DNA of 64,000 nt from Pelomonas sp. Root1237. Its GTDB lineage: Bacteria > Pseudomonadota > Gammaproteobacteria > Burkholderiales > Burkholderiaceae_C. The notes beneath the pieces were generated by a model. The model was given only the letters and a program-made list of their open reading frames with translations. It searched no databases and was not told the origin of the DNA. This document shows, in pieces, positions 1 to 64,000 of the stretch. How positions within the stretch are numbered: position 1 is the first letter of the stretch; every line of letters starts with the position of its first letter. Both the position numbers and the translations under genes were made by a program. The DNA lies in assembly GCF_001425055.1 (NCBI RefSeq), contig NZ_LMDK01000016.1, forward strand, positions 1,036,637-1,100,636. The letters run 5' to 3'.

Positions 1-1
1 G

Positions 2-841
2 GACTTCTCCCAGACCGAGGCCACCGCCGAGGAGTACCGCCCCAACCAGGGCCCGAACGCCCAGGCTGCGGTGCGCTCCAGCCAGAGCAACGAGAGCAAC
101 AACGCCAGCAATGCCACGCCCACCGGCGTACCCGGTGCTGCCACCAACCAACCGCCTGTGCCGGCCACCGCCCCGGTCAATGGCGCCAGCGCCCCGCTGC
201 AGGCCGCACAAGGAGCGGGGGCTGGCGGCAACAGCCGCCGCGAGCAGGTCACCAACTACGAGGTCGACAAGACCGTGCGCGTCACGCGCGGCGCGGTCGG
301 CAACGTCAAGCGCCTGAACGCAGCCATCGTCGTCAATCACCGCTCGGTGACCGACGCCAAGGGCAAGACGACGCAGCAGCCCGTGCCGACCGAAGAGATC
401 ACGCGCCTGACCGACCTCGTCAAGGAAGCCATGGGCTTCAACACCGAGCGCGGCGACTCGGTCAAGGTCATCAGCGCGCCCTTCGTCGTCGACAAGACCG
501 AACCGGCCGATGTGCCGATCTGGAAGCAACCCTGGCTGCTGGACGTTGCCCGCAGCGCCATCGTGCCGCTGGCCTTCGTCGCCATCGCGCTGATCGCCGT
601 CTTCGGCATGATCCGCCCCGCCATCAAGGCCGCGGCGCCGCAGCCGCCCGAGGACAAGGCCGAGACGGTGGATGAAGTCGTCGATGACGAAGAGCTGCTG
701 CCTGGGGGCGCCGGCATGCCGCGCCTTGAAGCGCCGATTCATAACGAAAAACTCGAGCGTGCCCGCGCCCTGGCCCGCGACAATCCGGTAGCGGTCGCCA
801 ACATCATGCGCGACTGGATGGCCGGCGAGACGGCTGCATGA
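2..841 (+). CDS. fliF: Flagellar MS-ring protein FliF (3' part)
   Basis: C-terminal 279 residues of the inner-membrane ring that anchors the flagellar rotor and export gate; the 5' end lies outside the window and the frame is open from base 2. A Ser/Asn/Ala/Pro-rich periplasmic loop is followed by a hydrophobic membrane segment at about 547-610, an acidic cytoplasmic stretch and the C-terminal peptide NIMRDWMAG, which matches the FliG-binding tail of the family. fliG starts 14 bases after the stop, which supports the call. Identity is firm from the tail, the membrane segment and the context. Confidence 0.93.
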   Translation, partial: DFSQTEATAEEYRPNQGPNAQAAVRSSQSNESNNASNATPTGVPGAATNQPPVPATAPVNGASAPLQAAQGAGAGGNSRREQVTNYEVDKTVRVTRGAVGNVKRLNAAIVVNHRSVTDAKGKTTQQPVPTEEITRLTDLVKEAMGFNTERGDSVKVISAPFVVDKTEPADVPIWKQPWLLDVARSAIVPLAFVAIALIAVFGMIRPAIKAAAPQPPEDKAETVDEVVDDEELLPGGAGMPRLEAPIHNEKLERARALARDNPVAVANIMRDWMAGETAA

Positions 842-855
842 TTCAGAGCTGAACC

Positions 856-1851
856 ATGGATGACAAGGGCATAGAGAACGCTGCAATCCTGTTGATGTCG
901 CTGGGCGAAGAAGAAGCCAGCGAGGTCTTCAAGCATCTGTCGCCCAAAGAGGTGCAGGCGCTGGGGGAGCAGATCGCCAAGCTCAAGGTCATCAAGCGGG
1001 CCCAGGTCGAGACCGTGCTCGACAAGTTCGACGCCGTCGCCGAGACCCAGAGCACTCTGGTCACCGACACCGACGAATACGTGCGCGCCGTGCTGCGCAA
1101 GGCCCTCGGCGAGGACAAGGCCAACCTGCTGCTGGACCGCATCCTGCAGGGCAGCGACGTCTCCTCCATCGAGAGCCTGAAGTGGATGGACGCCGCCAGC
1201 GTCGCCGAGCTGCTGCGCAACGAACACCCGCAGATCATCGCGGCCATCCTGGCCCACCTGGATTTCGACCAGACCAGCTCGGTGCTGAAGATGTTCACCG
1301 AACGCGGCCGCAATGAGGTGCTGATCCGCATCGCCACGCTGGACGGCATCCAGCCAACGGCGCTGAAGGACCTCAACGAAGTGATGAGCCAAATCCTGGC
1401 CGGCGGCGAGCGCATGAAGAAGAGCTCACTGGGCGGCGCCAAGACGGCCGCTGAGATCATCAACATGATGGGCTCCAGCGTCGAGGCCTCGGTGCTGGAC
1501 TACATCCGCGAGGCCGACTCCGACCTGGCGCAGAAGATCATGGACAACATGTTCACCTTCGACGATCTGAACAAGATCGAGGACAAGGGCATCCAGGCCG
1601 TGCTCAAGGAAGTGCAGAGCGAGGCACTCATCGTCGCACTCAAGGGCGCCGGCGCTGAGCTGCGAGAAAAGATCTTCCGCAACATGTCCACCCGCGCCGC
1701 CGAGACGCTGCGCGAGGACCTCGAGACCCGCGGGCCGGTGCGGCTGTCCGAGGTCGAGGCCGAGCAGAAGGAAATGCTCAAGATCGTGCGCCGCCTCGTC
1801 GACGAGGGCCAAATCGTCCTGGTCGGCGGCGGCGACGACCAATTCGTTTAA
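856..1851 (+). CDS. fliG: Flagellar motor switch protein FliG
   Basis: Rotor protein of 331 residues, the normal length. It links the MS ring to FliM and carries the charged helix that meets the stator for torque. The N-terminal region (MDDKGIENAAILLMSLGEE) is typical of the FliF-binding domain. The middle domain has the EHPQ motif (in NEHPQIIAAIL) that contacts FliM. The C-terminal domain has the charged run around REKIFRNMSTRAAETLREDL. It lies 14 bases after fliF. A 249-base structured gap, instead of the usual tight junction, separates it from fliH. Confidence 0.97.
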   Translation: MDDKGIENAAILLMSLGEEEASEVFKHLSPKEVQALGEQIAKLKVIKRAQVETVLDKFDAVAETQSTLVTDTDEYVRAVLRKALGEDKANLLLDRILQGSDVSSIESLKWMDAASVAELLRNEHPQIIAAILAHLDFDQTSSVLKMFTERGRNEVLIRIATLDGIQPTALKDLNEVMSQILAGGERMKKSSLGGAKTAAEIINMMGSSVEASVLDYIREADSDLAQKIMDNMFTFDDLNKIEDKGIQAVLKEVQSEALIVALKGAGAELREKIFRNMSTRAAETLREDLETRGPVRLSEVEAEQKEMLKIVRRLVDEGQIVLVGGGDDQFV

Positions 1852-1867
1852 TCATGAAGCCCCTCGT

Positions 1868-2085
1868 CCAAGGAGTACCTTGGCCGGTCTTGCAGACCGC
1901 GCTGCGGCATGTGCCGCAGCTCTTCGGCAGGCACATCGCGCCCACTGGGCGCAATGTGTCCGGCCTCAGCCCCCGAGGGGACGGCGATGCTTGCCGGATT
2001 GACCGGCAAGCACATCGCCATGGCGGGCCGGCTTGGGAGCGGCCCTGCGCTCGGCCCGCAGAATCCCTGGTGCGCAACGACGCAC
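1868..2085 (+). repeat. Row of consecutive hairpins in the fliG-fliH gap
   Basis: Almost the whole gap is made of back-to-back inverted repeats. They are CCAAGG/CCTTGG (1868-1883), CGGTCT/AGACCG (1885-1899), GCTGCGGCA/TGCCGCAGC (1901-1920), CACAT-x-GCGCCCA/TGGGCGC-x-ATGTG with one mismatch (1932-1958), GGCGA-TGCTTGCCGG/CCGGCAAGCA-x-TCGCC with a two-base bulge (1983-2019), GGGCCG/CGGCCC (2025-2045) and GTGCG/CGCAC (2070-2085). No U-tract follows any of them, so a simple terminator is unlikely. Possible roles, all inferred, are mRNA stabilisation, processing, or a set of interspersed palindromic units. Confidence 0.7.
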
Positions 2086-2100
2086 ATTGGAGCAACTGAC

Positions 2101-2877
2101 ATGGCCACCGGTCGCCAACCCCCGCGGCAAGTCCCGCCGCCCGATCGCCGTGAGACTGATCGGCGTGGCAGCTATGCCCGCTTCATTCCTGGCGAGGAAC
2201 TCCAGGGCGCCAAGGCCTGGAACCTCGACAACCTGGGCAACGCCGCACCCTCGCCCTTCGCGCCGATGCGCCCCGGCAACCCGCCGGCCACACCCACCGC
2301 CGCCGCACCGGTAGAGCCGCCGCCCCCGCCCGAACCCAGCGCGCAGGAACTGCTACACGCCGCGCGCCAGAGCGGCTATCAGGACGGCTACCGCGATGGC
2401 ATGGCCGCGCTGGACGCCTTCAAGCAGAGCTTTGCCCAGCAGATGAGCAAGCAGCTCGGCACGCTGGTGACGGGCTTTGATACCGAGATGCGCTCGCTGG
2501 AAGACGAGATGGCCCAGTCCATCGCCCGTATCGCCGTCGAGCTGGCCCGCCAGGTCGTGCGCAGCGAGCTTGAGCAACGCCCCGAGCTGATCGCCCGTGT
2601 GGCCCACGACGCCGTCGAGGCCCTGCAGTTGTCGGCGCGCCACGTGCGCGTGCGTGTCCACCCCGATGACCACCCCCTGGTGCAGGAAGGCGCCGGCAAC
2701 GAGTTGCAGGCCCGCGAGGCGCAGCTCATCCCCGATCCCGAGGTGCCGCGCGGCGGCGTCAAGGTGGATGCCGACATTGCCAGCGTCGACGCGACGATTG
2801 CCACGCGCTGGCAACAGGCCGTCTCGGCCATCGGCCAGCAATCGATCTGGGAAGACCGGCGCACGGAGGACGAATGA
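2101..2877 (+). CDS. fliH: Flagellar export regulator FliH
   Basis: Cytoplasmic stalk protein that binds and restrains the export ATPase FliI; 258 residues from the ATG at 2101. That start is chosen because upstream in-frame codons translate the hairpin region and look non-coding. The N-terminal half is Pro/Ala-rich and disordered. It is followed by a Gly-spaced helix typical of FliH ([18 protein letters not shown]) and a V-ATPase subunit E-like C-terminal part ([21 protein letters not shown]). The last bases overlap the start of fliI by 4, indicating translational coupling. Confidence 0.93.
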
Positions 2878-4301
2878 CTTCGGCGCGCACCGATCGCTGG
2901 CAGCGCTATCTCGCCGACCTTGAGACGCTGGCGGCCAACACCGCGCCGCTGGAATCCCACGGCAAGCTGGTTCGCGTGGCCGGCCTGGTGCTGGAAGCCA
3001 CCGGCATCAAGGTGCCGATGGGCTCGGTCTGCCGCATCCAGATGCCCAGCAGCGGCAACAGCCCGCGCCGCGGCTCGGCGCCAGTGAATGCCGAGGTCGT
3101 CGGCTTCTCGGGGGACCGCGCCTATCTGATGCCCACCGACGAGGTCCAGGGCCTGTCCAGCGGCGCCACCGTCGTGCCGCGCCACCTGCCGCCGCTCGCT
3201 CCCCAACTCGGCCAGCCCTTGCACCCCTGGCGCCGTGGCGAGGATCGCGGCCTGCACCTGCCGATGGGCGACGGCCTGCTCGGCCGCGTCGTCGACCCGC
3301 ATGGCCACCCGCTGGACCGCGGCGGCGAGCTGGCCGACATCCACAACGAACCCATGGTGCGGCGCCCCATCAACGCGATGGACCGCGACCCGGTGCGCAT
3401 CCCGCTGGACACCGGCGTTCGCGCCATCAACGCACTGCTGACCGTCGGCCGGGGCCAGCGCCTCGGGCTGTTCGCCGGCACTGGCGTCGGCAAGTCGGTG
3501 CTGCTGGGCATGATGGCCCGCTACACCCAGGCCGATGTCATCGTCGTCGGCCTGATCGGCGAGCGCGGCCGCGAAGTCAAGGAATTCATCGAGGACATCC
3601 TCGGCATTGAAGGCCGCCAGCGCAGCGTCGTCGTCGCCGCACCCGCCGATTCGCCGCCGCTGATGCGCATGCAGGGCGCGCACTACGCCACGGCGATTGC
3701 GGAACATTTCCGCGATCAGGGCCGCCATGTGCTGCTGCTGATGGATTCGCTGACCCGCTATGCGATGGCCCAGCGCGAGATTGCCCTGGCCATCGGCGAG
3801 CCGCCGGCCACCAAGGGCTACCCGCCGAGCTGCTTCGCCAAGCTGCCGCAGCTGGTGGAGCGCAGCGGCAACGGCCTGCCGGGCGAGGGTTCCATCACCG
3901 CCTTCTACACGGTGCTGACCGAGGGCGACGACCCGCAGGACCCCATCGCCGACGCGGCGCGGGGCATCCTGGACGGCCACATCGTGCTGTCGCGCGACCT
4001 GGCCGAGGCCGGCCACTACCCGGCCATCGACATCGAGCGCTCCATTTCCCGGGTGATGACCAGTGTTGCACCCCAAAACCAGGTCGATTCCGCGCGTCGA
4101 TTCCGCCAGCTTCTGGCGAAATACAACAAGGCCCGCGACCTGATCCAGCTTGGCGCCTATGCCCCGGGCAGCGACCCCGAGCTGGACCTGGCCGTACGCC
4201 TGCATGCCGACATGACGCGGCTGCTGCAGCAGGACATGCACAGCCCGGCACTTCTTCACGCCAGCGTCAGCCAATTGCAGGCCGTGGTCCAAGGCGCCTA
4301 A
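2874..4301 (+). CDS. fliI: Flagellum-specific ATPase FliI
   Basis: ATPase of the flagellar type III export apparatus, related to the F1 beta subunit; 475 residues. The Walker A motif GTGVGKS lies at about residues 202-208, the family signature [12 protein letters not shown] follows, and the Walker B strand is [19 protein letters not shown]. It energises export together with FliH and FliJ, its immediate neighbours. The ATG overlaps the fliH stop as ATGA. The C-terminal helical domain (residues 370 on) is complete, so the protein looks functional. Confidence 0.97.
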
Positions 4302-4380
4302 CCTTTCGGGTCGGGCCGCCGATATCGACTGAGCGCCGGGCCCCCTGTCGGGGTCGCCGGGCGCTGTGCTGGAGTTTGAG

Positions 4381-4836
4381 ATGAGTGCACCCGCCAAAGA
4401 CACACTGAGCCTGCTGTTGGAACGCGCCGAGAACGAGCGCGACGCCGCCGCTCAGGCCTTGCATGCCGCCAGCACCCAGGCCCAGGCCGCCCGTGCCCAG
4501 CATGGCGAGCTGTCCGGCTACCGTCAGGACTACCAGCAGCGTTGGACGCAATCCTTCGCCCAGGCCACGACCATGGACATCGTCGGCTGCTACCAGAGCT
4601 TTGGCCGCCGCATCGACCAGGCCGTGGACACGCAGGGCCACGTCGCCAGCCACGCCGACCAGCGCCAGGTGCGCGCCCGCGAGGCCCTCGGCCAGGCCGA
4701 GATGCGCGTCGCCGCCCTGCGCCAGCTGATCGCCCGCCGCCAGGCCGAAGCCGCCAAAGCGGTGCAGCGCAGCGAACAGCGCGCCACCGACGAATTTGCC
4801 GCCCGCGCCCACCTGCGCCGCATGGCGCACGCCTGA
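4381..4836 (+). CDS. fliJ: Flagellar export chaperone FliJ
   Basis: Small coiled-coil protein of 151 residues, the counterpart of the gamma stalk of F1; it fits in the FliI ring and helps escort substrates. The sequence is almost all heptad-like helix (LLLERAENERDAAAQAL and later VRAREALGQAEMRVAALRQL). The start at 4381 is preferred over a GTG at 4366 because a GGAG at 4371-4374 sits just upstream of it. FliJ proteins diverge strongly, so the call rests on the coiled coil, the length and the position between fliI and fliK. Confidence 0.9.
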   Translation: MSAPAKDTLSLLLERAENERDAAAQALHAASTQAQAARAQHGELSGYRQDYQQRWTQSFAQATTMDIVGCYQSFGRRIDQAVDTQGHVASHADQRQVRAREALGQAEMRVAALRQLIARRQAEAAKAVQRSEQRATDEFAARAHLRRMAHA

Positions 4837-4849
4837 GGAGGCCGCCACC

Positions 4850-6187
4850 ATGCTCGCCTCCTCGCAGACCATCGCTCCCAAGCCGGCCGCCCTGCCCTCC
4901 GTTCAAGCTTCTCAGCCCGCCCACCCCGCCCTGCCCGGCAGCGGTTCGGCCGGCGGGCCGAGCTTTGCGCAATTCCTGAACGACCAGCCTGGGTTGCCGA
5001 CGCCGCCGGCCCACGCCGATCCGGTGCCGCGCGAGCCTGAGTCCCCGACCCACGAGCCCGCGCCAGCTGCCGCCACAGCCACAGCCACAACCCGCCGCCC
5101 TGCCGCGCCTGCACCCGCCAAGCCGGCGCAGGGCCGCACGCCCGACGCTGCAGCTTCGGCCAAACCCGAGCAGGGAGCCGTCAGCGGCGAGGCAGGCGAT
5201 GACAGCACCGTCGCCACGACCGACGGCGACGGCGCGCAAGACCTTGAAACCTCCGGCCTGGCCGAGTTCACCCAGCTCATCGGCCTGACGCCGCCGGCCT
5301 TGCCCGCCCAGGCCGCTTCGTCAGCCGCCCAGGCCGCGCTGCCGGGCGCCGAGGCCACGGCAGACGACACGCCTGGCGGCAAGCATGTCGCCCGCGGGCG
5401 CATCAACCGGCTGGCCGACGACGACAGCACATCAACCGCCCGCGCCGGTACCGGCGCTGATGCCGCTTCGGCTGGAGCTTTCGAGCGCCGCCCGGCGGAC
5501 GCCACCTCACAGGACGTCGCGCCTCGCGCCAAGAGCGTGGAACAAGCCATTGCCGCCGACAAGGTGGCGGCACGCGCGGCCATCCACAGTGACGCCCTGC
5601 AAGCCGCCTCCTCCGGCGATGCCAGCACGGCTCACGCGGCCACCTCGCCTGATGCCCTCCCCACCAGCTTCGCCGCGGTGCTCGCCCAGGCCATGCCGGC
5701 CCTGGCGGCCGCGGCCGACACCGCACCGGTCAGCGCCAGTGGCCAGGTTCAGGCCGCCGTTCACAGCAATGCCTTCGCGCCCGAGCTTGGCGCGCGCGTC
5801 AGCCTGCTGGCAGTGGACGGTGTGCAGCAGGCCGAGTTGCAGCTCAACCCGGCCGACATGGGCCCGGTGGCGGTGCAGATCGTCATCGACGGCTCCCAGG
5901 CGCAGGTCTCCTTCCATGCCGCCCAGGCCGAAACCCGCCAGGCGCTGGAGCAGAGCCTGCCCGACCTGGCGGCCGCGCTGCAGAGCCAGGGACTGACCTT
6001 GTCGGGAGGGGGCGTCTTCCAGCAAACCCAGCAGGATCAGAAGGATCCCAGGGGCAGCGATGCCGACGCCGGCAACAGCGGTGACGACCGCAGTTCGCGC
6101 ACGACGACCGGCGGCGGGCGCATCGCCGCCGGCACCGCGGCAGCACCCGCCCGGCGCGCCGTCGGCCTGCTCGACACATTTGCCTGA
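4850..6187 (+). CDS. fliK: Flagellar hook-length control protein FliK
   Basis: Secreted ruler that sets hook length and switches export specificity; 445 residues. The start at 4850 follows a GAGGAG at 4835-4840 that overlaps the fliJ stop. Residues 1 to about 300 are low-complexity Ala/Pro/Thr-rich sequence, as expected for the ruler part. The conserved hook-length domain follows, with the core LQLNPADMGPVAVQIVIDG and LPDLAAALQSQGLTLSG. The tail is Gly/Asp-rich and then basic. The long, poorly conserved N-terminal part makes the exact start less certain than the identity. Confidence 0.93.
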   Translation: MLASSQTIAPKPAALPSVQASQPAHPALPGSGSAGGPSFAQFLNDQPGLPTPPAHADPVPREPESPTHEPAPAAATATATTRRPAAPAPAKPAQGRTPDAAASAKPEQGAVSGEAGDDSTVATTDGDGAQDLETSGLAEFTQLIGLTPPALPAQAASSAAQAALPGAEATADDTPGGKHVARGRINRLADDDSTSTARAGTGADAASAGAFERRPADATSQDVAPRAKSVEQAIAADKVAARAAIHSDALQAASSGDASTAHAATSPDALPTSFAAVLAQAMPALAAAADTAPVSASGQVQAAVHSNAFAPELGARVSLLAVDGVQQAELQLNPADMGPVAVQIVIDGSQAQVSFHAAQAETRQALEQSLPDLAAALQSQGLTLSGGGVFQQTQQDQKDPRGSDADAGNSGDDRSSRTTTGGGRIAAGTAAAPARRAVGLLDTFA

Positions 6188-6321
6188 AGCTGAAGCGGAA
6201 ATAGGCACACCTCGCTCCAGCTAATCGGCGCTTGCCCGGCGGGCCCGGGGTCAATAATCCAGCGCATGTGCCCACGGCCTGCAGTGGCTGGCCTGGGCGA
6301 TGGACGTCTCAAGGAGTGCTC

Positions 6322-6921
6322 ATGGCGACTGCGCCGGCTGCTGCGGAAACTGCCGCGCCCAAGGGGGGCGGCAGCAAGAAGCTCATCATCATCCTCGCCG
6401 CCGTGCTGGTGCTGGTGCTGGTGGGCGGCGGCGCGGCCGTCATGCTGCTCAAGAAGAAGCCCGTGGCCGAGGACGGTGAAGACGGCGCCGAAGCCACCAC
6501 CGAGAGCCCGGCCAAGCCCAAGGCCCACGCCAAGAGCGACCACCCGCCCACCTTCGTGCCGCTGGACCCCTTCACGGTCAACCTGGCGGACAAGGACGTG
6601 GACCGCTTCGCCCAGATCGGCATCACGCTGCAGGTCGAAGACCCGAAGTTCGCCGACCAGATCAAGGCCTACATGCCCGCCATCCGCAGCAATGTGCTGA
6701 TGGTGCTGGCGCACAAGACCGCCGCCGAGCTCTTGACCCGCGAGGGCAAGGACAAGCTCGCCAAGGACATCATGCGCGAGTCGGTGCGCCCCATGGGGAT
6801 CGAGCTCGACGAGGACGACGAGCACGAAGCCGCCGACGCGCCCAAGAAGAAAAAGAAGAAAAAGGCCCACGTCGAAAGCCCGGTGACGCAAGTCCTGTTC
6901 TCCAACTTCATCGTCCAGTAA
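6322..6921 (+). CDS. fliL: Flagellar basal-body protein FliL
   Basis: Single-pass membrane protein around the stator units that raises torque; 199 residues. The ATG at 6322 follows AAGGAG at 6311-6316; longer in-frame starts have no ribosome site. There is a short cytoplasmic N-terminus ending in SKK, a membrane helix at about residues 20-43, and a periplasmic stomatin-like domain (PTFVPLDPFTVNLADKD). An insert of seven consecutive lysines lies near the C-terminus (about residue 175), unusual for a periplasmic domain. It heads the fliL-M-N group. Confidence 0.93.
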   Translation: MATAPAAAETAAPKGGGSKKLIIILAAVLVLVLVGGGAAVMLLKKKPVAEDGEDGAEATTESPAKPKAHAKSDHPPTFVPLDPFTVNLADKDVDRFAQIGITLQVEDPKFADQIKAYMPAIRSNVLMVLAHKTAAELLTREGKDKLAKDIMRESVRPMGIELDEDDEHEAADAPKKKKKKKAHVESPVTQVLFSNFIVQ

Positions 6922-6934
6922 GCCTGGGTCAGCA

Positions 6935-7939
6935 ATGAATCAGCAGATCCTTTCCCAAGACGAAGTCGATGCACTGCTCCAGGGCATCACCGGCGAGAGC
7001 CAAAAGCTCGAGCAGGAAGAGGAGCAGGTCGGCGGCATACGCGAGTACAACCTCGCCAGCCAGGAACGCATCGTTCGTGGGCGCATGCCCACGATGGAAA
7101 TCATCAACGAACGGTTCGCGCGCAACATCCGTGTCGGCCTGTTCAACTTCATCCGCAAGAGCCCGGAAGTCGCCATCGGCGGCATCAAGGTGCAGAAGTA
7201 CAGCGCCTTCCTGCGCGAGATCGTCGTCCCGACCAACTTCAACATCGTGTCGGTGAAGCCGCTGCGCGGCAGCGGGCTGATCGTCTGCGACCCGACGCTG
7301 GTGTTCGCCGTCATCGATTCCCTGTTCGGCGGCATCGGCAAGTTCCACGCCCGCATCGAGGGCCGCGACTTCTCGCCCACCGAGCAGCGCGTCATCACCC
7401 GCATCGTCGAGGTCATCCTCGCCGAGTACCACAAGGCCTGGAAGGGCATCTATCCGCTCGAGCTGGAATACCAGCGCTCGGAGATGCAGCCCCAGTTCGC
7501 CACCATCGCCACGCCTAGCGAGATCGTCGTGTCGACCTCGTTCACGCTGGAAATCGGCGAGACCAGCGGCACCATTTATTTCTGCATCCCCTACTCGACG
7601 CTGGAACCCATCCGCGACGTGCTGTATTCGACGACGGTCGGCGACTCCTCCGAGCCGGACCGGCGCTGGATCAATCTGCTCAAGACCCAGATCCAATCGG
7701 CCGAAGTTGAACTGGTGGCGGAGCTGGGCACGGCGCCGGCCACCGTCGAGCAATTGCTGGCCTTCAAGCCGGGCGATTTCATCGAACTGGACCTGGACCC
7801 CATGATCCAGACCAAGGTGGACGGCGTGCCCGTCTTCGACTGCCACTACGGCACGTCCAACGGGCGCTATGCCCTCAAGATCGACAAGATGCTGACCGGC
7901 CCTCAAGAGAGCTGGTTGGGAGCCAAACATGAGTCCTGA
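6935..7939 (+). CDS. fliM: Flagellar motor switch protein FliM
   Basis: C-ring protein of 334 residues that receives CheY-P and reverses the motor. The N-terminal peptide LSQDEVDALL (residues 5-14) is the CheY-binding motif. A CheC-like middle domain follows (GRMPTMEIINERFARN to the GGIGKFHARIEGRDFSPTE loop). The C-terminal SpoA domain (residues about 255-325) packs against FliN. The gene overlaps fliN by 11 bases, so the two are probably made in a fixed ratio. The phosphatase and CheY that would act on it are encoded about 10 kb downstream. Confidence 0.97.
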   Translation: MNQQILSQDEVDALLQGITGESQKLEQEEEQVGGIREYNLASQERIVRGRMPTMEIINERFARNIRVGLFNFIRKSPEVAIGGIKVQKYSAFLREIVVPTNFNIVSVKPLRGSGLIVCDPTLVFAVIDSLFGGIGKFHARIEGRDFSPTEQRVITRIVEVILAEYHKAWKGIYPLELEYQRSEMQPQFATIATPSEIVVSTSFTLEIGETSGTIYFCIPYSTLEPIRDVLYSTTVGDSSEPDRRWINLLKTQIQSAEVELVAELGTAPATVEQLLAFKPGDFIELDLDPMIQTKVDGVPVFDCHYGTSNGRYALKIDKMLTGPQESWLGAKHES

Positions 7940-8375
7940 TTCACCCAGCCAAGAAGAACAAGACGCGATGGCGGCCGAGTGGGCCGCGGCGTTGGCCGAG
8001 GCCGCGCCCGCACCCTCCACCGCGACCGAGGTCGTTACCGAGGTGCCGGAGCAGGTTTCCACGCCCAGCTTCGCCAACTTCACGCCGACCAGCGGCGCGG
8101 GTCCGGGCAACGACATCAACATGATCCTGGACATCCCCGTCCAGCTGACCGTTGAACTGGGCCGCACCCGCATCCCGATCAAGAACATCCTGCAACTGGC
8201 TCAGGGCTCGGTCGTGGAGCTGGACGCGCTGGCCGGCGAGCCGATGGATGTGCTGGTCAACGGCTACCTGATCGCCCAGGGCGAGGTGGTGGTCGTGAAC
8301 GACAAGTTCGGCATCCGGCTGACAGACATCGTCACGCCTTCCGAGCGCATGCGCCGCCTGTCCAAGGCGGCATAA
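7929..8375 (+). CDS. fliN: Flagellar motor switch protein FliN
   Basis: Small C-ring subunit of 148 residues. A variable acidic/Ala-rich N-terminal extension (residues 1-60) precedes the SpoA domain (NMILDIPVQLTVELGRTRIP, then GSVVELDALAGEPMDVLVNG and GEVVVVNDKFGIRLTDIV). That motif order is diagnostic. It starts inside the end of fliM. A repeat-like hairpin region, not the usual tight junction, follows before fliO. Confidence 0.97.
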   Translation: MSPDSPSQEEQDAMAAEWAAALAEAAPAPSTATEVVTEVPEQVSTPSFANFTPTSGAGPGNDINMILDIPVQLTVELGRTRIPIKNILQLAQGSVVELDALAGEPMDVLVNGYLIAQGEVVVVNDKFGIRLTDIVTPSERMRRLSKAA

Positions 8376-8389
8376 ACGGCCCACCCCGT

Positions 8390-8454
8390 ACCGGCTTCGC
8401 CGGCCCCCTCAAGGGGGCAACGCCGTCTGCCCGGCAAAGCCGGATCAGCGGCTG
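8390..8454 (+). repeat. GC-rich palindromic repeat in the fliN-fliO gap
   Basis: This 65-base stretch holds nested inverted repeats: CCGGC-TTC-GCCGG, then CCCCCT/AGGGGG around CA, then CCGGC-AAA-GCCGG. The order resembles the CCCCCTCGGGGGG repeat found at 13884, 51690 and 63371 and part of the fliG-fliH gap (CCCCGAGGGG followed by a CCGGCAAG stem). It lies between two co-directional genes. I take it for a member of an interspersed repeat family; membership is an inference from the visual match. Confidence 0.5.
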
Positions 8455-8562
8455 CCCTCGACGTCGCCGCGCCTACGGCAGCGGCGGTCTTTGGACAACC
8501 AAGGGTTTGCGCTGCCATTTAGGGGGTTCGCCGGCTCAAGTCCGTCCGCAGAATGCCGAGGC

Positions 8563-8886
8563 ATGAATGCTTCCGGCCTGCTCCCCTTTCTCTGGTTCCT
8601 CGGCATCGTCGCGCTGATCCCGGTCGCGCTGTGGCTGCTCAAGCGCACGCCGCTGGGTGGCTCAGCGGCCACCGGCGTGCTGCGTGTCGTGGCGCAACTG
8701 CCCACGGCGCCGAACCAGCGCATCCTCGTCGTCGAGGTCGGCCAGGGCGATGACCGCCGCTGGCTGGTGCTTGGGGCCACGGCCCAGAACATCACGACGC
8801 TGCATGTGATGCCGCCGCAGGCCGAGCCCGTCCCGCTAGCCAGCTTTGCCAAGCTGCTGAGCAAGGAGCGCCAAGATGCGTCTTAA
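8563..8886 (+). CDS. fliO: Flagellar biosynthesis protein FliO
   Basis: Short export-gate assembly protein of 107 residues that stabilises FliP. One membrane helix lies at about residues 5-25 (LPFLWFLGIVALIPVALWLL), followed by a small cytoplasmic domain (VVAQLPTAPNQRILVVEVGQGDDRRWLVLGAT) typical of FliO. The start is uncertain: the ATG at 8563 has only a weak, closely spaced GAGG, and a TTG at 8491 would add a non-conserved 24-residue extension. The end overlaps fliP by 11 bases. Confidence 0.88.
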   Translation: MNASGLLPFLWFLGIVALIPVALWLLKRTPLGGSAATGVLRVVAQLPTAPNQRILVVEVGQGDDRRWLVLGATAQNITTLHVMPPQAEPVPLASFAKLLSKERQDAS

Positions 8887-9622
8887 GCCCCTGCTTGGCG
8901 CCACGTTGCTGCTCGCAGCCGGTGCCGCCTTTGCCCAAGCCCAGACGCCGCCGGCCACCGTGCCGCTGCTGATTGGGCAGGGTGCGGGCGGCAGCTACTC
9001 GGTGCCGATCCAGACGCTGCTGTTCTTCACCGCCCTGGGCTTCCTGCCCGCAGTCATCCTGATGATGACGGCCTTCACGCGCATCGCCATCGTGCTGAGC
9101 CTGATGCGCCAGGCGCTGGGCACGCAGGCCGCGCCGCCCAACCAGGTCATCGTCGGCCTGTCGCTCTTCCTGACTTTCTTCGTCATGAGCCCGACGCTGG
9201 ACAAGGTCTACGCCGAGGCCTGGCAGCCCTACAGCGCCGGCACCATCCAGTTCGACGAGGCCTTGAAGCGCGCCGAGGTGCCGATGCGCGGCTTCATGCT
9301 CAAGCAGACGCGCCAGGCCGACGTGGCCCTGTTCTCGCGCCTGGCCAAGCTGGATGCCAGCGTCAAGGCCGAGGACGTGCCCTTCAAGGTGCTGGTGCCG
9401 GCCTTCGTGACCAGCGAGCTGAAGAGCGCCTTCCAGATCGCCTTCCTGATCTTCATCCCCTTCCTCGTCATCGACATGATCGTGGCGAGCGTACTGATGA
9501 GCCTGGGCATGATGATGCTGTCGCCCGTGCTCGTCGCCCTGCCCTTCAAGCTGATGCTGTTCGTCTTGGCGGACGGCTGGAATTTGCTTCTTGGTTCTCT
9601 TGCAGCGAGCTTTGTGACTTAG
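8876..9622 (+). CDS. fliP: Flagellar export gate protein FliP
   Basis: Core channel subunit of the flagellar export gate; 248 residues. The N-terminus is a cleavable signal peptide ending near residue 20 (LLAAGAAFAQA), as is usual for FliP. Four membrane segments follow, with the signatures TAFTRIAIVLSLMRQALGTQ and PFKLMLFVLADGWNLLLGSL. The P-ring motif region FVTSELKSAFQIAFLIFIPF is intact. It overlaps fliO, and fliQ follows after 60 bases. Confidence 0.97.
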   Translation: MRLKPLLGATLLLAAGAAFAQAQTPPATVPLLIGQGAGGSYSVPIQTLLFFTALGFLPAVILMMTAFTRIAIVLSLMRQALGTQAAPPNQVIVGLSLFLTFFVMSPTLDKVYAEAWQPYSAGTIQFDEALKRAEVPMRGFMLKQTRQADVALFSRLAKLDASVKAEDVPFKVLVPAFVTSELKSAFQIAFLIFIPFLVIDMIVASVLMSLGMMMLSPVLVALPFKLMLFVLADGWNLLLGSLAASFVT

Positions 9623-9682
9623 TCAGTTGGGGACAGAGCTGTCGGCGAGTACGCCTCCAGGTCAGTCCCGCAAAGGAAACAG

Positions 9683-9952
9683 ATGGACGCACAACAAGTC
9701 TTCACCTTCGGCCAGCAAGGCCTCTACATGATGATGCTGGTCGCCGCACCAGTGCTCATCGTCGTGCTGCTCGTCGGCGTCGTCGTCAGCGTGATCCAGG
9801 CGGCCACGCAGATCAACGAAGCGACGCTGTCCTTCGTACCCAAGGTCATCGCCACGGTGCTGACGCTGGCCGTTGCGGGGCCGTGGATGATGACGACGCT
9901 GGTGGAGTACATCCAGCGGACGTTGATGACGATCCCGAACGTGGTTGGGTAG
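9683..9952 (+). CDS. fliQ: Flagellar export gate protein FliQ
   Basis: Small export-gate subunit of 89 residues with two membrane helices (MMMLVAAPVLIVVLLVGVVV and TVLTLAVAGPWMMTTLVEYI). The linker AATQINEATLSFVPKVIA is the conserved family signature. It normally sits immediately before fliR, but here a 646-base non-coding stretch with a giant inverted repeat separates them. The coding sequence itself is complete. Confidence 0.97.
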   Translation: MDAQQVFTFGQQGLYMMMLVAAPVLIVVLLVGVVVSVIQAATQINEATLSFVPKVIATVLTLAVAGPWMMTTLVEYIQRTLMTIPNVVG

Positions 9953-9982
9953 GTTGGCGCCGTGAGTGGGCGGCTGGTCAAT

Positions 9983-10543
9983 GCTTCGGGTTGGCGCCAC
10001 GTTGCCGGGAGTCCGTCCCGGCGGCCGGGTAACTTTCTTCTGCGGGGCCAGAAGAAAGTCACCAAAGAAGAGGCCCTGAACCGCACACCAGCACCACATG
10101 TGAGTGGTCAGACGCGAACCGCTGCGCTCTCGCTGCTGTCCCTGTCACCAGCACCATCCATCGCCCCGCCTGCCCGCTTAACGCGCGGCTGCACGCCGGG
10201 CTCACCAGAAAACCAAATACAACGTCGCTCGGGCGACGCGACGGCTAGTTGCGCTCGGCGGCGTCGCCCCAGCGACGCGGTATTCCCTGATAAGCCCGGC
10301 GTGCAGCCGGCGTTAAGCGGCGTGAAGGGGCAATGGATGGCGCTCTCCACAAGGACAGCAGCGAGAGCGCAGCGGGTCGCGTCTGCCCGTAATGCAGGTG
10401 AGTGTTTTCGCGCGACGCTCATGGCGTCGTCGCGATCGTGTGCGGTTCAGCGCCTCTTCTTTGGTGACTTTCTTCTGGCGCCGCAGAAGAAAGTTACCCG
10501 GCCGCCGGGACGGACTCCCGGCAACGTGGCGCCAACCCAAAGC
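9983..10543. repeat. Giant near-palindrome (long inverted repeat) between fliQ and fliR
   Basis: Bases 9983-10088 and 10438-10543 are inverted copies of 106 bp with three mismatches. Inside lie further matched arms: 10109-10141 with 10353-10385 (one mismatch in 33), roughly 10153-10204 with 10290-10337 (imperfect), and 10223-10239 with 10261-10277 (one mismatch in 17). Each outer arm carries its own hairpins (CTTTCTTCTG/CAGAAGAAAG and GCCGGGA/TCCCGGC). No transposase, target duplication or credible protein is visible in the 646-base gap. It looks like two copies of an interspersed repeat in head-to-head orientation; cruciform formation or an RNA hairpin is possible. Confidence 0.9.
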
Positions 10544-10598
10544 ACCGAACGCAGCACGTCCTCAGGCGACAGGCAATAACCGGAGCAACAAACACCAA

Positions 10599-11363
10599 AT
10601 GTTCTCCGTCACCGAAGCCCAACTCCTCGCCTGGTTGAATCCACTTTTGTGGCCCTTCATCCGCACGCTGGCCCTGTTCGCCGGCATGCCCACCTTCAGC
10701 CAGCGCAATGTGCCGCTGCGCCTGCGCGTGGGCCTGGCCCTCTTCATCTCGGTCGCCTCCCAGCCCTCACTGCCGGCGATGCCGGTCACGCCGCTGGACT
10801 CGCTGCCCGCGCTGACGCTGCTGGTCGCCCAGCAGCTGCTGATCGGCCTGTCCATGGGCTTCGCGGTGCGCATCGTCTTCGCGGCGCTGGAGTTCGCCGG
10901 CGAAATCATCGGCCTGCAGATGGGGCTGAACTTCGCCGGCTTCTTCGACCCCAGCACCGGCGCTCAGGGCACCGCCAGCGCACGCTTCTTCGGCAGCATG
11001 GTGGCCTTCCTGTTCATCGCCATCAACGGCCATCTGCTGCTGATCAACGCACTGATCCAGAGCTTCCACGCCTTCCCGGTGGGGGGCGAGCCCTTCGCCT
11101 TCCTGCGCGTGGCCACGCCCCAGCAATGGGGCGCGGAGATCTTCAGCATCGGGCTGTGGATCGCGCTGCCGCTGATCACGATGCTGATGTTCGTCAACCT
11201 CGTGCTCGGCGTCATCTCGCGCGTCGCGCCTCAGATCGGTGTCTTCTCGGTCGGCTTCCCGCTGACCGTCAGCATCGGCCTGATCGGCATGGTGGCCACC
11301 CTGCCGCTGATGCAGACGCCGTTCATGGTGGCGCTGGAGCGTCTGCTGTCAGCATTCAGTTAG
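10599..11363 (+). CDS. fliR: Flagellar export gate protein FliR
   Basis: Export-gate membrane subunit of 254 residues from the ATG at 10599, with a CGGAG at 10581-10585 upstream; upstream in-frame starts translate the inverted repeat. Motifs include LNPLLWPFIRTLALFAGMPTF near the N-terminus, LEFAGEIIGLQMGLNFAGFFDP, and a hydrophobic C-terminal segment (SVGFPLTVSIGLIGMVATLP). flhB, often next, is not here. The stop overlaps by 4 bases the stop of the oppositely oriented ABC permease gene, leaving no room for a terminator between them. Confidence 0.96.
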   Translation: MFSVTEAQLLAWLNPLLWPFIRTLALFAGMPTFSQRNVPLRLRVGLALFISVASQPSLPAMPVTPLDSLPALTLLVAQQLLIGLSMGFAVRIVFAALEFAGEIIGLQMGLNFAGFFDPSTGAQGTASARFFGSMVAFLFIAINGHLLLINALIQSFHAFPVGGEPFAFLRVATPQQWGAEIFSIGLWIALPLITMLMFVNLVLGVISRVAPQIGVFSVGFPLTVSIGLIGMVATLPLMQTPFMVALERLLSAFS

Positions 11364-12682
11364 GCCTCGCGCAACGCCGTCGTCACAGGCAGCGAAGCCG
11401 CCCGCACCGCAGGGAACAGGCCACCCACGAAGCCGATGGCCAAGGCCCACTTGATGCCCTCCCACAGCAGTCCCGGCGACACGGCCAGGTTGAAGCTGAG
11501 TTTGCCGACCGAGCCGGCCGCCATCGTGGAGGCCTCGTAGCCGTTGAAGATCAGCCAGGCGATGCCGCCGCCGATGAGGCCGCCGATCAAGGCCAGCAAC
11601 GTTGTCTCCAGCATCACGGCGACAACGACCGGCAAGCCGCGAAAGCCGATGGCCCGCAGCGTGGCGATCTCGCGGGCCCGGGCGGCCACGGCGGCGAACA
11701 TGGTGTTCAGCGCGCCGAACACCGCCCCCACGGCCATGATGGAGCCGACCACGATGCCGATGATGCGCAGGATCTTGGTCATCTGCTCGCTCTGCTTGGC
11801 GAAGAACTCCACCGTCGTGGTCGCCTTGACCTTGAGCTGCGGGTTGTTCTCCAGCGATTCGCTGAAGGCCTTGATCGCTGCCGGGCTGTCCAGTTTCACC
11901 GTGGCCGAGTTGGCACCGTTGCCACGCCGGTAGGCGTCGTTGACCATCGTGGCGTCGCCCCACAGTTCGGACTCCATCGCGTCGCCTGAGGCGAAGATGC
12001 CGACGACGGTCCAGGGCTGGTTGCCGAGCTTCAACGTGGCGCCCACCGTGAGCCCGTCGAACTGCCGCACCGCGCCCTTACCGACGACCAGTTCCCGCAG
12101 GCCCGGCTGGAAAACCTTGCCCTCGACGATCTTGACATTGGGCCGCACGGTGAAGGCGGCTTCGCTGATGCCGCGCACCTGGGCGCTGCCCTGGTCGCCG
12201 GCCTTGCCGCCCTTGACCGGCAGGTTGGCCGCCACCACGGTTTCGGCCGAGAGGATGGGCTCGCCCTTGGCGTTGCGGGACACCCCAGGCGCCTGCCCGA
12301 TCTGCACGACGTCCTCCCGCGTCAGCGACGACGACACCTCGTTGGCGGATGCGCCGCGCATGACGATGGCGGTGTCCAGGCTGCCCGAGTTGCGCAAGGT
12401 CTGCGCATAGCCCTCGGCCATGGCCAGCAGCGACACGAGCACACCCACCACGCCGGCAATGCCGACGACGATGACGGCCGAGGAGCCCAGCCGCTGCGTC
12501 AGTGTGCTGATGCCCACCGAAGTGACCGAGAGCGCCTGCGCGCCGCTGCGAAAGAGCAGCATCCACAGCGCCAGCAGCGCGGCCAGCGCGAGGGCGCCAT
12601 ACCAAGGCATGAGGATCCACGCGGCCAGCATCAGGACGGTGAGGAGGATGAGGCCGAAGTTCTTCAGGAATTTCATGCTCAT
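11360..12682 (-). CDS. ABC transporter permease, FtsX/MacB family (distal)
   Basis: Inner-membrane permease of 440 residues. Two hydrophobic helices at residues 8-48 precede a periplasmic MacB-type core domain, and the C-terminal FtsX domain has three membrane helices (about residues 300-430) with the signature AREIATLRAIGFRG. It probably works with the neighbouring permease and the ATPase as an export or lipoprotein-release complex that uses mechanical coupling (family knowledge). The cargo is unknown. The start overlaps the end of the upstream permease as ATGA. It is the last gene of this - strand operon. Confidence 0.88.
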   Translation of the reverse strand: MSMKFLKNFGLILLTVLMLAAWILMPWYGALALAALLALWMLLFRSGAQALSVTSVGISTLTQRLGSSAVIVVGIAGVVGVLVSLLAMAEGYAQTLRNSGSLDTAIVMRGASANEVSSSLTREDVVQIGQAPGVSRNAKGEPILSAETVVAANLPVKGGKAGDQGSAQVRGISEAAFTVRPNVKIVEGKVFQPGLRELVVGKGAVRQFDGLTVGATLKLGNQPWTVVGIFASGDAMESELWGDATMVNDAYRRGNGANSATVKLDSPAAIKAFSESLENNPQLKVKATTTVEFFAKQSEQMTKILRIIGIVVGSIMAVGAVFGALNTMFAAVAARAREIATLRAIGFRGLPVVVAVMLETTLLALIGGLIGGGIAWLIFNGYEASTMAAGSVGKLSFNLAVSPGLLWEGIKWALAIGFVGGLFPAVRAASLPVTTALREA

Positions 12683-13848
12683 GCCCTCCCGGCCAGTGCA
12701 TCGGTGATGTTGATACGCATGGCGCGCAACGCCGGCAACGCGCCGACGGCCAAGCCGAACAGCAGGGCCAGGCCCACGCCGATCATCCAGCTGTCCACCC
12801 CTGCCGCCGGCAGGTTGAGTGCGCCGCCGCTACCCTGACTGACGATGGGGCCGATGACGCTGGCCAGCCCCAGGCCGGCCGTGCCGCCGATCAGCAGCAG
12901 CAGCACCGACTCAGCCAGCACCATCGAAAGCACGCTCTCACCCGAGAAGCCCAGGGTCTTCAGCACCGCGATCTCGCCGGTGCGTTCACGCACGGCCTGC
13001 ATCATGGTGTTGCCGGCCAGCAGCAGCAGCGTGAAGAACACCGCACCCATGATGGAGGTGACGATGAGGTTGATGTCGGCCACCTGCTTCATCCAGCTGG
13101 ACATGGCGGCTGCCTCGGTCTGGGTGCGCGTCTCGTGGTCGGAGTTGGCCGAGATCTCGTCGATGGCCTTGAGCACGCGGTCGGCCTGGTTCACATCCTT
13201 GACTCGCGTCACGTACCAGCCCACCTGGCCCTGGTTCCAGGGCGTGGTGTCGTCGAAGTATTTCCAGTTCAGCAGGAACATCTGGTCCCACCAGCCGGCC
13301 GCCTTCCTGTCCGCCACGTGGATGATGCCGACGATCTGGAAGGGCCAGTTCTGGCTGCCGTTGCGGTCCGGGAAGATGGTGGACTGCATGGGCACCTGGT
13401 CGCCGACCTTCCAGCCAAATTTGCGCGCCAGGCCTTCGCCAACCAGGGCGCCATTCTTGGTCTCGGCAAACGCCTTGCGGTGCTCGGCCGAGACTTCCAT
13501 CTCGGGGTAGATGTCGAGGTAGTTGGGTGCGACGGCGAAGCTGAAGACCGCGTTCTCGGGCTTTTGGTAGGCGCCGCCGAACCAGTTGGCGAAGGCCACA
13601 TCCTTGACGCCGTCGATCTGCGAGATGCGTGCGCCCAGCGACATCGGCAGCAACTGGATGAAGCTGAGCTTGGAGCCCGTCTGCAACCGTTGGGCGCCGT
13701 TGGCACTCTTGCCGGCCTGGTCGAAGCCGACGCGCACCGCGTCCAGCAGGCCGAACAGCAAGAAGGCCGTGATGATGGACACCAGGGTCAGGAAGGTCCG
13801 ACCCTTGCGCCGGAACAGCGCCGCCCAGATGAGATGAAGGTATTTCAT
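12679..13848 (-). CDS. ABC transporter permease, FtsX/MacB family (proximal)
   Basis: Permease of 389 residues with a standard MacB layout: an N-terminal helix after MKYLHLIWAALFRRKGRTFLTL, a periplasmic core (residues about 45-270) and a C-terminal FtsX domain with three helices and the signature RTGEIAVLKTLGFSGESVL. It differs clearly from the next gene, so the complex is probably a heterodimer. A GC-rich repeat at 13884-13923 lies between this gene and the ATPase gene upstream in the transcript. Confidence 0.88.
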   Translation of the reverse strand: MKYLHLIWAALFRRKGRTFLTLVSIITAFLLFGLLDAVRVGFDQAGKSANGAQRLQTGSKLSFIQLLPMSLGARISQIDGVKDVAFANWFGGAYQKPENAVFSFAVAPNYLDIYPEMEVSAEHRKAFAETKNGALVGEGLARKFGWKVGDQVPMQSTIFPDRNGSQNWPFQIVGIIHVADRKAAGWWDQMFLLNWKYFDDTTPWNQGQVGWYVTRVKDVNQADRVLKAIDEISANSDHETRTQTEAAAMSSWMKQVADINLIVTSIMGAVFFTLLLLAGNTMMQAVRERTGEIAVLKTLGFSGESVLSMVLAESVLLLLIGGTAGLGLASVIGPIVSQGSGGALNLPAAGVDSWMIGVGLALLFGLAVGALPALRAMRINITDALAGRA

Positions 13849-13883
13849 GCCAGCCTCCGCAGAGCCGTCTCAAAGAGGCTGGA

Positions 13884-13923
13884 CGCCCCCTCGGGGGGCA
13901 GCGAACAAAGTGAGCGTGGGGGC
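13884..13923 (-). repeat. Interspersed GC-rich repeat, copy A
   Basis: The core reads CGCCCCCTCGGGGGGCAGCG, then a variable AACAAAG and GTGGGGGC at the end. Two near-identical copies in the same orientation occur at 51690-51728 and 63371-63409. The terminal GCCCCC (read on the - strand) can pair either with the far GGGGGC or within the CCCCCGAGGGGG stem, so two folds compete. It sits between two co-directional genes of the ABC operon. Similar repeats are common between genes in Burkholderiales (recalled knowledge); the function is unknown. Confidence 0.75.
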
Positions 13924-13936
13924 ATCATCTGCTCCT

Positions 13937-14623
13937 TCAAGCGGTGGCTTCGGTTACCAGCGTGCCCTTGTCCAGATGCAGCGTGTGGCTCGCTCGGGCC
14001 GCGGCGCGCGGGTCGTGGGTGACCATGACGATGGTCTTGCCATGATCGCGGTTGAGGGCCTGCAGCAGCGTCAGCACATCCTCGGCGGATTGCCGGTCCA
14101 GGTCGCCGGTGGGTTCGTCGCAGACCAGCAGCGTCGGGTCCGACACGATGGCCCGCGCGATGGACACGCGCTGCTGCTGGCCGCCCGACAGTTCGGTCGG
14201 CTTGTGCGAGGCGCGGTCGGCCAGGCCGACGAGCTGCAGCGCAATCGCCGCGCGCTTCTTGCGCTCGCCCGCTGACAGCTTGGTCAGCAGCAGTGGCAGC
14301 TCGACGTTCTTCTGCGCCGACAGCGTGGGCATCAGGTTGTAGAACTGGAACACGAAGCCGACGCGCGAGGCGCGCCACTTGGCCAGCGCCGCGCCGGACA
14401 GCTTGTCGATACGTTCACCGCCAACGCTGATGGCGCCGCCGCTGGGAGCGTCCAGGCCGCCAATGAGGTTGAGCAGCGTGGTCTTGCCGGAGCCCGAGGG
14501 GCCCATCAAAGCAAGGAAGTCGCCCTGCTGCACATCCAGCTCGATGTGGTGGAGCACTTCCACCTTCTGCTTGCCACGGGTGTAGACCTTGGACAGGTCA
14601 CGGATCTCGATCAGTGCGCTCAT
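13937..14623 (-). CDS. ABC transporter ATPase, MacB/LolD type
   Basis: Nucleotide-binding subunit of 228 residues. Walker A is GPSGSGKTT at about residue 41, the ABC signature is LSGGQQQR, and Walker B is LLVCDEPTGDLD followed by the switch histidine in MVTHDPR. The EPTGDLD sequence is typical of the LolD/MacB/FtsE class that pairs with FtsX-type permeases. The gene starts 4 bases after the adaptor gene and is followed by the two permease genes, so the four form one transporter. Confidence 0.93.
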   Translation of the reverse strand: MSALIEIRDLSKVYTRGKQKVEVLHHIELDVQQGDFLALMGPSGSGKTTLLNLIGGLDAPSGGAISVGGERIDKLSGAALAKWRASRVGFVFQFYNLMPTLSAQKNVELPLLLTKLSAGERKKRAAIALQLVGLADRASHKPTELSGGQQQRVSIARAIVSDPTLLVCDEPTGDLDRQSAEDVLTLLQALNRDHGKTIVMVTHDPRAAARASHTLHLDKGTLVTEATA

Positions 14624-14627
14624 CTCT

Positions 14628-15932
14628 TCAGTCCTTCTTCACGATGTTGGAACCCTGCTTCAGCTCGGTGGGCGGCGCCAGCACGACCGTCTCGCCCGCC
14701 TTCAATCCGCTGGTGACCAGCTTGAACTTGCCCGCGTCGGCGCCGAGCTTCACGGCGCGCTGCTCCGCGCGATCGTCATGGGCGACGAACACGGCGTCGC
14801 CGCCGTCGCGCTGCACCAGGGCCTCCGGCGGCAGCAGCACGCCGGGTACCGGTTTGGCTTCGGTCTTGGGCTTGGCCGCCAGGAAGCTCACGCGCACGCC
14901 CATGTCGGGCACCAGGCGTTCGTCCTTCTTTTCCAGTGCCACACGCACCTTGACCGTGGCCTTGCCACGATCGGCGCTCGGGATGACGGCAACGACATGG
15001 GCCGGGATCTTCCAGTCCGGGTAGGCGTCGAGAACGGCCTCGCACGGCATGTCGGGCTTGACCTGGGCGATGTAGGCCTCGTTGACGTCGACGTTCACCT
15101 CCAGCGAGTCCATGTCGACGATGGTGCCCACGCCGGTACGGGTGAACCCCCCGCCGGCGGACAACGGCGAGATGATTTCGCCCACCTGCGCCGCGCGGGC
15201 CGTGACGACGCCATCAAACGGCGCCCGCACGGTGGCGTAGTCGAAGTTGACGCGAGCCTGCCGCGCCTGGGCCTGGGCGGCCTCGATCTGGCGCTGAGAC
15301 GCTTCCATCTGCGCGGACACGGTCTTCACCGCCGTGGCCGCCTGCTCGCGCGACTGGCGCGTCGTCATGCCGCTGGCGTTCAGCTCGGCCTGGCGGCGCT
15401 CGTCGGCCTGGGCCTGGGCGAGCTGGGCGCGCACCTGGCCGAGATTGGCTTCGGCCGTGCGGATCTGCGCCTGGGCCGCGGCGAGGCCCGCCTTCAAGCC
15501 GGTGTCATCGAGCCGGGCCAGGACCTGCCCCTTCTTGACCTTGAAGCCCTCGTCGATGAGCACCTCAGTCAGCGTGCCGGTCATCTGGGCCGAGACGGTC
15601 GCCATGCGGCGCGCCGTCACATAACCCGTCGCCTGCAGGACTGCATCGGCGCCGGCGCCCTGACCGTTGGCGCGGACCGTGACCGTCTGCACCGGGATCG
15701 GCTTGTTCCCCGACAGCCACCACCAGGCCCAGGCGCCGCCCGCGGCCAGCAGCACGACGGCCACCACCAGGGACCAGACCCACTTGGGCGGCCCGCCGTC
15801 GCCATGGTCCTCGCGATGCGCACCGTCGATGCGCAACTCTTTCAGCAATCCGGTATCGATGACATGCCCCCTGAACAGTTGGCTTGGGCGGACCCTCAGG
15901 CCCGCAGCAGCACCGGTCTTTCGACCACCCAT
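14628..15932 (-). CDS. Periplasmic adaptor (membrane fusion) protein of an ABC efflux system
   Basis: MacA/HlyD-like adaptor linking the inner-membrane ABC complex to an outer-membrane channel. One membrane helix (WVWSLVVAVVLLAAGGAWAWWW) is followed by a lipoyl/barrel-sandwich half-motif, a coiled-coil hairpin of about 90 residues rich in Ala/Gln (AEANLGQVRAQLAQAQADER), the second half-motif (VNFDYATVRAPFDGVVTARA) and beta-barrel domains. The start is uncertain: ATG at 15974, ATG at 15932 and TTG at 15848 are all in frame and none has a good ribosome site. Family members begin near the LLKELRID segment, which favours a start close to 15848. Confidence 0.87.
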   Translation of the reverse strand: MGGRKTGAAAGLRVRPSQLFRGHVIDTGLLKELRIDGAHREDHGDGGPPKWVWSLVVAVVLLAAGGAWAWWWLSGNKPIPVQTVTVRANGQGAGADAVLQATGYVTARRMATVSAQMTGTLTEVLIDEGFKVKKGQVLARLDDTGLKAGLAAAQAQIRTAEANLGQVRAQLAQAQADERRQAELNASGMTTRQSREQAATAVKTVSAQMEASQRQIEAAQAQARQARVNFDYATVRAPFDGVVTARAAQVGEIISPLSAGGGFTRTGVGTIVDMDSLEVNVDVNEAYIAQVKPDMPCEAVLDAYPDWKIPAHVVAVIPSADRGKATVKVRVALEKKDERLVPDMGVRVSFLAAKPKTEAKPVPGVLLPPEALVQRDGGDAVFVAHDDRAEQRAVKLGADAGKFKLVTSGLKAGETVVLAPPTELKQGSNIVKKD

Positions 15933-16064
15933 TTGGAACCGGGGCGGATTGTGCAGTGGCTGCTGCCACAGCATGTCATCAATCGATGGACGGCGTCTGG
16001 CGGTGGCGAATCGACAGCCAGAGGCGATGAACGGCGGCGGTCAGGCTTGGCGCGCCGGCGTCAT

Positions 16065-16712
16065 TCAGCTGGCGACGAGTCCGTTGCGGATGGCATAGAC
16101 CGTCAACTCGGAGTTGTTGCTCAGGCCCAGTTTCTCCAGCATGCGGGCACGGTAGACGCTGACGGTCTTGGGGCTGAGCATCAGCTCCTCGGCGATGTCG
16201 GACAGCCGCTTGCCCGAGGCGATCATGACCAGGGTTTGCAGCTCGCGGTCGGAGAGCTTGTGGTGGGCCTGCTCGGTGACGGGCGCGGTCAGGCTTTCGA
16301 CCAGCATCTGCGCGATCTCGGGCGTTACATATTTTCGGCCCTGGGCCACGGTGCGCACGGCCTGCACCAGCGTGGCGGGGTCGCCGCCCTTGTTGACATA
16401 GCCATAGGCGCCGGCCTTGAGCGCGCGGATGGCGTACTGGTCCTCGGGATACATGGACACGATCAGCGTGCGTACCGGGTTGCCCTCGTCCTTGAGCACA
16501 TGCAGCACGTCCAGGCCGGAGCGGCCGGGCATGTTGATGTCCAGCACCAGCACGTCGCAGGGGTTGTCCTTGCCCAGGGTGTGCAGCAGGCCGCGCAGCT
16601 CGGTGTAGTCGCCGGCCTCGCCAATGACCTCGATGTCCTGGGCATCCGCCAACGTGTCACGGATGCCGCGGCGGATCAGGCCGTGGTCGTCGCAGAGGAT
16701 GACCTTGATCAC
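16065..16712 (-). CDS. NarL/FixJ-family response regulator
   Basis: DNA-binding response regulator of 215 residues. The receiver domain has the acidic pair at D8-D9, the phospho-acceptor D58 (VLVLDINMPGRSG) and the conserved Lys in YVNKGG. The C-terminal LuxR-type helix-turn-helix is LSDRELQTLVMIASGKRLSDIAEELMLSPKTVSVYRARMLEKL (seen in parts across residues 150-205). The GTG start overlaps the kinase stop as GTGA. It is the likely partner of that kinase and probably controls the downstream ABC efflux genes (inference from position). Confidence 0.93.
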   Translation of the reverse strand: MIKVILCDDHGLIRRGIRDTLADAQDIEVIGEAGDYTELRGLLHTLGKDNPCDVLVLDINMPGRSGLDVLHVLKDEGNPVRTLIVSMYPEDQYAIRALKAGAYGYVNKGGDPATLVQAVRTVAQGRKYVTPEIAQMLVESLTAPVTEQAHHKLSDRELQTLVMIASGKRLSDIAEELMLSPKTVSVYRARMLEKLGLSNNSELTVYAIRNGLVAS

Positions 16713-17866
16713 GCGCGTCCCCAGATGGATTGGCCGTCATCCTTGCCGAAGTCGGTCGAGTCGTCCAGTGCGTCGATGGCGTCCTGGGCCAGCGGCACGG
16801 TCAGGATCAGGCTGGTGCCGCCGCCCGGCGGGCTGGACAGGTCGACCCAGCCGCCCACCGTCGCGGCGCGCTCGTGCAGGCCACGGATGCCGAAGGACCG
16901 CTCCTTGGCGAGGTCGCCCCGCCCCATGCCGCGCCCGTTGTCGCGGATCTCCAGCGTCAGCACGCCGGAGTCCTGGCTGAGTTCGATGTCGACCCGGGTC
17001 GCCAGCGCATGCTTGGATACATTGGTCAGCGCCTCCTGCGCCGTGCGGTAAGCCACCAGCGGCACGCCGGAGGGCAGCGCCAGCCGCTCTTCGCCGATGC
17101 GCAGGCCAGCCTCGATGCCGGTGCGGCGTTCGAAACGGGCCGTCATCCACTGCAGGGCGGCAACCAGGCCCTGCTCCAGGATAGCCGGACGCAGGTTGTG
17201 CATGATGCGCTGGCTGGCCTCGATGGCGGCATTCACGGTCTCCAATGCCGCGGCGACGCGCTGGCGCACTTCGGGCTCCTGGGCATGGCGATCGATCCAG
17301 GCGAGGTCGAACTTGACGGCGGTCAACGACCCGCCGACGTCATCATGGATCTCCCGCGCGATGGCGGCCCGCTCCAGTTCGACGCTGGTCTGCAGGTGGC
17401 CGGCCAGCTGGTGCAGGCGCTGCTTGGACTTGACCAGTTCGTGATCGGCGGCCACACGGGCCTTTTCGTTCTCGGCGGCGTCGATGGCATGCAGCAGGGC
17501 CGGTGCCAGCCGGTTCAGGTTGTTCTTCAGCAGGTAGTCGGAGGCGCCATTGCGCATCGCGCCCACGGCGGTGTCCTCGCCGATCTCGCCGGAAACGAGG
17601 ATGAAAGGCGTCAGCAGCTGGCGCGCCTTCACCGCCTCCAGCACATCCAGGCCCGAGTAGCCAGGCAGGTTGTAGTCCGAGATGATGGCGTCCCAGGGGC
17701 GCTCCAGCGCGGCCAGCACGGCGGGCAAGGCGTCCAGCCTCTGCATCTCGACCTTGAGCCCCGCACGGCCGAGCTGGGCAAGGATGAGTTGATGGTCGAG
17801 TTCGGAATCCTCGACATGCAGCACACGCAGGACCCGGGGCGCCTGCTCCACAGCAGAAATCGTCAT
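16709..17866 (-). CDS. Soluble receiver-histidine kinase (REC-HisKA_3-HATPase)
   Basis: Cytoplasmic kinase of 385 residues with no membrane helix and no recognisable sensor domain. An N-terminal receiver domain has D64 in AIISDYNLPGYSG. A short coiled linker follows, then a NarX/DesK-type dimerisation domain with the phospho-acceptor H174 in AIAREIHDDVGGSL, then an ATPase domain (RDNGRGMG, FGIRGLHERA). The receiver in front of the kinase suggests control by another phosphorelay. The ATG at 17866 is chosen over a longer GC-rich extension. It is the first gene of the - strand operon. Confidence 0.9.
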   Translation of the reverse strand: MTISAVEQAPRVLRVLHVEDSELDHQLILAQLGRAGLKVEMQRLDALPAVLAALERPWDAIISDYNLPGYSGLDVLEAVKARQLLTPFILVSGEIGEDTAVGAMRNGASDYLLKNNLNRLAPALLHAIDAAENEKARVAADHELVKSKQRLHQLAGHLQTSVELERAAIAREIHDDVGGSLTAVKFDLAWIDRHAQEPEVRQRVAAALETVNAAIEASQRIMHNLRPAILEQGLVAALQWMTARFERRTGIEAGLRIGEERLALPSGVPLVAYRTAQEALTNVSKHALATRVDIELSQDSGVLTLEIRDNGRGMGRGDLAKERSFGIRGLHERAATVGGWVDLSSPPGGGTSLILTVPLAQDAIDALDDSTDFGKDDGQSIWGRA

Positions 17867-18063
17867 GGGGGCGCAGTATGCCGCCGCTCGCGGCAGGTGG
17901 CCCGGCGCCACACTCGACGCGGGTCAGAGCGGTAATACGGCTCGTTCTCGTGACATCTCCAGGTCGACAGGGGCCGAAAAAGGAGTGAACATGCCATGAT
18001 GCATTCGCCCTGAGGGTATCCACAGGGCTGGGACAAGAAGCAGCATCCCCTCGCGGAGACACG

Positions 18064-18531
18064 ATGCAGACAGAACCTTCCACCGCCGCCGAATTCGATG
18101 GAGCCGTGGCCGCCATGCCGCTGCTGGCGGCCGCGGAACTGCAGGATCACCTGATGACGGTGACGAACGACCTTGAGCGCCTGCAGCGCCTTCTCGACGA
18201 TGCCGGTGAAGCCCTGTCCACGCATTTCTACAGCGCGTCCGGCGAGGTCATGTCCCTGCTCAGCAGCAGCGACGGCACGCCGGCCTCCGAAGGCCTGAAG
18301 CAGATCATGCAGGACATTGCCGGCGCCATCACCGCGCTGCAGTTCCAGGACATGGCGACCCAGCTCATCGCCCACACCAGCCAGCGCCTGCGCAACTGCG
18401 CCGACCAATTGGCCCGCGACGCCTTCGGTGCGGATGATGAGGACGGCGCGGCCGTCGTCGAGATCGCACCGCTGCGGCCCAACCCGGTCACGCAGGATGA
18501 GATGGACGCCGGCTCCATCGAACTTTTCTGA
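18064..18531 (+). CDS. Compact CheZ-like CheY-P phosphatase
   Basis: Helical protein of 155 residues immediately upstream of cheY. The segment ALQFQDMATQLI (residues 91-102) matches the catalytic helix of CheZ, where FQDLTGQ supplies an Asp and a Gln four residues apart; here these would be D96 and Q100. The C-terminus TQDEMDAGSIELF resembles the CheZ tail that docks on CheY (QDQVDDLLDSLGF in E. coli). Classical CheZ is about 214 residues, so the long hairpin is shortened. It probably ends CheY-P signalling. Motif and context support the call; overall similarity is low. Confidence 0.72.
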   Translation: MQTEPSTAAEFDGAVAAMPLLAAAELQDHLMTVTNDLERLQRLLDDAGEALSTHFYSASGEVMSLLSSSDGTPASEGLKQIMQDIAGAITALQFQDMATQLIAHTSQRLRNCADQLARDAFGADDEDGAAVVEIAPLRPNPVTQDEMDAGSIELF

Positions 18532-18585
18532 ATCCCCCCAAGCTAAATTCAGCCCCCAGGCAACGTTCTCTCGGAGAAAACTCAA

Positions 18586-18948
18586 ATGCACTCAATCCTC
18601 GCTGTCGACGATTCGGCCTCGATGCGCCAGATGGTGGCCTTCACGCTCAAGAACGCCGGCTTCAACGTGGTGGAAGCTGTGGATGGGCAGGACGCCTGGG
18701 AGAAATCGGGCCAGCGTGATTTCGACCTGGTGCTGACCGACCAGAACATGCCGCGCATGGATGGCATCAGCCTGACCAAGAAGCTGCGCGAGAACCCCAA
18801 GTTCAAGACCACGCCCATCCTGATCCTGACCACCGAGTCCAGCGATGCGATGAAGCAGGCGGGCCGGGCTGCCGGCGCCACCGGCTGGCTGGTCAAGCCC
18901 TTTGACCCGGCCAAGCTGATCGAAGTGATCGGCAAGGTCATTCGCTGA
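18586..18948 (+). CDS. cheY: Chemotaxis response regulator CheY
   Basis: Single receiver domain of 120 residues. The acidic pocket is D8-D9, the phospho-acceptor D52 lies in VLTDQNMPRMDG, a Thr is in LILTTE and the Lys is K104 in WLVKPFDP. As CheY-P it binds the FliM N-terminal peptide and reverses the motor. A GGAG lies about 10 bases upstream. It sits between the CheZ-like gene and cheA, so kinase, carrier and phosphatase are made together. Confidence 0.96.
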   Translation: MHSILAVDDSASMRQMVAFTLKNAGFNVVEAVDGQDAWEKSGQRDFDLVLTDQNMPRMDGISLTKKLRENPKFKTTPILILTTESSDAMKQAGRAAGATGWLVKPFDPAKLIEVIGKVIR

Positions 18949-18973
18949 AGTTCGGTCCACCGGAGCAACAGCC

Positions 18974-21097
18974 ATGGGCGACATGACCACAGAAGGCGCC
19001 AGCATCAGTGCTGGCATCGACCTCAGCCAGTTCTACCAGGTCTTCTTCGAGGAAGCCGGCGAGAACCTCGACAACATGGAGCGGCTGCTGCTCAATGTGA
19101 ACGTCGAGGCGGCCGACGACGAGGAGTTGAACGCCATCTTCCGCTGCGCCCACTCCATCAAGGGTGGCGCGGCAACCTTCGGCTTCAGCGACGTCGCCGA
19201 GCTGACCCACCAGATGGAGACGCTGCTGGACAAGCTGCGCCGCCACGAGCTGCAGCCCAACGCCGCCATGGTGGACGTGCTGCTGCAGTCCGGCGACGCG
19301 CTGCGCACCCAGCTCGCCCGCCATCAGGGCTCGGGCGGCGACGTGTTCGACACGACCGACCTGCTGGTCAGCATCAAGAGCTTCGTCGAAGGTGGTGGCG
19401 CGCCCGCACCTGCGGCAGCCGCTCCGGCGCCCAAGGCGGCAACCGCGCCCGCTGCCGCCGCGCCCGCCGTACCGCTCAAGTCCGGCGCGCGACTGCTGGA
19501 GCTGCAGGTCGGCCCGCTGACCGACCTCAGCCTGGCCGACAACCTGGTCGAGCTGTTCAAGGAAATCACCGACCTCGGCAACATCGAGCCGCTGGACGCC
19601 GGCCAGAGTTCCGACGGCATGCGCCGCTTCAAGGTACTGACCAGCTCGACCGACAACGATCTGCTGGATCTCTTCACCTTCCACGTCGCCCGCGAGCAGG
19701 TCAAGCTGATCCCGCTCGGCCCCGGCTTCGGCTTCTACGACGGTGCGCCCGGCGCACCACCGGCCGAAGCACCGTCCGCCGACCCCGGCTACGGCTTCTT
19801 CGATGACGCCCCCGGCGTGCCCGAAAGTGTCGCTGCGGCAGCGCCCGCCGCGGAGGCCGCGCCCACGGCCGCCATCGTGCCGACGCGCCCCGCCACGCCG
19901 GTCGCCAAGGCCGAGGCCAAGCCCGCGGCCATGGACCAGACGACGCTGCGCGTGTCGATCGAGAAGGTCGACCAGCTCATCAACCTCGTCGGCGAACTCG
20001 TCATCACCCAGGCCATGCTGGCCCAGAACAGCCGCGAACTCGACCCGGCGATGTACCAGCAGCTGACCTCGGGCCTGGCCGACCTGGAGCGCAACACGCG
20101 CGATCTGCAGGAATCGGTCATGTCGATCCGGATGATTCCGATGTCGACGGTCTTCAACCGCTTCCCGCGCATGCTGCGCGACCTGGCGGCCAAGTTGGGC
20201 AAGAAGGTCGAACTGGTCACCCAGGGTGAAGCCACCGAACTGGACAAGAGCCTGGTCGAGAAGATCACCGACCCGCTGACCCACCTGGTGCGCAACAGCT
20301 GCGACCACGGCATCGAGATGCCGGAAGACCGCACCGCCCGCGGCAAGCCCGAGCAAGGCACGATCACGCTGGTCGCTTCCCACCAGGGCGGCAGCATCGT
20401 CATCGAGGTTCGCGACGACGGCCGCGGCCTGAACCGCGACAAGCTCATCAAGAAGGCGCGTGAGAAGGGCATCGACGCGCCGGACACGATGACCGACGCC
20501 GAGTGCTGGAGCCTGATCTTCGCGCCCGGCTTTTCCACGGCCGATGTGGTCACCGACGTGTCCGGCCGCGGCGTCGGCATGGACGTGGTCAAGAAGAACA
20601 TCACGTCGCTGGGCGGCACGGTCGAGATCGACTCGGCGGAAGGCTACGGCATGAAGGTGTCCGTGCGCCTGCCGCTCACACTCGCCATCATGGACGGCAT
20701 GAGCGTGGGCGTTGGCGACGAGTGCTACATCCTGCCGCTGTCCTCCGTCGTCGAATCCTTCCAGGTGCAGTCCGACACCATCAAGACCGTCGCCGGCTCC
20801 GGCCGCGTCGTCGAGGTGCGTGACGAGTACATGCCCGTCATCGAGCTTGAGAAGGTGTTCGACGTGCCGCGCTTCGACTTCGAGCACGTCAGCTCCATCA
20901 TGGTCGTCGTCGAGGCCGAAGGCGGCCGCGTCGCGCTGCTGGTGGACGAACTGCTCGGCCAGCAGCAGGTCGTCGTCAAGAACCTCGAAGCCAACTACCG
21001 CAAGGTCAATGACGTGTCCGGCGCCACCATCATGGGCGACGGCCGCGTGGCCTTGATCCTGGACGTCGGCAGCCTTGTGCGTCGTTCGCGCCATTGA
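18974..21097 (+). CDS. cheA: Chemotaxis histidine kinase CheA
   Basis: Kinase of 707 residues. P1 (Hpt) has the phospho-acceptor H60 in FRCAHSIKGGAATFGF. A variable P2-like region contains two copies of a short motif, GFGFYDGAPG and GYGFFDDAPG (about residues 253-280). P3 starts near TTLRVSIEKVDQLINLVGEL. The ATPase domain has HLVRNSCDHGIEMP, VRDDGRGL and GRGVGMDVV. The C-terminal CheW-like P5 domain ends at DVGSLVRRSRH. It phosphorylates CheY when driven by receptors through CheW. Confidence 0.97.
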   Translation: MGDMTTEGASISAGIDLSQFYQVFFEEAGENLDNMERLLLNVNVEAADDEELNAIFRCAHSIKGGAATFGFSDVAELTHQMETLLDKLRRHELQPNAAMVDVLLQSGDALRTQLARHQGSGGDVFDTTDLLVSIKSFVEGGGAPAPAAAAPAPKAATAPAAAAPAVPLKSGARLLELQVGPLTDLSLADNLVELFKEITDLGNIEPLDAGQSSDGMRRFKVLTSSTDNDLLDLFTFHVAREQVKLIPLGPGFGFYDGAPGAPPAEAPSADPGYGFFDDAPGVPESVAAAAPAAEAAPTAAIVPTRPATPVAKAEAKPAAMDQTTLRVSIEKVDQLINLVGELVITQAMLAQNSRELDPAMYQQLTSGLADLERNTRDLQESVMSIRMIPMSTVFNRFPRMLRDLAAKLGKKVELVTQGEATELDKSLVEKITDPLTHLVRNSCDHGIEMPEDRTARGKPEQGTITLVASHQGGSIVIEVRDDGRGLNRDKLIKKAREKGIDAPDTMTDAECWSLIFAPGFSTADVVTDVSGRGVGMDVVKKNITSLGGTVEIDSAEGYGMKVSVRLPLTLAIMDGMSVGVGDECYILPLSSVVESFQVQSDTIKTVAGSGRVVEVRDEYMPVIELEKVFDVPRFDFEHVSSIMVVVEAEGGRVALLVDELLGQQQVVVKNLEANYRKVNDVSGATIMGDGRVALILDVGSLVRRSRH

Positions 21098-21126
21098 ACC
21101 ATCACACACATAACTAGGAGGTCTGC

Positions 21127-21651
21127 ATGGAAGCCAGCAACGTCCCTGCCCTGCGCCAACCCGGTGCCCTCAGCGCCAAGGCCCATGGCCCCAAGAGCGG
21201 CGAGTACCTGACCTTCCGCCTGGGCTCCGAGGAATACGGCATCGACATCCTGAAAGTGCAGGAGATCCGTTCCTACGAGCAGCCCACGCGCATCGCCAAT
21301 GCGCCGGACTTCATCAAAGGTGTCGTCAACCTGCGCGGCGTCATCGTGCCCATCGTCGACCTGCGCCTGAAGCTGAACTGCCCGAGCGCCGAGTACAACA
21401 GCTTCACGGTCGTCATCGTGCTGAACGTGAAGAACCGCGTCGTCGGCGCCGTCGTGGATTCGGTCTCGGACGTGCTGGAGCTGAGCCGCGACGCGATCAA
21501 GCCGGCCCCCGAGTTGAGCTCGGCGTCGGTGGATACCAGCTTCATCACCGGCATCGGGTCCGTCGGCGACCGCATGTTGATCCTGATGGACATCGAAGGC
21601 CTGATGAGCAGTGCCGAGATGGGCCTGATGGAAGCGGCCATCGCCGCTTGA
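21127..21651 (+). CDS. cheW: Chemotaxis coupling protein CheW (first copy)
   Basis: Scaffold of 174 residues that bridges receptors and CheA. The CheW domain is complete ([20 protein letters not shown], then [17 protein letters not shown], then [11 protein letters not shown]). AGGAGG precedes the start at good spacing. It lies between cheA and the receptor gene. A second cheW at 44003 shares long stretches, so the two are paralogues. A small CCCCGC/GCGGGG hairpin follows in the gap to the receptor gene. Confidence 0.96.
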
Positions 21652-21738
21652 CCGCCCTGCCCTGATTCCTGTTCACGTGCCCCCCGCAACGAGGCGGGGT
21701 GTGCGGAGCCTTGCTTGCTTTGGCCCCTGGAGATTCGC

Positions 21739-23859
21739 ATGAGTCAGCCCAACAACTCCATTGCCCGCCAGGTGTCTCTGACCGGCGCAGTCGCCGTTGC
21801 AGTGGTGCTGCTGGGTGTCAGCCTTATCGTCGGCACACTGCTGAAGCGGTCCGCCAATGACCAGGTGCAGACCTGGGTGGGCGACAAGGCCGAGTCGCTG
21901 ATCGACGCGATGCAGGCGATGGACGACGTCGCCGCCAAGCAGATCCAGCGCAGCTTTGGCTCCTTCCGCCAGGATTTCGGCCCCAGCTTCACACTGGACG
22001 AAGCCACCGGCGACCTGCGCGACTGGGGCCCCAAGCTCAATGGCAACTTCACCCAGGTCGACAAGTTCGCGGCCGTCAACGGCGGTGTGGCCACCGTTTT
22101 CGCGGCCAAGGGCGACGACTTCGAACGCATCACGACCTCGCTGAAGAACGAGAAGGGCGAACGCGCCATGGGCACGATGCTGGGCAAGCAGCACCCTGCC
22201 CATGCCACGGTTTCCGCCGGCAAGCCCTACACCGGCCGCGCGCTGCTGTTCGGCCGCGCCTACATGACGCATTACGAACCGATCAAAAGCGACGCCGGCA
22301 AGGTCATCGGCATCCTCTTCGTCGGCTTCGACCTCGACGCCTTCGAGCTCGCCATGGACCGCATGGCCGGCAGCGCCAAGTTCTTCGAGCACGGCGGCAC
22401 CTATATCGTGGCCGTGCCCAAGGACCCGACCAAGGCCCTGCTCGCCGCCCACCCGTCGGCCAAGGGCAAGCTGCTGTCCAGCGTCGCACCCGGCTTCGAG
22501 AAGACGCTGGCCGAACAGACCGCCAGCGCCGTCGTGCTGGACGACGTGCCCGATGTGCTGGGCAACGGCAAGACCGACAACTTCGCCGTGGCGCGCAAGA
22601 GCGAGAAGACCGGCTACTGGGTCGTCGCCCAGGTCTCACGCGGCGAGGCTCAGGCCGCCGGCCGCACGACGCTGTGGTTCTTCTGGGGCGCCCTCGCACT
22701 GACTGCCGTGGGCCTGGGCTTCGGGTTGATGTGGATGATGCGCCGTTGGGTCGCACAGCCGCTGGCCTCGCTGCAGAAGGCCGTCGGCGCGATTGCCGAG
22801 GGCGACCTGACCCAGTCGGTCAGCAGCAGTCGCAACGACGAGATCGGCTCACTGATCCAGGACACCGAGGGCATGCGCCAGCGCCTGGCCACCACCATCG
22901 GCACGGTGCGCAACTCGGTCGACAGCATCGGCACGGCCAGCACCGAGATCGCGACCGGCAACCTGGATTTGAGCCAACGCACCGAGCAGACAGCCAGCAA
23001 CCTGCAGAACGCTGCTTCGTCCATGAGCGAGCTGACCGGCACCGTGCGGCAGACCGCTGACTCGGCCCGCACGGCCAACCAGCTCGTGCAGTCCGCCGTG
23101 GCGGCCGCGACACGCGGCGGCGAGGTCGTCGGCCAGGTCGTCACGACCATGGACGAGATCAATGTCGCCAGCAAGAAGATCTCCGACATCATCGGCACCA
23201 TCGACGGCATCGCCTTCCAGACCAACATCCTGGCGCTGAACGCCGCCGTGGAAGCGGCGCGCGCTGGCGAGCAGGGCCGCGGCTTCGCGGTCGTGGCCGG
23301 CGAGGTGCGTTCCCTGGCCGGCCGCAGCGCGGAGGCGGCCAAGCAGATCAAGGCGCTGATCGGCAACAGCGTCGAGCGCGTCGAGAACGGCGCCCGCCTG
23401 GTGCAGACGGCCGGCACGACGATGGGCGAGATCGTCTCCAGCGTGCAGCGCGTGCAGGACATCATTGGCGAGATCAGCTCGGCCGCCACCGAGCAGAGCG
23501 AGGGCATCAATTCGGTCAACACCTCGGTCGTGCAACTCGACCAGATGACGCAGCAGAACGCCGCCCTGGTGGAAGAGTCCGCCGCCGCGGCCGAGAGCCT
23601 GAAGGAGCAAGCCCAGCGCCTTGTCGAGGCCGTCGCCGTGTTCCGCGTGGCCGGCAGCGAGCCGCAGCGCAGGGCCAGCGTCCCGGCACCGACGAAGGCG
23701 CACGCACCCGCTCCAAAGGCCGCAGCACCCAAGGCGCCTTTCAAGGCGGCAGCACCCAAGCCCGCTGCCGCGAAGCCCGCCTCCGTCGTCGCGCCCCGCC
23801 CTGCCCCGGCACCGGCACCGGCACCGGCGGCCGCCGAAGGCGACTGGGAAACCTTCTGA
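21739..23859 (+). CDS. Methyl-accepting chemotaxis protein with periplasmic Cache-type domain
   Basis: Receptor of 706 residues, started at the ATG after GGAG (21729-21732). A first membrane helix at about residues 14-38 is followed by a periplasmic domain of about 270 residues resembling the Cache_3-Cache_2 type ([35 protein letters not shown]). A second helix, a HAMP domain and the signalling hairpin follow, with the tip sequence [20 protein letters not shown]. An Ala/Pro/Lys-rich tail ends in DWETF, matching the pentapeptide that tethers CheR and CheB in enterobacterial receptors. The ligand is unknown. Confidence 0.93.
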
Positions 23860-23887
23860 GCCCTGGGCGCTCCTTGTTGATGCCCGC

Positions 23888-25024
23888 CTAGGGCGCCATG
23901 GCCTTGAGCGTGGCAACTGCCACCGCGCGGACGGCTTTGTCGGCCTCGACGTCCTCGCTGGCGTTGCTGGTCACCAGCACGGCATCTTCGGTGTCCGGCT
24001 TCAGCACGATGAGGGCGAACCAGGCCTGATTGCTGCCGGTGTGGGCGAGGTGGCGGGCGTTCACGCCGGCCATGCTGTTCTGCGCCCGCCAACCAAGCGC
24101 AAACTTGCCGCCTTCACGCGCCGGTTGGTGCAACAGGTGGTAGGTCTGCGCCTTCAGCAGCTTGCCGCGTCCGTGCTCGCCGGCCATCTGGTCGACCGCG
24201 AACTTGGACCAGTCTTCCAGCGACATGGTGATGCCCCCGGCCGGCGCAATGACGGCGGGGTTGTCCGCCTCCACGCCTTCGACGGGTTCGCCAGCCTTGT
24301 GCCCCAAGGGCTGGCCGCGGTGGGTGGCACCAAACCCCGCGCTGCGCAGGCCCAGCGGCTCGAACAGCTCGCGTTGCAACAGGGTCTCGTAGGGCAAGCC
24401 AGCGGCGCGCTCGGCGGCCAGGCCGGCGATCAGCACACCCGAGTTCGAGTAGCCGTCGCCGGCACCGCGCGCAAAGGCGGGAGGCTGCGCCAACGCGATG
24501 CGGGCGAAGGCCAGGCGCTGTTCGTGCAAAGGGCGCTTGTCTTTGTAGAACACCGCCATCCAGGATTCATCAATGTCCGCTTGCAGGCCGGCCTGGTGTG
24601 CGAGCAGGTCACGCAGGGTGACGTCACGATAGGCGGCCTGCATGTCCACGGCCAGCTCGGGTAGCAACTGACTCAGCGGGGCGTCCCAGGACAACACGCC
24701 CCGTTCCACCAGTCGCGCGACCATCGTGGCCGTCATGGCCTTGCCGTTGGAGCCGAGGTGCCAGACATCGCCCGGCCGGACCGGTTCGGCGTCGCCCTTG
24801 GCGCGCAGGCCGGCCACCACAAGCTCCGTCACCTGGCCACCGCGTATCACCACGGCGCCCATGGCGGGCACCTTGCCGCCCACGCTGGTTTCGAGGCGAG
24901 CCTGCAGACCGAGGGTGGGCGCCGCCTTGACCGCAGACGCGGGCGCCTGCGGCGCATCGGCTGCAAGGACTGTGAACGAGGCGGCGCATGCGGCCAGGGC
25001 GATCGCGCAGATTCTGTGGTTCAT
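23888..25024 (-). CDS. Serine hydrolase of the beta-lactamase (class C/EstB-like) family
   Basis: Exported hydrolase of 378 residues, started at MNHRICAIALAACAASFTVLA, a clear signal peptide; the upstream in-frame extension looks non-coding. The family triad motifs are visible: SNGK (SxxK) in HLGSNGKAMT, YSN in GDGYSNSG, and HTGS in place of KTG. Such proteins include esterases, D-aminopeptidases and penicillin-binding-like enzymes, so true beta-lactamase activity should not be assumed. It lies alone between the receptor gene and alaS, convergent with the chemotaxis operon. Confidence 0.88.
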   Translation of the reverse strand: MNHRICAIALAACAASFTVLAADAPQAPASAVKAAPTLGLQARLETSVGGKVPAMGAVVIRGGQVTELVVAGLRAKGDAEPVRPGDVWHLGSNGKAMTATMVARLVERGVLSWDAPLSQLLPELAVDMQAAYRDVTLRDLLAHQAGLQADIDESWMAVFYKDKRPLHEQRLAFARIALAQPPAFARGAGDGYSNSGVLIAGLAAERAAGLPYETLLQRELFEPLGLRSAGFGATHRGQPLGHKAGEPVEGVEADNPAVIAPAGGITMSLEDWSKFAVDQMAGEHGRGKLLKAQTYHLLHQPAREGGKFALGWRAQNSMAGVNARHLAHTGSNQAWFALIVLKPDTEDAVLVTSNASEDVEADKAVRAVAVATLKAMAP

Positions 25025-25220
25025 CACGGGGTTTCTTCTGTTCTGGACACACCGATCCCGCGGCTCGACACGGCGAGGCAGGACCGCCCGCCATGCGGCA
25101 TGGGGAGGGTTGGAGGGCCGGCGCAGTGTTGTCGGCGCCCTCCTCGCGGGCCAGCACTTGCCGACGAAACGCACGATCGTCGGCATGGTCGGCAGCTTGC
25201 TGCCCCAGGCCGTATCCACC

Positions 25221-25249
25221 AAAGAAAAAGGCCCGCGATCAGCGGGCCT
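25221..25249 (-). terminator. Rho-independent terminator of alaS
   Basis: On the - strand AGGCCCGC pairs with GCGGGCCT around a five-base loop, followed by TTTTTCTTT. It lies 26 bases after the alaS stop. The remainder of this 250-base gap (25025-25220) holds only the upstream sequence of the hydrolase gene; I see no further gene in it. Confidence 0.88.
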
Positions 25250-25274
25250 GTTCAGGGCGGGGGCCAGGTGTTGA

Positions 25275-27899
25275 CTACACGCGCTCAGCCACCCAGCCCG
25301 CCACGCTCTGCAGCGCCGCGGCCACGCCGGCCGGCTGCGTGCCGCCGGCCATGGCAAGGTCGGGCTTGCCGCCGCCCTTGCCACCGACCTGCTGGGCGAC
25401 GAAGTTGACCAGCTCGCCGGCCTTGACCTTGCCAATGCTGTCGGCCGTCACGCCGGCTGCCAGCTGGACCTTGTCGCCGTCGACCGCGGCCAGCACGATG
25501 GCCGCCGTCTTCAGCTTGTCCTTGAGCTTGTCCATGGTCTCGCGCAGCGTCTTGGCGTCGGCGCCTTCCAGCTTGGCGGCCAGCACCTTGATGCCACCCA
25601 CGTCCACGGCCTGGGCCAGCAGCTCATCGCCCTGGGCGGAGGCCAGCTTGCTCTTGGCAGCGGTGAGTTCCTTCTCCAACGACTTGATCTGGTCCAGCAC
25701 CGCGTGCAGGCGGGCGCCCAGCTCGTGCGGCGAGGTCTTGAGCGTCATCGCGGCACCCTGCACCGTGGTTTCCAGCAGCTGCAGATAGGCCAGCGCGTTG
25801 TCGCCGGTGACGGCTTCGACGCGGCGGATGCCAGCCGCAACGCCCGACTCGGCCACGATCTTGAACAGGCCGATGTCGCCCGTGGCCTTCACGTGGGTGC
25901 CGCCGCACAGCTCCTTGGAGGAGCCGATGGACAGCACCCGCACCGTCTCGCCGTACTTCTCGCCGAAAAGCATCATGGCGCCCGACTTCTGCGCGTCGTC
26001 CAGCGCCATGACCTGGGCGTTGGCCCCGGCATTGCCCAGGATCTCGGCATTCACGAGCGACTCGACCTCGCGGATCTCCTCGGCCGTCATCGGCGCGTTG
26101 TGCGCGAAGTCGAAGCGCGTGCGCTCAGGCGTAACCAGCGAGCCCTTCTGCTGCACGTGGGCACCCAGCACCTCGCGCAGGGCCTTGTGCATCAGGTGGG
26201 TGGCGCTGTGGTTGCGCACGGTCTTGGCGCGGCGCTCGGCGTCAACGCGGGCAACGAACACATCGCCCACCTTGACCGAGCCTTCCACGACCTGGCCATG
26301 GTGGCCGAACACATCGGCCTGGATCTTGATCGTGTCCGCGACGACGACGCGCGTCGTGCCGTTGCGCAGCTCGCCGGCGTCGCCGACCTGGCCGCCGCTC
26401 TCGGCGTAGAAGGGCGTGTGGTCGAGCACGATGACGGCATCGTCGCCGGCCTGCGCCCCGTTGACCTGAGCGCCATCGACGTAGATGGCCGTCACCTTGC
26501 TGTGCTCGCAGACGAGGTGCTCGTAGCCGTGGAACTCGGTCGGCGCGCCGCTGTAGGCCAGGCCTTGCGCCATCTTGAACTTGCCGGCGGCGCGGGCGCG
26601 GTTCTTCTGCTCGTCCAGCAGTTCGTTGAAGCGCGTCTCGTCCACCGTCACGCCGCGCTCGCGGCAGACGTCGGCGGTCAGGTCGACCGGGAAGCCGTAG
26701 GTGTCGTGCAGCTTGAAGGCCGTGTCGCCATCGACGTTGCCGCCCTTGGCGAGGGCTGCTTCGAGGATTTCCATGCCGGTGGCGATGGTCTGGAAGAAGC
26801 GCTCCTCCTCCTGCTTCAGCACGTCGGTGACGCGGGCCTGCGCCTGGCGCAGCTCGGGGTAGGCCTCGCCCATCTCGGCACTCAGCGCCGCGACCAGCTT
26901 GTGGAAGAACGGCGTGCGTGCACCTAGCTTGTAGCCGTGGCGGATGGCGCGGCGGGCGATGCGGCGCAGCACATAGCCGCGGCCGGCGTTGCCGGGAATG
27001 ACACCGTCGACGATGGTGAACGAGCAGGCGCGGATGTGGTCGGCGATGACCTTCAGCGACGGGCTGGTGGCGTCACAGTCGCCACCACCGGCCGCGTCCA
27101 CAGCCTTCTTGGCCGCAGCCAGCAGCGTCACGAAGGTGTCGATCTCATAGTTGGAATGCACATGCTGCAGAACCGCAGCCAGGCGCTCCAGGCCCATGCC
27201 CGTGTCCACGCTGGGCTTGGGCAGCGGGTGCATCACGCCGTCTTCAGTCCGGTTGAACTGCATGAAGACGTTGTTCCAGATCTCGATGTAGCGGTCGCCG
27301 TCCTGCTCGGCCGAGCCCGGGGGGCCGCCAGCGACGTCGGGGCCGTGGTCGTAGAAGATCTCGGTGCAGGGGCCGCAGGGGCCCGTGTCGCCCATCATCC
27401 AGAAGTTGTCGGACATGTAGCGCGCGCCCTTGTTGTCGCCGATGCGCACGATGCGCTCGGCGGGCACGCCCACGGTCTTGTTCCAGATGTCGTAGGCCTC
27501 GTCGTCTTCCTCGTAGACGGTGACCCAGAGCTTGTCGGCCGGCAACTTGAAGTTGACCGTCAGCAGCTCCCAGGCATAGCTGATCGCGTCCTTCTTGAAA
27601 TAGTCGCCGAAGCTGAAGTTGCCCAGCATCTCGAAAAAGGTGTGATGGCGCGCCGTGTAGCCGACGTTGTCCAGGTCGTTGTGCTTGCCGCCGGCGCGGA
27701 TGCACTTCTGGCTGGTGGTGGCGCGTGAGTAGGCGCGCTTGTCAAAGCCCAGGAACACGTCCTTGAACTGGTTCATGCCGGCGTTCGTGAACAGCAGCGT
27801 CGGGTCGTCACCCGGCACGACGGGGCTGGACGCGACGATCTGGTGGCCTTTCGACTCGAAGAACTTCAGAAAGGTCTGGCGGATCTCGGCGGCTTTCAT
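25275..27899 (-). CDS. alaS: Alanyl-tRNA synthetase
   Basis: Class II synthetase of 874 residues that charges tRNA-Ala and edits mischarged Ser/Gly. The start [19 protein letters not shown] and the motif [11 protein letters not shown] define the catalytic core. The editing domain has [16 protein letters not shown] and the zinc ligands in [15 protein letters not shown]. The C-terminal DHHA1-like domain ends [20 protein letters not shown]. All domains are present. An AT-richer stretch with TACAAT on the - strand at about 27942 could be part of its promoter. Confidence 0.98.
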
Positions 27900-28004
27900 T
27901 CCGGGGCTTCCTGGAAAAGGTCTGTGACAAGGAGGGGCGATTGTAGAGAGGGGGCTTTACTTGCCCCGGGTAGAGTCCCGGGCGATACCTCTGGAGAACC
28001 CTTG

Positions 28005-29489
28005 ATGGACGCGAATTCCCCACTGGACGCGCTCGACAACCCCGGCCTGCTGCGCACGCAGGCCCTGATCAATGGCGAATGGGTCGGCGGCTCCGCCACG
28101 TTTGCGGTCAACGATCCGGCTACCGGCCGCGAACTGGCCCAGGTGCCCAACCTCGGCCGCGCCGACGCCGATTCGGCGATCGCCGCCGCCGCCAACGCGC
28201 TGAACGCCTGGCGCAGCAAACCCGCCAAGGAGCGCGCCGCCGTGCTGGTGCGCTGGCAGCAGCTGCTCGTCAAGCACGCCGACGACCTGGCCCGGCTGAT
28301 GACGGCCGAACAGGGCAAGCCGCTGGCCGAAGCGCGCGGCGAAGTCATCTATGGCGCCAGCTTCCTCGACTGGTTCGCCGAGGAGGGCAAGCGCGTCTAC
28401 GGCGAGACCATCCCGACGACCGACCCGACCAAGCGCTACCTCGTCATCAAGCAGGCCGTCGGCGTCTGCGCGGCCATCACGCCGTGGAACTTCCCGTTGG
28501 CGATGATCACGCGCAAGGTCGCCCCGGCCCTGGCCGCCGGCTGCACCGTCATCATCAAGCCGGCCGAGGCGACGCCGCTGACGGCCCTGGCTGCTGCCGA
28601 ACTGGCCCAGCAGGCCGGCATGCCGGCCGGCGTGCTGAACGTGCTGACGGCGGACTCCCAGCAATCCATCGAGATCGGTCAGGTGCTGTGCGAGAGCGAT
28701 GTCGTGCGCCATCTGTCCTTCACCGGCAGCACGGAGGTCGGCCGCATCCTGATGAAACAGTGCGCGCCTTCCATCAAGAAGCTCAGCCTGGAGCTGGGCG
28801 GCAATGCGCCCTTCATCGTCTTTGACGACGCCGACCTCGACTCCGCCGTGGAAGGCGCCATCGCCAGCAAATACCGCAACGCCGGCCAGACCTGCGTCTG
28901 CGCCAACCGCATCTATGTGCAGGCGGGTATCTACGACGCCTTCCTGGAGAAATTCGCGGCCAAGGTCGCGGCGCTGAAGACAGGTAATGGGTTTGATGCC
29001 GGCATCAATGTCGGGCCGCTGATCGACGCTGCAGCGCTGGAAAAGGTCGAGACCCATGTCGCCGACGCCATCGCCTTGGGTGCCAAACTGCTGGCGGGCG
29101 GCAAGCGCATCGAGACCGCCGGCGGCAACTTCTTCGAGCCGACGCTGCTGGCCGATGCGACGCCGCAGATGCTGTGCTCGCGCGAGGAGACCTTCGGCCC
29201 GGTGGCGCCCATCTTCAAGTTCCAGACCGAAGAGGACGCGATCCGGTTGGCCAACTCCACCGAGTTCGGCCTGGCCAGCTATTTCTACAGCCGCGACATC
29301 GGCCGCATCTTCCGCGTCGGCGAGGCGCTGGAATACGGCATGGTGGGCGTCAACACCGGCCTGATCTCGACGGCCGAGGTGCCGTTTGGCGGCGTCAAGC
29401 AATCGGGCCTGGGGCGCGAGGGCGGGCGCCAGGGCATCGAGGACTATGTCGAGGTGAAGTACCTCTGCCTGGGCGACATCCACCGCTGA
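28005..29489 (+). CDS. gabD: NAD(P)-dependent succinate-semialdehyde dehydrogenase
   Basis: Aldehyde dehydrogenase of 494 residues; the ATG at 28005 has GGAG at 27992-27995. Catalytic Cys is C297 in [11 protein letters not shown] and the general base is E263 in [10 protein letters not shown]. The sequence ([64 protein letters not shown]) follows the GabD subgroup closely. It would oxidise succinate semialdehyde to succinate in GABA breakdown. No gabT or gabP is adjacent, so the exact in vivo substrate is inferred. A CCCGGG/CCCGGG hairpin lies in its leader at 27965-27982. Confidence 0.9.
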
Positions 29490-29506
29490 AAACCAGGCCC
29501 CGGCAA

Positions 29507-29545
29507 CAAAAAAACCGCGAGGCAGCTTCTGGCTGCACTCGCGGT
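29507..29545 (-). terminator. Terminator of the TonB-dependent receptor gene
   Basis: On the - strand a long stem, ACCGCGAG with an inner GCAGC/GCTGC, pairs with CTCGCGGT and is followed by seven or more T. It lies 47 bases after the receptor stop. Read on the + strand it follows gabD, but the T-run is on the - strand side, so its main role should be for the receptor gene. Confidence 0.85.
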
Positions 29546-29591
29546 TGCCGAACCGACTGACCGGGCCTTGTGCACCCGGCAGTCAAGCTAC

Positions 29592-32147
29592 TTACTCGAA
29601 ATCCACGCTGAAGGTCAGCGAGGTGAAGCGCGGGGCACCGAGGTAGTAGAACTCGGTGCTGGCAGATTGCGATGCGGTCGAGCCATTCGTCGTCCGCAGC
29701 GGCGTTGCCTGCGTGTTGGTCAGGATCGAAGACGCGCTGCGGTACTTCGCATTGCCGATGTTGCTGACGTTCAGGCGCAGTTGGGCGTTCTTCAGCTGCG
29801 AGCCGAAGTTGCCGAACTTGAAGCCGGCGTCCAGGTCACCGGTGGTGTAAGCGGGGGCGGCTTCCTGGTTCATCAGGTCCACGTACTGCGAGCCGGTGTA
29901 CTTGCCCTTCAGGCGCACATAGACCGGGCCTTGCTCGTATTGCACGGACAGGGCGGCCATCTTCTTGGGCGTCTTGCCGAACTCCTTGTCCTTGATCGGC
30001 AGGAAGCCGGTAGCGGTCAGCTGCAGATCGTCCGTGATCTTGCTCTTCTGCAGCGTCAGCGAGCCATAGGCCGAGAAGCCGCCGAAGACGCCGCTGCCGA
30101 CTTCCATCTCCAGGCCACGGTTCTTCACGCCGCCGGCATTTACATAGGTGGTGACCAGGGTATTCGGGTCCGTCGCCGAGACCTGGCGGTTCTTGAAGTC
30201 TGAGCTGAACAGCGTAGCCGTGAACGAGATGTCCTTCGACTGGAAGCGGTAGCCGCCGTCGATCATCGTCGACGTTTCCGGCTTGACCTCTACAAAGGGC
30301 TGGACCGGGCCGCCGTTGACGGAAGCTACATAGACGCCGCTGGAGCTGACCTGATAGGCATAGTTCGGTGGTGCGCGGAAGTTCTTCGCGGCATTCAGGA
30401 AGACATGCTGTTTGCTGTCCAGGTTGAAGCGGGCACCGATTTGCGGCAGCGCCTTGCGGAACGAACGCGTAATGTTGAAGTCTTGGTAGACGTTGGCGCC
30501 CTTGGTATAGACGCCATTGACCAGCGTGTAGGTCGGGACCGGGGTCTCGCTAGCGTAGTTGGTCACGTCACGCGTCACATGCGGCAGGCGCAGGCCCAGC
30601 GAAATGAAGGCGCGGTCGTTCAACAGCGTGATCTGGTCGTTCAGGTAGATCTGGTAGGCGGTGCTGATCGTCTTGCTGTCGCGACCTTCGTAGCAGGTGC
30701 CGTCAGTGCGCTTGATGCAGCCGTCCTGCAGCCAGGGGTCCGCCGGCGTGCCGTCGGCATTGATGCGGACGCCCGGCTGGGTCTGGCGGTGCTGGGCACG
30801 CTCATACCACAGGCCCAGCTTCAGGTAGTGGCTGTCCAGCGTGGTGCTGAGTTCGCCGGTGATGCCGGGACGCATGGTCTTGGTCACGCTGGCGCGGCCC
30901 ACGGCAACCTTGTCCAGCTTGTCGCCATCGCCATTGATGTCAATGGCACCGCCAATCAGGCTAGTCCCCGAGCTACCGGTCTTGGCAGCGGTACCGGTTT
31001 CGTCAAGGATGACTTGTGACCAGCCGCCGTTGCCAAAGCCGTACCACATGTAGGGCTGGACCTTCAAATAAGTGTCCTGGGCGACCTTGAAGGAACCCGA
31101 CACCGACGCAATCACGTTCTTGAACGGGTTCAGCGCCATGCCGTAGTAGACCGGCGACTGGGTGACGTCGGTCTGGGCCGTGCCGCCCACCGGTGTCTTC
31201 AGCGCCTTGAAGTTCGCGCCGTAGTCATAGTTGTAGCCATAGGGCGTGCCATTGGCATCAGAGCCAGAGGCAAAGGAGGCGGCGCAGCTGGAGAGCGGAA
31301 CGAGCTGAGCTTGGCACAGGCTGACCGAGAAGATGTTCTGGTTGTACAAACGGTTGTACAGGATCGAGCCCAGGATGTGGTTGTCCTCGTTCAGGTCGAG
31401 CGTGAAGCCGGCGTCGACATGGTCCTTCTTGAGCTTGCCGACACCCTTCCACTTGTCGGCTTCGGCATGCGAATAGCTCAGGAAGACCTTGGCCTTGTTG
31501 TCCAGGAAACGACCCGTGTCGACACGCAGGAAGGAGCGGAACAGGTTCAGGCCGCCGAACGTCTGCGAGAAGCGGAGGCGGCTCGTGTCATTCGGGTCGC
31601 AGGTGATCATGCTCACGCTGCCGCCGGTGGCGCCGCTGTGGGGCGATTCCAGCTCGGGAGAGCCCTGGGCCACCGAAGCGGTACAGAGGTTCTCCTTGTC
31701 GATCATTTCCTGGGCATAGAAAGCATAGCCGCCCGAATCGTTGACCGGCACGCCGTTCACCGTGAAGCCGATCTGATCGGAGCCGAAGCCGCGGATGCTC
31801 ACGTCGCCGCCGTTTAGGCCGGTCGCGTCGTAGTTGTAGGTGTTCACGCCGGGCAGCTGCGCAATGCTCTGCAGCACGTTTCCGGTGGCGATTTCCTTTT
31901 CCATCGCGGCCTTGGTGATCGTGCTGCGGCCCTTCACGGAGTCGTCATTGATCATATTGCCACCGGCCAGCTTGGCACCGGAACCAATGACCGTGATCGT
32001 GCCCAGGCGGACGGCATCGTCCTTGGCGCGCGGTGCGGCCTCTTCCTTGGCTTGATCCACCGGCGCTTGCTGCGCGTACACCGTGCCGGTGGCCAGCACG
32101 GAAACTGCCAGGGCGGTGGCGGTCTTGCAGAATAGTCTGCTCTTCAT
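29592..32147 (-). CDS. TonB-dependent outer-membrane receptor
   Basis: Outer-membrane transporter of 851 residues from ATG 32147, with AGGAG about 9 bases upstream. A signal peptide (LAVSVLATGTVYAQ) is followed by a plug domain (GNVLQSIAQLPGVNTYNY, GGDVSIRGFGSDQIGFTVNG) and a beta-barrel. Several extracellular Cys pairs are present. The barrel ends FSVDFE, so the usual last aromatic residue is penultimate. The substrate is not evident. The divergent 5'-nucleotidase hints at phosphate or nucleoside scavenging, but that is inference only. Confidence 0.92.
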   Translation of the reverse strand: MKSRLFCKTATALAVSVLATGTVYAQQAPVDQAKEEAAPRAKDDAVRLGTITVIGSGAKLAGGNMINDDSVKGRSTITKAAMEKEIATGNVLQSIAQLPGVNTYNYDATGLNGGDVSIRGFGSDQIGFTVNGVPVNDSGGYAFYAQEMIDKENLCTASVAQGSPELESPHSGATGGSVSMITCDPNDTSRLRFSQTFGGLNLFRSFLRVDTGRFLDNKAKVFLSYSHAEADKWKGVGKLKKDHVDAGFTLDLNEDNHILGSILYNRLYNQNIFSVSLCQAQLVPLSSCAASFASGSDANGTPYGYNYDYGANFKALKTPVGGTAQTDVTQSPVYYGMALNPFKNVIASVSGSFKVAQDTYLKVQPYMWYGFGNGGWSQVILDETGTAAKTGSSGTSLIGGAIDINGDGDKLDKVAVGRASVTKTMRPGITGELSTTLDSHYLKLGLWYERAQHRQTQPGVRINADGTPADPWLQDGCIKRTDGTCYEGRDSKTISTAYQIYLNDQITLLNDRAFISLGLRLPHVTRDVTNYASETPVPTYTLVNGVYTKGANVYQDFNITRSFRKALPQIGARFNLDSKQHVFLNAAKNFRAPPNYAYQVSSSGVYVASVNGGPVQPFVEVKPETSTMIDGGYRFQSKDISFTATLFSSDFKNRQVSATDPNTLVTTYVNAGGVKNRGLEMEVGSGVFGGFSAYGSLTLQKSKITDDLQLTATGFLPIKDKEFGKTPKKMAALSVQYEQGPVYVRLKGKYTGSQYVDLMNQEAAPAYTTGDLDAGFKFGNFGSQLKNAQLRLNVSNIGNAKYRSASSILTNTQATPLRTTNGSTASQSASTEFYYLGAPRFTSLTFSVDFE

Positions 32148-32559
32148 TCCTAGACTCCTAGTGGGTGCGCCAAGCGCGCGGGCTTCAACAGATTCAGTAG
32201 GGTGCCGTTCGTCGATGACCGCGGCAGAAAGACGCTTCGCAAAGCGCCCCGGAATTGTCATGACTTTCTGTGACAGAACTTTACGGGTAAGTCAGAAGTG
32301 GCCCGATTCAGACACTCGCGCCCGGCGTGAAGCACTGGGACAGTGCATCGCCGGCCGGCGACATTACTCCCCGTTTTTGGCCCGCTGACTTGGGAATCAC
32401 GGAACCAAGCCACGAATCGGGCCGCCTGTAGCACCGATATGGTGCAATCTTTACTGGAATGTAAACCTTGCGGCAGAACCTCGTGATGTCGCGAAACCGC
32501 GACAAACTCGCGCTACAAACCGACCTCCAAGATCCCAGCCTCCTCCAAGCAGCTCCGTC
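32148..32559. promoter_or_regulatory. Divergent control region with spaced inverted repeats
   Basis: This 412-base region separates the receptor gene (-) from the nucleotidase gene (+). It holds no gene. GGCCCGATTC (32300-32309) and GAATCGGGCC (32414-32423) form a perfect 10-bp inverted repeat 104 bases apart. Smaller palindromes are TGTCA/TGACA (32256-32275), GCACC/GGTGC (32431-32445), TTTAC/GTAAA (32450-32465) and GTCGCG/CGCGAC (32488-32503). I could not place convincing -35/-10 boxes. Shared operator sites for both genes are plausible but unproven. Confidence 0.45.
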
Positions 32560-34236
32560 ATGGCCTTTACCCACTCCTTCCGTCTCGCCACCGGCCTCGT
32601 GCTGGGCGCCCTGTTTGCCGGCTGCGCCACCCAGCAGCAGCCCGCCACGACAGAGCTGACGCTGCTGTCCATCAACGACTTCCACGGCAACATCCAGCCC
32701 GCCGACCCCACGCCGCTGCTGCCGCGCCTCCCCGACGCCACAGGCGCGCTCAAGTCCCAGCCTGCCGGCGGCGCCGCGTATCTGGCCACGGCCCTGGCCG
32801 CGCTGAAGGCCAGGAACCCCGATGCCCTGGTTGTGGCAGGCGGCGACCTGATTGGCGCTTCGCCGCTGATCTCCAATCTGCTGCGCGACGAACCGACGCT
32901 GACGGCCATGTCCCAGCTCGGCATCGCCGCCAGCGCCCTGGGCAACCACGAGCTGGATGCCGGCCTGCCCGAGCTGCTGCGCCAGACCCGCGGCGAATGC
33001 GGCGCAGGCGGTTGCCTGTGGCCGGGCTACAAGGGCCCCGGCTTTCCCTATCTCGGCGCCAATGTGCTGGACGCGAACACCGGCAAGCCGCTGCTGCCCA
33101 GCCATGTCATCAAGCAGGCTGGCGCGCTGAAAGTCGCCATCGCGGGCGTAGCGACGCTGGAGACGCCGCATGTCATCGTCGCCCGGGCGATCAAAGGCAT
33201 CCGCTTCGCCGACGAGGCCGACACGCTGAATGCCCTCGTCCCCCAGCTCAAGGCGGAAGGCGCGCAAGTGCTGGTGGCCGTCATGCACGAGGGTGGCGTT
33301 CAAGGAAGGGACGCCAGTGCCAACGATCCGAGCTACGCCTGCCCGACGTTGACCGGCCGCGTGCAGGACATCGCCAAGCGCCTGGACCCCGCCTACGCCA
33401 TCATCATCGGCGGCCACACCCATCAGGCCTACACCTGCAAGATCGATGGCCGCCTCGTCGTGCAAGCCGGCAGCTATGGCGGCTGGATCACCGAAAGCCA
33501 TCTCAAGTTCGACGCTGCCGGCCGCGTGCTCGATGCCCAGGCCGTCAACCACCCGGTGCTGCAGTCGGCCTACGCGCCCAACCCGGCACTGGCCGCCTTG
33601 GTGGCCCAGGCCGCCGCGCTGACCGAAGCAGCCCGCAACAAGCCGGTCACCACCTTGACGCAAGGCGCCTCGCGCAATGCCAAGGAGCCCCATGGCGACT
33701 CCGCGCTGGGCAACCTCATCGCGGACAGCCAGCTCGCCTTCGCGCGCAAGCAGGGCCCGGCAGACGTGGCCTTCATGAACCCCGGCGGCATCCGCGCCGA
33801 CCTGACCGTGAAGCCCGGCAAGCCCACGACGATGAGTGACCTGCTCGCCATCCAGCCCTTCGGCAACGACATCGTCGCGGTGACGCTGACCGGCCAGCAG
33901 CTGCTGGACATCCTGCAGCGCCAGCTGCCCAAGGGCGACGCCGCCCCGCGCATGCTGCAGCCCTCGTCGACGCTGCGCTACCACTGGCGCGCCGCGGCCG
34001 ATGGCGTCGCCCAACTCGTCGACCCGCGCATCAACGGCGAGCCGATCGATCCGGCGCGCAACTACCGCGTCGTCATCAACAACTTCCTCTCCGAAGGCGG
34101 CGACGCCCAGGCGGGTTTCAAGCATGGCCGCGACCGCGCCGTGCTCGGCACCGACATCGACGCCCTCGTCGAGCTGCTGCGCGACAACCCGCTGGCGCTT
34201 TCCCAGGCGGCGCCGGGCCGCATCGTGCGCGACTAG
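32560..34236 (+). CDS. Lipoprotein 5'-nucleotidase/bifunctional nucleotidase (UshA family)
   Basis: Two-metal hydrolase of 558 residues, exported as a lipoprotein with lipobox LFAGC (C22). Metallophosphatase motifs: LSINDFHGN, VVAGGDLIGAS, LGNHELDAG, VLVAVMHEGG and IIIGGHTHQ. The C-terminal nucleotide-binding domain has PADVAFMNPGGIRADL and YRVVINNFLSEGGD. It would dephosphorylate nucleotides (and perhaps nucleotide sugars) in the periplasm or at the surface. The start has no clear Shine-Dalgarno site. It is divergent from the TonB-dependent receptor gene. Confidence 0.92.
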   Translation: MAFTHSFRLATGLVLGALFAGCATQQQPATTELTLLSINDFHGNIQPADPTPLLPRLPDATGALKSQPAGGAAYLATALAALKARNPDALVVAGGDLIGASPLISNLLRDEPTLTAMSQLGIAASALGNHELDAGLPELLRQTRGECGAGGCLWPGYKGPGFPYLGANVLDANTGKPLLPSHVIKQAGALKVAIAGVATLETPHVIVARAIKGIRFADEADTLNALVPQLKAEGAQVLVAVMHEGGVQGRDASANDPSYACPTLTGRVQDIAKRLDPAYAIIIGGHTHQAYTCKIDGRLVVQAGSYGGWITESHLKFDAAGRVLDAQAVNHPVLQSAYAPNPALAALVAQAAALTEAARNKPVTTLTQGASRNAKEPHGDSALGNLIADSQLAFARKQGPADVAFMNPGGIRADLTVKPGKPTTMSDLLAIQPFGNDIVAVTLTGQQLLDILQRQLPKGDAAPRMLQPSSTLRYHWRAAADGVAQLVDPRINGEPIDPARNYRVVINNFLSEGGDAQAGFKHGRDRAVLGTDIDALVELLRDNPLALSQAAPGRIVRD

Positions 34237-34345
34237 GGCAAACCTGTAACTTCTTGTAGCGACCCCGGCCCGGCGCCCTGACGGGGCCGCCCTAGACTCG
34301 AAGCGCCCGGCATTGATGGCCGGGCAGCAGCGGCTCGGGGGCGTG

Positions 34346-36966
<2,621 letters not shown>

Positions 36967-36970
<4 letters not shown>

Positions 36971-37905
36971 TGCAGCTCTCCCTGCCTGACCGCGCACCGC
37001 TGACGCCCGGCCACGCGCCGGCCGGCCGCCGCCCGCGCCTGCTCATCGTCGACGACCAGCCGGTCAACATCCAGGCCCTGCACCGCGTCTTCGCGAGCGA
37101 TTGCCAGGTGCTGATGGCCACCGACGGCAGCCGCGCCCTGCAGCTGTGCCGCGACCGCCAGCCCGACCTCGTGCTGCTGGACGTGCAGATGCCCGGCATG
37201 GACGGCCACCAGCTCTGCGCCGAATTGAAGGCCGACCCGCTGCTGCGCAGCATCGCCGTCATCTTCGTGACCGCGCAGGACCAGCCCGAGGACGAGACCC
37301 GCGCGCTGGACGCCGGCGCGGCCGACTTCATCACCAAGCCCTTCAATCCCACCGTCGTGCGGGCGCGGGTGCGGACCCAGCTGACCTTGAAAGCCCAGTC
37401 GGACCTTTTGCGCGAGCTCGCCTTCATCGACGGGCTGACCGGCGTGCACAACCGCCGGCATTTCGACGAGCGCTTCATCGCCGAAGCCCGGCGTGCGCAG
37501 CGCTCGCGCTCGCCACTGGCCATCGTGCTCGCCGATGTCGACCACTTCAAGCGCTACAACGATGCGCTGGGGCATCTGGCGGGGGACGACTGCCTGCGGC
37601 GCGTGGCGGGGGCGCTGCGGGCTTGCTTGAGGCGGCCTACCGATCTGCTGGCGCGCTACGGCGGAGAGGAGTTCGTCTGCCTGCTCCCGGACACCGATCT
37701 GGCAGGGGCGATCGGGGTGGCGCAGCTGATGGAGGACACGGTGAGGGCGTTGTCGCTGCCGCATCCGGGGGTGGAGGGCTGCGTGACGATCAGCCTGGGG
37801 GTGTCAGCGGGGTCGCAGGCCCAGGGGCTCGTCGAGGCGGCGGACAAGGCGCTGTATTTGGCCAAGGCTGCGGGGCGTGGGCGCGTCAGCTGGGTAGAGG
37901 GCTGA
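36967..37905 (+). CDS. Response regulator with diguanylate cyclase output (REC-GGDEF)
   Basis: Protein of 312 residues whose ATG overlaps the kinase stop as ATGA. The receiver has D72 in [12 protein letters not shown] and a conserved VDD pocket at residues 28-30. The GGDEF domain has the active-site motif GGEEF at residues 232-236 and an RxxD inhibitory site (RPTD) five residues before it, so it should make c-di-GMP and be product-inhibited. It is the probable target of the preceding hybrid kinase. No EAL domain is present. Confidence 0.95.
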
Positions 37906-37934
37906 CGGCGGCGGGAAGGGAATGCTCGGAATGC

Positions 37935-37959
37935 GATGGATCGGTCGGACCGATCCATC
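37935..37959. repeat. Perfect hairpin 1 after the cyclase gene
   Basis: GATGGATCGGTC and GACCGATCCATC form a perfect 12-bp inverted repeat around one G, 30 bases after the cyclase stop. No T-run follows. It is the first of three consecutive stem-loops between the cyclase gene and tRNA-Gly. Confidence 0.8.
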
Positions 37960-37996
37960 GGCCTCGCTGGTACTCGGCCCGGCGCACGGCGCCGTC

Positions 37997-38021
37997 CAAG
38001 GACAGCCACCGGCTGTCCTTG
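37997..38021. repeat. Perfect hairpin 2 in the cyclase-tRNA gap
   Basis: CAAGGACAGCC and GGCTGTCCTTG form a perfect 11-bp inverted repeat around ACC. A short T-pair follows on the + strand, so weak termination of the kinase-cyclase transcript is possible, but there is no proper U-tract. Confidence 0.75.
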
Positions 38022-38055
38022 AGCGAACCGTGGGTTCTCATCCCAAGCCCCCACC

Positions 38056-38095
38056 CCAAATGCCAACGGCCCCGAGTGGGGCCGTTGGCATTTGG
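38056..38095. terminator. Long stem-loop abutting the tRNA-Gly 3' end
   Basis: CCAAATGCCAACGGCCCC and GGGGCCGTTGGCATTTGG form a perfect 18-bp stem around a four-base loop. On the - strand the stem begins with the CCA of the tRNA. The ATTT at the foot could act as a short U-tract in either direction, so a bidirectional terminator is likely, although weak in U content. Confidence 0.65.
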
Positions 38096-38166
38096 AGCGG
38101 GTGATGGGAATCGAACCCACGTAGTCAGCTTGGGAAGCTGAAGTTCTACCATTGAACTACACCCGC
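38093..38166 (-). tRNA. tRNA-Gly(CCC)
   Basis: A full cloverleaf can be drawn on the - strand. The acceptor stem is GCGGGTG/CACCCGC and the D-arm is GTTC/GAAC. The anticodon stem TCAGC/GCTGA carries the loop TTCCCAA, which gives anticodon CCC for GGG codons. The T-arm is GTGGG-TTCGATT-CCCAT, followed by discriminator T and an encoded CCA. The 3' CCA is the first part of the long stem-loop at 38056-38095. Confidence 0.95.
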
Positions 38167-38221
38167 AATGGGCCGCGAGTTTACAGGGCTGAATGCGATT
38201 CCCACGGCTACAGTCGCGCGC

Positions 38222-40789
38222 ATGACGTCCTCCGCCTCGCCCGCCCAGCGTCCGCCTGCCACTTTGCTGATCGCCTGGCGCCAGTTGCTGCGGGACTGGC
38301 GGGCCGGCGAGTTGCGCTTGCTGATGCTGGCCGTGGCCCTGGCCGTCGCGGCGCTGTGCGCTGTGGCCTTCCTGTCCGACCGCCTCGACCAGGGCCTGCG
38401 CCGCGACGCAGCCAAGCTGCTGGGCGGCGATGCAGTCGTTGCCAGTGACCAGCCCACGGCCCCTGCCCTCGTCGACCTGGCCGCCGCCCAGAACCTGACC
38501 ACCGTGCGCACGGCCACCTTCCCCAGCATGGCGCGCAGCGACGAAGCCCATGGCGGCGAGAGCCGGCTGGTGGCCGTGAAGGCCGTTGGTGCGGGTTATC
38601 CGCTGCGCGGCAGCATCAAGCTGCGTGAGGCCCTGCCCGGCCGCAGCGGTGCGCCAGCCGCCGGCGAGGTCTGGGTCGATCCGGCCGTAGCCGATGGCCT
38701 GGGGCTGAAGCTCGGTGACTCGCTGCTGCTCGGCGACGCGAAGCTGAAGCTCGCCGCGCTGATCGAGACCGAGCCCGACCGCGGCGCTGGGTTCATGAGC
38801 TTCGCGCCGCGCGTCATGCTGGCCGAGGCCGACCTCGCCGCCACCCGTCTCGTGCAGCCCGCCAGCCGCCTCACCTACCGCATGGCGGTCGTGCCCGGCC
38901 CGGGCGCAGCACCGGGTGCCGTCGGCCGCTTCGTGGCCGGCGCCGAGCAACTCGTCGAGAAGGACAAGCTGCGCGGCGTGCGCCTGGAGTCGTTGGAGTC
39001 CGGCCGCCCCGAGATGCGCCAGACGCTGGACCGCGCGGCCCGCTTCCTGCGCCTGGTGGCCATGCTGTCAGCCCTGCTCGCAGCCGTGGCCGTGGCGCTG
39101 GCGGCACGCGACTTTGCAGCCCGCCATCTGGACGACTGCGCCATGCTGCGCGTGCTCGGCCAGCCGCAGCGCCGCATCGCCTGGGCGTACGGGCTGGAGT
39201 TCCTGCTCGCAGGCCTGAGCGCCAGCGCGGTCGGCGTGCTGGGCGGCCTGGCCCTGCACCAGGTTTTCGTGTCGCTACTGGCCGGGCTGATCGACGTCGA
39301 CCTGCCACCGCCCAGCATCTGGCCGGCGCTGCTGGGCCTGGGCCTGGGCTTGTCGCTGCTGCTGGGCTTCGGCCTGCCGCCGGTGCTGCAGCTCGCCGCC
39401 GTGCCGCCGCTGCGCGTCATCCGCCGCGACCTCGGCGCGCCCAAGGCCGGCTCACTGCTGGTGCTCGGCGCGGGTGTGGCGGGCCTCGCGGCCATCCTCG
39501 TCGTGCTGGCAGGCGACGTGAAGCTCGGCGCCATCGCCGCCGCAGGCTTTGCCGCCGCGGTGCTGCTGTTCGCGCTGCTGGCCTGGGCGGCGGTGTGGCT
39601 GCTGCGCCGGCTGGTGCCGGTCAATGTCAGCGGTGCGGGCGTGCCGCGCTGGCTGCTGCTGGCCACGCGCCAGGTCGCGGCACGGCCGGGCTTTGCAGTC
39701 ATGCAGGTGTCCTCGTTGGCCGTTGGCCTGCTGGCGCTGGCGCTGCTGGTGCTGCTGCGCACCGACCTGATCGACAGCTGGCGCCGCGCGACGCCGGCGG
39801 CCGCACCGGACCGCTTCGTCATCAACATCCAGCCCGACCAGGCAACAGCCTTTCGCAAGACGCTGACCGACGCCGGCGTGAAGGACTACGACTGGTACCC
39901 GATGATCCGCGGCCGCCTGACGGCGATCAACGGCGAGCCGGTGCAGGCCAAGCGCTTTGCCGAGGAACGCGCCCAGCGCCTGGCCGAGCGCGAGTTCAAC
40001 CTCAGCCACACGGCCGACAAGCCGGCCCACAACCAGATCACCAGCGGCCGCTGGGGTGATGCCAAGCCCGACGAGACCGGCCTGAGCGTCGAAGAAGGCC
40101 TGGCCCAGACGCTCGGCCTGAAGCTCGGCGACACGCTGGCCTTCGACATCGCCGGCCAGCCCGTGCAGGGGCGCATCACCAATCTGCGCAAGGTCGATTG
40201 GTCGTCCATGCGCGTCAACTTCTTCGTGCTGTTCGAGAAGGCAGAACTGCCCGACCTGCCGTCCACGCAGATCGCCGCCTACCGCAGCCCGCCGGCCACC
40301 AAGCTGGACCGCGAGCTGGCGCGCCAGTTCCCCAATCTCACGGTCATCGACGTGTCGGCCCAGCTCAATCAGGTGCAGGGCGTGCTGGATCAGGTCATCC
40401 AGGCGGTGCAGTTCCTGTTCAGCTTCACGCTGGCGACCGGCCTGGTCGTGCTGCTGGCGGCCGTGGGCAGCACGCGCGAGGCGCGCACGCGTGAGTTCGC
40501 GCTGATGCGGGCGCTGGGCGCGCCGTCGTCGCTGCTGGCCCAGGTGCAGCGCGCCGAGCTGCTGGGTGTCGGCGCCCTGGCCGGCTTCCTGGCCGGCGCC
40601 GTGGCGCTGGTGCTGGCGGCCCTGCTGGCGCGCTTCGTCTTCGAGTTCGACTGGCACATCAAGCCCTGGGTGCCGCTGGTTGGCGCGGCCTGCGGCGCGC
40701 TGCTGGCCTGGAGCGCCGGCTGGTGGAGCCTGCGCGGCGTGCTGCAGCGGCCCGTCGTGCAGACGCTGAGGGAGGCCCAGGCCGAATGA
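38222..40789 (+). CDS. ABC transporter permease, YbbP-like (double FtsX)
   Basis: Membrane protein of 855 residues with two FtsX modules. The N-terminal helix follows [20 protein letters not shown], the first core domain is about residues 50-260, three helices plus further membrane segments run through the centre, and a second core domain and C-terminal FtsX module ([33 protein letters not shown]) follow. Length and layout match E. coli YbbP. The partner ATPase (YbbA) and TesA, usually adjacent, are not here. The stop overlaps the start of the next kinase gene as ATGA. Confidence 0.88.
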
Positions 40790-43700
40790 AGGCCATGCGG
40801 CCGCTGAGCGCCCGCGACGTGGGCCGCTACCTGGCGCTGTCGGCGGCCATCGTCGCCGTCTATTACGTGCTGGCGCGGCTGGGCCTGCTGATGGTGCTGC
40901 CGCCCTACCAGGTCGCGCCCATCTACCCCGCCGCCGGCTGGGGCCTGGCCGTGCTGCTTGTCTGGGGCCTGCGCTACACGCCGGCCGTGGCCCTGGGGTC
41001 CTTCATCGTGCAGGCCACGACGATGAACGAACTGAGCGGCGTGCTGCCGCTGGCCCTGGGCATCGGCCTGGGTGCCGCCGCCCAGGCAGTGGCCGGCACG
41101 CTGCTGATGCGGCGCTGGTGCGGCCGGCCGCTGGTGCTGGCCTCGCCGCGCGAGATCGCCGGCTATCTGTTCGCGGCGGCGCTGGCGGGCGTCGTCAGCC
41201 CAACTTGCGCGAGCTTGGTGCTGAAGGCCTTCGGCGTCATCGCCACCGCGCAGATGGGCCTGGTCTGGACGATCTGGTGGACCGGCGACCTGATGGGCGT
41301 GCTCATCGCCACGCCGATCACCCTGGCCCTGATCGGCCAGCCGCGTTCGGCCTGGGCAACGCGGCGCTTCAGCGTCGGCCTGCCGATGCTGCTGACCACG
41401 CTGCTCGTGGGCCTGGGCGTGGCCGTCACGATGGAATGGGACCGCCAGCGCAACCGCGCCGACTTCACGCGCGACGCGACCAGCGCCGCCCAGGACCTGG
41501 CCGGCCGGCTGCGCGAGCCGCTGCTGGCACTGGAGGGCGTGCACGGCCTCGTCAAGGTCAAACCAAGGCCGACGCGCGCGGAGTTCGCCCAAGCGACGAG
41601 CGGCTTCCTGACCGAGGAGAGCCCGTTGATCGCGCTGGGCCTGACGCTGCGTGTTGCGCGCGCCGACGTCGACCGCTTCAACGCGGCTGCCGCGGCCGAT
41701 GCCTTTCCCGGCGGCTACCAGGCGCGCGACCGCCTGCGTGCCGGCGACCTGCGCCCACCGGCGGACGAGGACATGCTGGCCATCCGCCTCATCGAACCGC
41801 TGTCGCGCAATGCCGGCGCGCTGGGCGTGAACGTGCGCACCATCCCCGGCGCGCGCGCGGCCATCGAGCGCGCCGCTTCGCTGGGGAAACCGGTGGCGTC
41901 GGCGGGCTTCCAGCTGTCGCAGGACAAGGAGGCCGCGGTCGGCGTTGTGGTCTACCAGCCCCTCTACCGGGGCCAGGCGGCGCCCAGCGAGCAGGCCTTG
42001 GACGGCGTCGTCTTCGCCACGCTGAGGCCCGACCTGCTGCTGTCGCGCCTGGCGGCCAACTGGCCCGAGCATCTCGGCGCCTGTCTCGTCGACCTGGAGC
42101 GCGGCGCGCTCTATCCGCGACTGGGCGGGCGCCTGGGCTGCGAGGCCGTGCAACGTGGGGGTGCCGACCTGCCCCTGGTCAAGATGCCGCTGGAGTTCGG
42201 CGGCCGGTCATGGGAGATTCGCATCTATGACCTGCCCGGCTTGGTGCAGGCGCCGGGGCGCAGCTGGGCCTTCGCCCTCGTCGGCCTGCTGGCCACGGCC
42301 ATGGTGGGCGCGCTGCTGCTGCTGATGTCGGGCCGCACCCAGCATGTCGAGGCGCTGGTGCAGGAACGCACCGCCGCGCTGGAGCGCGAGGTTGCCAACC
42401 GCGCCCAGGGCGAGCGCGCGCTGAGCCAGAGCGAGCAACGCTTTCACAGCATCTTCGAGACTGCGCCCATCGGCATCGCCTTCACCGACCTCAACGGCGG
42501 CTTCCAGGAGGTCAATGCCCATTTCTGCCATCTGGTCGGCTACACGGCCGAGGCGCTCGCGAACAAGCGCTCCATCGACGTGACCCATGCCGATGACCGC
42601 CGTGAGGACATCCGCCTGGCACGCCGGCTGATGCGCGGTGAGATCCCGTTCTACCGCCGCTTGAAGCGCTATATCCGTCCCGACGGCAGCACCGCCCATG
42701 CGCGCGTGCTGGTCAGCCTGCTGCGCGGCGCGGACGGCCGGCCACACCGGCTGGTGGGCATCATCGAGGACATCACCGACCAATTGCGCATCGAGGAGCT
42801 GGACCGCGCCCGCGAGGCCGCCGAGGCGGCCAACCAGGCCAAGAGCGAGTTCCTGTCGCGCATGAGCCATGAGCTGCGCACACCGATGAACGCCATCCTC
42901 GGCTTCACGCAGCTGATGCAGATGGACGCCGGTGAACCGCTGGCACCGGGCCAGCGCGCACGCGCCCAGCAGATCGCCCAGGCCGGCTGGCATCTGCTGG
43001 AAATGATCAACGACACGCTGGACCTGTCGCGCATCGAGGCAGGCTCGCTGCGCCTGGAGCCTGTGCTGCTGGAGCTGCCGCCGCTGCTGGCCCGGGCCTT
43101 GGCGCTGGTGCAAGGTCAAGCCGCAGAGCGCGGCCTGGCCATCAGCCAGCGTATCGACCCGGCCGCCGTGCGCCTCGTCGGCGACCCCACGCGGGTTACC
43201 CAAATCCTGACCAACCTGCTCAGCAACGCGGTCAAGTACAACCGCCCAGGCGGCAGCGTCAGCGTCGAGGTGGCTCGTCCTGAGCTGGGGTGGGTCGAAA
43301 TCGCCGTGCGCGACACCGGGCTGGGCCTTACCGAAGAGCAGCGCGCCGCCCTCTTCCAACCTTTCAACCGCCTGGGCCGCGAGCGCAGCGGCCTGCCGGG
43401 CACGGGTATCGGCCTGGTCATCAGCCAGCGCCTGGCCGAGATGATGGGCGGCAGCCTGCGCGCCGAAGAGCAGGACGGCCCCGGCGCCTGCTTCGTGCTG
43501 AGGCTGCCGGCCAGCGGCGCTGCCGCTGCACTGTCCCAGGAGACAGCCCCGGACGAACCGACCAGCCCGCGCCCCAGCCCCCAGCGGAGCGTGCTCTACG
43601 TGGAGGACAACCCGCTCAACGCCGAAGTCATGCGCGGCATCCTGGAGCAGCGGCCCGGCATCGAGCTGGAAGTGGCGCCGACCGTTGAAGCCGGCCTGCG

Positions 43701-43971
43701 CGCCTTGCGCGAGCGCCCGCCGGCCCTGCTGCTGCTCGACTGGCAGCTGCCCGACGGCGACGGTCTGACGCTGCTGAGCCGCATGCGCGAGCTGGGCCAG
43801 CCGCTTCCCCCCGTCGTCGTCGTGTCGGCCAATGCCCAGCCCGAGCAGATCGCCGCCGCCGAGGTGGCGGGCGCCCAGCACTATCTGACCAAGCCGCTGG
43901 ACGTGCGTGAATTGCTCGCCCTGGTCGATGAATTGTTGGCGCCGGGCTCCGTCGTAGCGGGGGCAGAATGA
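40786..43971 (+). CDS. Membrane hybrid histidine kinase (MASE1-CHASE-PAS-HisKA-HATPase-REC)
   Basis: Large sensor of 1061 residues. A MASE1-type membrane region with about eight helices (residues 10-220) is followed by a periplasmic CHASE-like domain (residues 225-490, with [12 protein letters not shown]), another helix, a PAS domain ([19 protein letters not shown]), HisKA with H695 ([18 protein letters not shown]), an ATPase domain ([21 protein letters not shown]) and a receiver with D985 ([13 protein letters not shown]). GGAGG upstream and the 4-base overlap with the permease gene support the start at 40786. The ligand is unknown. Confidence 0.93.
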
Positions 43972-44002
43972 GGGCCCAGTCCCCAACACGCGTCAGCGCC
44001 CG

Positions 44003-44503
44003 ATGAGTTCCACCGATCTCGTTCCCAGCACCGGTGCCCAGGCCGTGCAGGCCCTGGCACGCACCGATGGTCGCCAGTTCCTGACCTTTCGCATCGGCGC
44101 AGAGGAATACGGCCTCAACATCCTGCGCGTGCAGGAAATCCGCTCTTACGAGCCGCCCACCCGCGTTGCCAATGCACCGGCCTTCGTCAAGGGCGTCGTC
44201 AACCTGCGCGGCGTCATCGTGCCCATCGTGGACCTGCGCATCCGCCTGGGCCAGGCCGGTGAATACAACGCTTTCACCGTCGTCATCGTGCTCAATGTGG
44301 CCGGCCGCGTCGTCGGTGTCGTCGTGGATTCGGTGTCCGACGTGCTGGAACTGAGCGCCGACGAGATCAAGCCGCGCCCGGAAGTGGCCGCCGCCCTGGA
44401 CGCCCGCTTCATCACCGGCCTGGGCAAGCTCGGCGAGCGCATGCTGATCCTGCTGGATATCGAGGCCATGATCAAAAGCCCGGATTTCGGCCTGGTCGAC
44501 TGA
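44003..44503 (+). CDS. cheW: Chemotaxis coupling protein CheW (second copy)
   Basis: CheW domain protein of 166 residues, about as long as the first copy and sharing the runs [25 protein letters not shown] and [12 protein letters not shown] with it. It lies 31 bases after the hybrid kinase gene, away from the main chemotaxis block. It may serve the main CheA array with different receptors, or couple chemotaxis to the kinase; the sequence cannot decide. rpoH follows after a regulated gap. Confidence 0.94.
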   Translation: MSSTDLVPSTGAQAVQALARTDGRQFLTFRIGAEEYGLNILRVQEIRSYEPPTRVANAPAFVKGVVNLRGVIVPIVDLRIRLGQAGEYNAFTVVIVLNVAGRVVGVVVDSVSDVLELSADEIKPRPEVAAALDARFITGLGKLGERMLILLDIEAMIKSPDFGLVD

Positions 44504-44572
44504 AGGAAAGTTAGCGATCGCTGACTGTTTCACCGTTGGAAACATTGCATTCCAGCACCGTCACGAACTGAC

Positions 44573-44599
44573 TTAGCACTCGCCAAACCAGAGTGCTAA
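44573..44599 (+). promoter_or_regulatory. CIRCE operator (HrcA site) upstream of rpoH
   Basis: TTAGCACTC, nine bases, GAGTGCTAA: an exact match to the CIRCE consensus, the binding site of the HrcA heat-shock repressor. It ends 46 bases before the rpoH start. The right arm runs into TAATAT (44597-44602), a possible -10 box, so HrcA would block the promoter. hrcA itself is not in the window. Confidence 0.95.
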
Positions 44600-44610
44600 T
44601 ATCCTGCTCA

Positions 44611-44631
44611 CCGCGGCATTCCGCGCCGCGG
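44611..44631 (+). promoter_or_regulatory. Hairpin in the rpoH leader
   Basis: CCGCGGC and GCCGCGG form a perfect 7-bp stem around a seven-base loop. It ends 14 bases before the rpoH ATG and six bases before the AAGG (44638-44641) that serves as the ribosome site. It could influence rpoH translation; a thermosensor role is speculative because the stem is GC-only and does not cover the start. Confidence 0.45.
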
Positions 44632-44645
44632 TTTAGCAAGGATTC

Positions 44646-45569
44646 ATGACGATGTCCGCCTCTTCTGCCATTGCCGTCCGCGACCCCTGGGCCATGGTGC
44701 CTTCGCTGGGCAATCTGGACGCATACATCTCCGCCGTCAACCGCCTGCCGCTGCTGACGGCCGAGGAAGAAGGGTCCGCCGCGCGCAGCCTGCGCGACAA
44801 GGGCGACCTGGAAGCCGCCGGCCGCATGGTGCTGTCGCATCTGCGCCTGGTGGTGGCTATCTCCCGCCAGTACATGGGCTACGGCCTGCCCCAGGGCGAC
44901 CTGATCCAGGAAGGCAATGTCGGCCTGATGAAGGCCGTCAAGCGCTTCGACCCGGACCAGGGTGTGCGCCTGGTGAGCTATGCCATGCACTGGATCAAGG
45001 CCGAGATCCACGAGTACATCCTGAAGAACTGGCGCATGGTCAAGGTCGCGACGACCAAGGCCCAACGCAAGCTGTTCTTCAATCTGCGCTCGATGAAGCA
45101 CCAGATGAAGGCCGACCAGGCCGACGGCCAGACGCATCGCAACACGCTCACCGAGGCCGAACTGGCCCATGTCGCCAGCACGCTGAACGTCAAGCGCGAG
45201 GAAGTGCTGGAGATGGAGACCCGCATGTCGGGCGGCGACGTGGCGCTGGAGCCGCAGACCGACGACGATGGCGAGAGCTTCGCGCCCATCGCCTACCTGG
45301 CCGACGACAGCCATGAGCCGACCCGCGTCATCGAGGCGCGTTCGCGCGACGAACTGGCCGGCGACGGCATCCACCGCGCCCTGGACGTGCTGGACGCGCG
45401 CAGCCGCCGCATCGTCGAGGAGCGCTGGCTGAAGGTGAACGACGATTCGTCGGGCGGCATGACGCTGCACGAGCTGGCTGCCGAATACGGCGTGTCGGCC
45501 GAGCGCATCCGCCAGATCGAGGTGGCGGCGATGAAGAAGATGAAGAAGGCGCTGACCGAAGCGGCCTGA
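44646..45569 (+). CDS. rpoH: Heat-shock sigma factor RpoH (sigma-32)
   Basis: Alternative sigma factor of 307 residues. Region 2 has LRLVVAISRQYMGYGLPQGDLIQEGNVGLMKAVKRFDP (in parts) and VRLVSYAMHWIKAEIHEYI. The RpoH box is recognisable in TTKAQRKLFFNLRSMK. Region 4 is ELAAEYGVSAERIRQIEVAAMKKMKKAL. It directs transcription of chaperones and proteases under heat or envelope stress. The upstream CIRCE site places it under HrcA, so the two heat-shock circuits would be linked. Confidence 0.97.
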   Translation: MTMSASSAIAVRDPWAMVPSLGNLDAYISAVNRLPLLTAEEEGSAARSLRDKGDLEAAGRMVLSHLRLVVAISRQYMGYGLPQGDLIQEGNVGLMKAVKRFDPDQGVRLVSYAMHWIKAEIHEYILKNWRMVKVATTKAQRKLFFNLRSMKHQMKADQADGQTHRNTLTEAELAHVASTLNVKREEVLEMETRMSGGDVALEPQTDDDGESFAPIAYLADDSHEPTRVIEARSRDELAGDGIHRALDVLDARSRRIVEERWLKVNDDSSGGMTLHELAAEYGVSAERIRQIEVAAMKKMKKALTEAA

Positions 45570-45590
45570 TTGACCTCCTCGGCTCCAAGT

Positions 45591-45612
45591 AAAAGGCCCC
45601 TCGGGGCCTTTT
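45591..45612. terminator. Bidirectional terminator between rpoH and sco1
   Basis: AAAAGGCCCC and GGGGCCTTTT form a perfect 10-bp stem around TC, with A/T-runs on both sides. It serves rpoH on the + strand and the cytochrome oxidase assembly operon on the - strand, and abuts the sco1 stop codon. Confidence 0.92.
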
Positions 45613-46215
45613 CTACTTTTTGGCTTCGGCCAGCAGCAGCTTGATGTCGTCCGCCAGCGGCTGGGCGCCCGAGCCGTAGCGCGCGTAAACGCGCACGCGG
45701 CCTTCGGTGTCGAAGATGAAGCTCGCCGCCGTGTGGTCCATCGTGTAGGTCTCGGGTGTCTTGCCCGGCGCCTTGGCGTAGAAGACCTTGAACTCCTTGG
45801 CCGCGGCCTTCGTCTGCTCCTCGCTGCCGCGCAGGCCGACAAAGCTGGGATCGAAGCTGGCCAGATAGGCCTTGAGCAGCTGCGCCGTATCGCGCTCCGG
45901 GTCGACGGTGACGAAGATGCCCTGCACCTTGTCGCCGTCCGCGCCCAGGCTGCGCTTGACTTCGGCCACCTCGGCCATCGTCGTCGGGCAGACGTCGGGG
46001 CATTGGGTGTAGCCGAAGAAGACCACCAGCACCTTGCCCTTGAAGTCAGCCAGCGAGCGGGCGCGGCCGTCCTGGTCGGTCAGGTTCAGCGTGCGGGCGT
46101 ACTCGGCGCCGGTCAGGTCGATGCCCTTGAAGGCAGGCTTGTCGGGGCTCGCCTTCTGGCAGGCGGCCAACGACAGTGCGGCCAGCGCGGTCAGCGCGAA
46201 ACGACGGGTGTTCAT
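45613..46215 (-). CDS. Copper chaperone SCO1/SenC
   Basis: Membrane-anchored thioredoxin-fold protein of 200 residues that delivers copper to the CuA site of CtaC. The N-terminus [19 protein letters not shown] is a lipoprotein signal (C19). The copper-binding Cys pair is C72/C76 in [11 protein letters not shown], and the ligand His lies in [12 protein letters not shown]. The ATG overlaps the ctaB stop as ATGA. It is the last gene of the oxidase assembly operon. Confidence 0.95.
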
Positions 46216-47117
46216 GCGATGTAGTGGTCGATCAACAGCGCCGCAAAGAGCAGCGACAAATGCCAGATGGAGAACCAGAAGGTCCGCCGCGCCAGCATCT
46301 CCGAATACGAGCGCCACAGCCGGAAGGCATAGCCGCAGAAGCCCAGGCCGAGTGCGACGGCGCTGGCGAGGTAGAACCAGCCGCTCATGCCGGTCAGGAA
46401 GGGCAGCAGCGTGGCCGCAAACAGCACCCAGGTGTAGAGCAGGATCTGCAGCCGCGTGTAGTCGTTGCCGTGCGTGACGGGCAGCATGGGCAGGCCGGCG
46501 CGCGCGTAATCTTCAGCGCGGTACAGCGCCAGCGCCCAGAAGTGCGGCGGCGTCCACAGGAAGATGATCAAGCACAGCAGCCAGGGCTCGGGGCCGAGGT
46601 CGCCACGCAGCGCGGCCCAGCCCAGCACCGGCGGCATGGCGCCCGAGGCGCCGCCGATGACGATGTTCTGCGGCGTCATCGGCTTCAGGATGACGGTGTA
46701 GATGACGGCATAGCCGATGAAGGTGGCGAAGGTCAGCCACATCGTCAACACGTTGACGTAGAAACCCAGCAGCGCCATGCCGGCTGCGCACAGCAGGGCC
46801 GAGAAGGTGAGCGTCTGCGTACGGCTGAGCTCACCCTTGGCCGTGGCGCGCCAGGCGGTGCGCTTCATGCGCGCGTCGATGCCGTCCTCGATGAGGCAGT
46901 TGAAGGCGGCCGCAGCGCCGGCGACCAGCCAGATGCCAGCGACGGCGGCAAGCATGGTGAGGGCCTGTTCCGGCGAGGGCAGGCCGGGCACGGCCAGGGC
47001 CATGCCGATGGCTGCGCAGAAGACGATGAGCTGGACGACGCGCGGCTTGGTCAGCTGGTAGAACTGCTGCCAGCGCGGGCTGTGCACGAAGGCGCTGGCG
47101 GTGGACGTGGAGGCCAT
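46212..47117 (-). CDS. ctaB: Heme O synthase (protoheme IX farnesyltransferase)
   Basis: Polytopic UbiA-family prenyltransferase of 301 residues that converts heme B to heme O. The start is at [19 protein letters not shown], followed by [16 protein letters not shown]. The active-site aspartate motif is [15 protein letters not shown], and the second conserved loop has [10 protein letters not shown]. About eight membrane helices are visible. It works directly before CtaA, whose gene ends two bases upstream. A long in-frame extension upstream is antisense-like noise and is excluded. Confidence 0.95.
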
Positions 47118-47119
47118 GG

Positions 47120-48205
47120 TCAAGTTTGCGCCCTCAGGCGCGCGAGCAAGATGGTGAGCAGGGCTAGCAGCAGAGCGGCGCCAGCGGTGTGGGCGAGGGC
47201 AGCCACGATAGGCCAGTCGAGCGCGACATTGGACAGGCCGGAGGCGAGCTGCCAGCCAGCCGCGGCGAGCAGCCAGTTGGACCAGTTCGCCGCATGCCGA
47301 CGCAGCCGCCAGGCCAGTGCCAGGATGGCCGCAAAGACGACGCCCGCGCCGATGCGATGGGCCGTGTGGATGGCGGCCAGCGCCTCGAACCCGAGCCAGC
47401 CGCCGTCGGCGCGCTGGCCCAGTGCGCGCCAGAGCTGAAAGCCCTGCGCGAAGTCCAGTTGCGGCCACCACTGGCCGCCGTGGCAGGTGGGGAATTCGTC
47501 GCAGGCCAGCACGGCGTAATTCGTGCTGACCCAGCCGCCAAGGGCGACCTGGACAAGTGCAAGCACAAGGACGACGGCGACCGCACGGCGCAACGCCGAC
47601 GGCGCGATGATCGGCCGCGGCTCGTAGGCCTCGTGCTGCCAGGCGAGCAGCATCAAGAGGCCGATGCCGAGCAGCAGGTGCAGCGTGACGATGGCCGGGA
47701 AGAGCTTCATCGTGACCGTCAGCGCGCCGAAGGCCCCCTGCACGCAGACCCAGGCCAGCGTCAGCGTCGGCAGCCAGGGCGATGGTGCGGTCTCTGCGCC
47801 CCGCCGCTTCAGCCGCCAACTCAGCGCAGCCATGACGAGGATGAGCAGGCCCACGCCGCTGGCCAGATAGCGGTGAACCATCTCGATCCAGGCTTTGCCG
47901 TGCGTGACCGGGCCGGTGGGCATCGCGGTCTGGGCGGCCTCGATGTGGTCGTGGGCGCCGGCCGGGCTTGCAGCGCTGTAGCAACCCGGCCAGTCCGGGC
48001 AGCCCAGGCCCGAATCGGTCAGGCGCGTGAAGGCGCCGAAGACGATGAGGTCGAAGGTCAGGAACAGCGTCAGCAGGGTCAGCGCGCGCAGCCGCCCTGC
48101 CGGCGTCGCGCTTCGCGAGCGCTGGCGCCACCAGAGCAGTGGGCCGATGGCGACCGCGCCGCCGATGGCGGCGACCTGGCCAAGAGGGACCAGCAGGTCG
48201 TTCAT
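47120..48205 (-). CDS. ctaA: Heme A synthase (COX15/CtaA family)
   Basis: Membrane enzyme of 361 residues that oxidises heme O to heme A for the oxidase. Eight helices with heme-ligand histidines are visible ([24 protein letters not shown] region). Two Cys pairs occur in outer loops, CPDWPGC and CDEFPTC. The start [16 protein letters not shown] overlaps the preceding gene's stop as ATGA. Its product is the cofactor of CtaD, encoded a few kb upstream in the same block. Confidence 0.94.
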
Positions 48206-48900
48206 CGGCCTGCCGTATCCCAGCTGGCGCTGGCGCGCAGCAGCCTGTCGAGATCGGCTTTGAGCTTCTTGGGCTCGGGCTCGGCAGGGGCGCGCTCCAT
48301 CCAGTTGCCCATGGGGTCGACGATGTAGAAATGGTCGGCCAGCGCCTTGCCCGAGGCGGGTTTGAGCCAGGCATCCAACCGGTCCCTGGGCACGCGCAGC
48401 ACGGTCACTTCGGCGCCCTTCTGACTGACGGCAGCCATCACTTCGGGGCGCGGCGTGCCGGTATCGGGAATGAGCCAGAGCTTGTCCACGCGCGCCCGCT
48501 CCTTGCCCAGCATCTCGCGCAGTTGGCGCTGCACGAAGAGCTGCTGTTCGCAGGCGGCCGGGCAGTCGGAACCGTGCACGACGGCCAGCAGCCATTGACC
48601 CCGCAAGGAAGCCGGCGCGACCGCCCTGCCCTGCAGGTCGGTGAGCGGCAGGTCGGCAGGCATGTCGACGGCAGGCGCGATCAGTTCGCCATAGGCCGAG
48701 CCGCTGGGCCTGACGACGTAGAAGGTGAAGTAGGAGGCGACGACCGGCGCCGCGCACATGGCCAGCACCAGCAGCATCTTCCAGCGGCCGACGCGCTGCT
48801 GCCCCGTCGTGCCGGGATCGGGCAGGCTGTGCACCGCGAAGCTCAGCGGTTCAGGACTGCTGACGGCGGAGCCGGGGACGGATGAGTTGGAACCAGACAT
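48202..48900 (-). CDS. SCO-like membrane thiol protein of the oxidase assembly operon
   Basis: Protein of 232 residues with one membrane helix ([21 protein letters not shown], about residues 42-62) and a periplasmic thioredoxin-like domain. [22 protein letters not shown] carries a CxxxC as in SCO1 (CPDVC), and [15 protein letters not shown] resembles the SCO His loop. It probably assists copper or thiol handling for the oxidase; direct proof is lacking. It overlaps the end of surf1 by 50 bases if the ATG at 48900 is right; a shorter start is possible. Confidence 0.78.
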
Positions 48901-49561
48901 AGAGACCGACGATCAGCGCGCAGAGCGCAAACCATTGAAAGGCATAGCCATAGTGTTTTTGCAGGCCGAGGTCGGGCGCTGGCCAATGGCGCAGCAACGT
49001 GTCGTCGGGCGAATCGGTGGCGGTCTGCACGACGGTCAGCGGCAAGAGCTTCAGGCCGGACTCGACGGCGAAGGCCGCAGGGTCGAGATTTTGCCGGATC
49101 GTGCCGGCCGACCCTTCGCCCAGCTCGTAAAGCCGGGAGGGCGACGTCGCCAGCCGCCCTTCGACGGCAACCTCGCCGGGCGGCGTGAGCAAGGGGGGCA
49201 GCTGCTGGCGGTCGAGTTGATTGCGCGGCGCCCAGCCGCGCTGTACCAGGACGACGTCGTCGCGGCCCGCCAGGCGCAGCGGCGTGACGACGAAGAAGCC
49301 CGTGCGGCCGTCCATGGGCCGGTTGTCCAGCCAGATCGTGCGTTCGGCCATCCAGGTGCCACGCAGGGCCACACGGCGGTGCAGTTGGCCTTCGCCGCCC
49401 AACTCGGCCTCGGTGAGCGCCGGCTTGTCGGCTTCGGCCTCGATGGCTGCTTGCAACGCGATCTTCTGCGCGGCACGGTCAAGCTGCCAGACGCCCAGCC
49501 GCGCCGTCAGCGCGGCGCCCAGCAGGGCCGCCAGCAGCACCAGCCAACGCCTGGCGGTCAT
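48851..49561 (-). CDS. Surf1-family oxidase assembly protein
   Basis: Inner-membrane protein of 236 residues with helices at both ends (LVLLAALLGAALTARLGVWQLDRA and [18 protein letters not shown]) and a periplasmic domain between them. Signatures include LGVWQLDRA, RTGFFVVTPLRL and VLVQRGWAPRN. It supports heme A insertion into CtaD. It begins the second half of the oxidase block on the - strand, 30 bases from the divergent small gene at 49592. Confidence 0.93.
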   Translation of the reverse strand: MTARRWLVLLAALLGAALTARLGVWQLDRAAQKIALQAAIEAEADKPALTEAELGGEGQLHRRVALRGTWMAERTIWLDNRPMDGRTGFFVVTPLRLAGRDDVVLVQRGWAPRNQLDRQQLPPLLTPPGEVAVEGRLATSPSRLYELGEGSAGTIRQNLDPAAFAVESGLKLLPLTVVQTATDSPDDTLLRHWPAPDLGLQKHYGYAFQWFALCALIVGLYVWFQLIRPRLRRQQS

Positions 49562-49591
49562 GCAAAACCTCCGGGCGGATAATTCGACACC

Positions 49592-49807
49592 ATGAAATTC
49601 GTGATCCTGATCGCCTTCATCGGCATCCTCGGCGCGCTCGGCGCGGCCGGCTTCTTCATGCTGCGCAAGGGCGGCAACAAGAAAAGCCCCAACATGGCCC
49701 GTGCGCTGGCGGTGCGGGTCGCCGTGTCGGTGACGCTGTTCCTGATCATCCTGCTGAGCTGGCAGATGGGCTGGATACAGCCGACCGGACTGCCGGTGAA
49801 ATCCTGA
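49592..49807 (+). CDS. Twin-transmembrane small protein (DUF2909-like)
   Basis: Protein of 71 residues with two membrane helices (FVILIAFIGILGALGAAGFFML and VAVSVTLFLIILLSWQMGWI) joined by a basic loop RKGGNKKSPNMARAL. Small proteins of this type recur inside oxidase clusters of this order. It is the only + strand gene within the - strand oxidase block, divergent from surf1 and convergent with ctaE. Its function is unknown; a role in oxidase assembly is inferred from location. Confidence 0.82.
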   Translation: MKFVILIAFIGILGALGAAGFFMLRKGGNKKSPNMARALAVRVAVSVTLFLIILLSWQMGWIQPTGLPVKS

Positions 49808-49821
49808 GCTTCAACAACAAA

Positions 49822-49845
49822 AAAGCGCCGCTGCTGCGGCGCTTT
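49822..49845. terminator. Bidirectional terminator between the twin-TM gene and ctaE
   Basis: AAAGCGCCGC and GCGGCGCTTT form a perfect 10-bp stem around TGCT with A-rich sequence before it and a T-run after it. It would end both the small + strand gene and the ctaC-to-ctaE transcript. Confidence 0.9.
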
Positions 49846-49865
49846 CTCATTGCGAGACCGGGAAG

Positions 49866-50750
49866 TCACATCCAGTAGACGATGACGTACAGGCCCAGCC
49901 ACACCACGTCCACGAAGTGCCAGTACCAGGCGGCGCCTTCGAAGCCGAAGTGGCGCTCCGGCGTGAAGTGGCCCTTCATCAGGCGGATGGTGATGAACAG
50001 CAGCATCAGTGCGCCCACGCAGACGTGAAAGCCGTGGAAGCCGGTCAGCATGAAGAAGGTCGAGCCGTAGATGCCGGAGGTCAGCTTCAGGTTGAGCTCG
50101 GTGTAGGCGTGGTGGTATTCATAGGCCTGGAAGCCGACGAAGGTCGCGCCCAGCAGCACGGTGATCCACATCCACAGGATGGTCTTGCCGCGGTTGCCGG
50201 CGATCAGCGCGTGATGGGCGATGGTCAGCGTGACGCCCGAGGTCAACAGCAGGGCCGTGTTGATCGTCGGGATGGGCCAGGGGCCCATGGTGCTGAAAGC
50301 CTCGACGGTGCCCGCCGGCGCAGCGGTAAAGCCGGGCGCCGTGCTGGGCCAGATGGCCTTGAAGTCGGGCCACAGCAAGGCGTTTTCCAGGCTGCCAAGC
50401 ACCGGCACCGAGTACAGGCGGGACCAGAACAGCGCGCCGAAGAAGGCGGCGAAGAACATCACCTCCGAGAAGATGAACCAGCCCATGCTCCAGCGGAAGG
50501 AGACATCGATACGGTCGCTGTACAGGCCGCCCTCGCTCTCGCCGATGGCCTGGCGGAACCATTGCTGCAGCACGAAGGCCCAGAAGGCCAGGCCGCCGAA
50601 CAGCGAGTACATGCCCCAGCCATGGCCGTTGACCCACTGGCCCGCGCCGAGGATGACGAAGAACAGGCCGATCGCGGCCATCACCGGATGCCGTGAAGGC
50701 GCCGGGACGAAGTAGTACGGGGTCTTGCCCGGGGTAGTCGCTGCCGACAT
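49866..50750 (-). CDS. ctaE: Cytochrome c oxidase subunit III
   Basis: Membrane subunit of 294 residues with seven helices. It starts MSAATTPGKTPYYFVPAPSRHPVMAA; helix signatures include WSMGWFIFSEVMFFAAFFGALFW and FHGFHVCVGALMLLFITIRL, and it ends WHFVDVVWLGLYVIVYWM. It stabilises the proton-pumping core of CtaD. A longer loop around residues 125-155 matches the betaproteobacterial form. It is the last gene of the ctaC-ctaD-ctaG half. Confidence 0.97.
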   Translation of the reverse strand: MSAATTPGKTPYYFVPAPSRHPVMAAIGLFFVILGAGQWVNGHGWGMYSLFGGLAFWAFVLQQWFRQAIGESEGGLYSDRIDVSFRWSMGWFIFSEVMFFAAFFGALFWSRLYSVPVLGSLENALLWPDFKAIWPSTAPGFTAAPAGTVEAFSTMGPWPIPTINTALLLTSGVTLTIAHHALIAGNRGKTILWMWITVLLGATFVGFQAYEYHHAYTELNLKLTSGIYGSTFFMLTGFHGFHVCVGALMLLFITIRLMKGHFTPERHFGFEGAAWYWHFVDVVWLGLYVIVYWM

Positions 50751-50800
50751 GTTGTTCTCCTAGTACTCGCTCGTTCTGAACTCTGTTGCGGCTCGGGCCC

Positions 50801-51043
50801 TCAGGCCCCGGCCACGCCACTGCTGATGACCCAACGGACCAGCAGCACCAGCACCAATACAAACAGGGCGGCGCCAAGCACGCCCGCGATCAACACATGC
50901 ACCGGGTTGAGCTTGGCCATGTCGTTCTCATGGTCCTTGCCCCGGCGCACGCCGAAAAAACTCCAGGCCACAGCCGAGATCGTCTGGGCGAACGAGGCCT
51001 TGCGGCCCACGGCTTCCTTCAGATCCTTGCCGGCTTCGCTCAC
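50801..51043 (-). CDS. Small membrane protein DUF2970
   Basis: Protein of 80 residues. A soluble N-terminal part (EAGKDLKEAVGRKASFAQTISAVAWSFFGVRRG) precedes one helix (VLIAGVLGAALFVLVLVLLV). The motif WSFFGVRRG is typical of DUF2970. The GTG start overlaps the ctaG stop as GTGA, so it is translated with ctaG. It is a constant companion of oxidase genes in this order; the role is unknown. Confidence 0.85.
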   Translation of the reverse strand: MSEAGKDLKEAVGRKASFAQTISAVAWSFFGVRRGKDHENDMAKLNPVHVLIAGVLGAALFVLVLVLLVRWVISSGVAGA

Positions 51044-51654
51044 AGCGCGGCTCCCGTCGCTGAACGGGATCCAGGCGCCTGGCCCAACTTCACACCGCCC
51101 TTGCCCGCCACCTCGAAGAAGGTATAGGACAGGGTGATGGTCTTCACATCCTTGGGCAGCTTGGGGTCGATGACGAACACGACCGGCCACTGCTTGCTCT
51201 CGCCCGGCTTCAACGTGTATTCGTTGAAGCAGAAGCATTCCAGCTTGTTGAAATGCGCACTCGCCTGCATCGGCGCATAGCTCGGGATGGCCTGGGCCGC
51301 CATGGTGCGGTCCTGCACGTTGCGGAACTCGTACATGACCTGGGTCAGTTCGCCCGGGTGCACCGTCAGATGGCGCACCGCCGGCTTGAAGTCCCAGGGA
51401 CCGCGGGCATTGGCGTCGAACTCGACCGTGATTTCACGGCTGAAGTCGATCTGGCCGTTGCCGTCGGCGATGCCTTTGGCAGAAAGCGCGGTCTGGCGCT
51501 CGGCCAGCGACAGCACGTTGATGCCCAGCGCATTGCAGATGGCCTTGTACAGCGGCACCAGCGCGTAACCGAAGCCGAACATCAACGCGACCACCACCGC
51601 CAGCTTCATGACGAGCTGCCGGTTGTCGCGATGCAGAGCGGCCAGGAAGCGCAT
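51040..51654 (-). CDS. ctaG: Cytochrome c oxidase assembly protein CtaG/Cox11
   Basis: Copper chaperone for the CuB site, 204 residues. One N-terminal helix (MKLAVVVALMFGFGYALVPLYKAIC) anchors a periplasmic immunoglobulin-like domain. The copper motif CFCF is in LECFCFNEYTLKPGE, and the conserved FEFRN-like stretch is MYEFRNVQDR. All hallmarks are intact. The GC-rich repeat copy B lies between it and the small assembly gene. Confidence 0.95.
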   Translation of the reverse strand: MRFLAALHRDNRQLVMKLAVVVALMFGFGYALVPLYKAICNALGINVLSLAERQTALSAKGIADGNGQIDFSREITVEFDANARGPWDFKPAVRHLTVHPGELTQVMYEFRNVQDRTMAAQAIPSYAPMQASAHFNKLECFCFNEYTLKPGESKQWPVVFVIDPKLPKDVKTITLSYTFFEVAGKGGVKLGQAPGSRSATGAAL

Positions 51655-51689
51655 GTCAGTGCCGCCCGGCCGCCCGAAGGCGCTGACGC

Positions 51690-51728
51690 GCCCCCTCGGG
51701 GGGCAGCAAACGAAGTGCGCGTGGGGGC
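51690..51728 (-). repeat. Interspersed GC-rich repeat, copy B
   Basis: CCCCCTCGGGGGGCAGC followed by AAACGAAGTGCGC and GTGGGGGC. It has the same orientation as copies A (13884) and C (63371). It lies in the 83-base gap between ctaG and the 38-residue small gene, inside one operon. Confidence 0.78.
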
Positions 51729-51737
51729 TTCATCATG

Positions 51738-51854
51738 TCAGTGAGCCAGCAGCACCATCTTCGTGACGAAGCCGATGCCGAAAATCAAGGCAATCGACAG
51801 CAGGATCAATCCCAGCCGTCGGTTGGCTTTGCGCTGTTCGGGCGTCATGGCCAT
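51738..51854 (-). CDS. Cytochrome oxidase small assembly protein
   Basis: A 38-residue protein, [20 protein letters not shown] onward, with one helix (LGLILLSIALIFGIGFVTKMVLL) and a basic N-terminus. The start at 51854 shares one base with the ctaD stop (TGATG), which implies re-initiation after ctaD; the ATG at 51848 is also possible. Equivalent very short genes follow ctaD in related genomes (recalled). A longer in-frame start is excluded because it would run into ctaD. Confidence 0.8.
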   Translation of the reverse strand: MAMTPEQRKANRRLGLILLSIALIFGIGFVTKMVLLAH

Positions 51855-53509
51855 CAGGCGACGATCTTGGTGGCCGAAGCGTTCAGCTTGGGCGGCTCTT
51901 CGAAGGTGTGGAAGGGCGCCGGCGACGGCACTTCCCACTCCAGGCCTTCGGCGGCTTCCCAGGGCTTCTGCGCCGCCTTCTCACCCTTGCCGCGCATGGC
52001 CGGCACGACGACGAACAGGAAGAAGTAGACCTGCATCAGGCCGAAGCCGAAGGCGCCGATGGATGCAATCGCGTTGAAGTCGGCGAACTGCATCGGGTAG
52101 TCGGCATAGCGACGCGGCATGCCGGCCAGACCCAGGAAGTGCATCGGGAAGAAGGTGATGTTGAAGAAGATCAGCGAACCCCAGAAGTGGATCTTGCCGC
52201 GGGTCTCCGAATACATCACGCCGGTCCACTTCGGCGACCAGTAGTAGTAGCCGGCGAACATGCCGTACAGCGAGCCGGCCACCAGCACGTAGTGGAAGTG
52301 GGCCACGACGTAGTAGGTGTCCTGCAGCTGGATGTCGACCGGTGCCATCGCCAGGATCAGGCCGGTGAAGCCGCCCATCGTGAACACGAAGATGAAGCCG
52401 ACGGCGAACAGCATCGGCGTCTCGAAGGTCATCGAGCCGCGCCACATCGTCGCCAGCCAGTTGAAGATCTTCACGCCCGTGGGCACGGCGATCAGCATGG
52501 TCGCGTACATGAAGAACAGCTGGCCCGTCACCGGCATGCCGGTGGCGAACATGTGGTGAGCCCAGACGATGAAGGACAGGATGGCGATCGACGCCGTCGC
52601 GTACACCATGGAGGCGTAGCCGAACAGGCGCTTGCGGGCGAAGGCCGGCACGATCTGGCTGACGATGCCGAAGGCCGGCAAGATCATGATGTAGACCTCG
52701 GGGTGGCCGAAGAACCAGAAGATGTGCTGGTACATGACCGGGTCGCCGCCGCCCGCGGGGTTGAAGAAGGCGGTGCCGAAGTGGCGGTCGGTCAGCGTCA
52801 TCGTGATGGCGCCGGCCAGCACGGGCATGACGGCGATCAGCAGATAGGCCGTGATCAGCCAGGTCCAGGCGAACATCGGCATCTTCATCAGCGTCATGCC
52901 GGGGGCGCGCATGTTGAGGATGGTGACGATGATGTTGATCGAGCCCATGATGGACGAGGCGCCCATGATGTGCATCGCGAAGATGCCGGCGTCCATCGAC
53001 GGGCCCATCTGCAGCGTCAGCGGCGCATAGAGCGTCCAGCCGGCAGCGGGGGCGCCGCCGGGCATGAAGAAGCTGCCCACCAGCATGATGGCCGCAGGGA
53101 TCAGCAGCCAGAAGCTGAAGTTGTTCATCCGCGCGAAGGCCATGTCGGCCGCGCCGATCTGCAGCGGGATCATCCAGTTCGCGAAGCCGACGAAGGCCGG
53201 CATGATGGCGCCGAACACCATGATCAGACCGTGCATGGTCGTGAACTGGTTGAAGAGTTCGGGGTTGAAGAACTGCAGGCCCGGCTGGAACAGCTCGGCG
53301 CGGATGCACAGGGCCAGGATGCCGCCGACCATCAGCATCGTGAAGGAGAACAGCAGGTAGAGGGTGCCGATGTCCTTGTGGTTGGTCGCGAACACCCAGC
53401 GGCGCCAGCCGTGGGGTGCGTGGTGATCATCGTGGTGGTCGTGATCGTGATCGTGGGCGTGGCCGTCATGGCCACCGACCGCGCCGTGGGGGGGGAGCAC
53501 TGCACTCAT
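51854..53509 (-). CDS. ctaD: Cytochrome c oxidase subunit I
   Basis: Catalytic subunit of 551 residues with twelve helices, heme a, heme a3 and CuB. The core begins [18 protein letters not shown]; the cross-linked His-Tyr site is [17 protein letters not shown], followed by [11 protein letters not shown] and, near the low-spin heme ligand, [13 protein letters not shown]. The protein starts with a His/Asp-rich tail (residues 12-33, 10 His) before the conserved core, likely cytoplasmic. It reduces oxygen to water and pumps protons. Confidence 0.97.
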
Positions 53510-53539
53510 GTGATTTCCTCTGATTCGGCGTTCGGTCGA

Positions 53540-54727
53540 TTACTTGCGGGCGGCCAGCACTTCGGCCGGTTGCACCGTCTGGCCCGTCTTGTTGGACCAG
53601 CTGTTCTTCGTGTACGTGATCACGGCGGCGATGTCGGTATCGCTGAGCTGCTTCCAGGCGGGCATGCCCTTGTCCATGCGGCCGTTCAGCACGACCTGAA
53701 CCTGCTGCAGTTTGTCTTCGGCGAGCACGACCGGCGACTTGTCCAGCGGCTTGATCGGGCCGGCGCCCGAGCCGTCGGCCTTGTGGCAGACGGCGCAATT
53801 GGCGCCATAGACCTTCTCGCCGCGGGCGACCAGGGCGGCTTGCTCCCAGACCTTGTTCGGGTCATCGGCCTTGGCGGCGATTTCCTTCTTCTTGCCATCC
53901 ACCCACTTGGTGTAGTCCTCGGCGGACACGACCTTCACGTGGATGGGCATGTAGGCGTGTTCCTTGCCGCACAGCTCGGCGCATTGGCCGTAGTAGTCAC
54001 CGATCTTCTCGGCCTTGAACCAGGTGTCGCGCACGAAGCCGGGGATGGCATCCTGCTTGACGCCGAAGGCCGGCACCATCCAGGCGTGGATGACGTCGTT
54101 GGCCGTCGTGATGATGCGGACCTTCTTGTCCACCGGCACGACCAGCGGGTTGTCGACCTTGAGCAGGTAGTTGTCGACCGGCTCGGGCTTGCCGGTGTTG
54201 GATGACTCGCGTTGGGCGGTGTCCAACGTGGCCAGGAAGCCGATGCCTTCGCCTTCACCCTTCAGGTAGTCGTAGCCCCATTTCCACTGGTAGCCGGTGG
54301 CCTTGATGGTCACGTCGGCGTTGGTGGTGTCCTTCATCGCGACGACGACCTTGGTCGCCGGCAGGGCCATGCCGATGACGATGAGGAAAGGCACCACCGT
54401 CCAGGCGATCTCGACGGCCACGCTCTCGTGGAAGTTGGCCGACACCGCGCCCTTGGACTTGCGGTGCTTGAAGATGGAATAGAACATCACCCCGAACACC
54501 GCGAAGAAGATGACCAGGCAGACGATCATCACGAAGTTGTGCAGCCACATCTGGTCGGCCGCGATGCGCGTGACTGGCTCGTGCAGATTGAGCTGATTGA
54601 CGCCGGGGCCGCCCTTCAGGTCGTTGACCGCCAGGGCTGGGCCGGCCGCCAGGGCCGCCATCGCCGCCGTGGCCCAACGGCCCCAAGCGCGTGAGGCGCT
54701 ATGCACTCGTGCGTTCATCATCGTCAT
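53540..54727 (-). CDS. ctaC: Cytochrome c oxidase subunit II with fused cytochrome c domain
   Basis: Subunit of 395 residues from ATG 54727 (ATG 54721 and 54718 also possible; no strong ribosome site). A signal peptide (AMAALAAGPALA) and two helices precede the CuA domain (CAELCGKEHAYM). The last 90 residues form a cytochrome c domain with heme motif CAVCH and an axial Met in GRMDKGMPAW. This caa3-like fusion accepts electrons from soluble or membrane cytochromes. It is the first gene of the oxidase operon. Confidence 0.95.
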   Translation of the reverse strand: MTMMNARVHSASRAWGRWATAAMAALAAGPALAVNDLKGGPGVNQLNLHEPVTRIAADQMWLHNFVMIVCLVIFFAVFGVMFYSIFKHRKSKGAVSANFHESVAVEIAWTVVPFLIVIGMALPATKVVVAMKDTTNADVTIKATGYQWKWGYDYLKGEGEGIGFLATLDTAQRESSNTGKPEPVDNYLLKVDNPLVVPVDKKVRIITTANDVIHAWMVPAFGVKQDAIPGFVRDTWFKAEKIGDYYGQCAELCGKEHAYMPIHVKVVSAEDYTKWVDGKKKEIAAKADDPNKVWEQAALVARGEKVYGANCAVCHKADGSGAGPIKPLDKSPVVLAEDKLQQVQVVLNGRMDKGMPAWKQLSDTDIAAVITYTKNSWSNKTGQTVQPAEVLAARK

Positions 54728-54913
54728 GGTTGTCACTTGGTTCTTTGAAGAGCGGGGCTTGCTTGTCCAGCCCGACAGCTGGATTTGGGAGGCAAGTTCC
54801 GTGGGTTGAGCCGGGTGTTGCCCCAAAGCCCTCTATGCGGCGCGGGATTTTAGCCCAGGCTCCGAGAGGGACGGCCCATGCCGCCCCCGGGGATTCACCC
54901 CCTTCATCCCCCT

Positions 54914-55837
54914 TCACCCGGTTTCACGGCCCTTGCGCAGCGTTGCGCGCATGGCGTCGATGGACACATGGGTCTCGGCCGCCATCGTCAGCCGCGGCGC
55001 CGCCTTGAAGGCGTGGCCGAAGACGAGCTCTACCGTCAGCGCAAGCCGGCCCTCGCCGTCGCGCAGCGTTTCCAGCTGCGCCAGCAGTGCCGCCTTCCAC
55101 TTGCGACCGCGCAAGCCGGCGAAGCGCGCGGGCGCCAGGTTGCCGCCCAGCGCCCGCAGGTCGGCCAGCAGGCTTTCGGGCGTGGCCCAGGTCAGGCGCA
55201 GCCGCTGCTGGTCCATGACGGGGTCGGCAAAGCCGGCCTTGAGCACCAGGTCGCCGATGTCATGCATGTCCCACCAGTCAGGCGTCGGCCGGCCCCAGCC
55301 GGCGCGCGCATACAACGGCCGCAGTTCGACGAAGCTGTCCGGGCCCAGGCAGGAAAACATCACAAAGCCGCCGACCGCGACGCTGGCCTGCCAGGTGTCG
55401 AGCAGCTCCGGCAGGTCGGCGCAGGCATGCAGGGCCATGTTGGACCACAACAGGTCGACCTGGGGCAACGCTGGCAGCGAATCGACATGACCGGAGGAGG
55501 CGCCACGCAGCTTCTGCCACCAGTTGCGCTGGCGCTTCTCGGCCGCGCGAGCCGCCAGCGCCGTGTCGGCTTCATGCCACAGCAACTCCGCGCTCGGGTA
55601 AGCCAGGCGCAGCAGCTCGCCACTGGCGCCCAAGGCCGGCGATGCGTCCAGCACGCGGTTCGGCTGCAGCTTGATATAGGTCAGGCGTTCGGCCATGCGC
55701 CCGGCGACCTCGTCGTGCAACCACGGCGGCTGCGCAGCGGCCGCGAGGCGGCGCGCCTGGTGGCGAACGGCGGCGGCGTCGAGGTCCTGGGGCCGCGGCC
55801 CCTTGTTTGAAGTAGGGGTCGAAGCCGGTTCACTCAT
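54914..55837 (-). CDS. BioC-like SAM-dependent methyltransferase
   Basis: Protein of 307 residues, started at MSEPASTPTSNKGPRPQDLD. The fold order fits BioC (malonyl-ACP methyltransferase of biotin synthesis): QARRLAAAAQPPWLHDEVAGRM, YIKLQPNRVLDASPALG, PQVDLLWSNMALHACADLPEL, GGFVMFSCLGPDSF. The glycine-rich SAM motif, normally GCGTG, is replaced by SPALG, so binding may be altered. No other bio gene is nearby. The gene is divergent from comF with only 23 bases between starts. Confidence 0.72.
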   Translation of the reverse strand: MSEPASTPTSNKGPRPQDLDAAAVRHQARRLAAAAQPPWLHDEVAGRMAERLTYIKLQPNRVLDASPALGASGELLRLAYPSAELLWHEADTALAARAAEKRQRNWWQKLRGASSGHVDSLPALPQVDLLWSNMALHACADLPELLDTWQASVAVGGFVMFSCLGPDSFVELRPLYARAGWGRPTPDWWDMHDIGDLVLKAGFADPVMDQQRLRLTWATPESLLADLRALGGNLAPARFAGLRGRKWKAALLAQLETLRDGEGRLALTVELVFGHAFKAAPRLTMAAETHVSIDAMRATLRKGRETG

Positions 55838-55860
55838 GGAGCGGTCAGTATATTGAGCCG

Positions 55861-56616
55861 ATGCCCGAGCGCTCCCTGTCGGCAACGAAGCCTGCTCTGA
55901 TCGAGAAAGTCCTGCTGCGCTGCGCCGGCCAGTGCGCCGTCTGCCGCGCCTGGAGCCACCAGACCATCTGCGAAGCCTGCCTGGCCCTCTACGCACGCCC
56001 GCAGCCGCGCTGCTGGACCTGCGCGGCCAGGCTGCCCATCGAATTGACCGGCAGGCCCCGCCCCCAATGCGGGCGCTGCCTGCACGCGGCACCACCGCTG
56101 GACCGCGCCGTGGCTGCGCTGGACTACCGCTTCCCCTGGGACGGCTTGCTGCAGCACTTCAAATACCACCAGGCCCTGGAACTGCGCGAGAGCCTGCTGG
56201 AGCGCCTGAATACGGCGCTGACCGCGGCCGAGGTCGACGCGCCAGACTGGCTGCTGCCCGTGCCGCTGTCGAACGACCGCCTGCGCGAGCGCGGCTACAA
56301 CCAGGCACACGAGCTGGCCAAGGCGCTGGCGCGCCGGCGCGGCCTGCGCTGCGAGCCGGAGATGCTGCTGCGGGTACGCCACAACGCTGCCCAAGCCAGC
56401 CTGAAGCTGGAGGCGCGCGCAGCCAATGTGCGCGGCGTCTTCGCCGTCGAGCCGCTGCGCGCGGCGCAGTTGCGCGGCACCTGCGTCGCGCTGCTCGACG
56501 ACGTGATGACCAGCGGCGCGACGCTGTTCGAGCTGGCCCATGTGCTGCTGCAGGCCGGCGCGATGAGCGTGCAGGCCTGGGTCATTGCGCGCACGCCCGA
56601 GCCGGGAGGTGAGTGA
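55861..56616 (+). CDS. comF: ComF-family phosphoribosyltransferase-like protein
   Basis: Protein of 251 residues. N-terminal zinc-binding cysteines (CAGQCAVC, CEAC, CWTC, CGRC) precede a phosphoribosyltransferase domain with LLPVPLSNDRLRERGYNQA and the PRPP loop VALLDDVMTSGAT. In competent bacteria ComF helps handle incoming single-stranded DNA; here the role is inferred from the family. It leads into trmL with a 23-base gap. Confidence 0.93.
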   Translation: MPERSLSATKPALIEKVLLRCAGQCAVCRAWSHQTICEACLALYARPQPRCWTCAARLPIELTGRPRPQCGRCLHAAPPLDRAVAALDYRFPWDGLLQHFKYHQALELRESLLERLNTALTAAEVDAPDWLLPVPLSNDRLRERGYNQAHELAKALARRRGLRCEPEMLLRVRHNAAQASLKLEARAANVRGVFAVEPLRAAQLRGTCVALLDDVMTSGATLFELAHVLLQAGAMSVQAWVIARTPEPGGE

Positions 56617-56639
56617 AGCCGGCGGGATACTCCTGCCCC

Positions 56640-57110
56640 ATGTTCCATATCGTCCTCGTCCAGCCGGAAATTCCGCCCAACACCGGCAACGTGATCCGCC
56701 TTGCTGCCAACACCGGCTGCAGCCTGCACCTGATCGAGCCGCTGGGTTTCTCGATGGAGGACAAGTTGCTGCAGCGCGCGGGGCTGGACTATCACGAGTA
56801 CGCCCGCGTGCAACGCCATGCGGACTGGGCGGCCTTCCTCGCGGCCGAGTCGCCCGGCCCGGCGCGAATGTTCGCCTTCACCACGCGCGGCAGCCGGCCT
56901 TTTGGCGAGGTCGCCTGGCAGCCGGGTGACTACCTCGTTTTCGGCAGCGAGACGGCCGGGTTAGCGCCGGCACTGCGAGAAAGCTTCCCCGTCGAGCAGC
57001 GCGTGCGCCTGCCGATGCGCGAGGGCCAGCGCAGCCTCAACCTGAGCAACAGCGTGGCGGTGGCTGTGTTCGAAGCCTGGCGGCAGAACGACTACGCGGG
57101 TGGCAGCTGA
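56640..57110 (+). CDS. trmL: tRNA (cytidine/uridine-2'-O-)-methyltransferase TrmL
   Basis: SPOUT-fold enzyme of 156 residues that methylates the wobble ribose of leucine tRNAs. Motifs are MFHIVLVQPEIPPNTGNVIRLAANTG, LVFGSETAGLAP and MREGQRSLNLSNSVAVAVFEAWRQ (in parts). The ATG at 56640 gives the usual length; a GTG at 56613 overlaps the comF stop but adds nine unconserved residues and is too close to its GGAGG. Confidence 0.94.
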   Translation: MFHIVLVQPEIPPNTGNVIRLAANTGCSLHLIEPLGFSMEDKLLQRAGLDYHEYARVQRHADWAAFLAAESPGPARMFAFTTRGSRPFGEVAWQPGDYLVFGSETAGLAPALRESFPVEQRVRLPMREGQRSLNLSNSVAVAVFEAWRQNDYAGGS

Positions 57111-57159
57111 CAGTGCACTGGTTGCAGCAAAGGGGCGACGAGCAAGCACCCGACCGGCC

Positions 57160-57510
57160 CTATTCCAAGGTTGGCTTCTTTGCCCCACGACGAGCGCCCA
57201 CCAGTCTGCCTGATACCCAGCGAAGAACTGGAATGGCTGCCCAGACACTGGCTGCAAGGGCTATCAGCAGTCCAAAGCCCATCAAGGTCTTCCCTGCCAA
57301 GGAACCTCCGAGGAAGACTGCGGCGACGGCAAAGGCCATGTAGCCCAACCACACCGCGCCACCCACGAGAACCCGATCAACAGACGAGGCAATCGAGTCG
57401 AGCAGGCCAACAGGTGGCACTTGCTCGGGCAGGCCATCAGCGCCGCAGCGCGGGCACATTGCCCCGTCTTCCGGAATTTCATTTCCGCACTGTGCGCAGC
57501 TTCTGACCAT
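57160..57510 (-). CDS. Small zinc-ribbon membrane protein, function unknown
   Basis: Protein of 116 residues. An N-terminal zinc ribbon with two CxxC pairs (CAQCGNEIPEDGAMCPRCG) precedes two membrane helices (LGYMAFAVAAVFLGGSLAG and MGFGLLIALAASVWAAIPVL) and a basic tail. Base composition looks less GC-rich than its neighbours, which may mark a younger gene. I do not recognise a specific family. It is convergent with trmL and follows gpsA by 8 bases. Confidence 0.8.
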   Translation of the reverse strand: MVRSCAQCGNEIPEDGAMCPRCGADGLPEQVPPVGLLDSIASSVDRVLVGGAVWLGYMAFAVAAVFLGGSLAGKTLMGFGLLIALAASVWAAIPVLRWVSGRLVGARRGAKKPTLE

Positions 57511-57518
57511 GCCGCGCC

Positions 57519-58526
57519 CTACTCCGCCCGCGCATCGCGGCTCATCAGCCGCTCCACCGCCTCACCAACGCGCAGCCGCCCGTCCAGCAAAGCCACCATG
57601 GCCTCGGTGATCGGCATCTCGACGCCGGCTTCGCGCGCACGCGCCAGCACCGTCGGCGCGCTGTAGACGCCTTCGGCCACATGGCCCAGCCTGGCCAGGA
57701 TGTCCGGCAATGCAAGCCCCTGCGCCAGCATCAGGCCGACGCGGCGATTGCGCGACAGGTCACCGGTGGCGGTCAGCACCAAGTCGCCCAGGCCCGACAG
57801 ACCCATGAAGGTCTCGGCCTTGGCGCCCAGGGCCAGGCCCAGGCGCAGCATCTCGGCCAGGCCGCGCGTGATGACGGCGGCGCGGGCGTTCAGCCCGGGT
57901 GCATCAGGTGCGGCGCCGGAGAGGCCGTCACAGACGCCCACGGCAATGGCCATGACGTTCTTGACCGCGCCGCCGACTTCGACGCCAACCGGATCGTTGG
58001 ACGTGTAGACGCGCAGCCTGTCGCCATGAAAGGCATCGACGGCGGCCTGGGCGAGGTCGACATCCTCGCTCGCCGCAACGAGGGCCGTGGGCCGCCCGGC
58101 GGCCACCTCCTGCGCAAAGCTGGGGCCAGACAGACTGCCCACGCGCATCGCCGGCTGCAACTCGCGTGCGATCTCATGGCCGAGCCGCCCAGTGCCGGCC
58201 TCGAAGCCCTTGCACAGCCACAGCACGCGCTGCGTGGATGGCAGGACGGCGAGGGTTTCGCGCAGGCCGGACATCGGCGTCGCGACGATGGTCAGCCCGT
58301 CGGCGGCGTGCGCAATGGCTGCGGCGCGGTCGCCGGTCAGGCCGAGCGCGGCGGGCAGTTCGCCGTCGGGCAGATAGGCCGCGTTGCGGCGGCTGGCCCG
58401 CATTTGTCCGATGGCAGTTGCGTCACGGCCCCACAGGCTCACGTCATGGCCGGCGTTGGCCGCCTGGATGGCCAGGGCCGTGCCCCAGGCACCGGCGCCG
58501 AGAACGCTGATCTTCATCGTCGTCAT
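57519..58526 (-). CDS. gpsA: Glycerol-3-phosphate dehydrogenase [NAD(P)+]
   Basis: Soluble enzyme of 335 residues making sn-glycerol 3-phosphate for phospholipids. The nucleotide loop is [53 protein letters not shown] and [24 protein letters not shown] (in parts) are the family signatures. ATG 58526 (MTTMKIS) or 58517 could be the start; no strong ribosome site favours either. The PlsC-type acyltransferase of the next step in lipid synthesis is encoded in the same region. Confidence 0.96.
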
Positions 58527-58546
58527 GCGCAGAAGTGTCACCCAAG

Positions 58547-58573
58547 TAAAACGCCCCGCACGGAGCGGGGCGT
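58547..58573 (-). terminator. Terminator of secB
   Basis: On the - strand ACGCCCCGC pairs with GCGGGGCGT around a five-base loop, followed by TTTT. It lies 23 bases after the secB stop and just before the gpsA start, so gpsA needs its own promoter or read-through. Confidence 0.88.
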
Positions 58574-58596
58574 CATCACGAGGCGAGCCTCGATGC

Positions 58597-59070
58597 TCAG
58601 TTGACGGCCTGGCCGCCCTGGGCTTCGCGCTGGGCCTGCTGGGCCTCGAACATGGCCTGGAAGTTCACTTCCGTCAGCAGCACCGGCGGGAAGCCGGCGC
58701 GGGTGCAGACGTCGGACACGATGGCGCGCAGATAGGGGTAGACCATCTGCGGGCAGACGATGCCCAGGATGCCTTCGAGCTGGTCCTGCGGCACATTGCG
58801 GATCTCGAAGATGCCGGCCTGCTTGGCTTCGACCAGGAACAGCGTCTTGTCGCCGACCTTGGTGTTGACGGTGGCCGTCACGCAGACCTCGAAGATGCCG
58901 TCGGTGACGTTCTCGGCCGACAGCGTCAGGTTGATGTCGACCTGGGGCTGCTGCTGCTCCAGCAGGATGTGCGGCGCATTGGGCTGCTCCAGCGACAGAT
59001 CCTTCAGGTACATGCGCTGGATCTGGAACACGGGGGTGCCTTCGGGGGCGGCTTGGATCTCGTCGGCCAT
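58597..59070 (-). CDS. secB: Protein-export chaperone SecB
   Basis: Tetrameric chaperone of 157 residues that keeps precursors unfolded and hands them to SecA. Signatures: [23 protein letters not shown]-like strand [18 protein letters not shown], and [28 protein letters not shown] (in parts). The length is normal. The order grxC-secB-gpsA on the - strand is the common arrangement in this group. Confidence 0.97.
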
Positions 59071-59093
59071 GGGATTCTTTCTAGCGAAGCGTC

Positions 59094-59125
59094 AAACAAA
59101 AGCCCGCAGGCGGCGTGCTGCGGGC
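59094..59125 (-). terminator. Terminator of grxC
   Basis: On the - strand GCCCGCAG pairs with CTGCGGGC around an eight-base loop, followed by TTTTGTTT. It separates grxC from secB, whose start is about 25 bases further on. Confidence 0.82.
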
Positions 59126-59212
59126 GGTGGCTGGATTATGGGCGAGGCCTCGTGACAAGCCGATCGGGCTTGCCCGGTGTTGAAATCAGGCCAGAACGCC
59201 CAAAGCGACCCT

Positions 59213-59473
59213 TCAGGCCGCTTGGAGCAAGGGCAGCAAGCCGCCCTTCTGGTCGAGGGCGATGAGGTCATCGCACCCCCCGACATGGGTGTCGCCGATG
59301 AAGATCTGCGGCACGGTGCGGCGGCCCGTCCTGGCCATCATGTCCTGGCGCTCGGCCGGGTTGAGGTCGACGCGGATCTCGTCGATCTGCTCGACGCCGC
59401 GTTGCTTGAGCAGCATCTTGGCGCGCACGCAGAACGGACAGACCAGGGTGGTGTACATCTTGACGACAGCCAT
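59213..59473 (-). CDS. grxC: Glutaredoxin 3
   Basis: Dithiol glutaredoxin of 86 residues. The active site is CPFC in MYTTLVCPFCVRAKMLL, followed by RTVPQIFIGDTHVGGCDDLIAL with the cis-Pro and glutathione-binding GGCDDL. The ATG at 59473 has AAGGAG seven bases upstream. Its leader (59493-59546) contains several overlapping hairpins. It reduces protein disulphides with glutathione. Confidence 0.96.
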   Translation of the reverse strand: MAVVKMYTTLVCPFCVRAKMLLKQRGVEQIDEIRVDLNPAERQDMMARTGRRTVPQIFIGDTHVGGCDDLIALDQKGGLLPLLQAA

Positions 59474-59492
59474 CTCAATCTCCTTCAGCCGC

Positions 59493-59546
59493 AAATCTGC
59501 CTACGCAGATTTCTGCCCAATGAAAGGCAGAAAAAGTCGGTTGGGC
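59493..59546 (-). promoter_or_regulatory. Nested hairpins in the grxC leader
   Basis: Three inverted repeats lie in the 83-base gap: AAATCTGC/GCAGATTT (59493-59512), TTCTGCC/GGCAGAA (59511-59532) and GCCCAA/TTGGGC (59515-59546). The last two share bases and cannot form together. The stem nearest the gene ends about 20 bases upstream of the ATG. The role (attenuation, RNA stability) is inferred. Confidence 0.45.
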
Positions 59547-59556
59547 GAAAAACCGC

Positions 59557-59967
59557 TCACGCGCTTTTTTCCACCGGCAAATTCGCCTCCCGCCAGGCCT
59601 TGAGGCCGCCGGCCAGCACCTGGGCCTTGTCATAGCCCAGCTTGCGCAGCATGCCCGCGGCGCGGCCGGCGCGTGCGCCGGTCGGGCACACCAACACCAG
59701 CGGCAGGGCCTTGTTGGACGGCAAGGACTTGTGGCCCTCGATCTGGCCAAAGGGGATGTTGCGCGCGCCGACGGCATGGCCCTTGGCAAACTCTTCGGGC
59801 TCGCTGACATCGATCAGCACGCCCTTCTCGCGGTTGATCAGTTGCACCGCCTGGGCGGGGGCGAGGCCGCCGCCCTGTGCACCCGACATCAGCATGGGCC
59901 AGAGCAACAGGCCACCGGACACAAGTGCGGCGACGAGCAGAAACCAGTTCTCGATCAGGAAGTTCAA
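59557..59967 (-). CDS. Membrane-anchored rhodanese-like sulphurtransferase
   Basis: Protein of 136 residues with an N-terminal helix (WFLLVAALVSGGLLLWPML) and one rhodanese domain. The active-site loop is CPTGARAGRAA, with the catalytic Cys after LVLV; DVSEPEEFAKGHAVGARNIP is the CDC25-like signature. It probably carries sulphane sulphur at the membrane. It is co-directional with grxC, suggesting a shared redox or thiol role. Confidence 0.9.
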   Translation of the reverse strand: MNFLIENWFLLVAALVSGGLLLWPMLMSGAQGGGLAPAQAVQLINREKGVLIDVSEPEEFAKGHAVGARNIPFGQIEGHKSLPSNKALPLVLVCPTGARAGRAAGMLRKLGYDKAQVLAGGLKAWREANLPVEKSA

Positions 59968-60056
59968 GCAAGCATCCCGTGTAATTCAACGAAGCCGGCG
60001 ATTATCGCTGGGTCGGATAATCCGCCGCTTCCCACCACCTCAGCGCGCCTTGCCCC

Positions 60057-60800
60057 ATGTACAAGCTCGTCCTCATCCGCCACGGCGAATCGACCTGGAA
60101 CCTGGAAAACCGCTTTACCGGCTGGACCGACGTGGACCTGACGCCCACCGGTGTCGAGCAGGCCAAGACGGCCGGCCGGCTGCTGAAGGAAGCGGGCTAT
60201 GACTTCGACATCGCCTACACCTCGGTGCTCAAGCGCGCCGTGTGGACGCTGTGGCACGCCCTGGACCAGATGGACCGCACCTGGCTGCCGGTGCGCCACG
60301 CCTGGCGCCTCAACGAGCGCCATTACGGCGGCCTGCAGGGCCTGAACAAGGCCGACATGGCCAAGCAGTACGGCGACGAGCAGGTGCTGATCTGGCGCCG
60401 CAGCTACGACACACCGCCGCCGGCGCTGGAAGCGACCGACCCGCGCAGCGAACGCAGCGACCCGCGCTACCGCGGCCTGGACGCCGAGGACATTCCGCTG
60501 ACGGAATGCCTGAAGGACACGGTCGCCCGCGTGCTGCCCTTCTGGAACGAGACCGTCGCGCCCGCCATCAAGGGCGGCCAGCGCATGCTCATCGCCGCCC
60601 ATGGCAACAGCATCCGCGCGTTGGTGAAGTACCTCGACAACATCGCCGACGACGCCATCGTTGGCGTCAACATCCCCAACGGCATCCCGCTGGTCTATGA
60701 GCTGGACGAGAACCTGAAGCCGATCAAGAGCTACTACCTGGGCGACGCCGAAGCCGCCGCCAAGGCGGCTGCCGCCGTGGCCAATCAGGGCAAGGCCTGA
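60057..60800 (+). CDS. gpmA: 2,3-bisphosphoglycerate-dependent phosphoglycerate mutase
   Basis: Glycolytic/gluconeogenic enzyme of 247 residues interconverting 3- and 2-phosphoglycerate. The phospho-histidine is H9 in [10 protein letters not shown]; the second site is [17 protein letters not shown], and [13 protein letters not shown] is the substrate loop. It is divergent from the rhodanese gene and overlaps the 3' end of the next gene on the other strand by 16 bases. Confidence 0.97.
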
Positions 60801-61735
60801 TCCACCTCGGCCAGCACCTCCTCCACGCTGGCCCAGCCGGGCCAGTACTGAAGCAGCTTGACCGTCGGCCCCCACGGCGCCCAGACCGCGGGATCGGCCG
60901 GCCCCCAGGGGGTGAGCAGCCGTGCGCCGACGCCGGCGGCGATGTGGCCCGGCCCGGTGTCGTTGGAGACGACGATGCCGGCCATCTGCAGCAACGCGGC
61001 GTAGATGCCCAGGCCCACGCCTTCGAACCGCACCACGTCAGGGTAGAGCTGGCGGGCACCCTCCAGCTCGGTCGGTCCCGGCACCATCACGATGCGGCGC
61101 CCCGCCGCATTCAGGCGGCGCACGAATTCCGGGAAAGCCGGCCAGGTACGGTCCAGGAACTCGGTTTTCCCGTTGGCGAACGGGCAGATCATCACGTAGC
61201 GCCCCGGCGCGATGCCTTGCCCCGCCAGCAGAGCCGCGGCCCGCTCCCGCTGGGCCTCGCTGACCTGCAGGCCGATGGCCGGCGGAGGCGGCTCGTCGAT
61301 GCCGAGGAAGTCGCAGGCCAGTTCCCAGTATTCGACCAGCGTGTGCCGCCCCGGGCGCCGCGGGTGACCACGGCGCATCAGCCAGGTGCGCCCCTCCACC
61401 GCATGGCCCTCGGCGCGCAGGCCGGCCAGTCGCGCGTCCAGCGCCGCTGAAAACGCGTAGGGAAAGAGCAGCGTATTGGAGCGTCGGTCGAATCCGGGGT
61501 CTTGCGCACGCAGCTGCCGCCGCAGCGCGCGCAACTGCGCCACGCGCTCGCCGAGCCTCTCGGGCCGCACATGGACGCGCCAGCCTTCCGTCTCCAACAA
61601 CCCGCGTGCCCAGCTCTTGCCGACCAGTTCAAGGCGATAGCCGTGGCTTTGCAGCAGCCGCAGCGCCGGAATGCTCAAAACCGTGTCGCCAACGAAGTTG
61701 CGCAGACGGACGATCAACGGTCGGGCTTCTATCAT
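60785..61735 (-). CDS. Glycosyltransferase family 9 (heptosyltransferase-like)
   Basis: Enzyme of 316 residues from ATG 61735 (ATG 61789 is an alternative). The GT9 pattern is present: [19 protein letters not shown] at the N-terminus, [21 protein letters not shown] in the linker, and [23 protein letters not shown] near the C-terminus with the nucleotide-sugar-binding DTGPGH. Such enzymes add heptose to lipopolysaccharide core. No other waa gene is adjacent, so the exact sugar and acceptor are open. Confidence 0.87.
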
Positions 61736-61861
61736 CAGCAATTCTTTACAAGTGACGCGGGATTCTCCCTGCGCAGGCCCGTTCTCCATGCCCGAGATCA
61801 CCCTGCCCTCCTCAGCCAAAGTGATCGCCAGCCATGACGCCGCCCTGGTAGCGGAGTCGCA

Positions 61862-62623
61862 GTGATCCCGCCACGCTTCGCAGCCAATCTCGATTGGCTC
61901 TACACCGAGCACGCCTATCTCGACCGGCCGGCGGTGGCGCGGGCCGACGGCTTTGCCGCCGTCGAGCTGCAGCAGCCGCATCTGCATGACCGCCCACCGC
62001 TGACGGCCGCGCTGGCGGGGCTGAAGGTCGTCCTCATCAACGCCCCTGCCGGCGACTGGGCCGTCGGCGAGCGCGGCTTCACCGCCCTGCCCGGCCGCGT
62101 GGCCGAGTTTCGCGACGCGACGCTGCGCGGCCTGGACTTGGCCGACCGCCTTGGCGCGGCCCGCGTGCATCTGCTGTCAGGCTTGGCCGAGGACACGCCC
62201 GAGCACCGCTCGACCTGGCTGGCCAACCTCGGCTGGGCCGCCGAGCAGTCGCCCCTGCCCTTGGTCGTCGAGCCCATCAACCGCCGCGACATGCCCGGCT
62301 ATTTCCTGCATCGCCAGGCCCAGGCGCTGGAGCTGCTGGCGGCGCTGGACACGCCCCGCGTGCAACTGCAACTCGACCTCTACCATTGCCGCGTCGCTGA
62401 AGGTGAATCACTGACACATCTGGCGCGCGCGCTGGACCTCGGCGTGCTGGGCCATGTGCAGGTCGCCGGCGTTGCCGGGCGGCATGAGCCCGAGGCCGGT
62501 GAATTCGCGGCGGAGCTGGCCTTGCTGGACGCGCGTGGCTGGCAAGGCGTTGTCGGCCTGGAATACCGGCCCCGTGGCAATACGCCGGCCGGCCTGGCCT
62601 GGCTCAGCCCAGCTTCGCGCTGA
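61862..62623 (+). CDS. Hydroxypyruvate isomerase-like sugar isomerase
   Basis: TIM-barrel protein of 253 residues in the xylose isomerase-like/AP endonuclease 2 family. The start FAANLDWLYTEHAYLDR and the motifs VEPINRRDMPGYFL, QLDLYHCRVAEG and GLEYRPRGNT match Hyi/OtnI-type enzymes. The GTG start at 61862 has CGGAG upstream. It probably isomerises hydroxypyruvate and tartronate semialdehyde or a related small sugar; there is no glyoxylate operon around it. Confidence 0.86.
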   Translation: MIPPRFAANLDWLYTEHAYLDRPAVARADGFAAVELQQPHLHDRPPLTAALAGLKVVLINAPAGDWAVGERGFTALPGRVAEFRDATLRGLDLADRLGAARVHLLSGLAEDTPEHRSTWLANLGWAAEQSPLPLVVEPINRRDMPGYFLHRQAQALELLAALDTPRVQLQLDLYHCRVAEGESLTHLARALDLGVLGHVQVAGVAGRHEPEAGEFAAELALLDARGWQGVVGLEYRPRGNTPAGLAWLSPASR

Positions 62624-63335
62624 TCACGCCGCGCAGCATCGCACCAAGGGCGCGACGGTCCTGGCCGGTCGTCATCACGCTGGGCAGGATCTGCACATCA
62701 ATGCCCAGCCCCTTGGCCGAAGCAATGCGCCACAGGCTCTCAACCAACGTCGTGTCGCCAATGAAGCGCGCCGACGAGCTGAAGCGCTCGCCGGGCTCGT
62801 GCCACCGCAGCACGACGGGCAGCACCGGGGCATCGACCGACACCGCCGCCTGCAGCAGGTTGGCGTGGAAGGGCAGCATCTCGGGCCCGGCGCCCGTGGT
62901 GCCTTCCGGGAAGACGGCGACACAGTCGCCCGCCTGCAGGGCTGCGGCCGTCTGGTGCACGACACGCAGCGCATCGCGCTTGCTGGCGCGCTCGATGAAG
63001 AGCGTGCCGGCGCCTTCGACGAGGGCGCCGACCACCGGCCAGTGCCTCACGTCCGCCTTGGACACGAAGCGCGCCTGCGGCAGCACCGCGTGGACGCCGG
63101 CGATGTCCAGCCAGGAGATGTGGTTGGCCACCATGAGATGACCCGTCGGCAAGGCCTGGCCCTGGGACTTCAGCGCGATGCCGAGGATGCGCAGCGTCTT
63201 GAGCGACCACCACTGGATCAGCCCATGCCGCTCGGACGCCGTCAGCAGCTCGAAGCGGCGCTTGACGATCCACAGGCCGTGCAGCACATGCGGCACAAGG
63301 CGCGTGAGGCGCCAGGTGGCGATCAGGGATCTCAT
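62604..63335 (-). CDS. Lysophospholipid acyltransferase (PlsC family)
   Basis: Membrane acyltransferase of 243 residues. The catalytic NHISWLD (HxxxxD) and the FPEGTTG motif are clear, and LFIERASKRDALR precedes it. It would acylate 1-acylglycerol 3-phosphate or a similar lysolipid. It follows the dihydroorotase-like gene across the repeat copy C, an order often seen in Burkholderiales. Its end overlaps the Hyi-like gene by 20 bases on the opposite strand. Confidence 0.92.
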   Translation of the reverse strand: MRSLIATWRLTRLVPHVLHGLWIVKRRFELLTASERHGLIQWWSLKTLRILGIALKSQGQALPTGHLMVANHISWLDIAGVHAVLPQARFVSKADVRHWPVVGALVEGAGTLFIERASKRDALRVVHQTAAALQAGDCVAVFPEGTTGAGPEMLPFHANLLQAAVSVDAPVLPVVLRWHEPGERFSSSARFIGDTTLVESLWRIASAKGLGIDVQILPSVMTTGQDRRALGAMLRGVISAKLG

Positions 63336-63370
63336 TCAGCCTCCCGCCGGGCCGCCCCTAGGGAGGCTGC

Positions 63371-63409
63371 ACCCCCTCGGGGGGCAGCGTGCGAAGCGCG
63401 CGTGGGGGC
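63371..63409 (-). repeat. Interspersed GC-rich repeat, copy C
   Basis: CCCCCTCGGGGGGCAGCG, then TGCGAAGCGCGC and GTGGGGGC. It is preceded by a separate small palindrome, GCCTCCC with GGGAGGC (63342-63368). It lies between two co-directional - strand genes, like copies A and B. Confidence 0.78.
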
Positions 63410-63411
63410 GG

Positions 63412-64000
63412 TCATCCTTCGTAGGCGACGTGGCCGGCGACAAGGGTGCAACGCACGCGCGCGGGCAGCTCGAAACCGCTGGAGGCGAAGGCAAACGGCG
63501 TGTGCTTGCCCTGGCTGGCCAGGGCGTCGGGCGTGACGGACCAGCTCGCCGCCGCGTCGAACACGCAGACATCGGCGACGCCACCTTCCACCAGGCGACC
63601 GGCGCTGGCGGACAAAGAGCCGAGTGCGCTGCCCAGCACCCGCACCGGTTCGGCCGTCACGACGGCCAGCGCGCGCTGCAGCGGCAGCTTGGAATCCTGG
63701 GCCCAGCGCAGCGCCAGGCTCAGCAGCAGCTCCAGGCCCGTCGCGCCCGGCGTGGCCTCGGCAAAGGGCACAGCCTTCTCGTCGATCGTCACGGGCATGT
63801 GGTCGGACACCAGCGCGTCAATAGTTCCATCGGCGAGGCCCGCGCGCAGCGCATCGCGATCACGACCCTGGCGCAGCGGCGGCGTCAGGCGCATGGCCGA
63901 ATCGAAGTAGCCGATGTCGACGTCACTGAGGTGCAGCGAATTGATGGACACGTCCGCCGTGACGGGCAGGCCCTCGCGCTTGGCCGCGCGCACCAGTTCG
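63412..64000 (-). CDS. Dihydroorotase-like protein (3' part)
   Basis: The C-terminal 196 residues or so of an amidohydrolase of the dihydroorotase family; the 5' end lies beyond base 64000. TADVSINSLHLSDVDIGYFDS, LVSDHMPVTIDEKAVPFAEATPGATGLELLLSLAL (in parts) and VFDAAASWSVTPDALASQGKHTPF place it in the class I PyrC/PyrC' group. The usual TDHAPH reads SDHMPV, lacking the last His, as in non-catalytic PyrC' partners of aspartate carbamoyltransferase. Without the N-terminal metal site, activity cannot be judged. Confidence 0.85.
   Translation of the reverse strand, partial: ELVRAAKREGLPVTADVSINSLHLSDVDIGYFDSAMRLTPPLRQGRDRDALRAGLADGTIDALVSDHMPVTIDEKAVPFAEATPGATGLELLLSLALRWAQDSKLPLQRALAVVTAEPVRVLGSALGSLSASAGRLVEGGVADVCVFDAAASWSVTPDALASQGKHTPFAFASSGFELPARVRCTLVAGHVAYEG

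Follow-up and report, generated by a model that had tools for sequence, protein, structure and literature searches.

The closest described system appears, from the sequence comparison, to be the BoxC element of E. coli, which was later rediscovered as the PIT elements and as TM_ECO (PMC4666352). Passages of that paper give its consensus as CCCTCNCCC N3-6 GGGNGAGGG N3 GGGNGAGGG (Holder et al. 2015, PMC4666352) and report a stable fold of the E. coli triplex repeats in vitro, but in cells no support for a stable triplex. The repeat found in the window (the whole stretch of 64,000 nucleotides of Pelomonas sp. Root1237 that was analysed) is alike in part but would not be classed as a member, because it departs from this consensus. 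Common to both is the class II order, in which a pyrimidine, a purine and a mirror-purine segment lie on one strand (here at 631 of 648 mirror positions), as well as the occurrence of inverted pairs on opposite strands with unlike partners, all five E. coli pairs combining type A with type B according to passages of PMC4666352. The same passages describe BoxC as G/C-rich, with 9-nt stems and a 3-nt linker, whereas the repeat studied here is A/T-rich with a 5-nt linker; a BoxC pair covers about 85 bp, whereas 27 pairs here span 423-795 bp; and the hrpB-mrcB pair of BoxC showed by eye no loop-tail complementarity, in contrast to the loop-tail pairing and the predicted second pseudoknot described below. 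In one of the genomes analysed (G538, locus L288), a BoxC-like sequence, CCCCTCGCCCTTTGGGAGAGGGCTAGGGTGAGGG, adjoins an element, some 70-100 bases ahead of the motif.

REP, BIME and REPIN sequences are likewise extragenic palindromes that occur as inverted pairs, as set out in passages of PMC2817692 and PMC3116915. Unlike these and their RAYT, the present repeat is much longer, shows triplex and loop-tail covariation and has no adjacent RAYT (0 of 24 loci). Another parallel is offered by the insertion sequences that target REP, which are likewise transposons specific for a palindromic repeat; the families named in passages of Tobes and Pareja (2006, PMC1525189) are IS3, IS110, IS4, IS256 and IS5. 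In the present case the transposase matches IS481-type models and the insertion site is the edge of a loop.

H-type pseudoknots with a major-groove triple helix are formed by telomerase RNA and preQ1-II. The same topology is predicted here for the pyrimidine strand as in pseudoknots with a major-groove triplex such as the SAM-V riboswitch (passages of PMC6061858), and the loop-to-tail covariation expected of the second helix is likewise seen (268 of 304 pairs), but the case described here is a dispersed multicopy DNA repeat known from sequence alone. A description of the motif was not found among the open papers listed by the literature searches, including passages of PMC2267715 and PMC3733652; one could exist in open papers beyond these or in the subscription literature, which lay outside the scope of this work.

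The near-palindrome between fliQ and fliR

A 561-base near-palindrome with 106-bp outer arms, three mismatches between them and at least three inner arm pairs around a 21-base centre had been described at this site in an earlier note, made from the letters without database searches. Alignment of the two outer arms reproduced the count exactly (mismatches at 9987, 10046 and 10075), and a repeat search extended the outer pair to 116 nt at 94% and found nested inner inverted pairs of 79, 23 and 24 nt, with the innermost arms spaced by 21 nt. By self-reverse BLAST the element is one palindrome (Table 1), and its global self-alignment contains 458 identical positions out of 561. The RNA fold of 9961-10570 was computed at -498 kcal/mol, with z = -28 relative to 20 dinucleotide shuffles. 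Internal hairpins, also mentioned in that note, are present in each outer arm as the segments S1-loop-S2, and the translation KKVTKEEA occurs in the open reading frames of both arms. The mismatches at 10046 and 10075 belong to a single loop-tail pair, which is G-C in the left arm and C-G in the right arm and is thus compensated.

Table 1. Coordinates of the element, its arm segments and the neighbouring genes in the window.
Feature	Position	Strand	Basis or detail
fliQ, upstream neighbour	9683..9952	+	Pfam Bac_export_3 match; stop at 9950-9952
Whole near-palindromic element, head-to-head pair of about 280-bp units	9982..10544	.	Repeat search, self-reverse BLAST, self-alignment
Outer arm, left	9983..10088	+	3/106 mismatches relative to right arm
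Left arm, outer hairpin P0 (GCCGGGA-GTCCG-TCCCGGC)	10004..10022	+	
Left arm, tail CGG, complementary to P0 loop end CCG 10013-10015; second pseudoknot (predicted)	10026..10028	+	
Left arm, main hairpin: S1 10033-10042, loop 10043-10048, S2 10049-10058	10033..10058	+	
Left arm, third segment S3, AAAGAAGA, mirror image of S2 purines	10064..10071	+	
Left arm, L' GCCC, complement of loop 10045-10048	10073..10076	+	
Outer arm, right	10438..10543	-	Inverted copy of left arm
Right arm, pyrimidine-strand sense: loop helix 5' strand GCGC, complementary to 10478-10481	10450..10453	+	
Right arm, pyrimidine third strand TCTTCTTT	10455..10462	+	
Right arm, main hairpin: stem 10468-10477 and 10484-10493, loop 10478-10483	10468..10493	+	
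Right arm, second pseudoknot (predicted): 10498-10500 complementary to 10511-10513; hairpin 10504-10522	10498..10522	+	
fliR, downstream neighbour	10599..11363	+	Pfam Bac_export_1 match

The fliQ-fliR spacer of the window measures 646 bp. Judged by its FliR relatives, the host belongs to Roseateles/Pelomonas, and the closest named one is Pelomonas sp. Root1217 (97%). Comparison with 80 named relatives agrees with the earlier view that the element separates two genes that normally lie close together. Spacers above 130 bp were found in six of the 80. The full palindrome is present in three relatives (L049, L054 and L057), a mini-palindrome occupies a 139-bp spacer (L062), palindrome remnants were recognized by eye in two (L053 and L063) and a different repeat is found in a further two (L050 and L060); the remaining 72 relatives have spacers of -4 to 115 bp and provide the empty-site comparison that had been proposed. 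An assembly artefact, which would have undermined the earlier description, is unlikely, since three other named assemblies show the full palindrome in the same spacer. The different repeat of L050 and L060 is GC-rich and about 170 bp long, as if the spacer were generally tolerant of insertions.

A FliR DNA tree of 53 rows (the window and the loci of 52 of the 80 relatives) places the full, mini- and remnant sites in one nine-row group among empty relatives, although the fork is weak (87/79). The label count on this tree is three changes, which fits one insertion followed by losses or several insertions alike. The simplest reading is that the fli copy is an old insertion that later decayed by internal deletion in some relatives; the flagellar operon would tolerate it, presumably with a neutral or mild effect. 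Empty and filled sites were also compared for a target-site duplication, for which the boundaries are too diverged to make a call.

A dispersed repeat family and an IS481-like transposon at its loop

With the 281-base left half as the query, 30 places were found in the 6.43-Mb genome, and self-reverse BLAST revealed inverted pairs at ten loci (L031-L040), two of which (L038 and L040) are cut by a contig end at an IS481-like element. Smaller derivatives at L044 and L047 retain the outer parts only. The arm occurs in 18 of 20 genomes of the genus, including its own, with 1 to 40 matches each among the matches listed, and two genomes have none. The proposal of an interspersed repeat in many copies, with two units joined head to head, has thus held, and its absence from every related genome, which had been named as an objection, was not observed. 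Terminal inverted repeats, multiple copies and the lack of an internal transposase are shared with MITEs, and the non-autonomous element suggested earlier is likely.

All 27 motif pairs that lie within 900 bases of each other in the loci analysed face the same way, with the purine sense running inward from both ends. Outside the genus, an inverted partner core was detected within 1.5 kb for 18 of 47 motifs, and for 15 of 22 further copies from G131, G681, G770, G538 and G544; these counts are underestimates, since BLAST revealed diverged inverted arms at five of the 29 partnerless loci (L163, L164, L173, L174 and L181) that the core scan had overlooked. The palindromic form is therefore common outside the genus, but not universal. 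Divergently transcribed neighbours flank none of 47 motif rows and none of 19 elements (three of these rows correspond to two own-genome elements among the 19), counts that are approximate because the gene calls came from a GC-frame heuristic that overlooked fliR in L031.

Some insertion sites are shared between genomes. An apparent liv transporter cluster carries a site common to G010, G002, G007 and G009, and a site with an element at an ABC transporter is common to G000 and G008, from which it follows that many copies are old. At L133, L135, L141 and L148, an apparent branched-chain amino-acid transporter cluster of four genomes has two elements, each at the same position throughout; their loop and stem types seem to track the genome and not the site, which suggests homogenisation within genomes.

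Arms that lie far apart were considered as a possible autonomous version. In the limited set that was opened, such pairs proved to contain an IS5-type insertion or to be two separate elements. Locus L132 holds a transposase with DDE_Tnp_1 and DUF772 matches, which we take to be of the IS5 type, and where the paired arms lie about 4.4 kb apart, they belong to two distinct elements of the apparent liv cluster, found at the same places in several genomes. The IS5-type gene of L132 (G002:C1:70500-75700, at 2129-3109) lies within one palindrome, so that a second IS family lands in these repeats. At two further loci (L185 of G424, 768-1265, and L289 of G538, 1245-1799), inverted arms about 1.0-1.2 kb apart surround small genes with a start that by eye resembles a signal peptide; these are possibly cargo. 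Carriage by plasmids or phages was likewise dismissed, as a blastn search with the 561 bp gave no match among 72,556 plasmid and 50,697 phage records; in viral contigs, 0 stretches carried an exact C-type motif and 2 an exact D-type motif.

Many contig ends stop at an element with the ends TGTATAGACCGG, whose transposase matches rve, rve_3 and an IS481 leucine-zipper model. The palindromes themselves had been considered as the cause of contig ends, but the contigs examined stop at this IS481-like element instead. Twelve of its ends were matched in the genome, ten with readable flanks (one lacks a flank and one is preceded by N). All ten readable junctions begin exactly six bases past a stem strand, that is, at the edge of the 6-nt loop; in eight cases the hairpin is of the A type (in one of them the loop contains an N), and in the other two the element adjoins a related stem, CTTCTTTTTG. 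Only one side of each junction is visible, since the contigs end inside the transposon; the full loop is present at both end types, which points to a six-base target duplication equal to the loop. The exposed loop may thus be the target of the IS481-like transposon. The CTTCTTTTTG stem occurs at the start of contig C17 (L219) and the end of contig C22 (L223) of the same genome, and its loop, GTCGCT (AGCGAC from the other side), suggests a further motif subtype.

Covariation in the arm ends and the predicted fold

The arm end consists of the hairpin S1-loop-S2, a linker, the segment S3, which repeats the purine side of S2 in reverse order, and L', the approximately four bases after S3, which are the reverse complement of the 3' part of the hairpin loop. 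The stem consensus is A/T-rich (CTTTYYYYTG/CARRRRAAAG), the linker has 5 nt and loops vary from 3 to 7 nt across copies. Two stem types, TTTCTTCT and TTTTCTCT, occur within the genus, each with its own S3, and six stem types overall, each with a matching third segment.

Sampled genomes, for which class and order names were inferred from the host, were scanned with two patterns. The class pattern, in which part of the hairpin and the AAA of S3 were fixed, matched 15 of 369 genomes. The order pattern fixed only CTTT, TG, CA, AAAG and TNACC, restricted four stem positions per side to Y/R and left the loop, S3 and L' free; it matched 38 of 399 genomes and 21 of 159 genera. Reversed-pattern controls yielded 0 among the genomes listed in both scans. 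Motif copies per sampled genome were taken from the first places listed. As the hairpin matches both strands, the reading with a purine segment after the hairpin was retained and the flank-side reading dropped; the orientation of the motif set was therefore chosen by S3, and the permutations and register shifts reported here were run within that set. Three genomes with a flank-side reading only (G439, G603 and G557) were excluded throughout.

In an initial set of 67 distinct motifs, drawn from 46 genomes, 520 of 536 mirror positions were correct and 230 of 264 loop-tail pairs matched; when the set was collapsed to 40 distinct stem-loop combinations, 144 of 160 pairs were retained, the permutation maximum being 114. 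This set had left out G538, G544, G617, G699 and G760, several copies from G256, G318 and G131, and G248, G059 and G293, the last three with loops of 3-4 nt. A recount restored these rows and added further copies, which raised the number of distinct motifs to 81 and left the picture unchanged, with failures among the four variable mirror positions in 7 of 81 motifs, compared with 6 of 67 before. In register, 631 of 648 mirror positions were correct, versus 316-368 after shifts by 1-2 bases, and all four variable positions were correct in 74 of 81 motifs (permutation mean 20, maximum 35 in 10,000 permutations). Among the loop-tail pairs of the 76 motifs whose loops have 6 nt, 268 of 304 were Watson-Crick, versus 57-100 after shifting (permutation mean 174, maximum 200); all four pairs were intact in 57 of these motifs and at least one was broken in 19. 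Kinship among the sequences inflates such counts, whereas the register shifts retain the same kinship. One motif, in G506, has no third segment.

The same coupling is seen in 66 distinct-context motifs of the genus, where the CGGGGC loop occurs with GCCC and loops ending in CGC with GCGC; one loop, TCTTGC, is an exception. In G681, copies with near-identical flanks alternate between two types across all three segments. A tendency of unlike arm types to pair with each other was considered, and 19 of 28 pairs were unlike; with a permutation mean of 15.6 and 223 of 5,000 permutations as high, this signal is weak.

A second pairing lies outside the main motif. The GC-rich hairpin P0, detected in 49 of 74 contexts, has a loop end complementary to the 3-4 bases between P0 and S1. 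Over the 49 contexts, 127 of 147 pairs matched in register and at most 37 when shifted, and 13 of 23 distinct combinations were exact (permutation mean 2.0, maximum 8 in 10,000 permutations). Matched changes within the genus were recognized by eye, TCCGC occurring with GCGG and TTCGC with GCGA. The scans for this pairing, for neighbour context and for base-stem wobbles required an S3 start of [AC]AA[AG].

These pairings suggest that the arm end would form two tandem H-type pseudoknots, the first with a triple helix. Along the pyrimidine strand, the one opposite KKVTKEEA, the loop-pairing strand comes first, then the pyrimidine third strand, and finally stem, loop and stem; the loop-1 strand would occupy the major groove of the second stem of the first pseudoknot, with T/U.A-T/U and C+.G-C triplets. 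The third-strand relation required for U.A-U and C+.G-C triplets fits the pyrimidine strand, and the same letters also allow a purine-motif reading of the other strand. The short connection of the second pseudoknot presumably suits the pyrimidine strand only. According to passages of PMC4666352, stability comes from G-G-C triplets in the purine motif and from T-A-T triplets in the pyrimidine motif, and the pyrimidine motif is therefore favoured for the A/T-rich stems found here.

Partial conservation is also seen in a 5-bp base stem that adjoins the triplex stem. At one variable pair of it, wobble-type combinations on the pyrimidine strand were counted in 17 of 85 instances (16 of 43 genomes), compared with 0 on the other strand, and plain mismatches in 11 of 85. 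The outermost pair has 51 pyrimidine-strand wobbles, which were left unused because this pair overlaps the second pseudoknot, and the innermost pair has two wobbles on the other strand; elsewhere there is no strand preference (stem 2 versus 1, loop 4 versus 5). The base-stem wobbles appear to favour the pyrimidine strand, but not RNA over DNA. The base stem and the triplex are presumably mutually exclusive, and there would therefore be two states, or another cause for one of the two conservations. Within one molecule, pairing between the two 106-base arms would be expected to be much stronger than any pseudoknot.

Competing explanations for the structured arm ends

The explanation considered probable is that of a non-autonomous dispersed element with a structured recognition end, an assessment that the recount left unchanged. 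In the genus, such an element would typically consist of two units of about 280 bp joined head to head and located mostly outside protein genes, and its arm end would be the recognition module of a putative trans-acting machine that spread the repeat. Counted against it are that no mover was found and that no target-site duplication of the element itself was established at the fli sites compared. A more specific version is speculative and in our view quite unlikely, namely that the repeat represents a widespread class of bacterial mobile element, whose tandem-pseudoknot termini, the first with a telomerase-like triple helix, are the RNA or single-stranded DNA recognition signal of a putative replicating machine. 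Such a machine could, for example, run a SINE-like cycle driven by a reverse transcriptase, and the head-to-head form would be its usual product.

The repeat may also have a host role at mRNA 3' ends. Taken as the main explanation, this would mean a host-beneficial RNA element, in which the pyrimidine strand, transcribed at gene 3' ends or within operons, forms tandem pseudoknots with a function in blocking exonucleases, adjusting termination or binding a protein, dispersal being secondary. This is an unlikely alternative, for which it can be said that the base-stem wobbles fit G.U on the pyrimidine strand with none on the other and the copies avoid divergent intergenic regions. However, G.T wobbles in single-stranded DNA fit equally well, plain mismatches also occur at that pair, wobbles in the stem and loop have no strand preference, and avoidance of promoters is expected of any repeat. 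A read-through transcript of the palindrome would moreover contain both arms, which pair mutually, and 0 to 40 matches per genome of the genus (among the matches listed) would be odd for a core regulator. Nor was an Rfam match obtained: over 9600-10900 only a miRNA model was reported, with 34 bits against a cut-off of 124 bits and located at 10185-10310, outside the motif, and 12 loci gave none at E 0.01. Improbable, too, is a DNA element of the BoxC/PIT kind, in which H-DNA or an intrastrand purine-motif triplex, built from the duplex mirror repeat and the hairpin, stalls replication, copies being kept or lost by DNA instability. The shared class II order, the head-to-head pairing known from BoxC pairs and the deletion derivatives that retain their ends speak for it, but the stems are A/T-rich, whereas purine-motif triplexes are stated in passages of PMC4666352 to gain stability from G-G-C; in addition, H-DNA leaves the two covarying loop-tail pairings unexplained, and by eye the single BoxC pair examined lacked such complementarity.

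The idea of a REPIN/BIME population moved by a RAYT (Y1 transposase) draws on the paired inverted repeats outside genes and on the PF01797 genes of the host, yet a family search combined with a motif scan led to its rejection, and it is regarded as very improbable: the hairpin was beside none of 24 PF01797 loci (three in G000 and 21 in eight of ten other motif-bearing genomes) within up to 1.5 kb per side, and G681 and G318 possess the motif with no PF01797 match. One PF01797 gene (L131, G000:C12) has a palindromic repeat of its own on its 5' side, at 1356-1437, and a translation resembling that of this repeat also occurs in an element of G007 (L148). Finally, it is barely conceivable that the conserved feature is a coding sequence for the KKVTKEEA peptide and not a nucleic-acid structure; the peptide does read through in both arms here, but the loop-tail and P0 pairings covary outside it, loops of 3 to 7 nt shift the frame, and most copies lie outside the genes called by the heuristic. 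KKVTKEEA is probably a by-product of the nucleic-acid structure, reflecting the purine strand, the linker and the mirror third segment; its counterparts in other types are RKVTKREA and similar peptides, and all segments vary together.

The non-autonomous element with a structured end, favoured here, turns a vague interspersed palindrome into a precise structure, in which most bases of an arm end of about 70 nt are given a partner and natural compensatory changes occur in several lineages and, in the window, even from one arm to the other. It supplies the IS481-like transposon with a target defined by structure, and it could account for the spurious KKVTKEEA-like proteins mentioned in the earlier note. 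The third strand and the two covarying loop-tail helices make the use of the fold in the cell, and the strand on which it forms, directly answerable.
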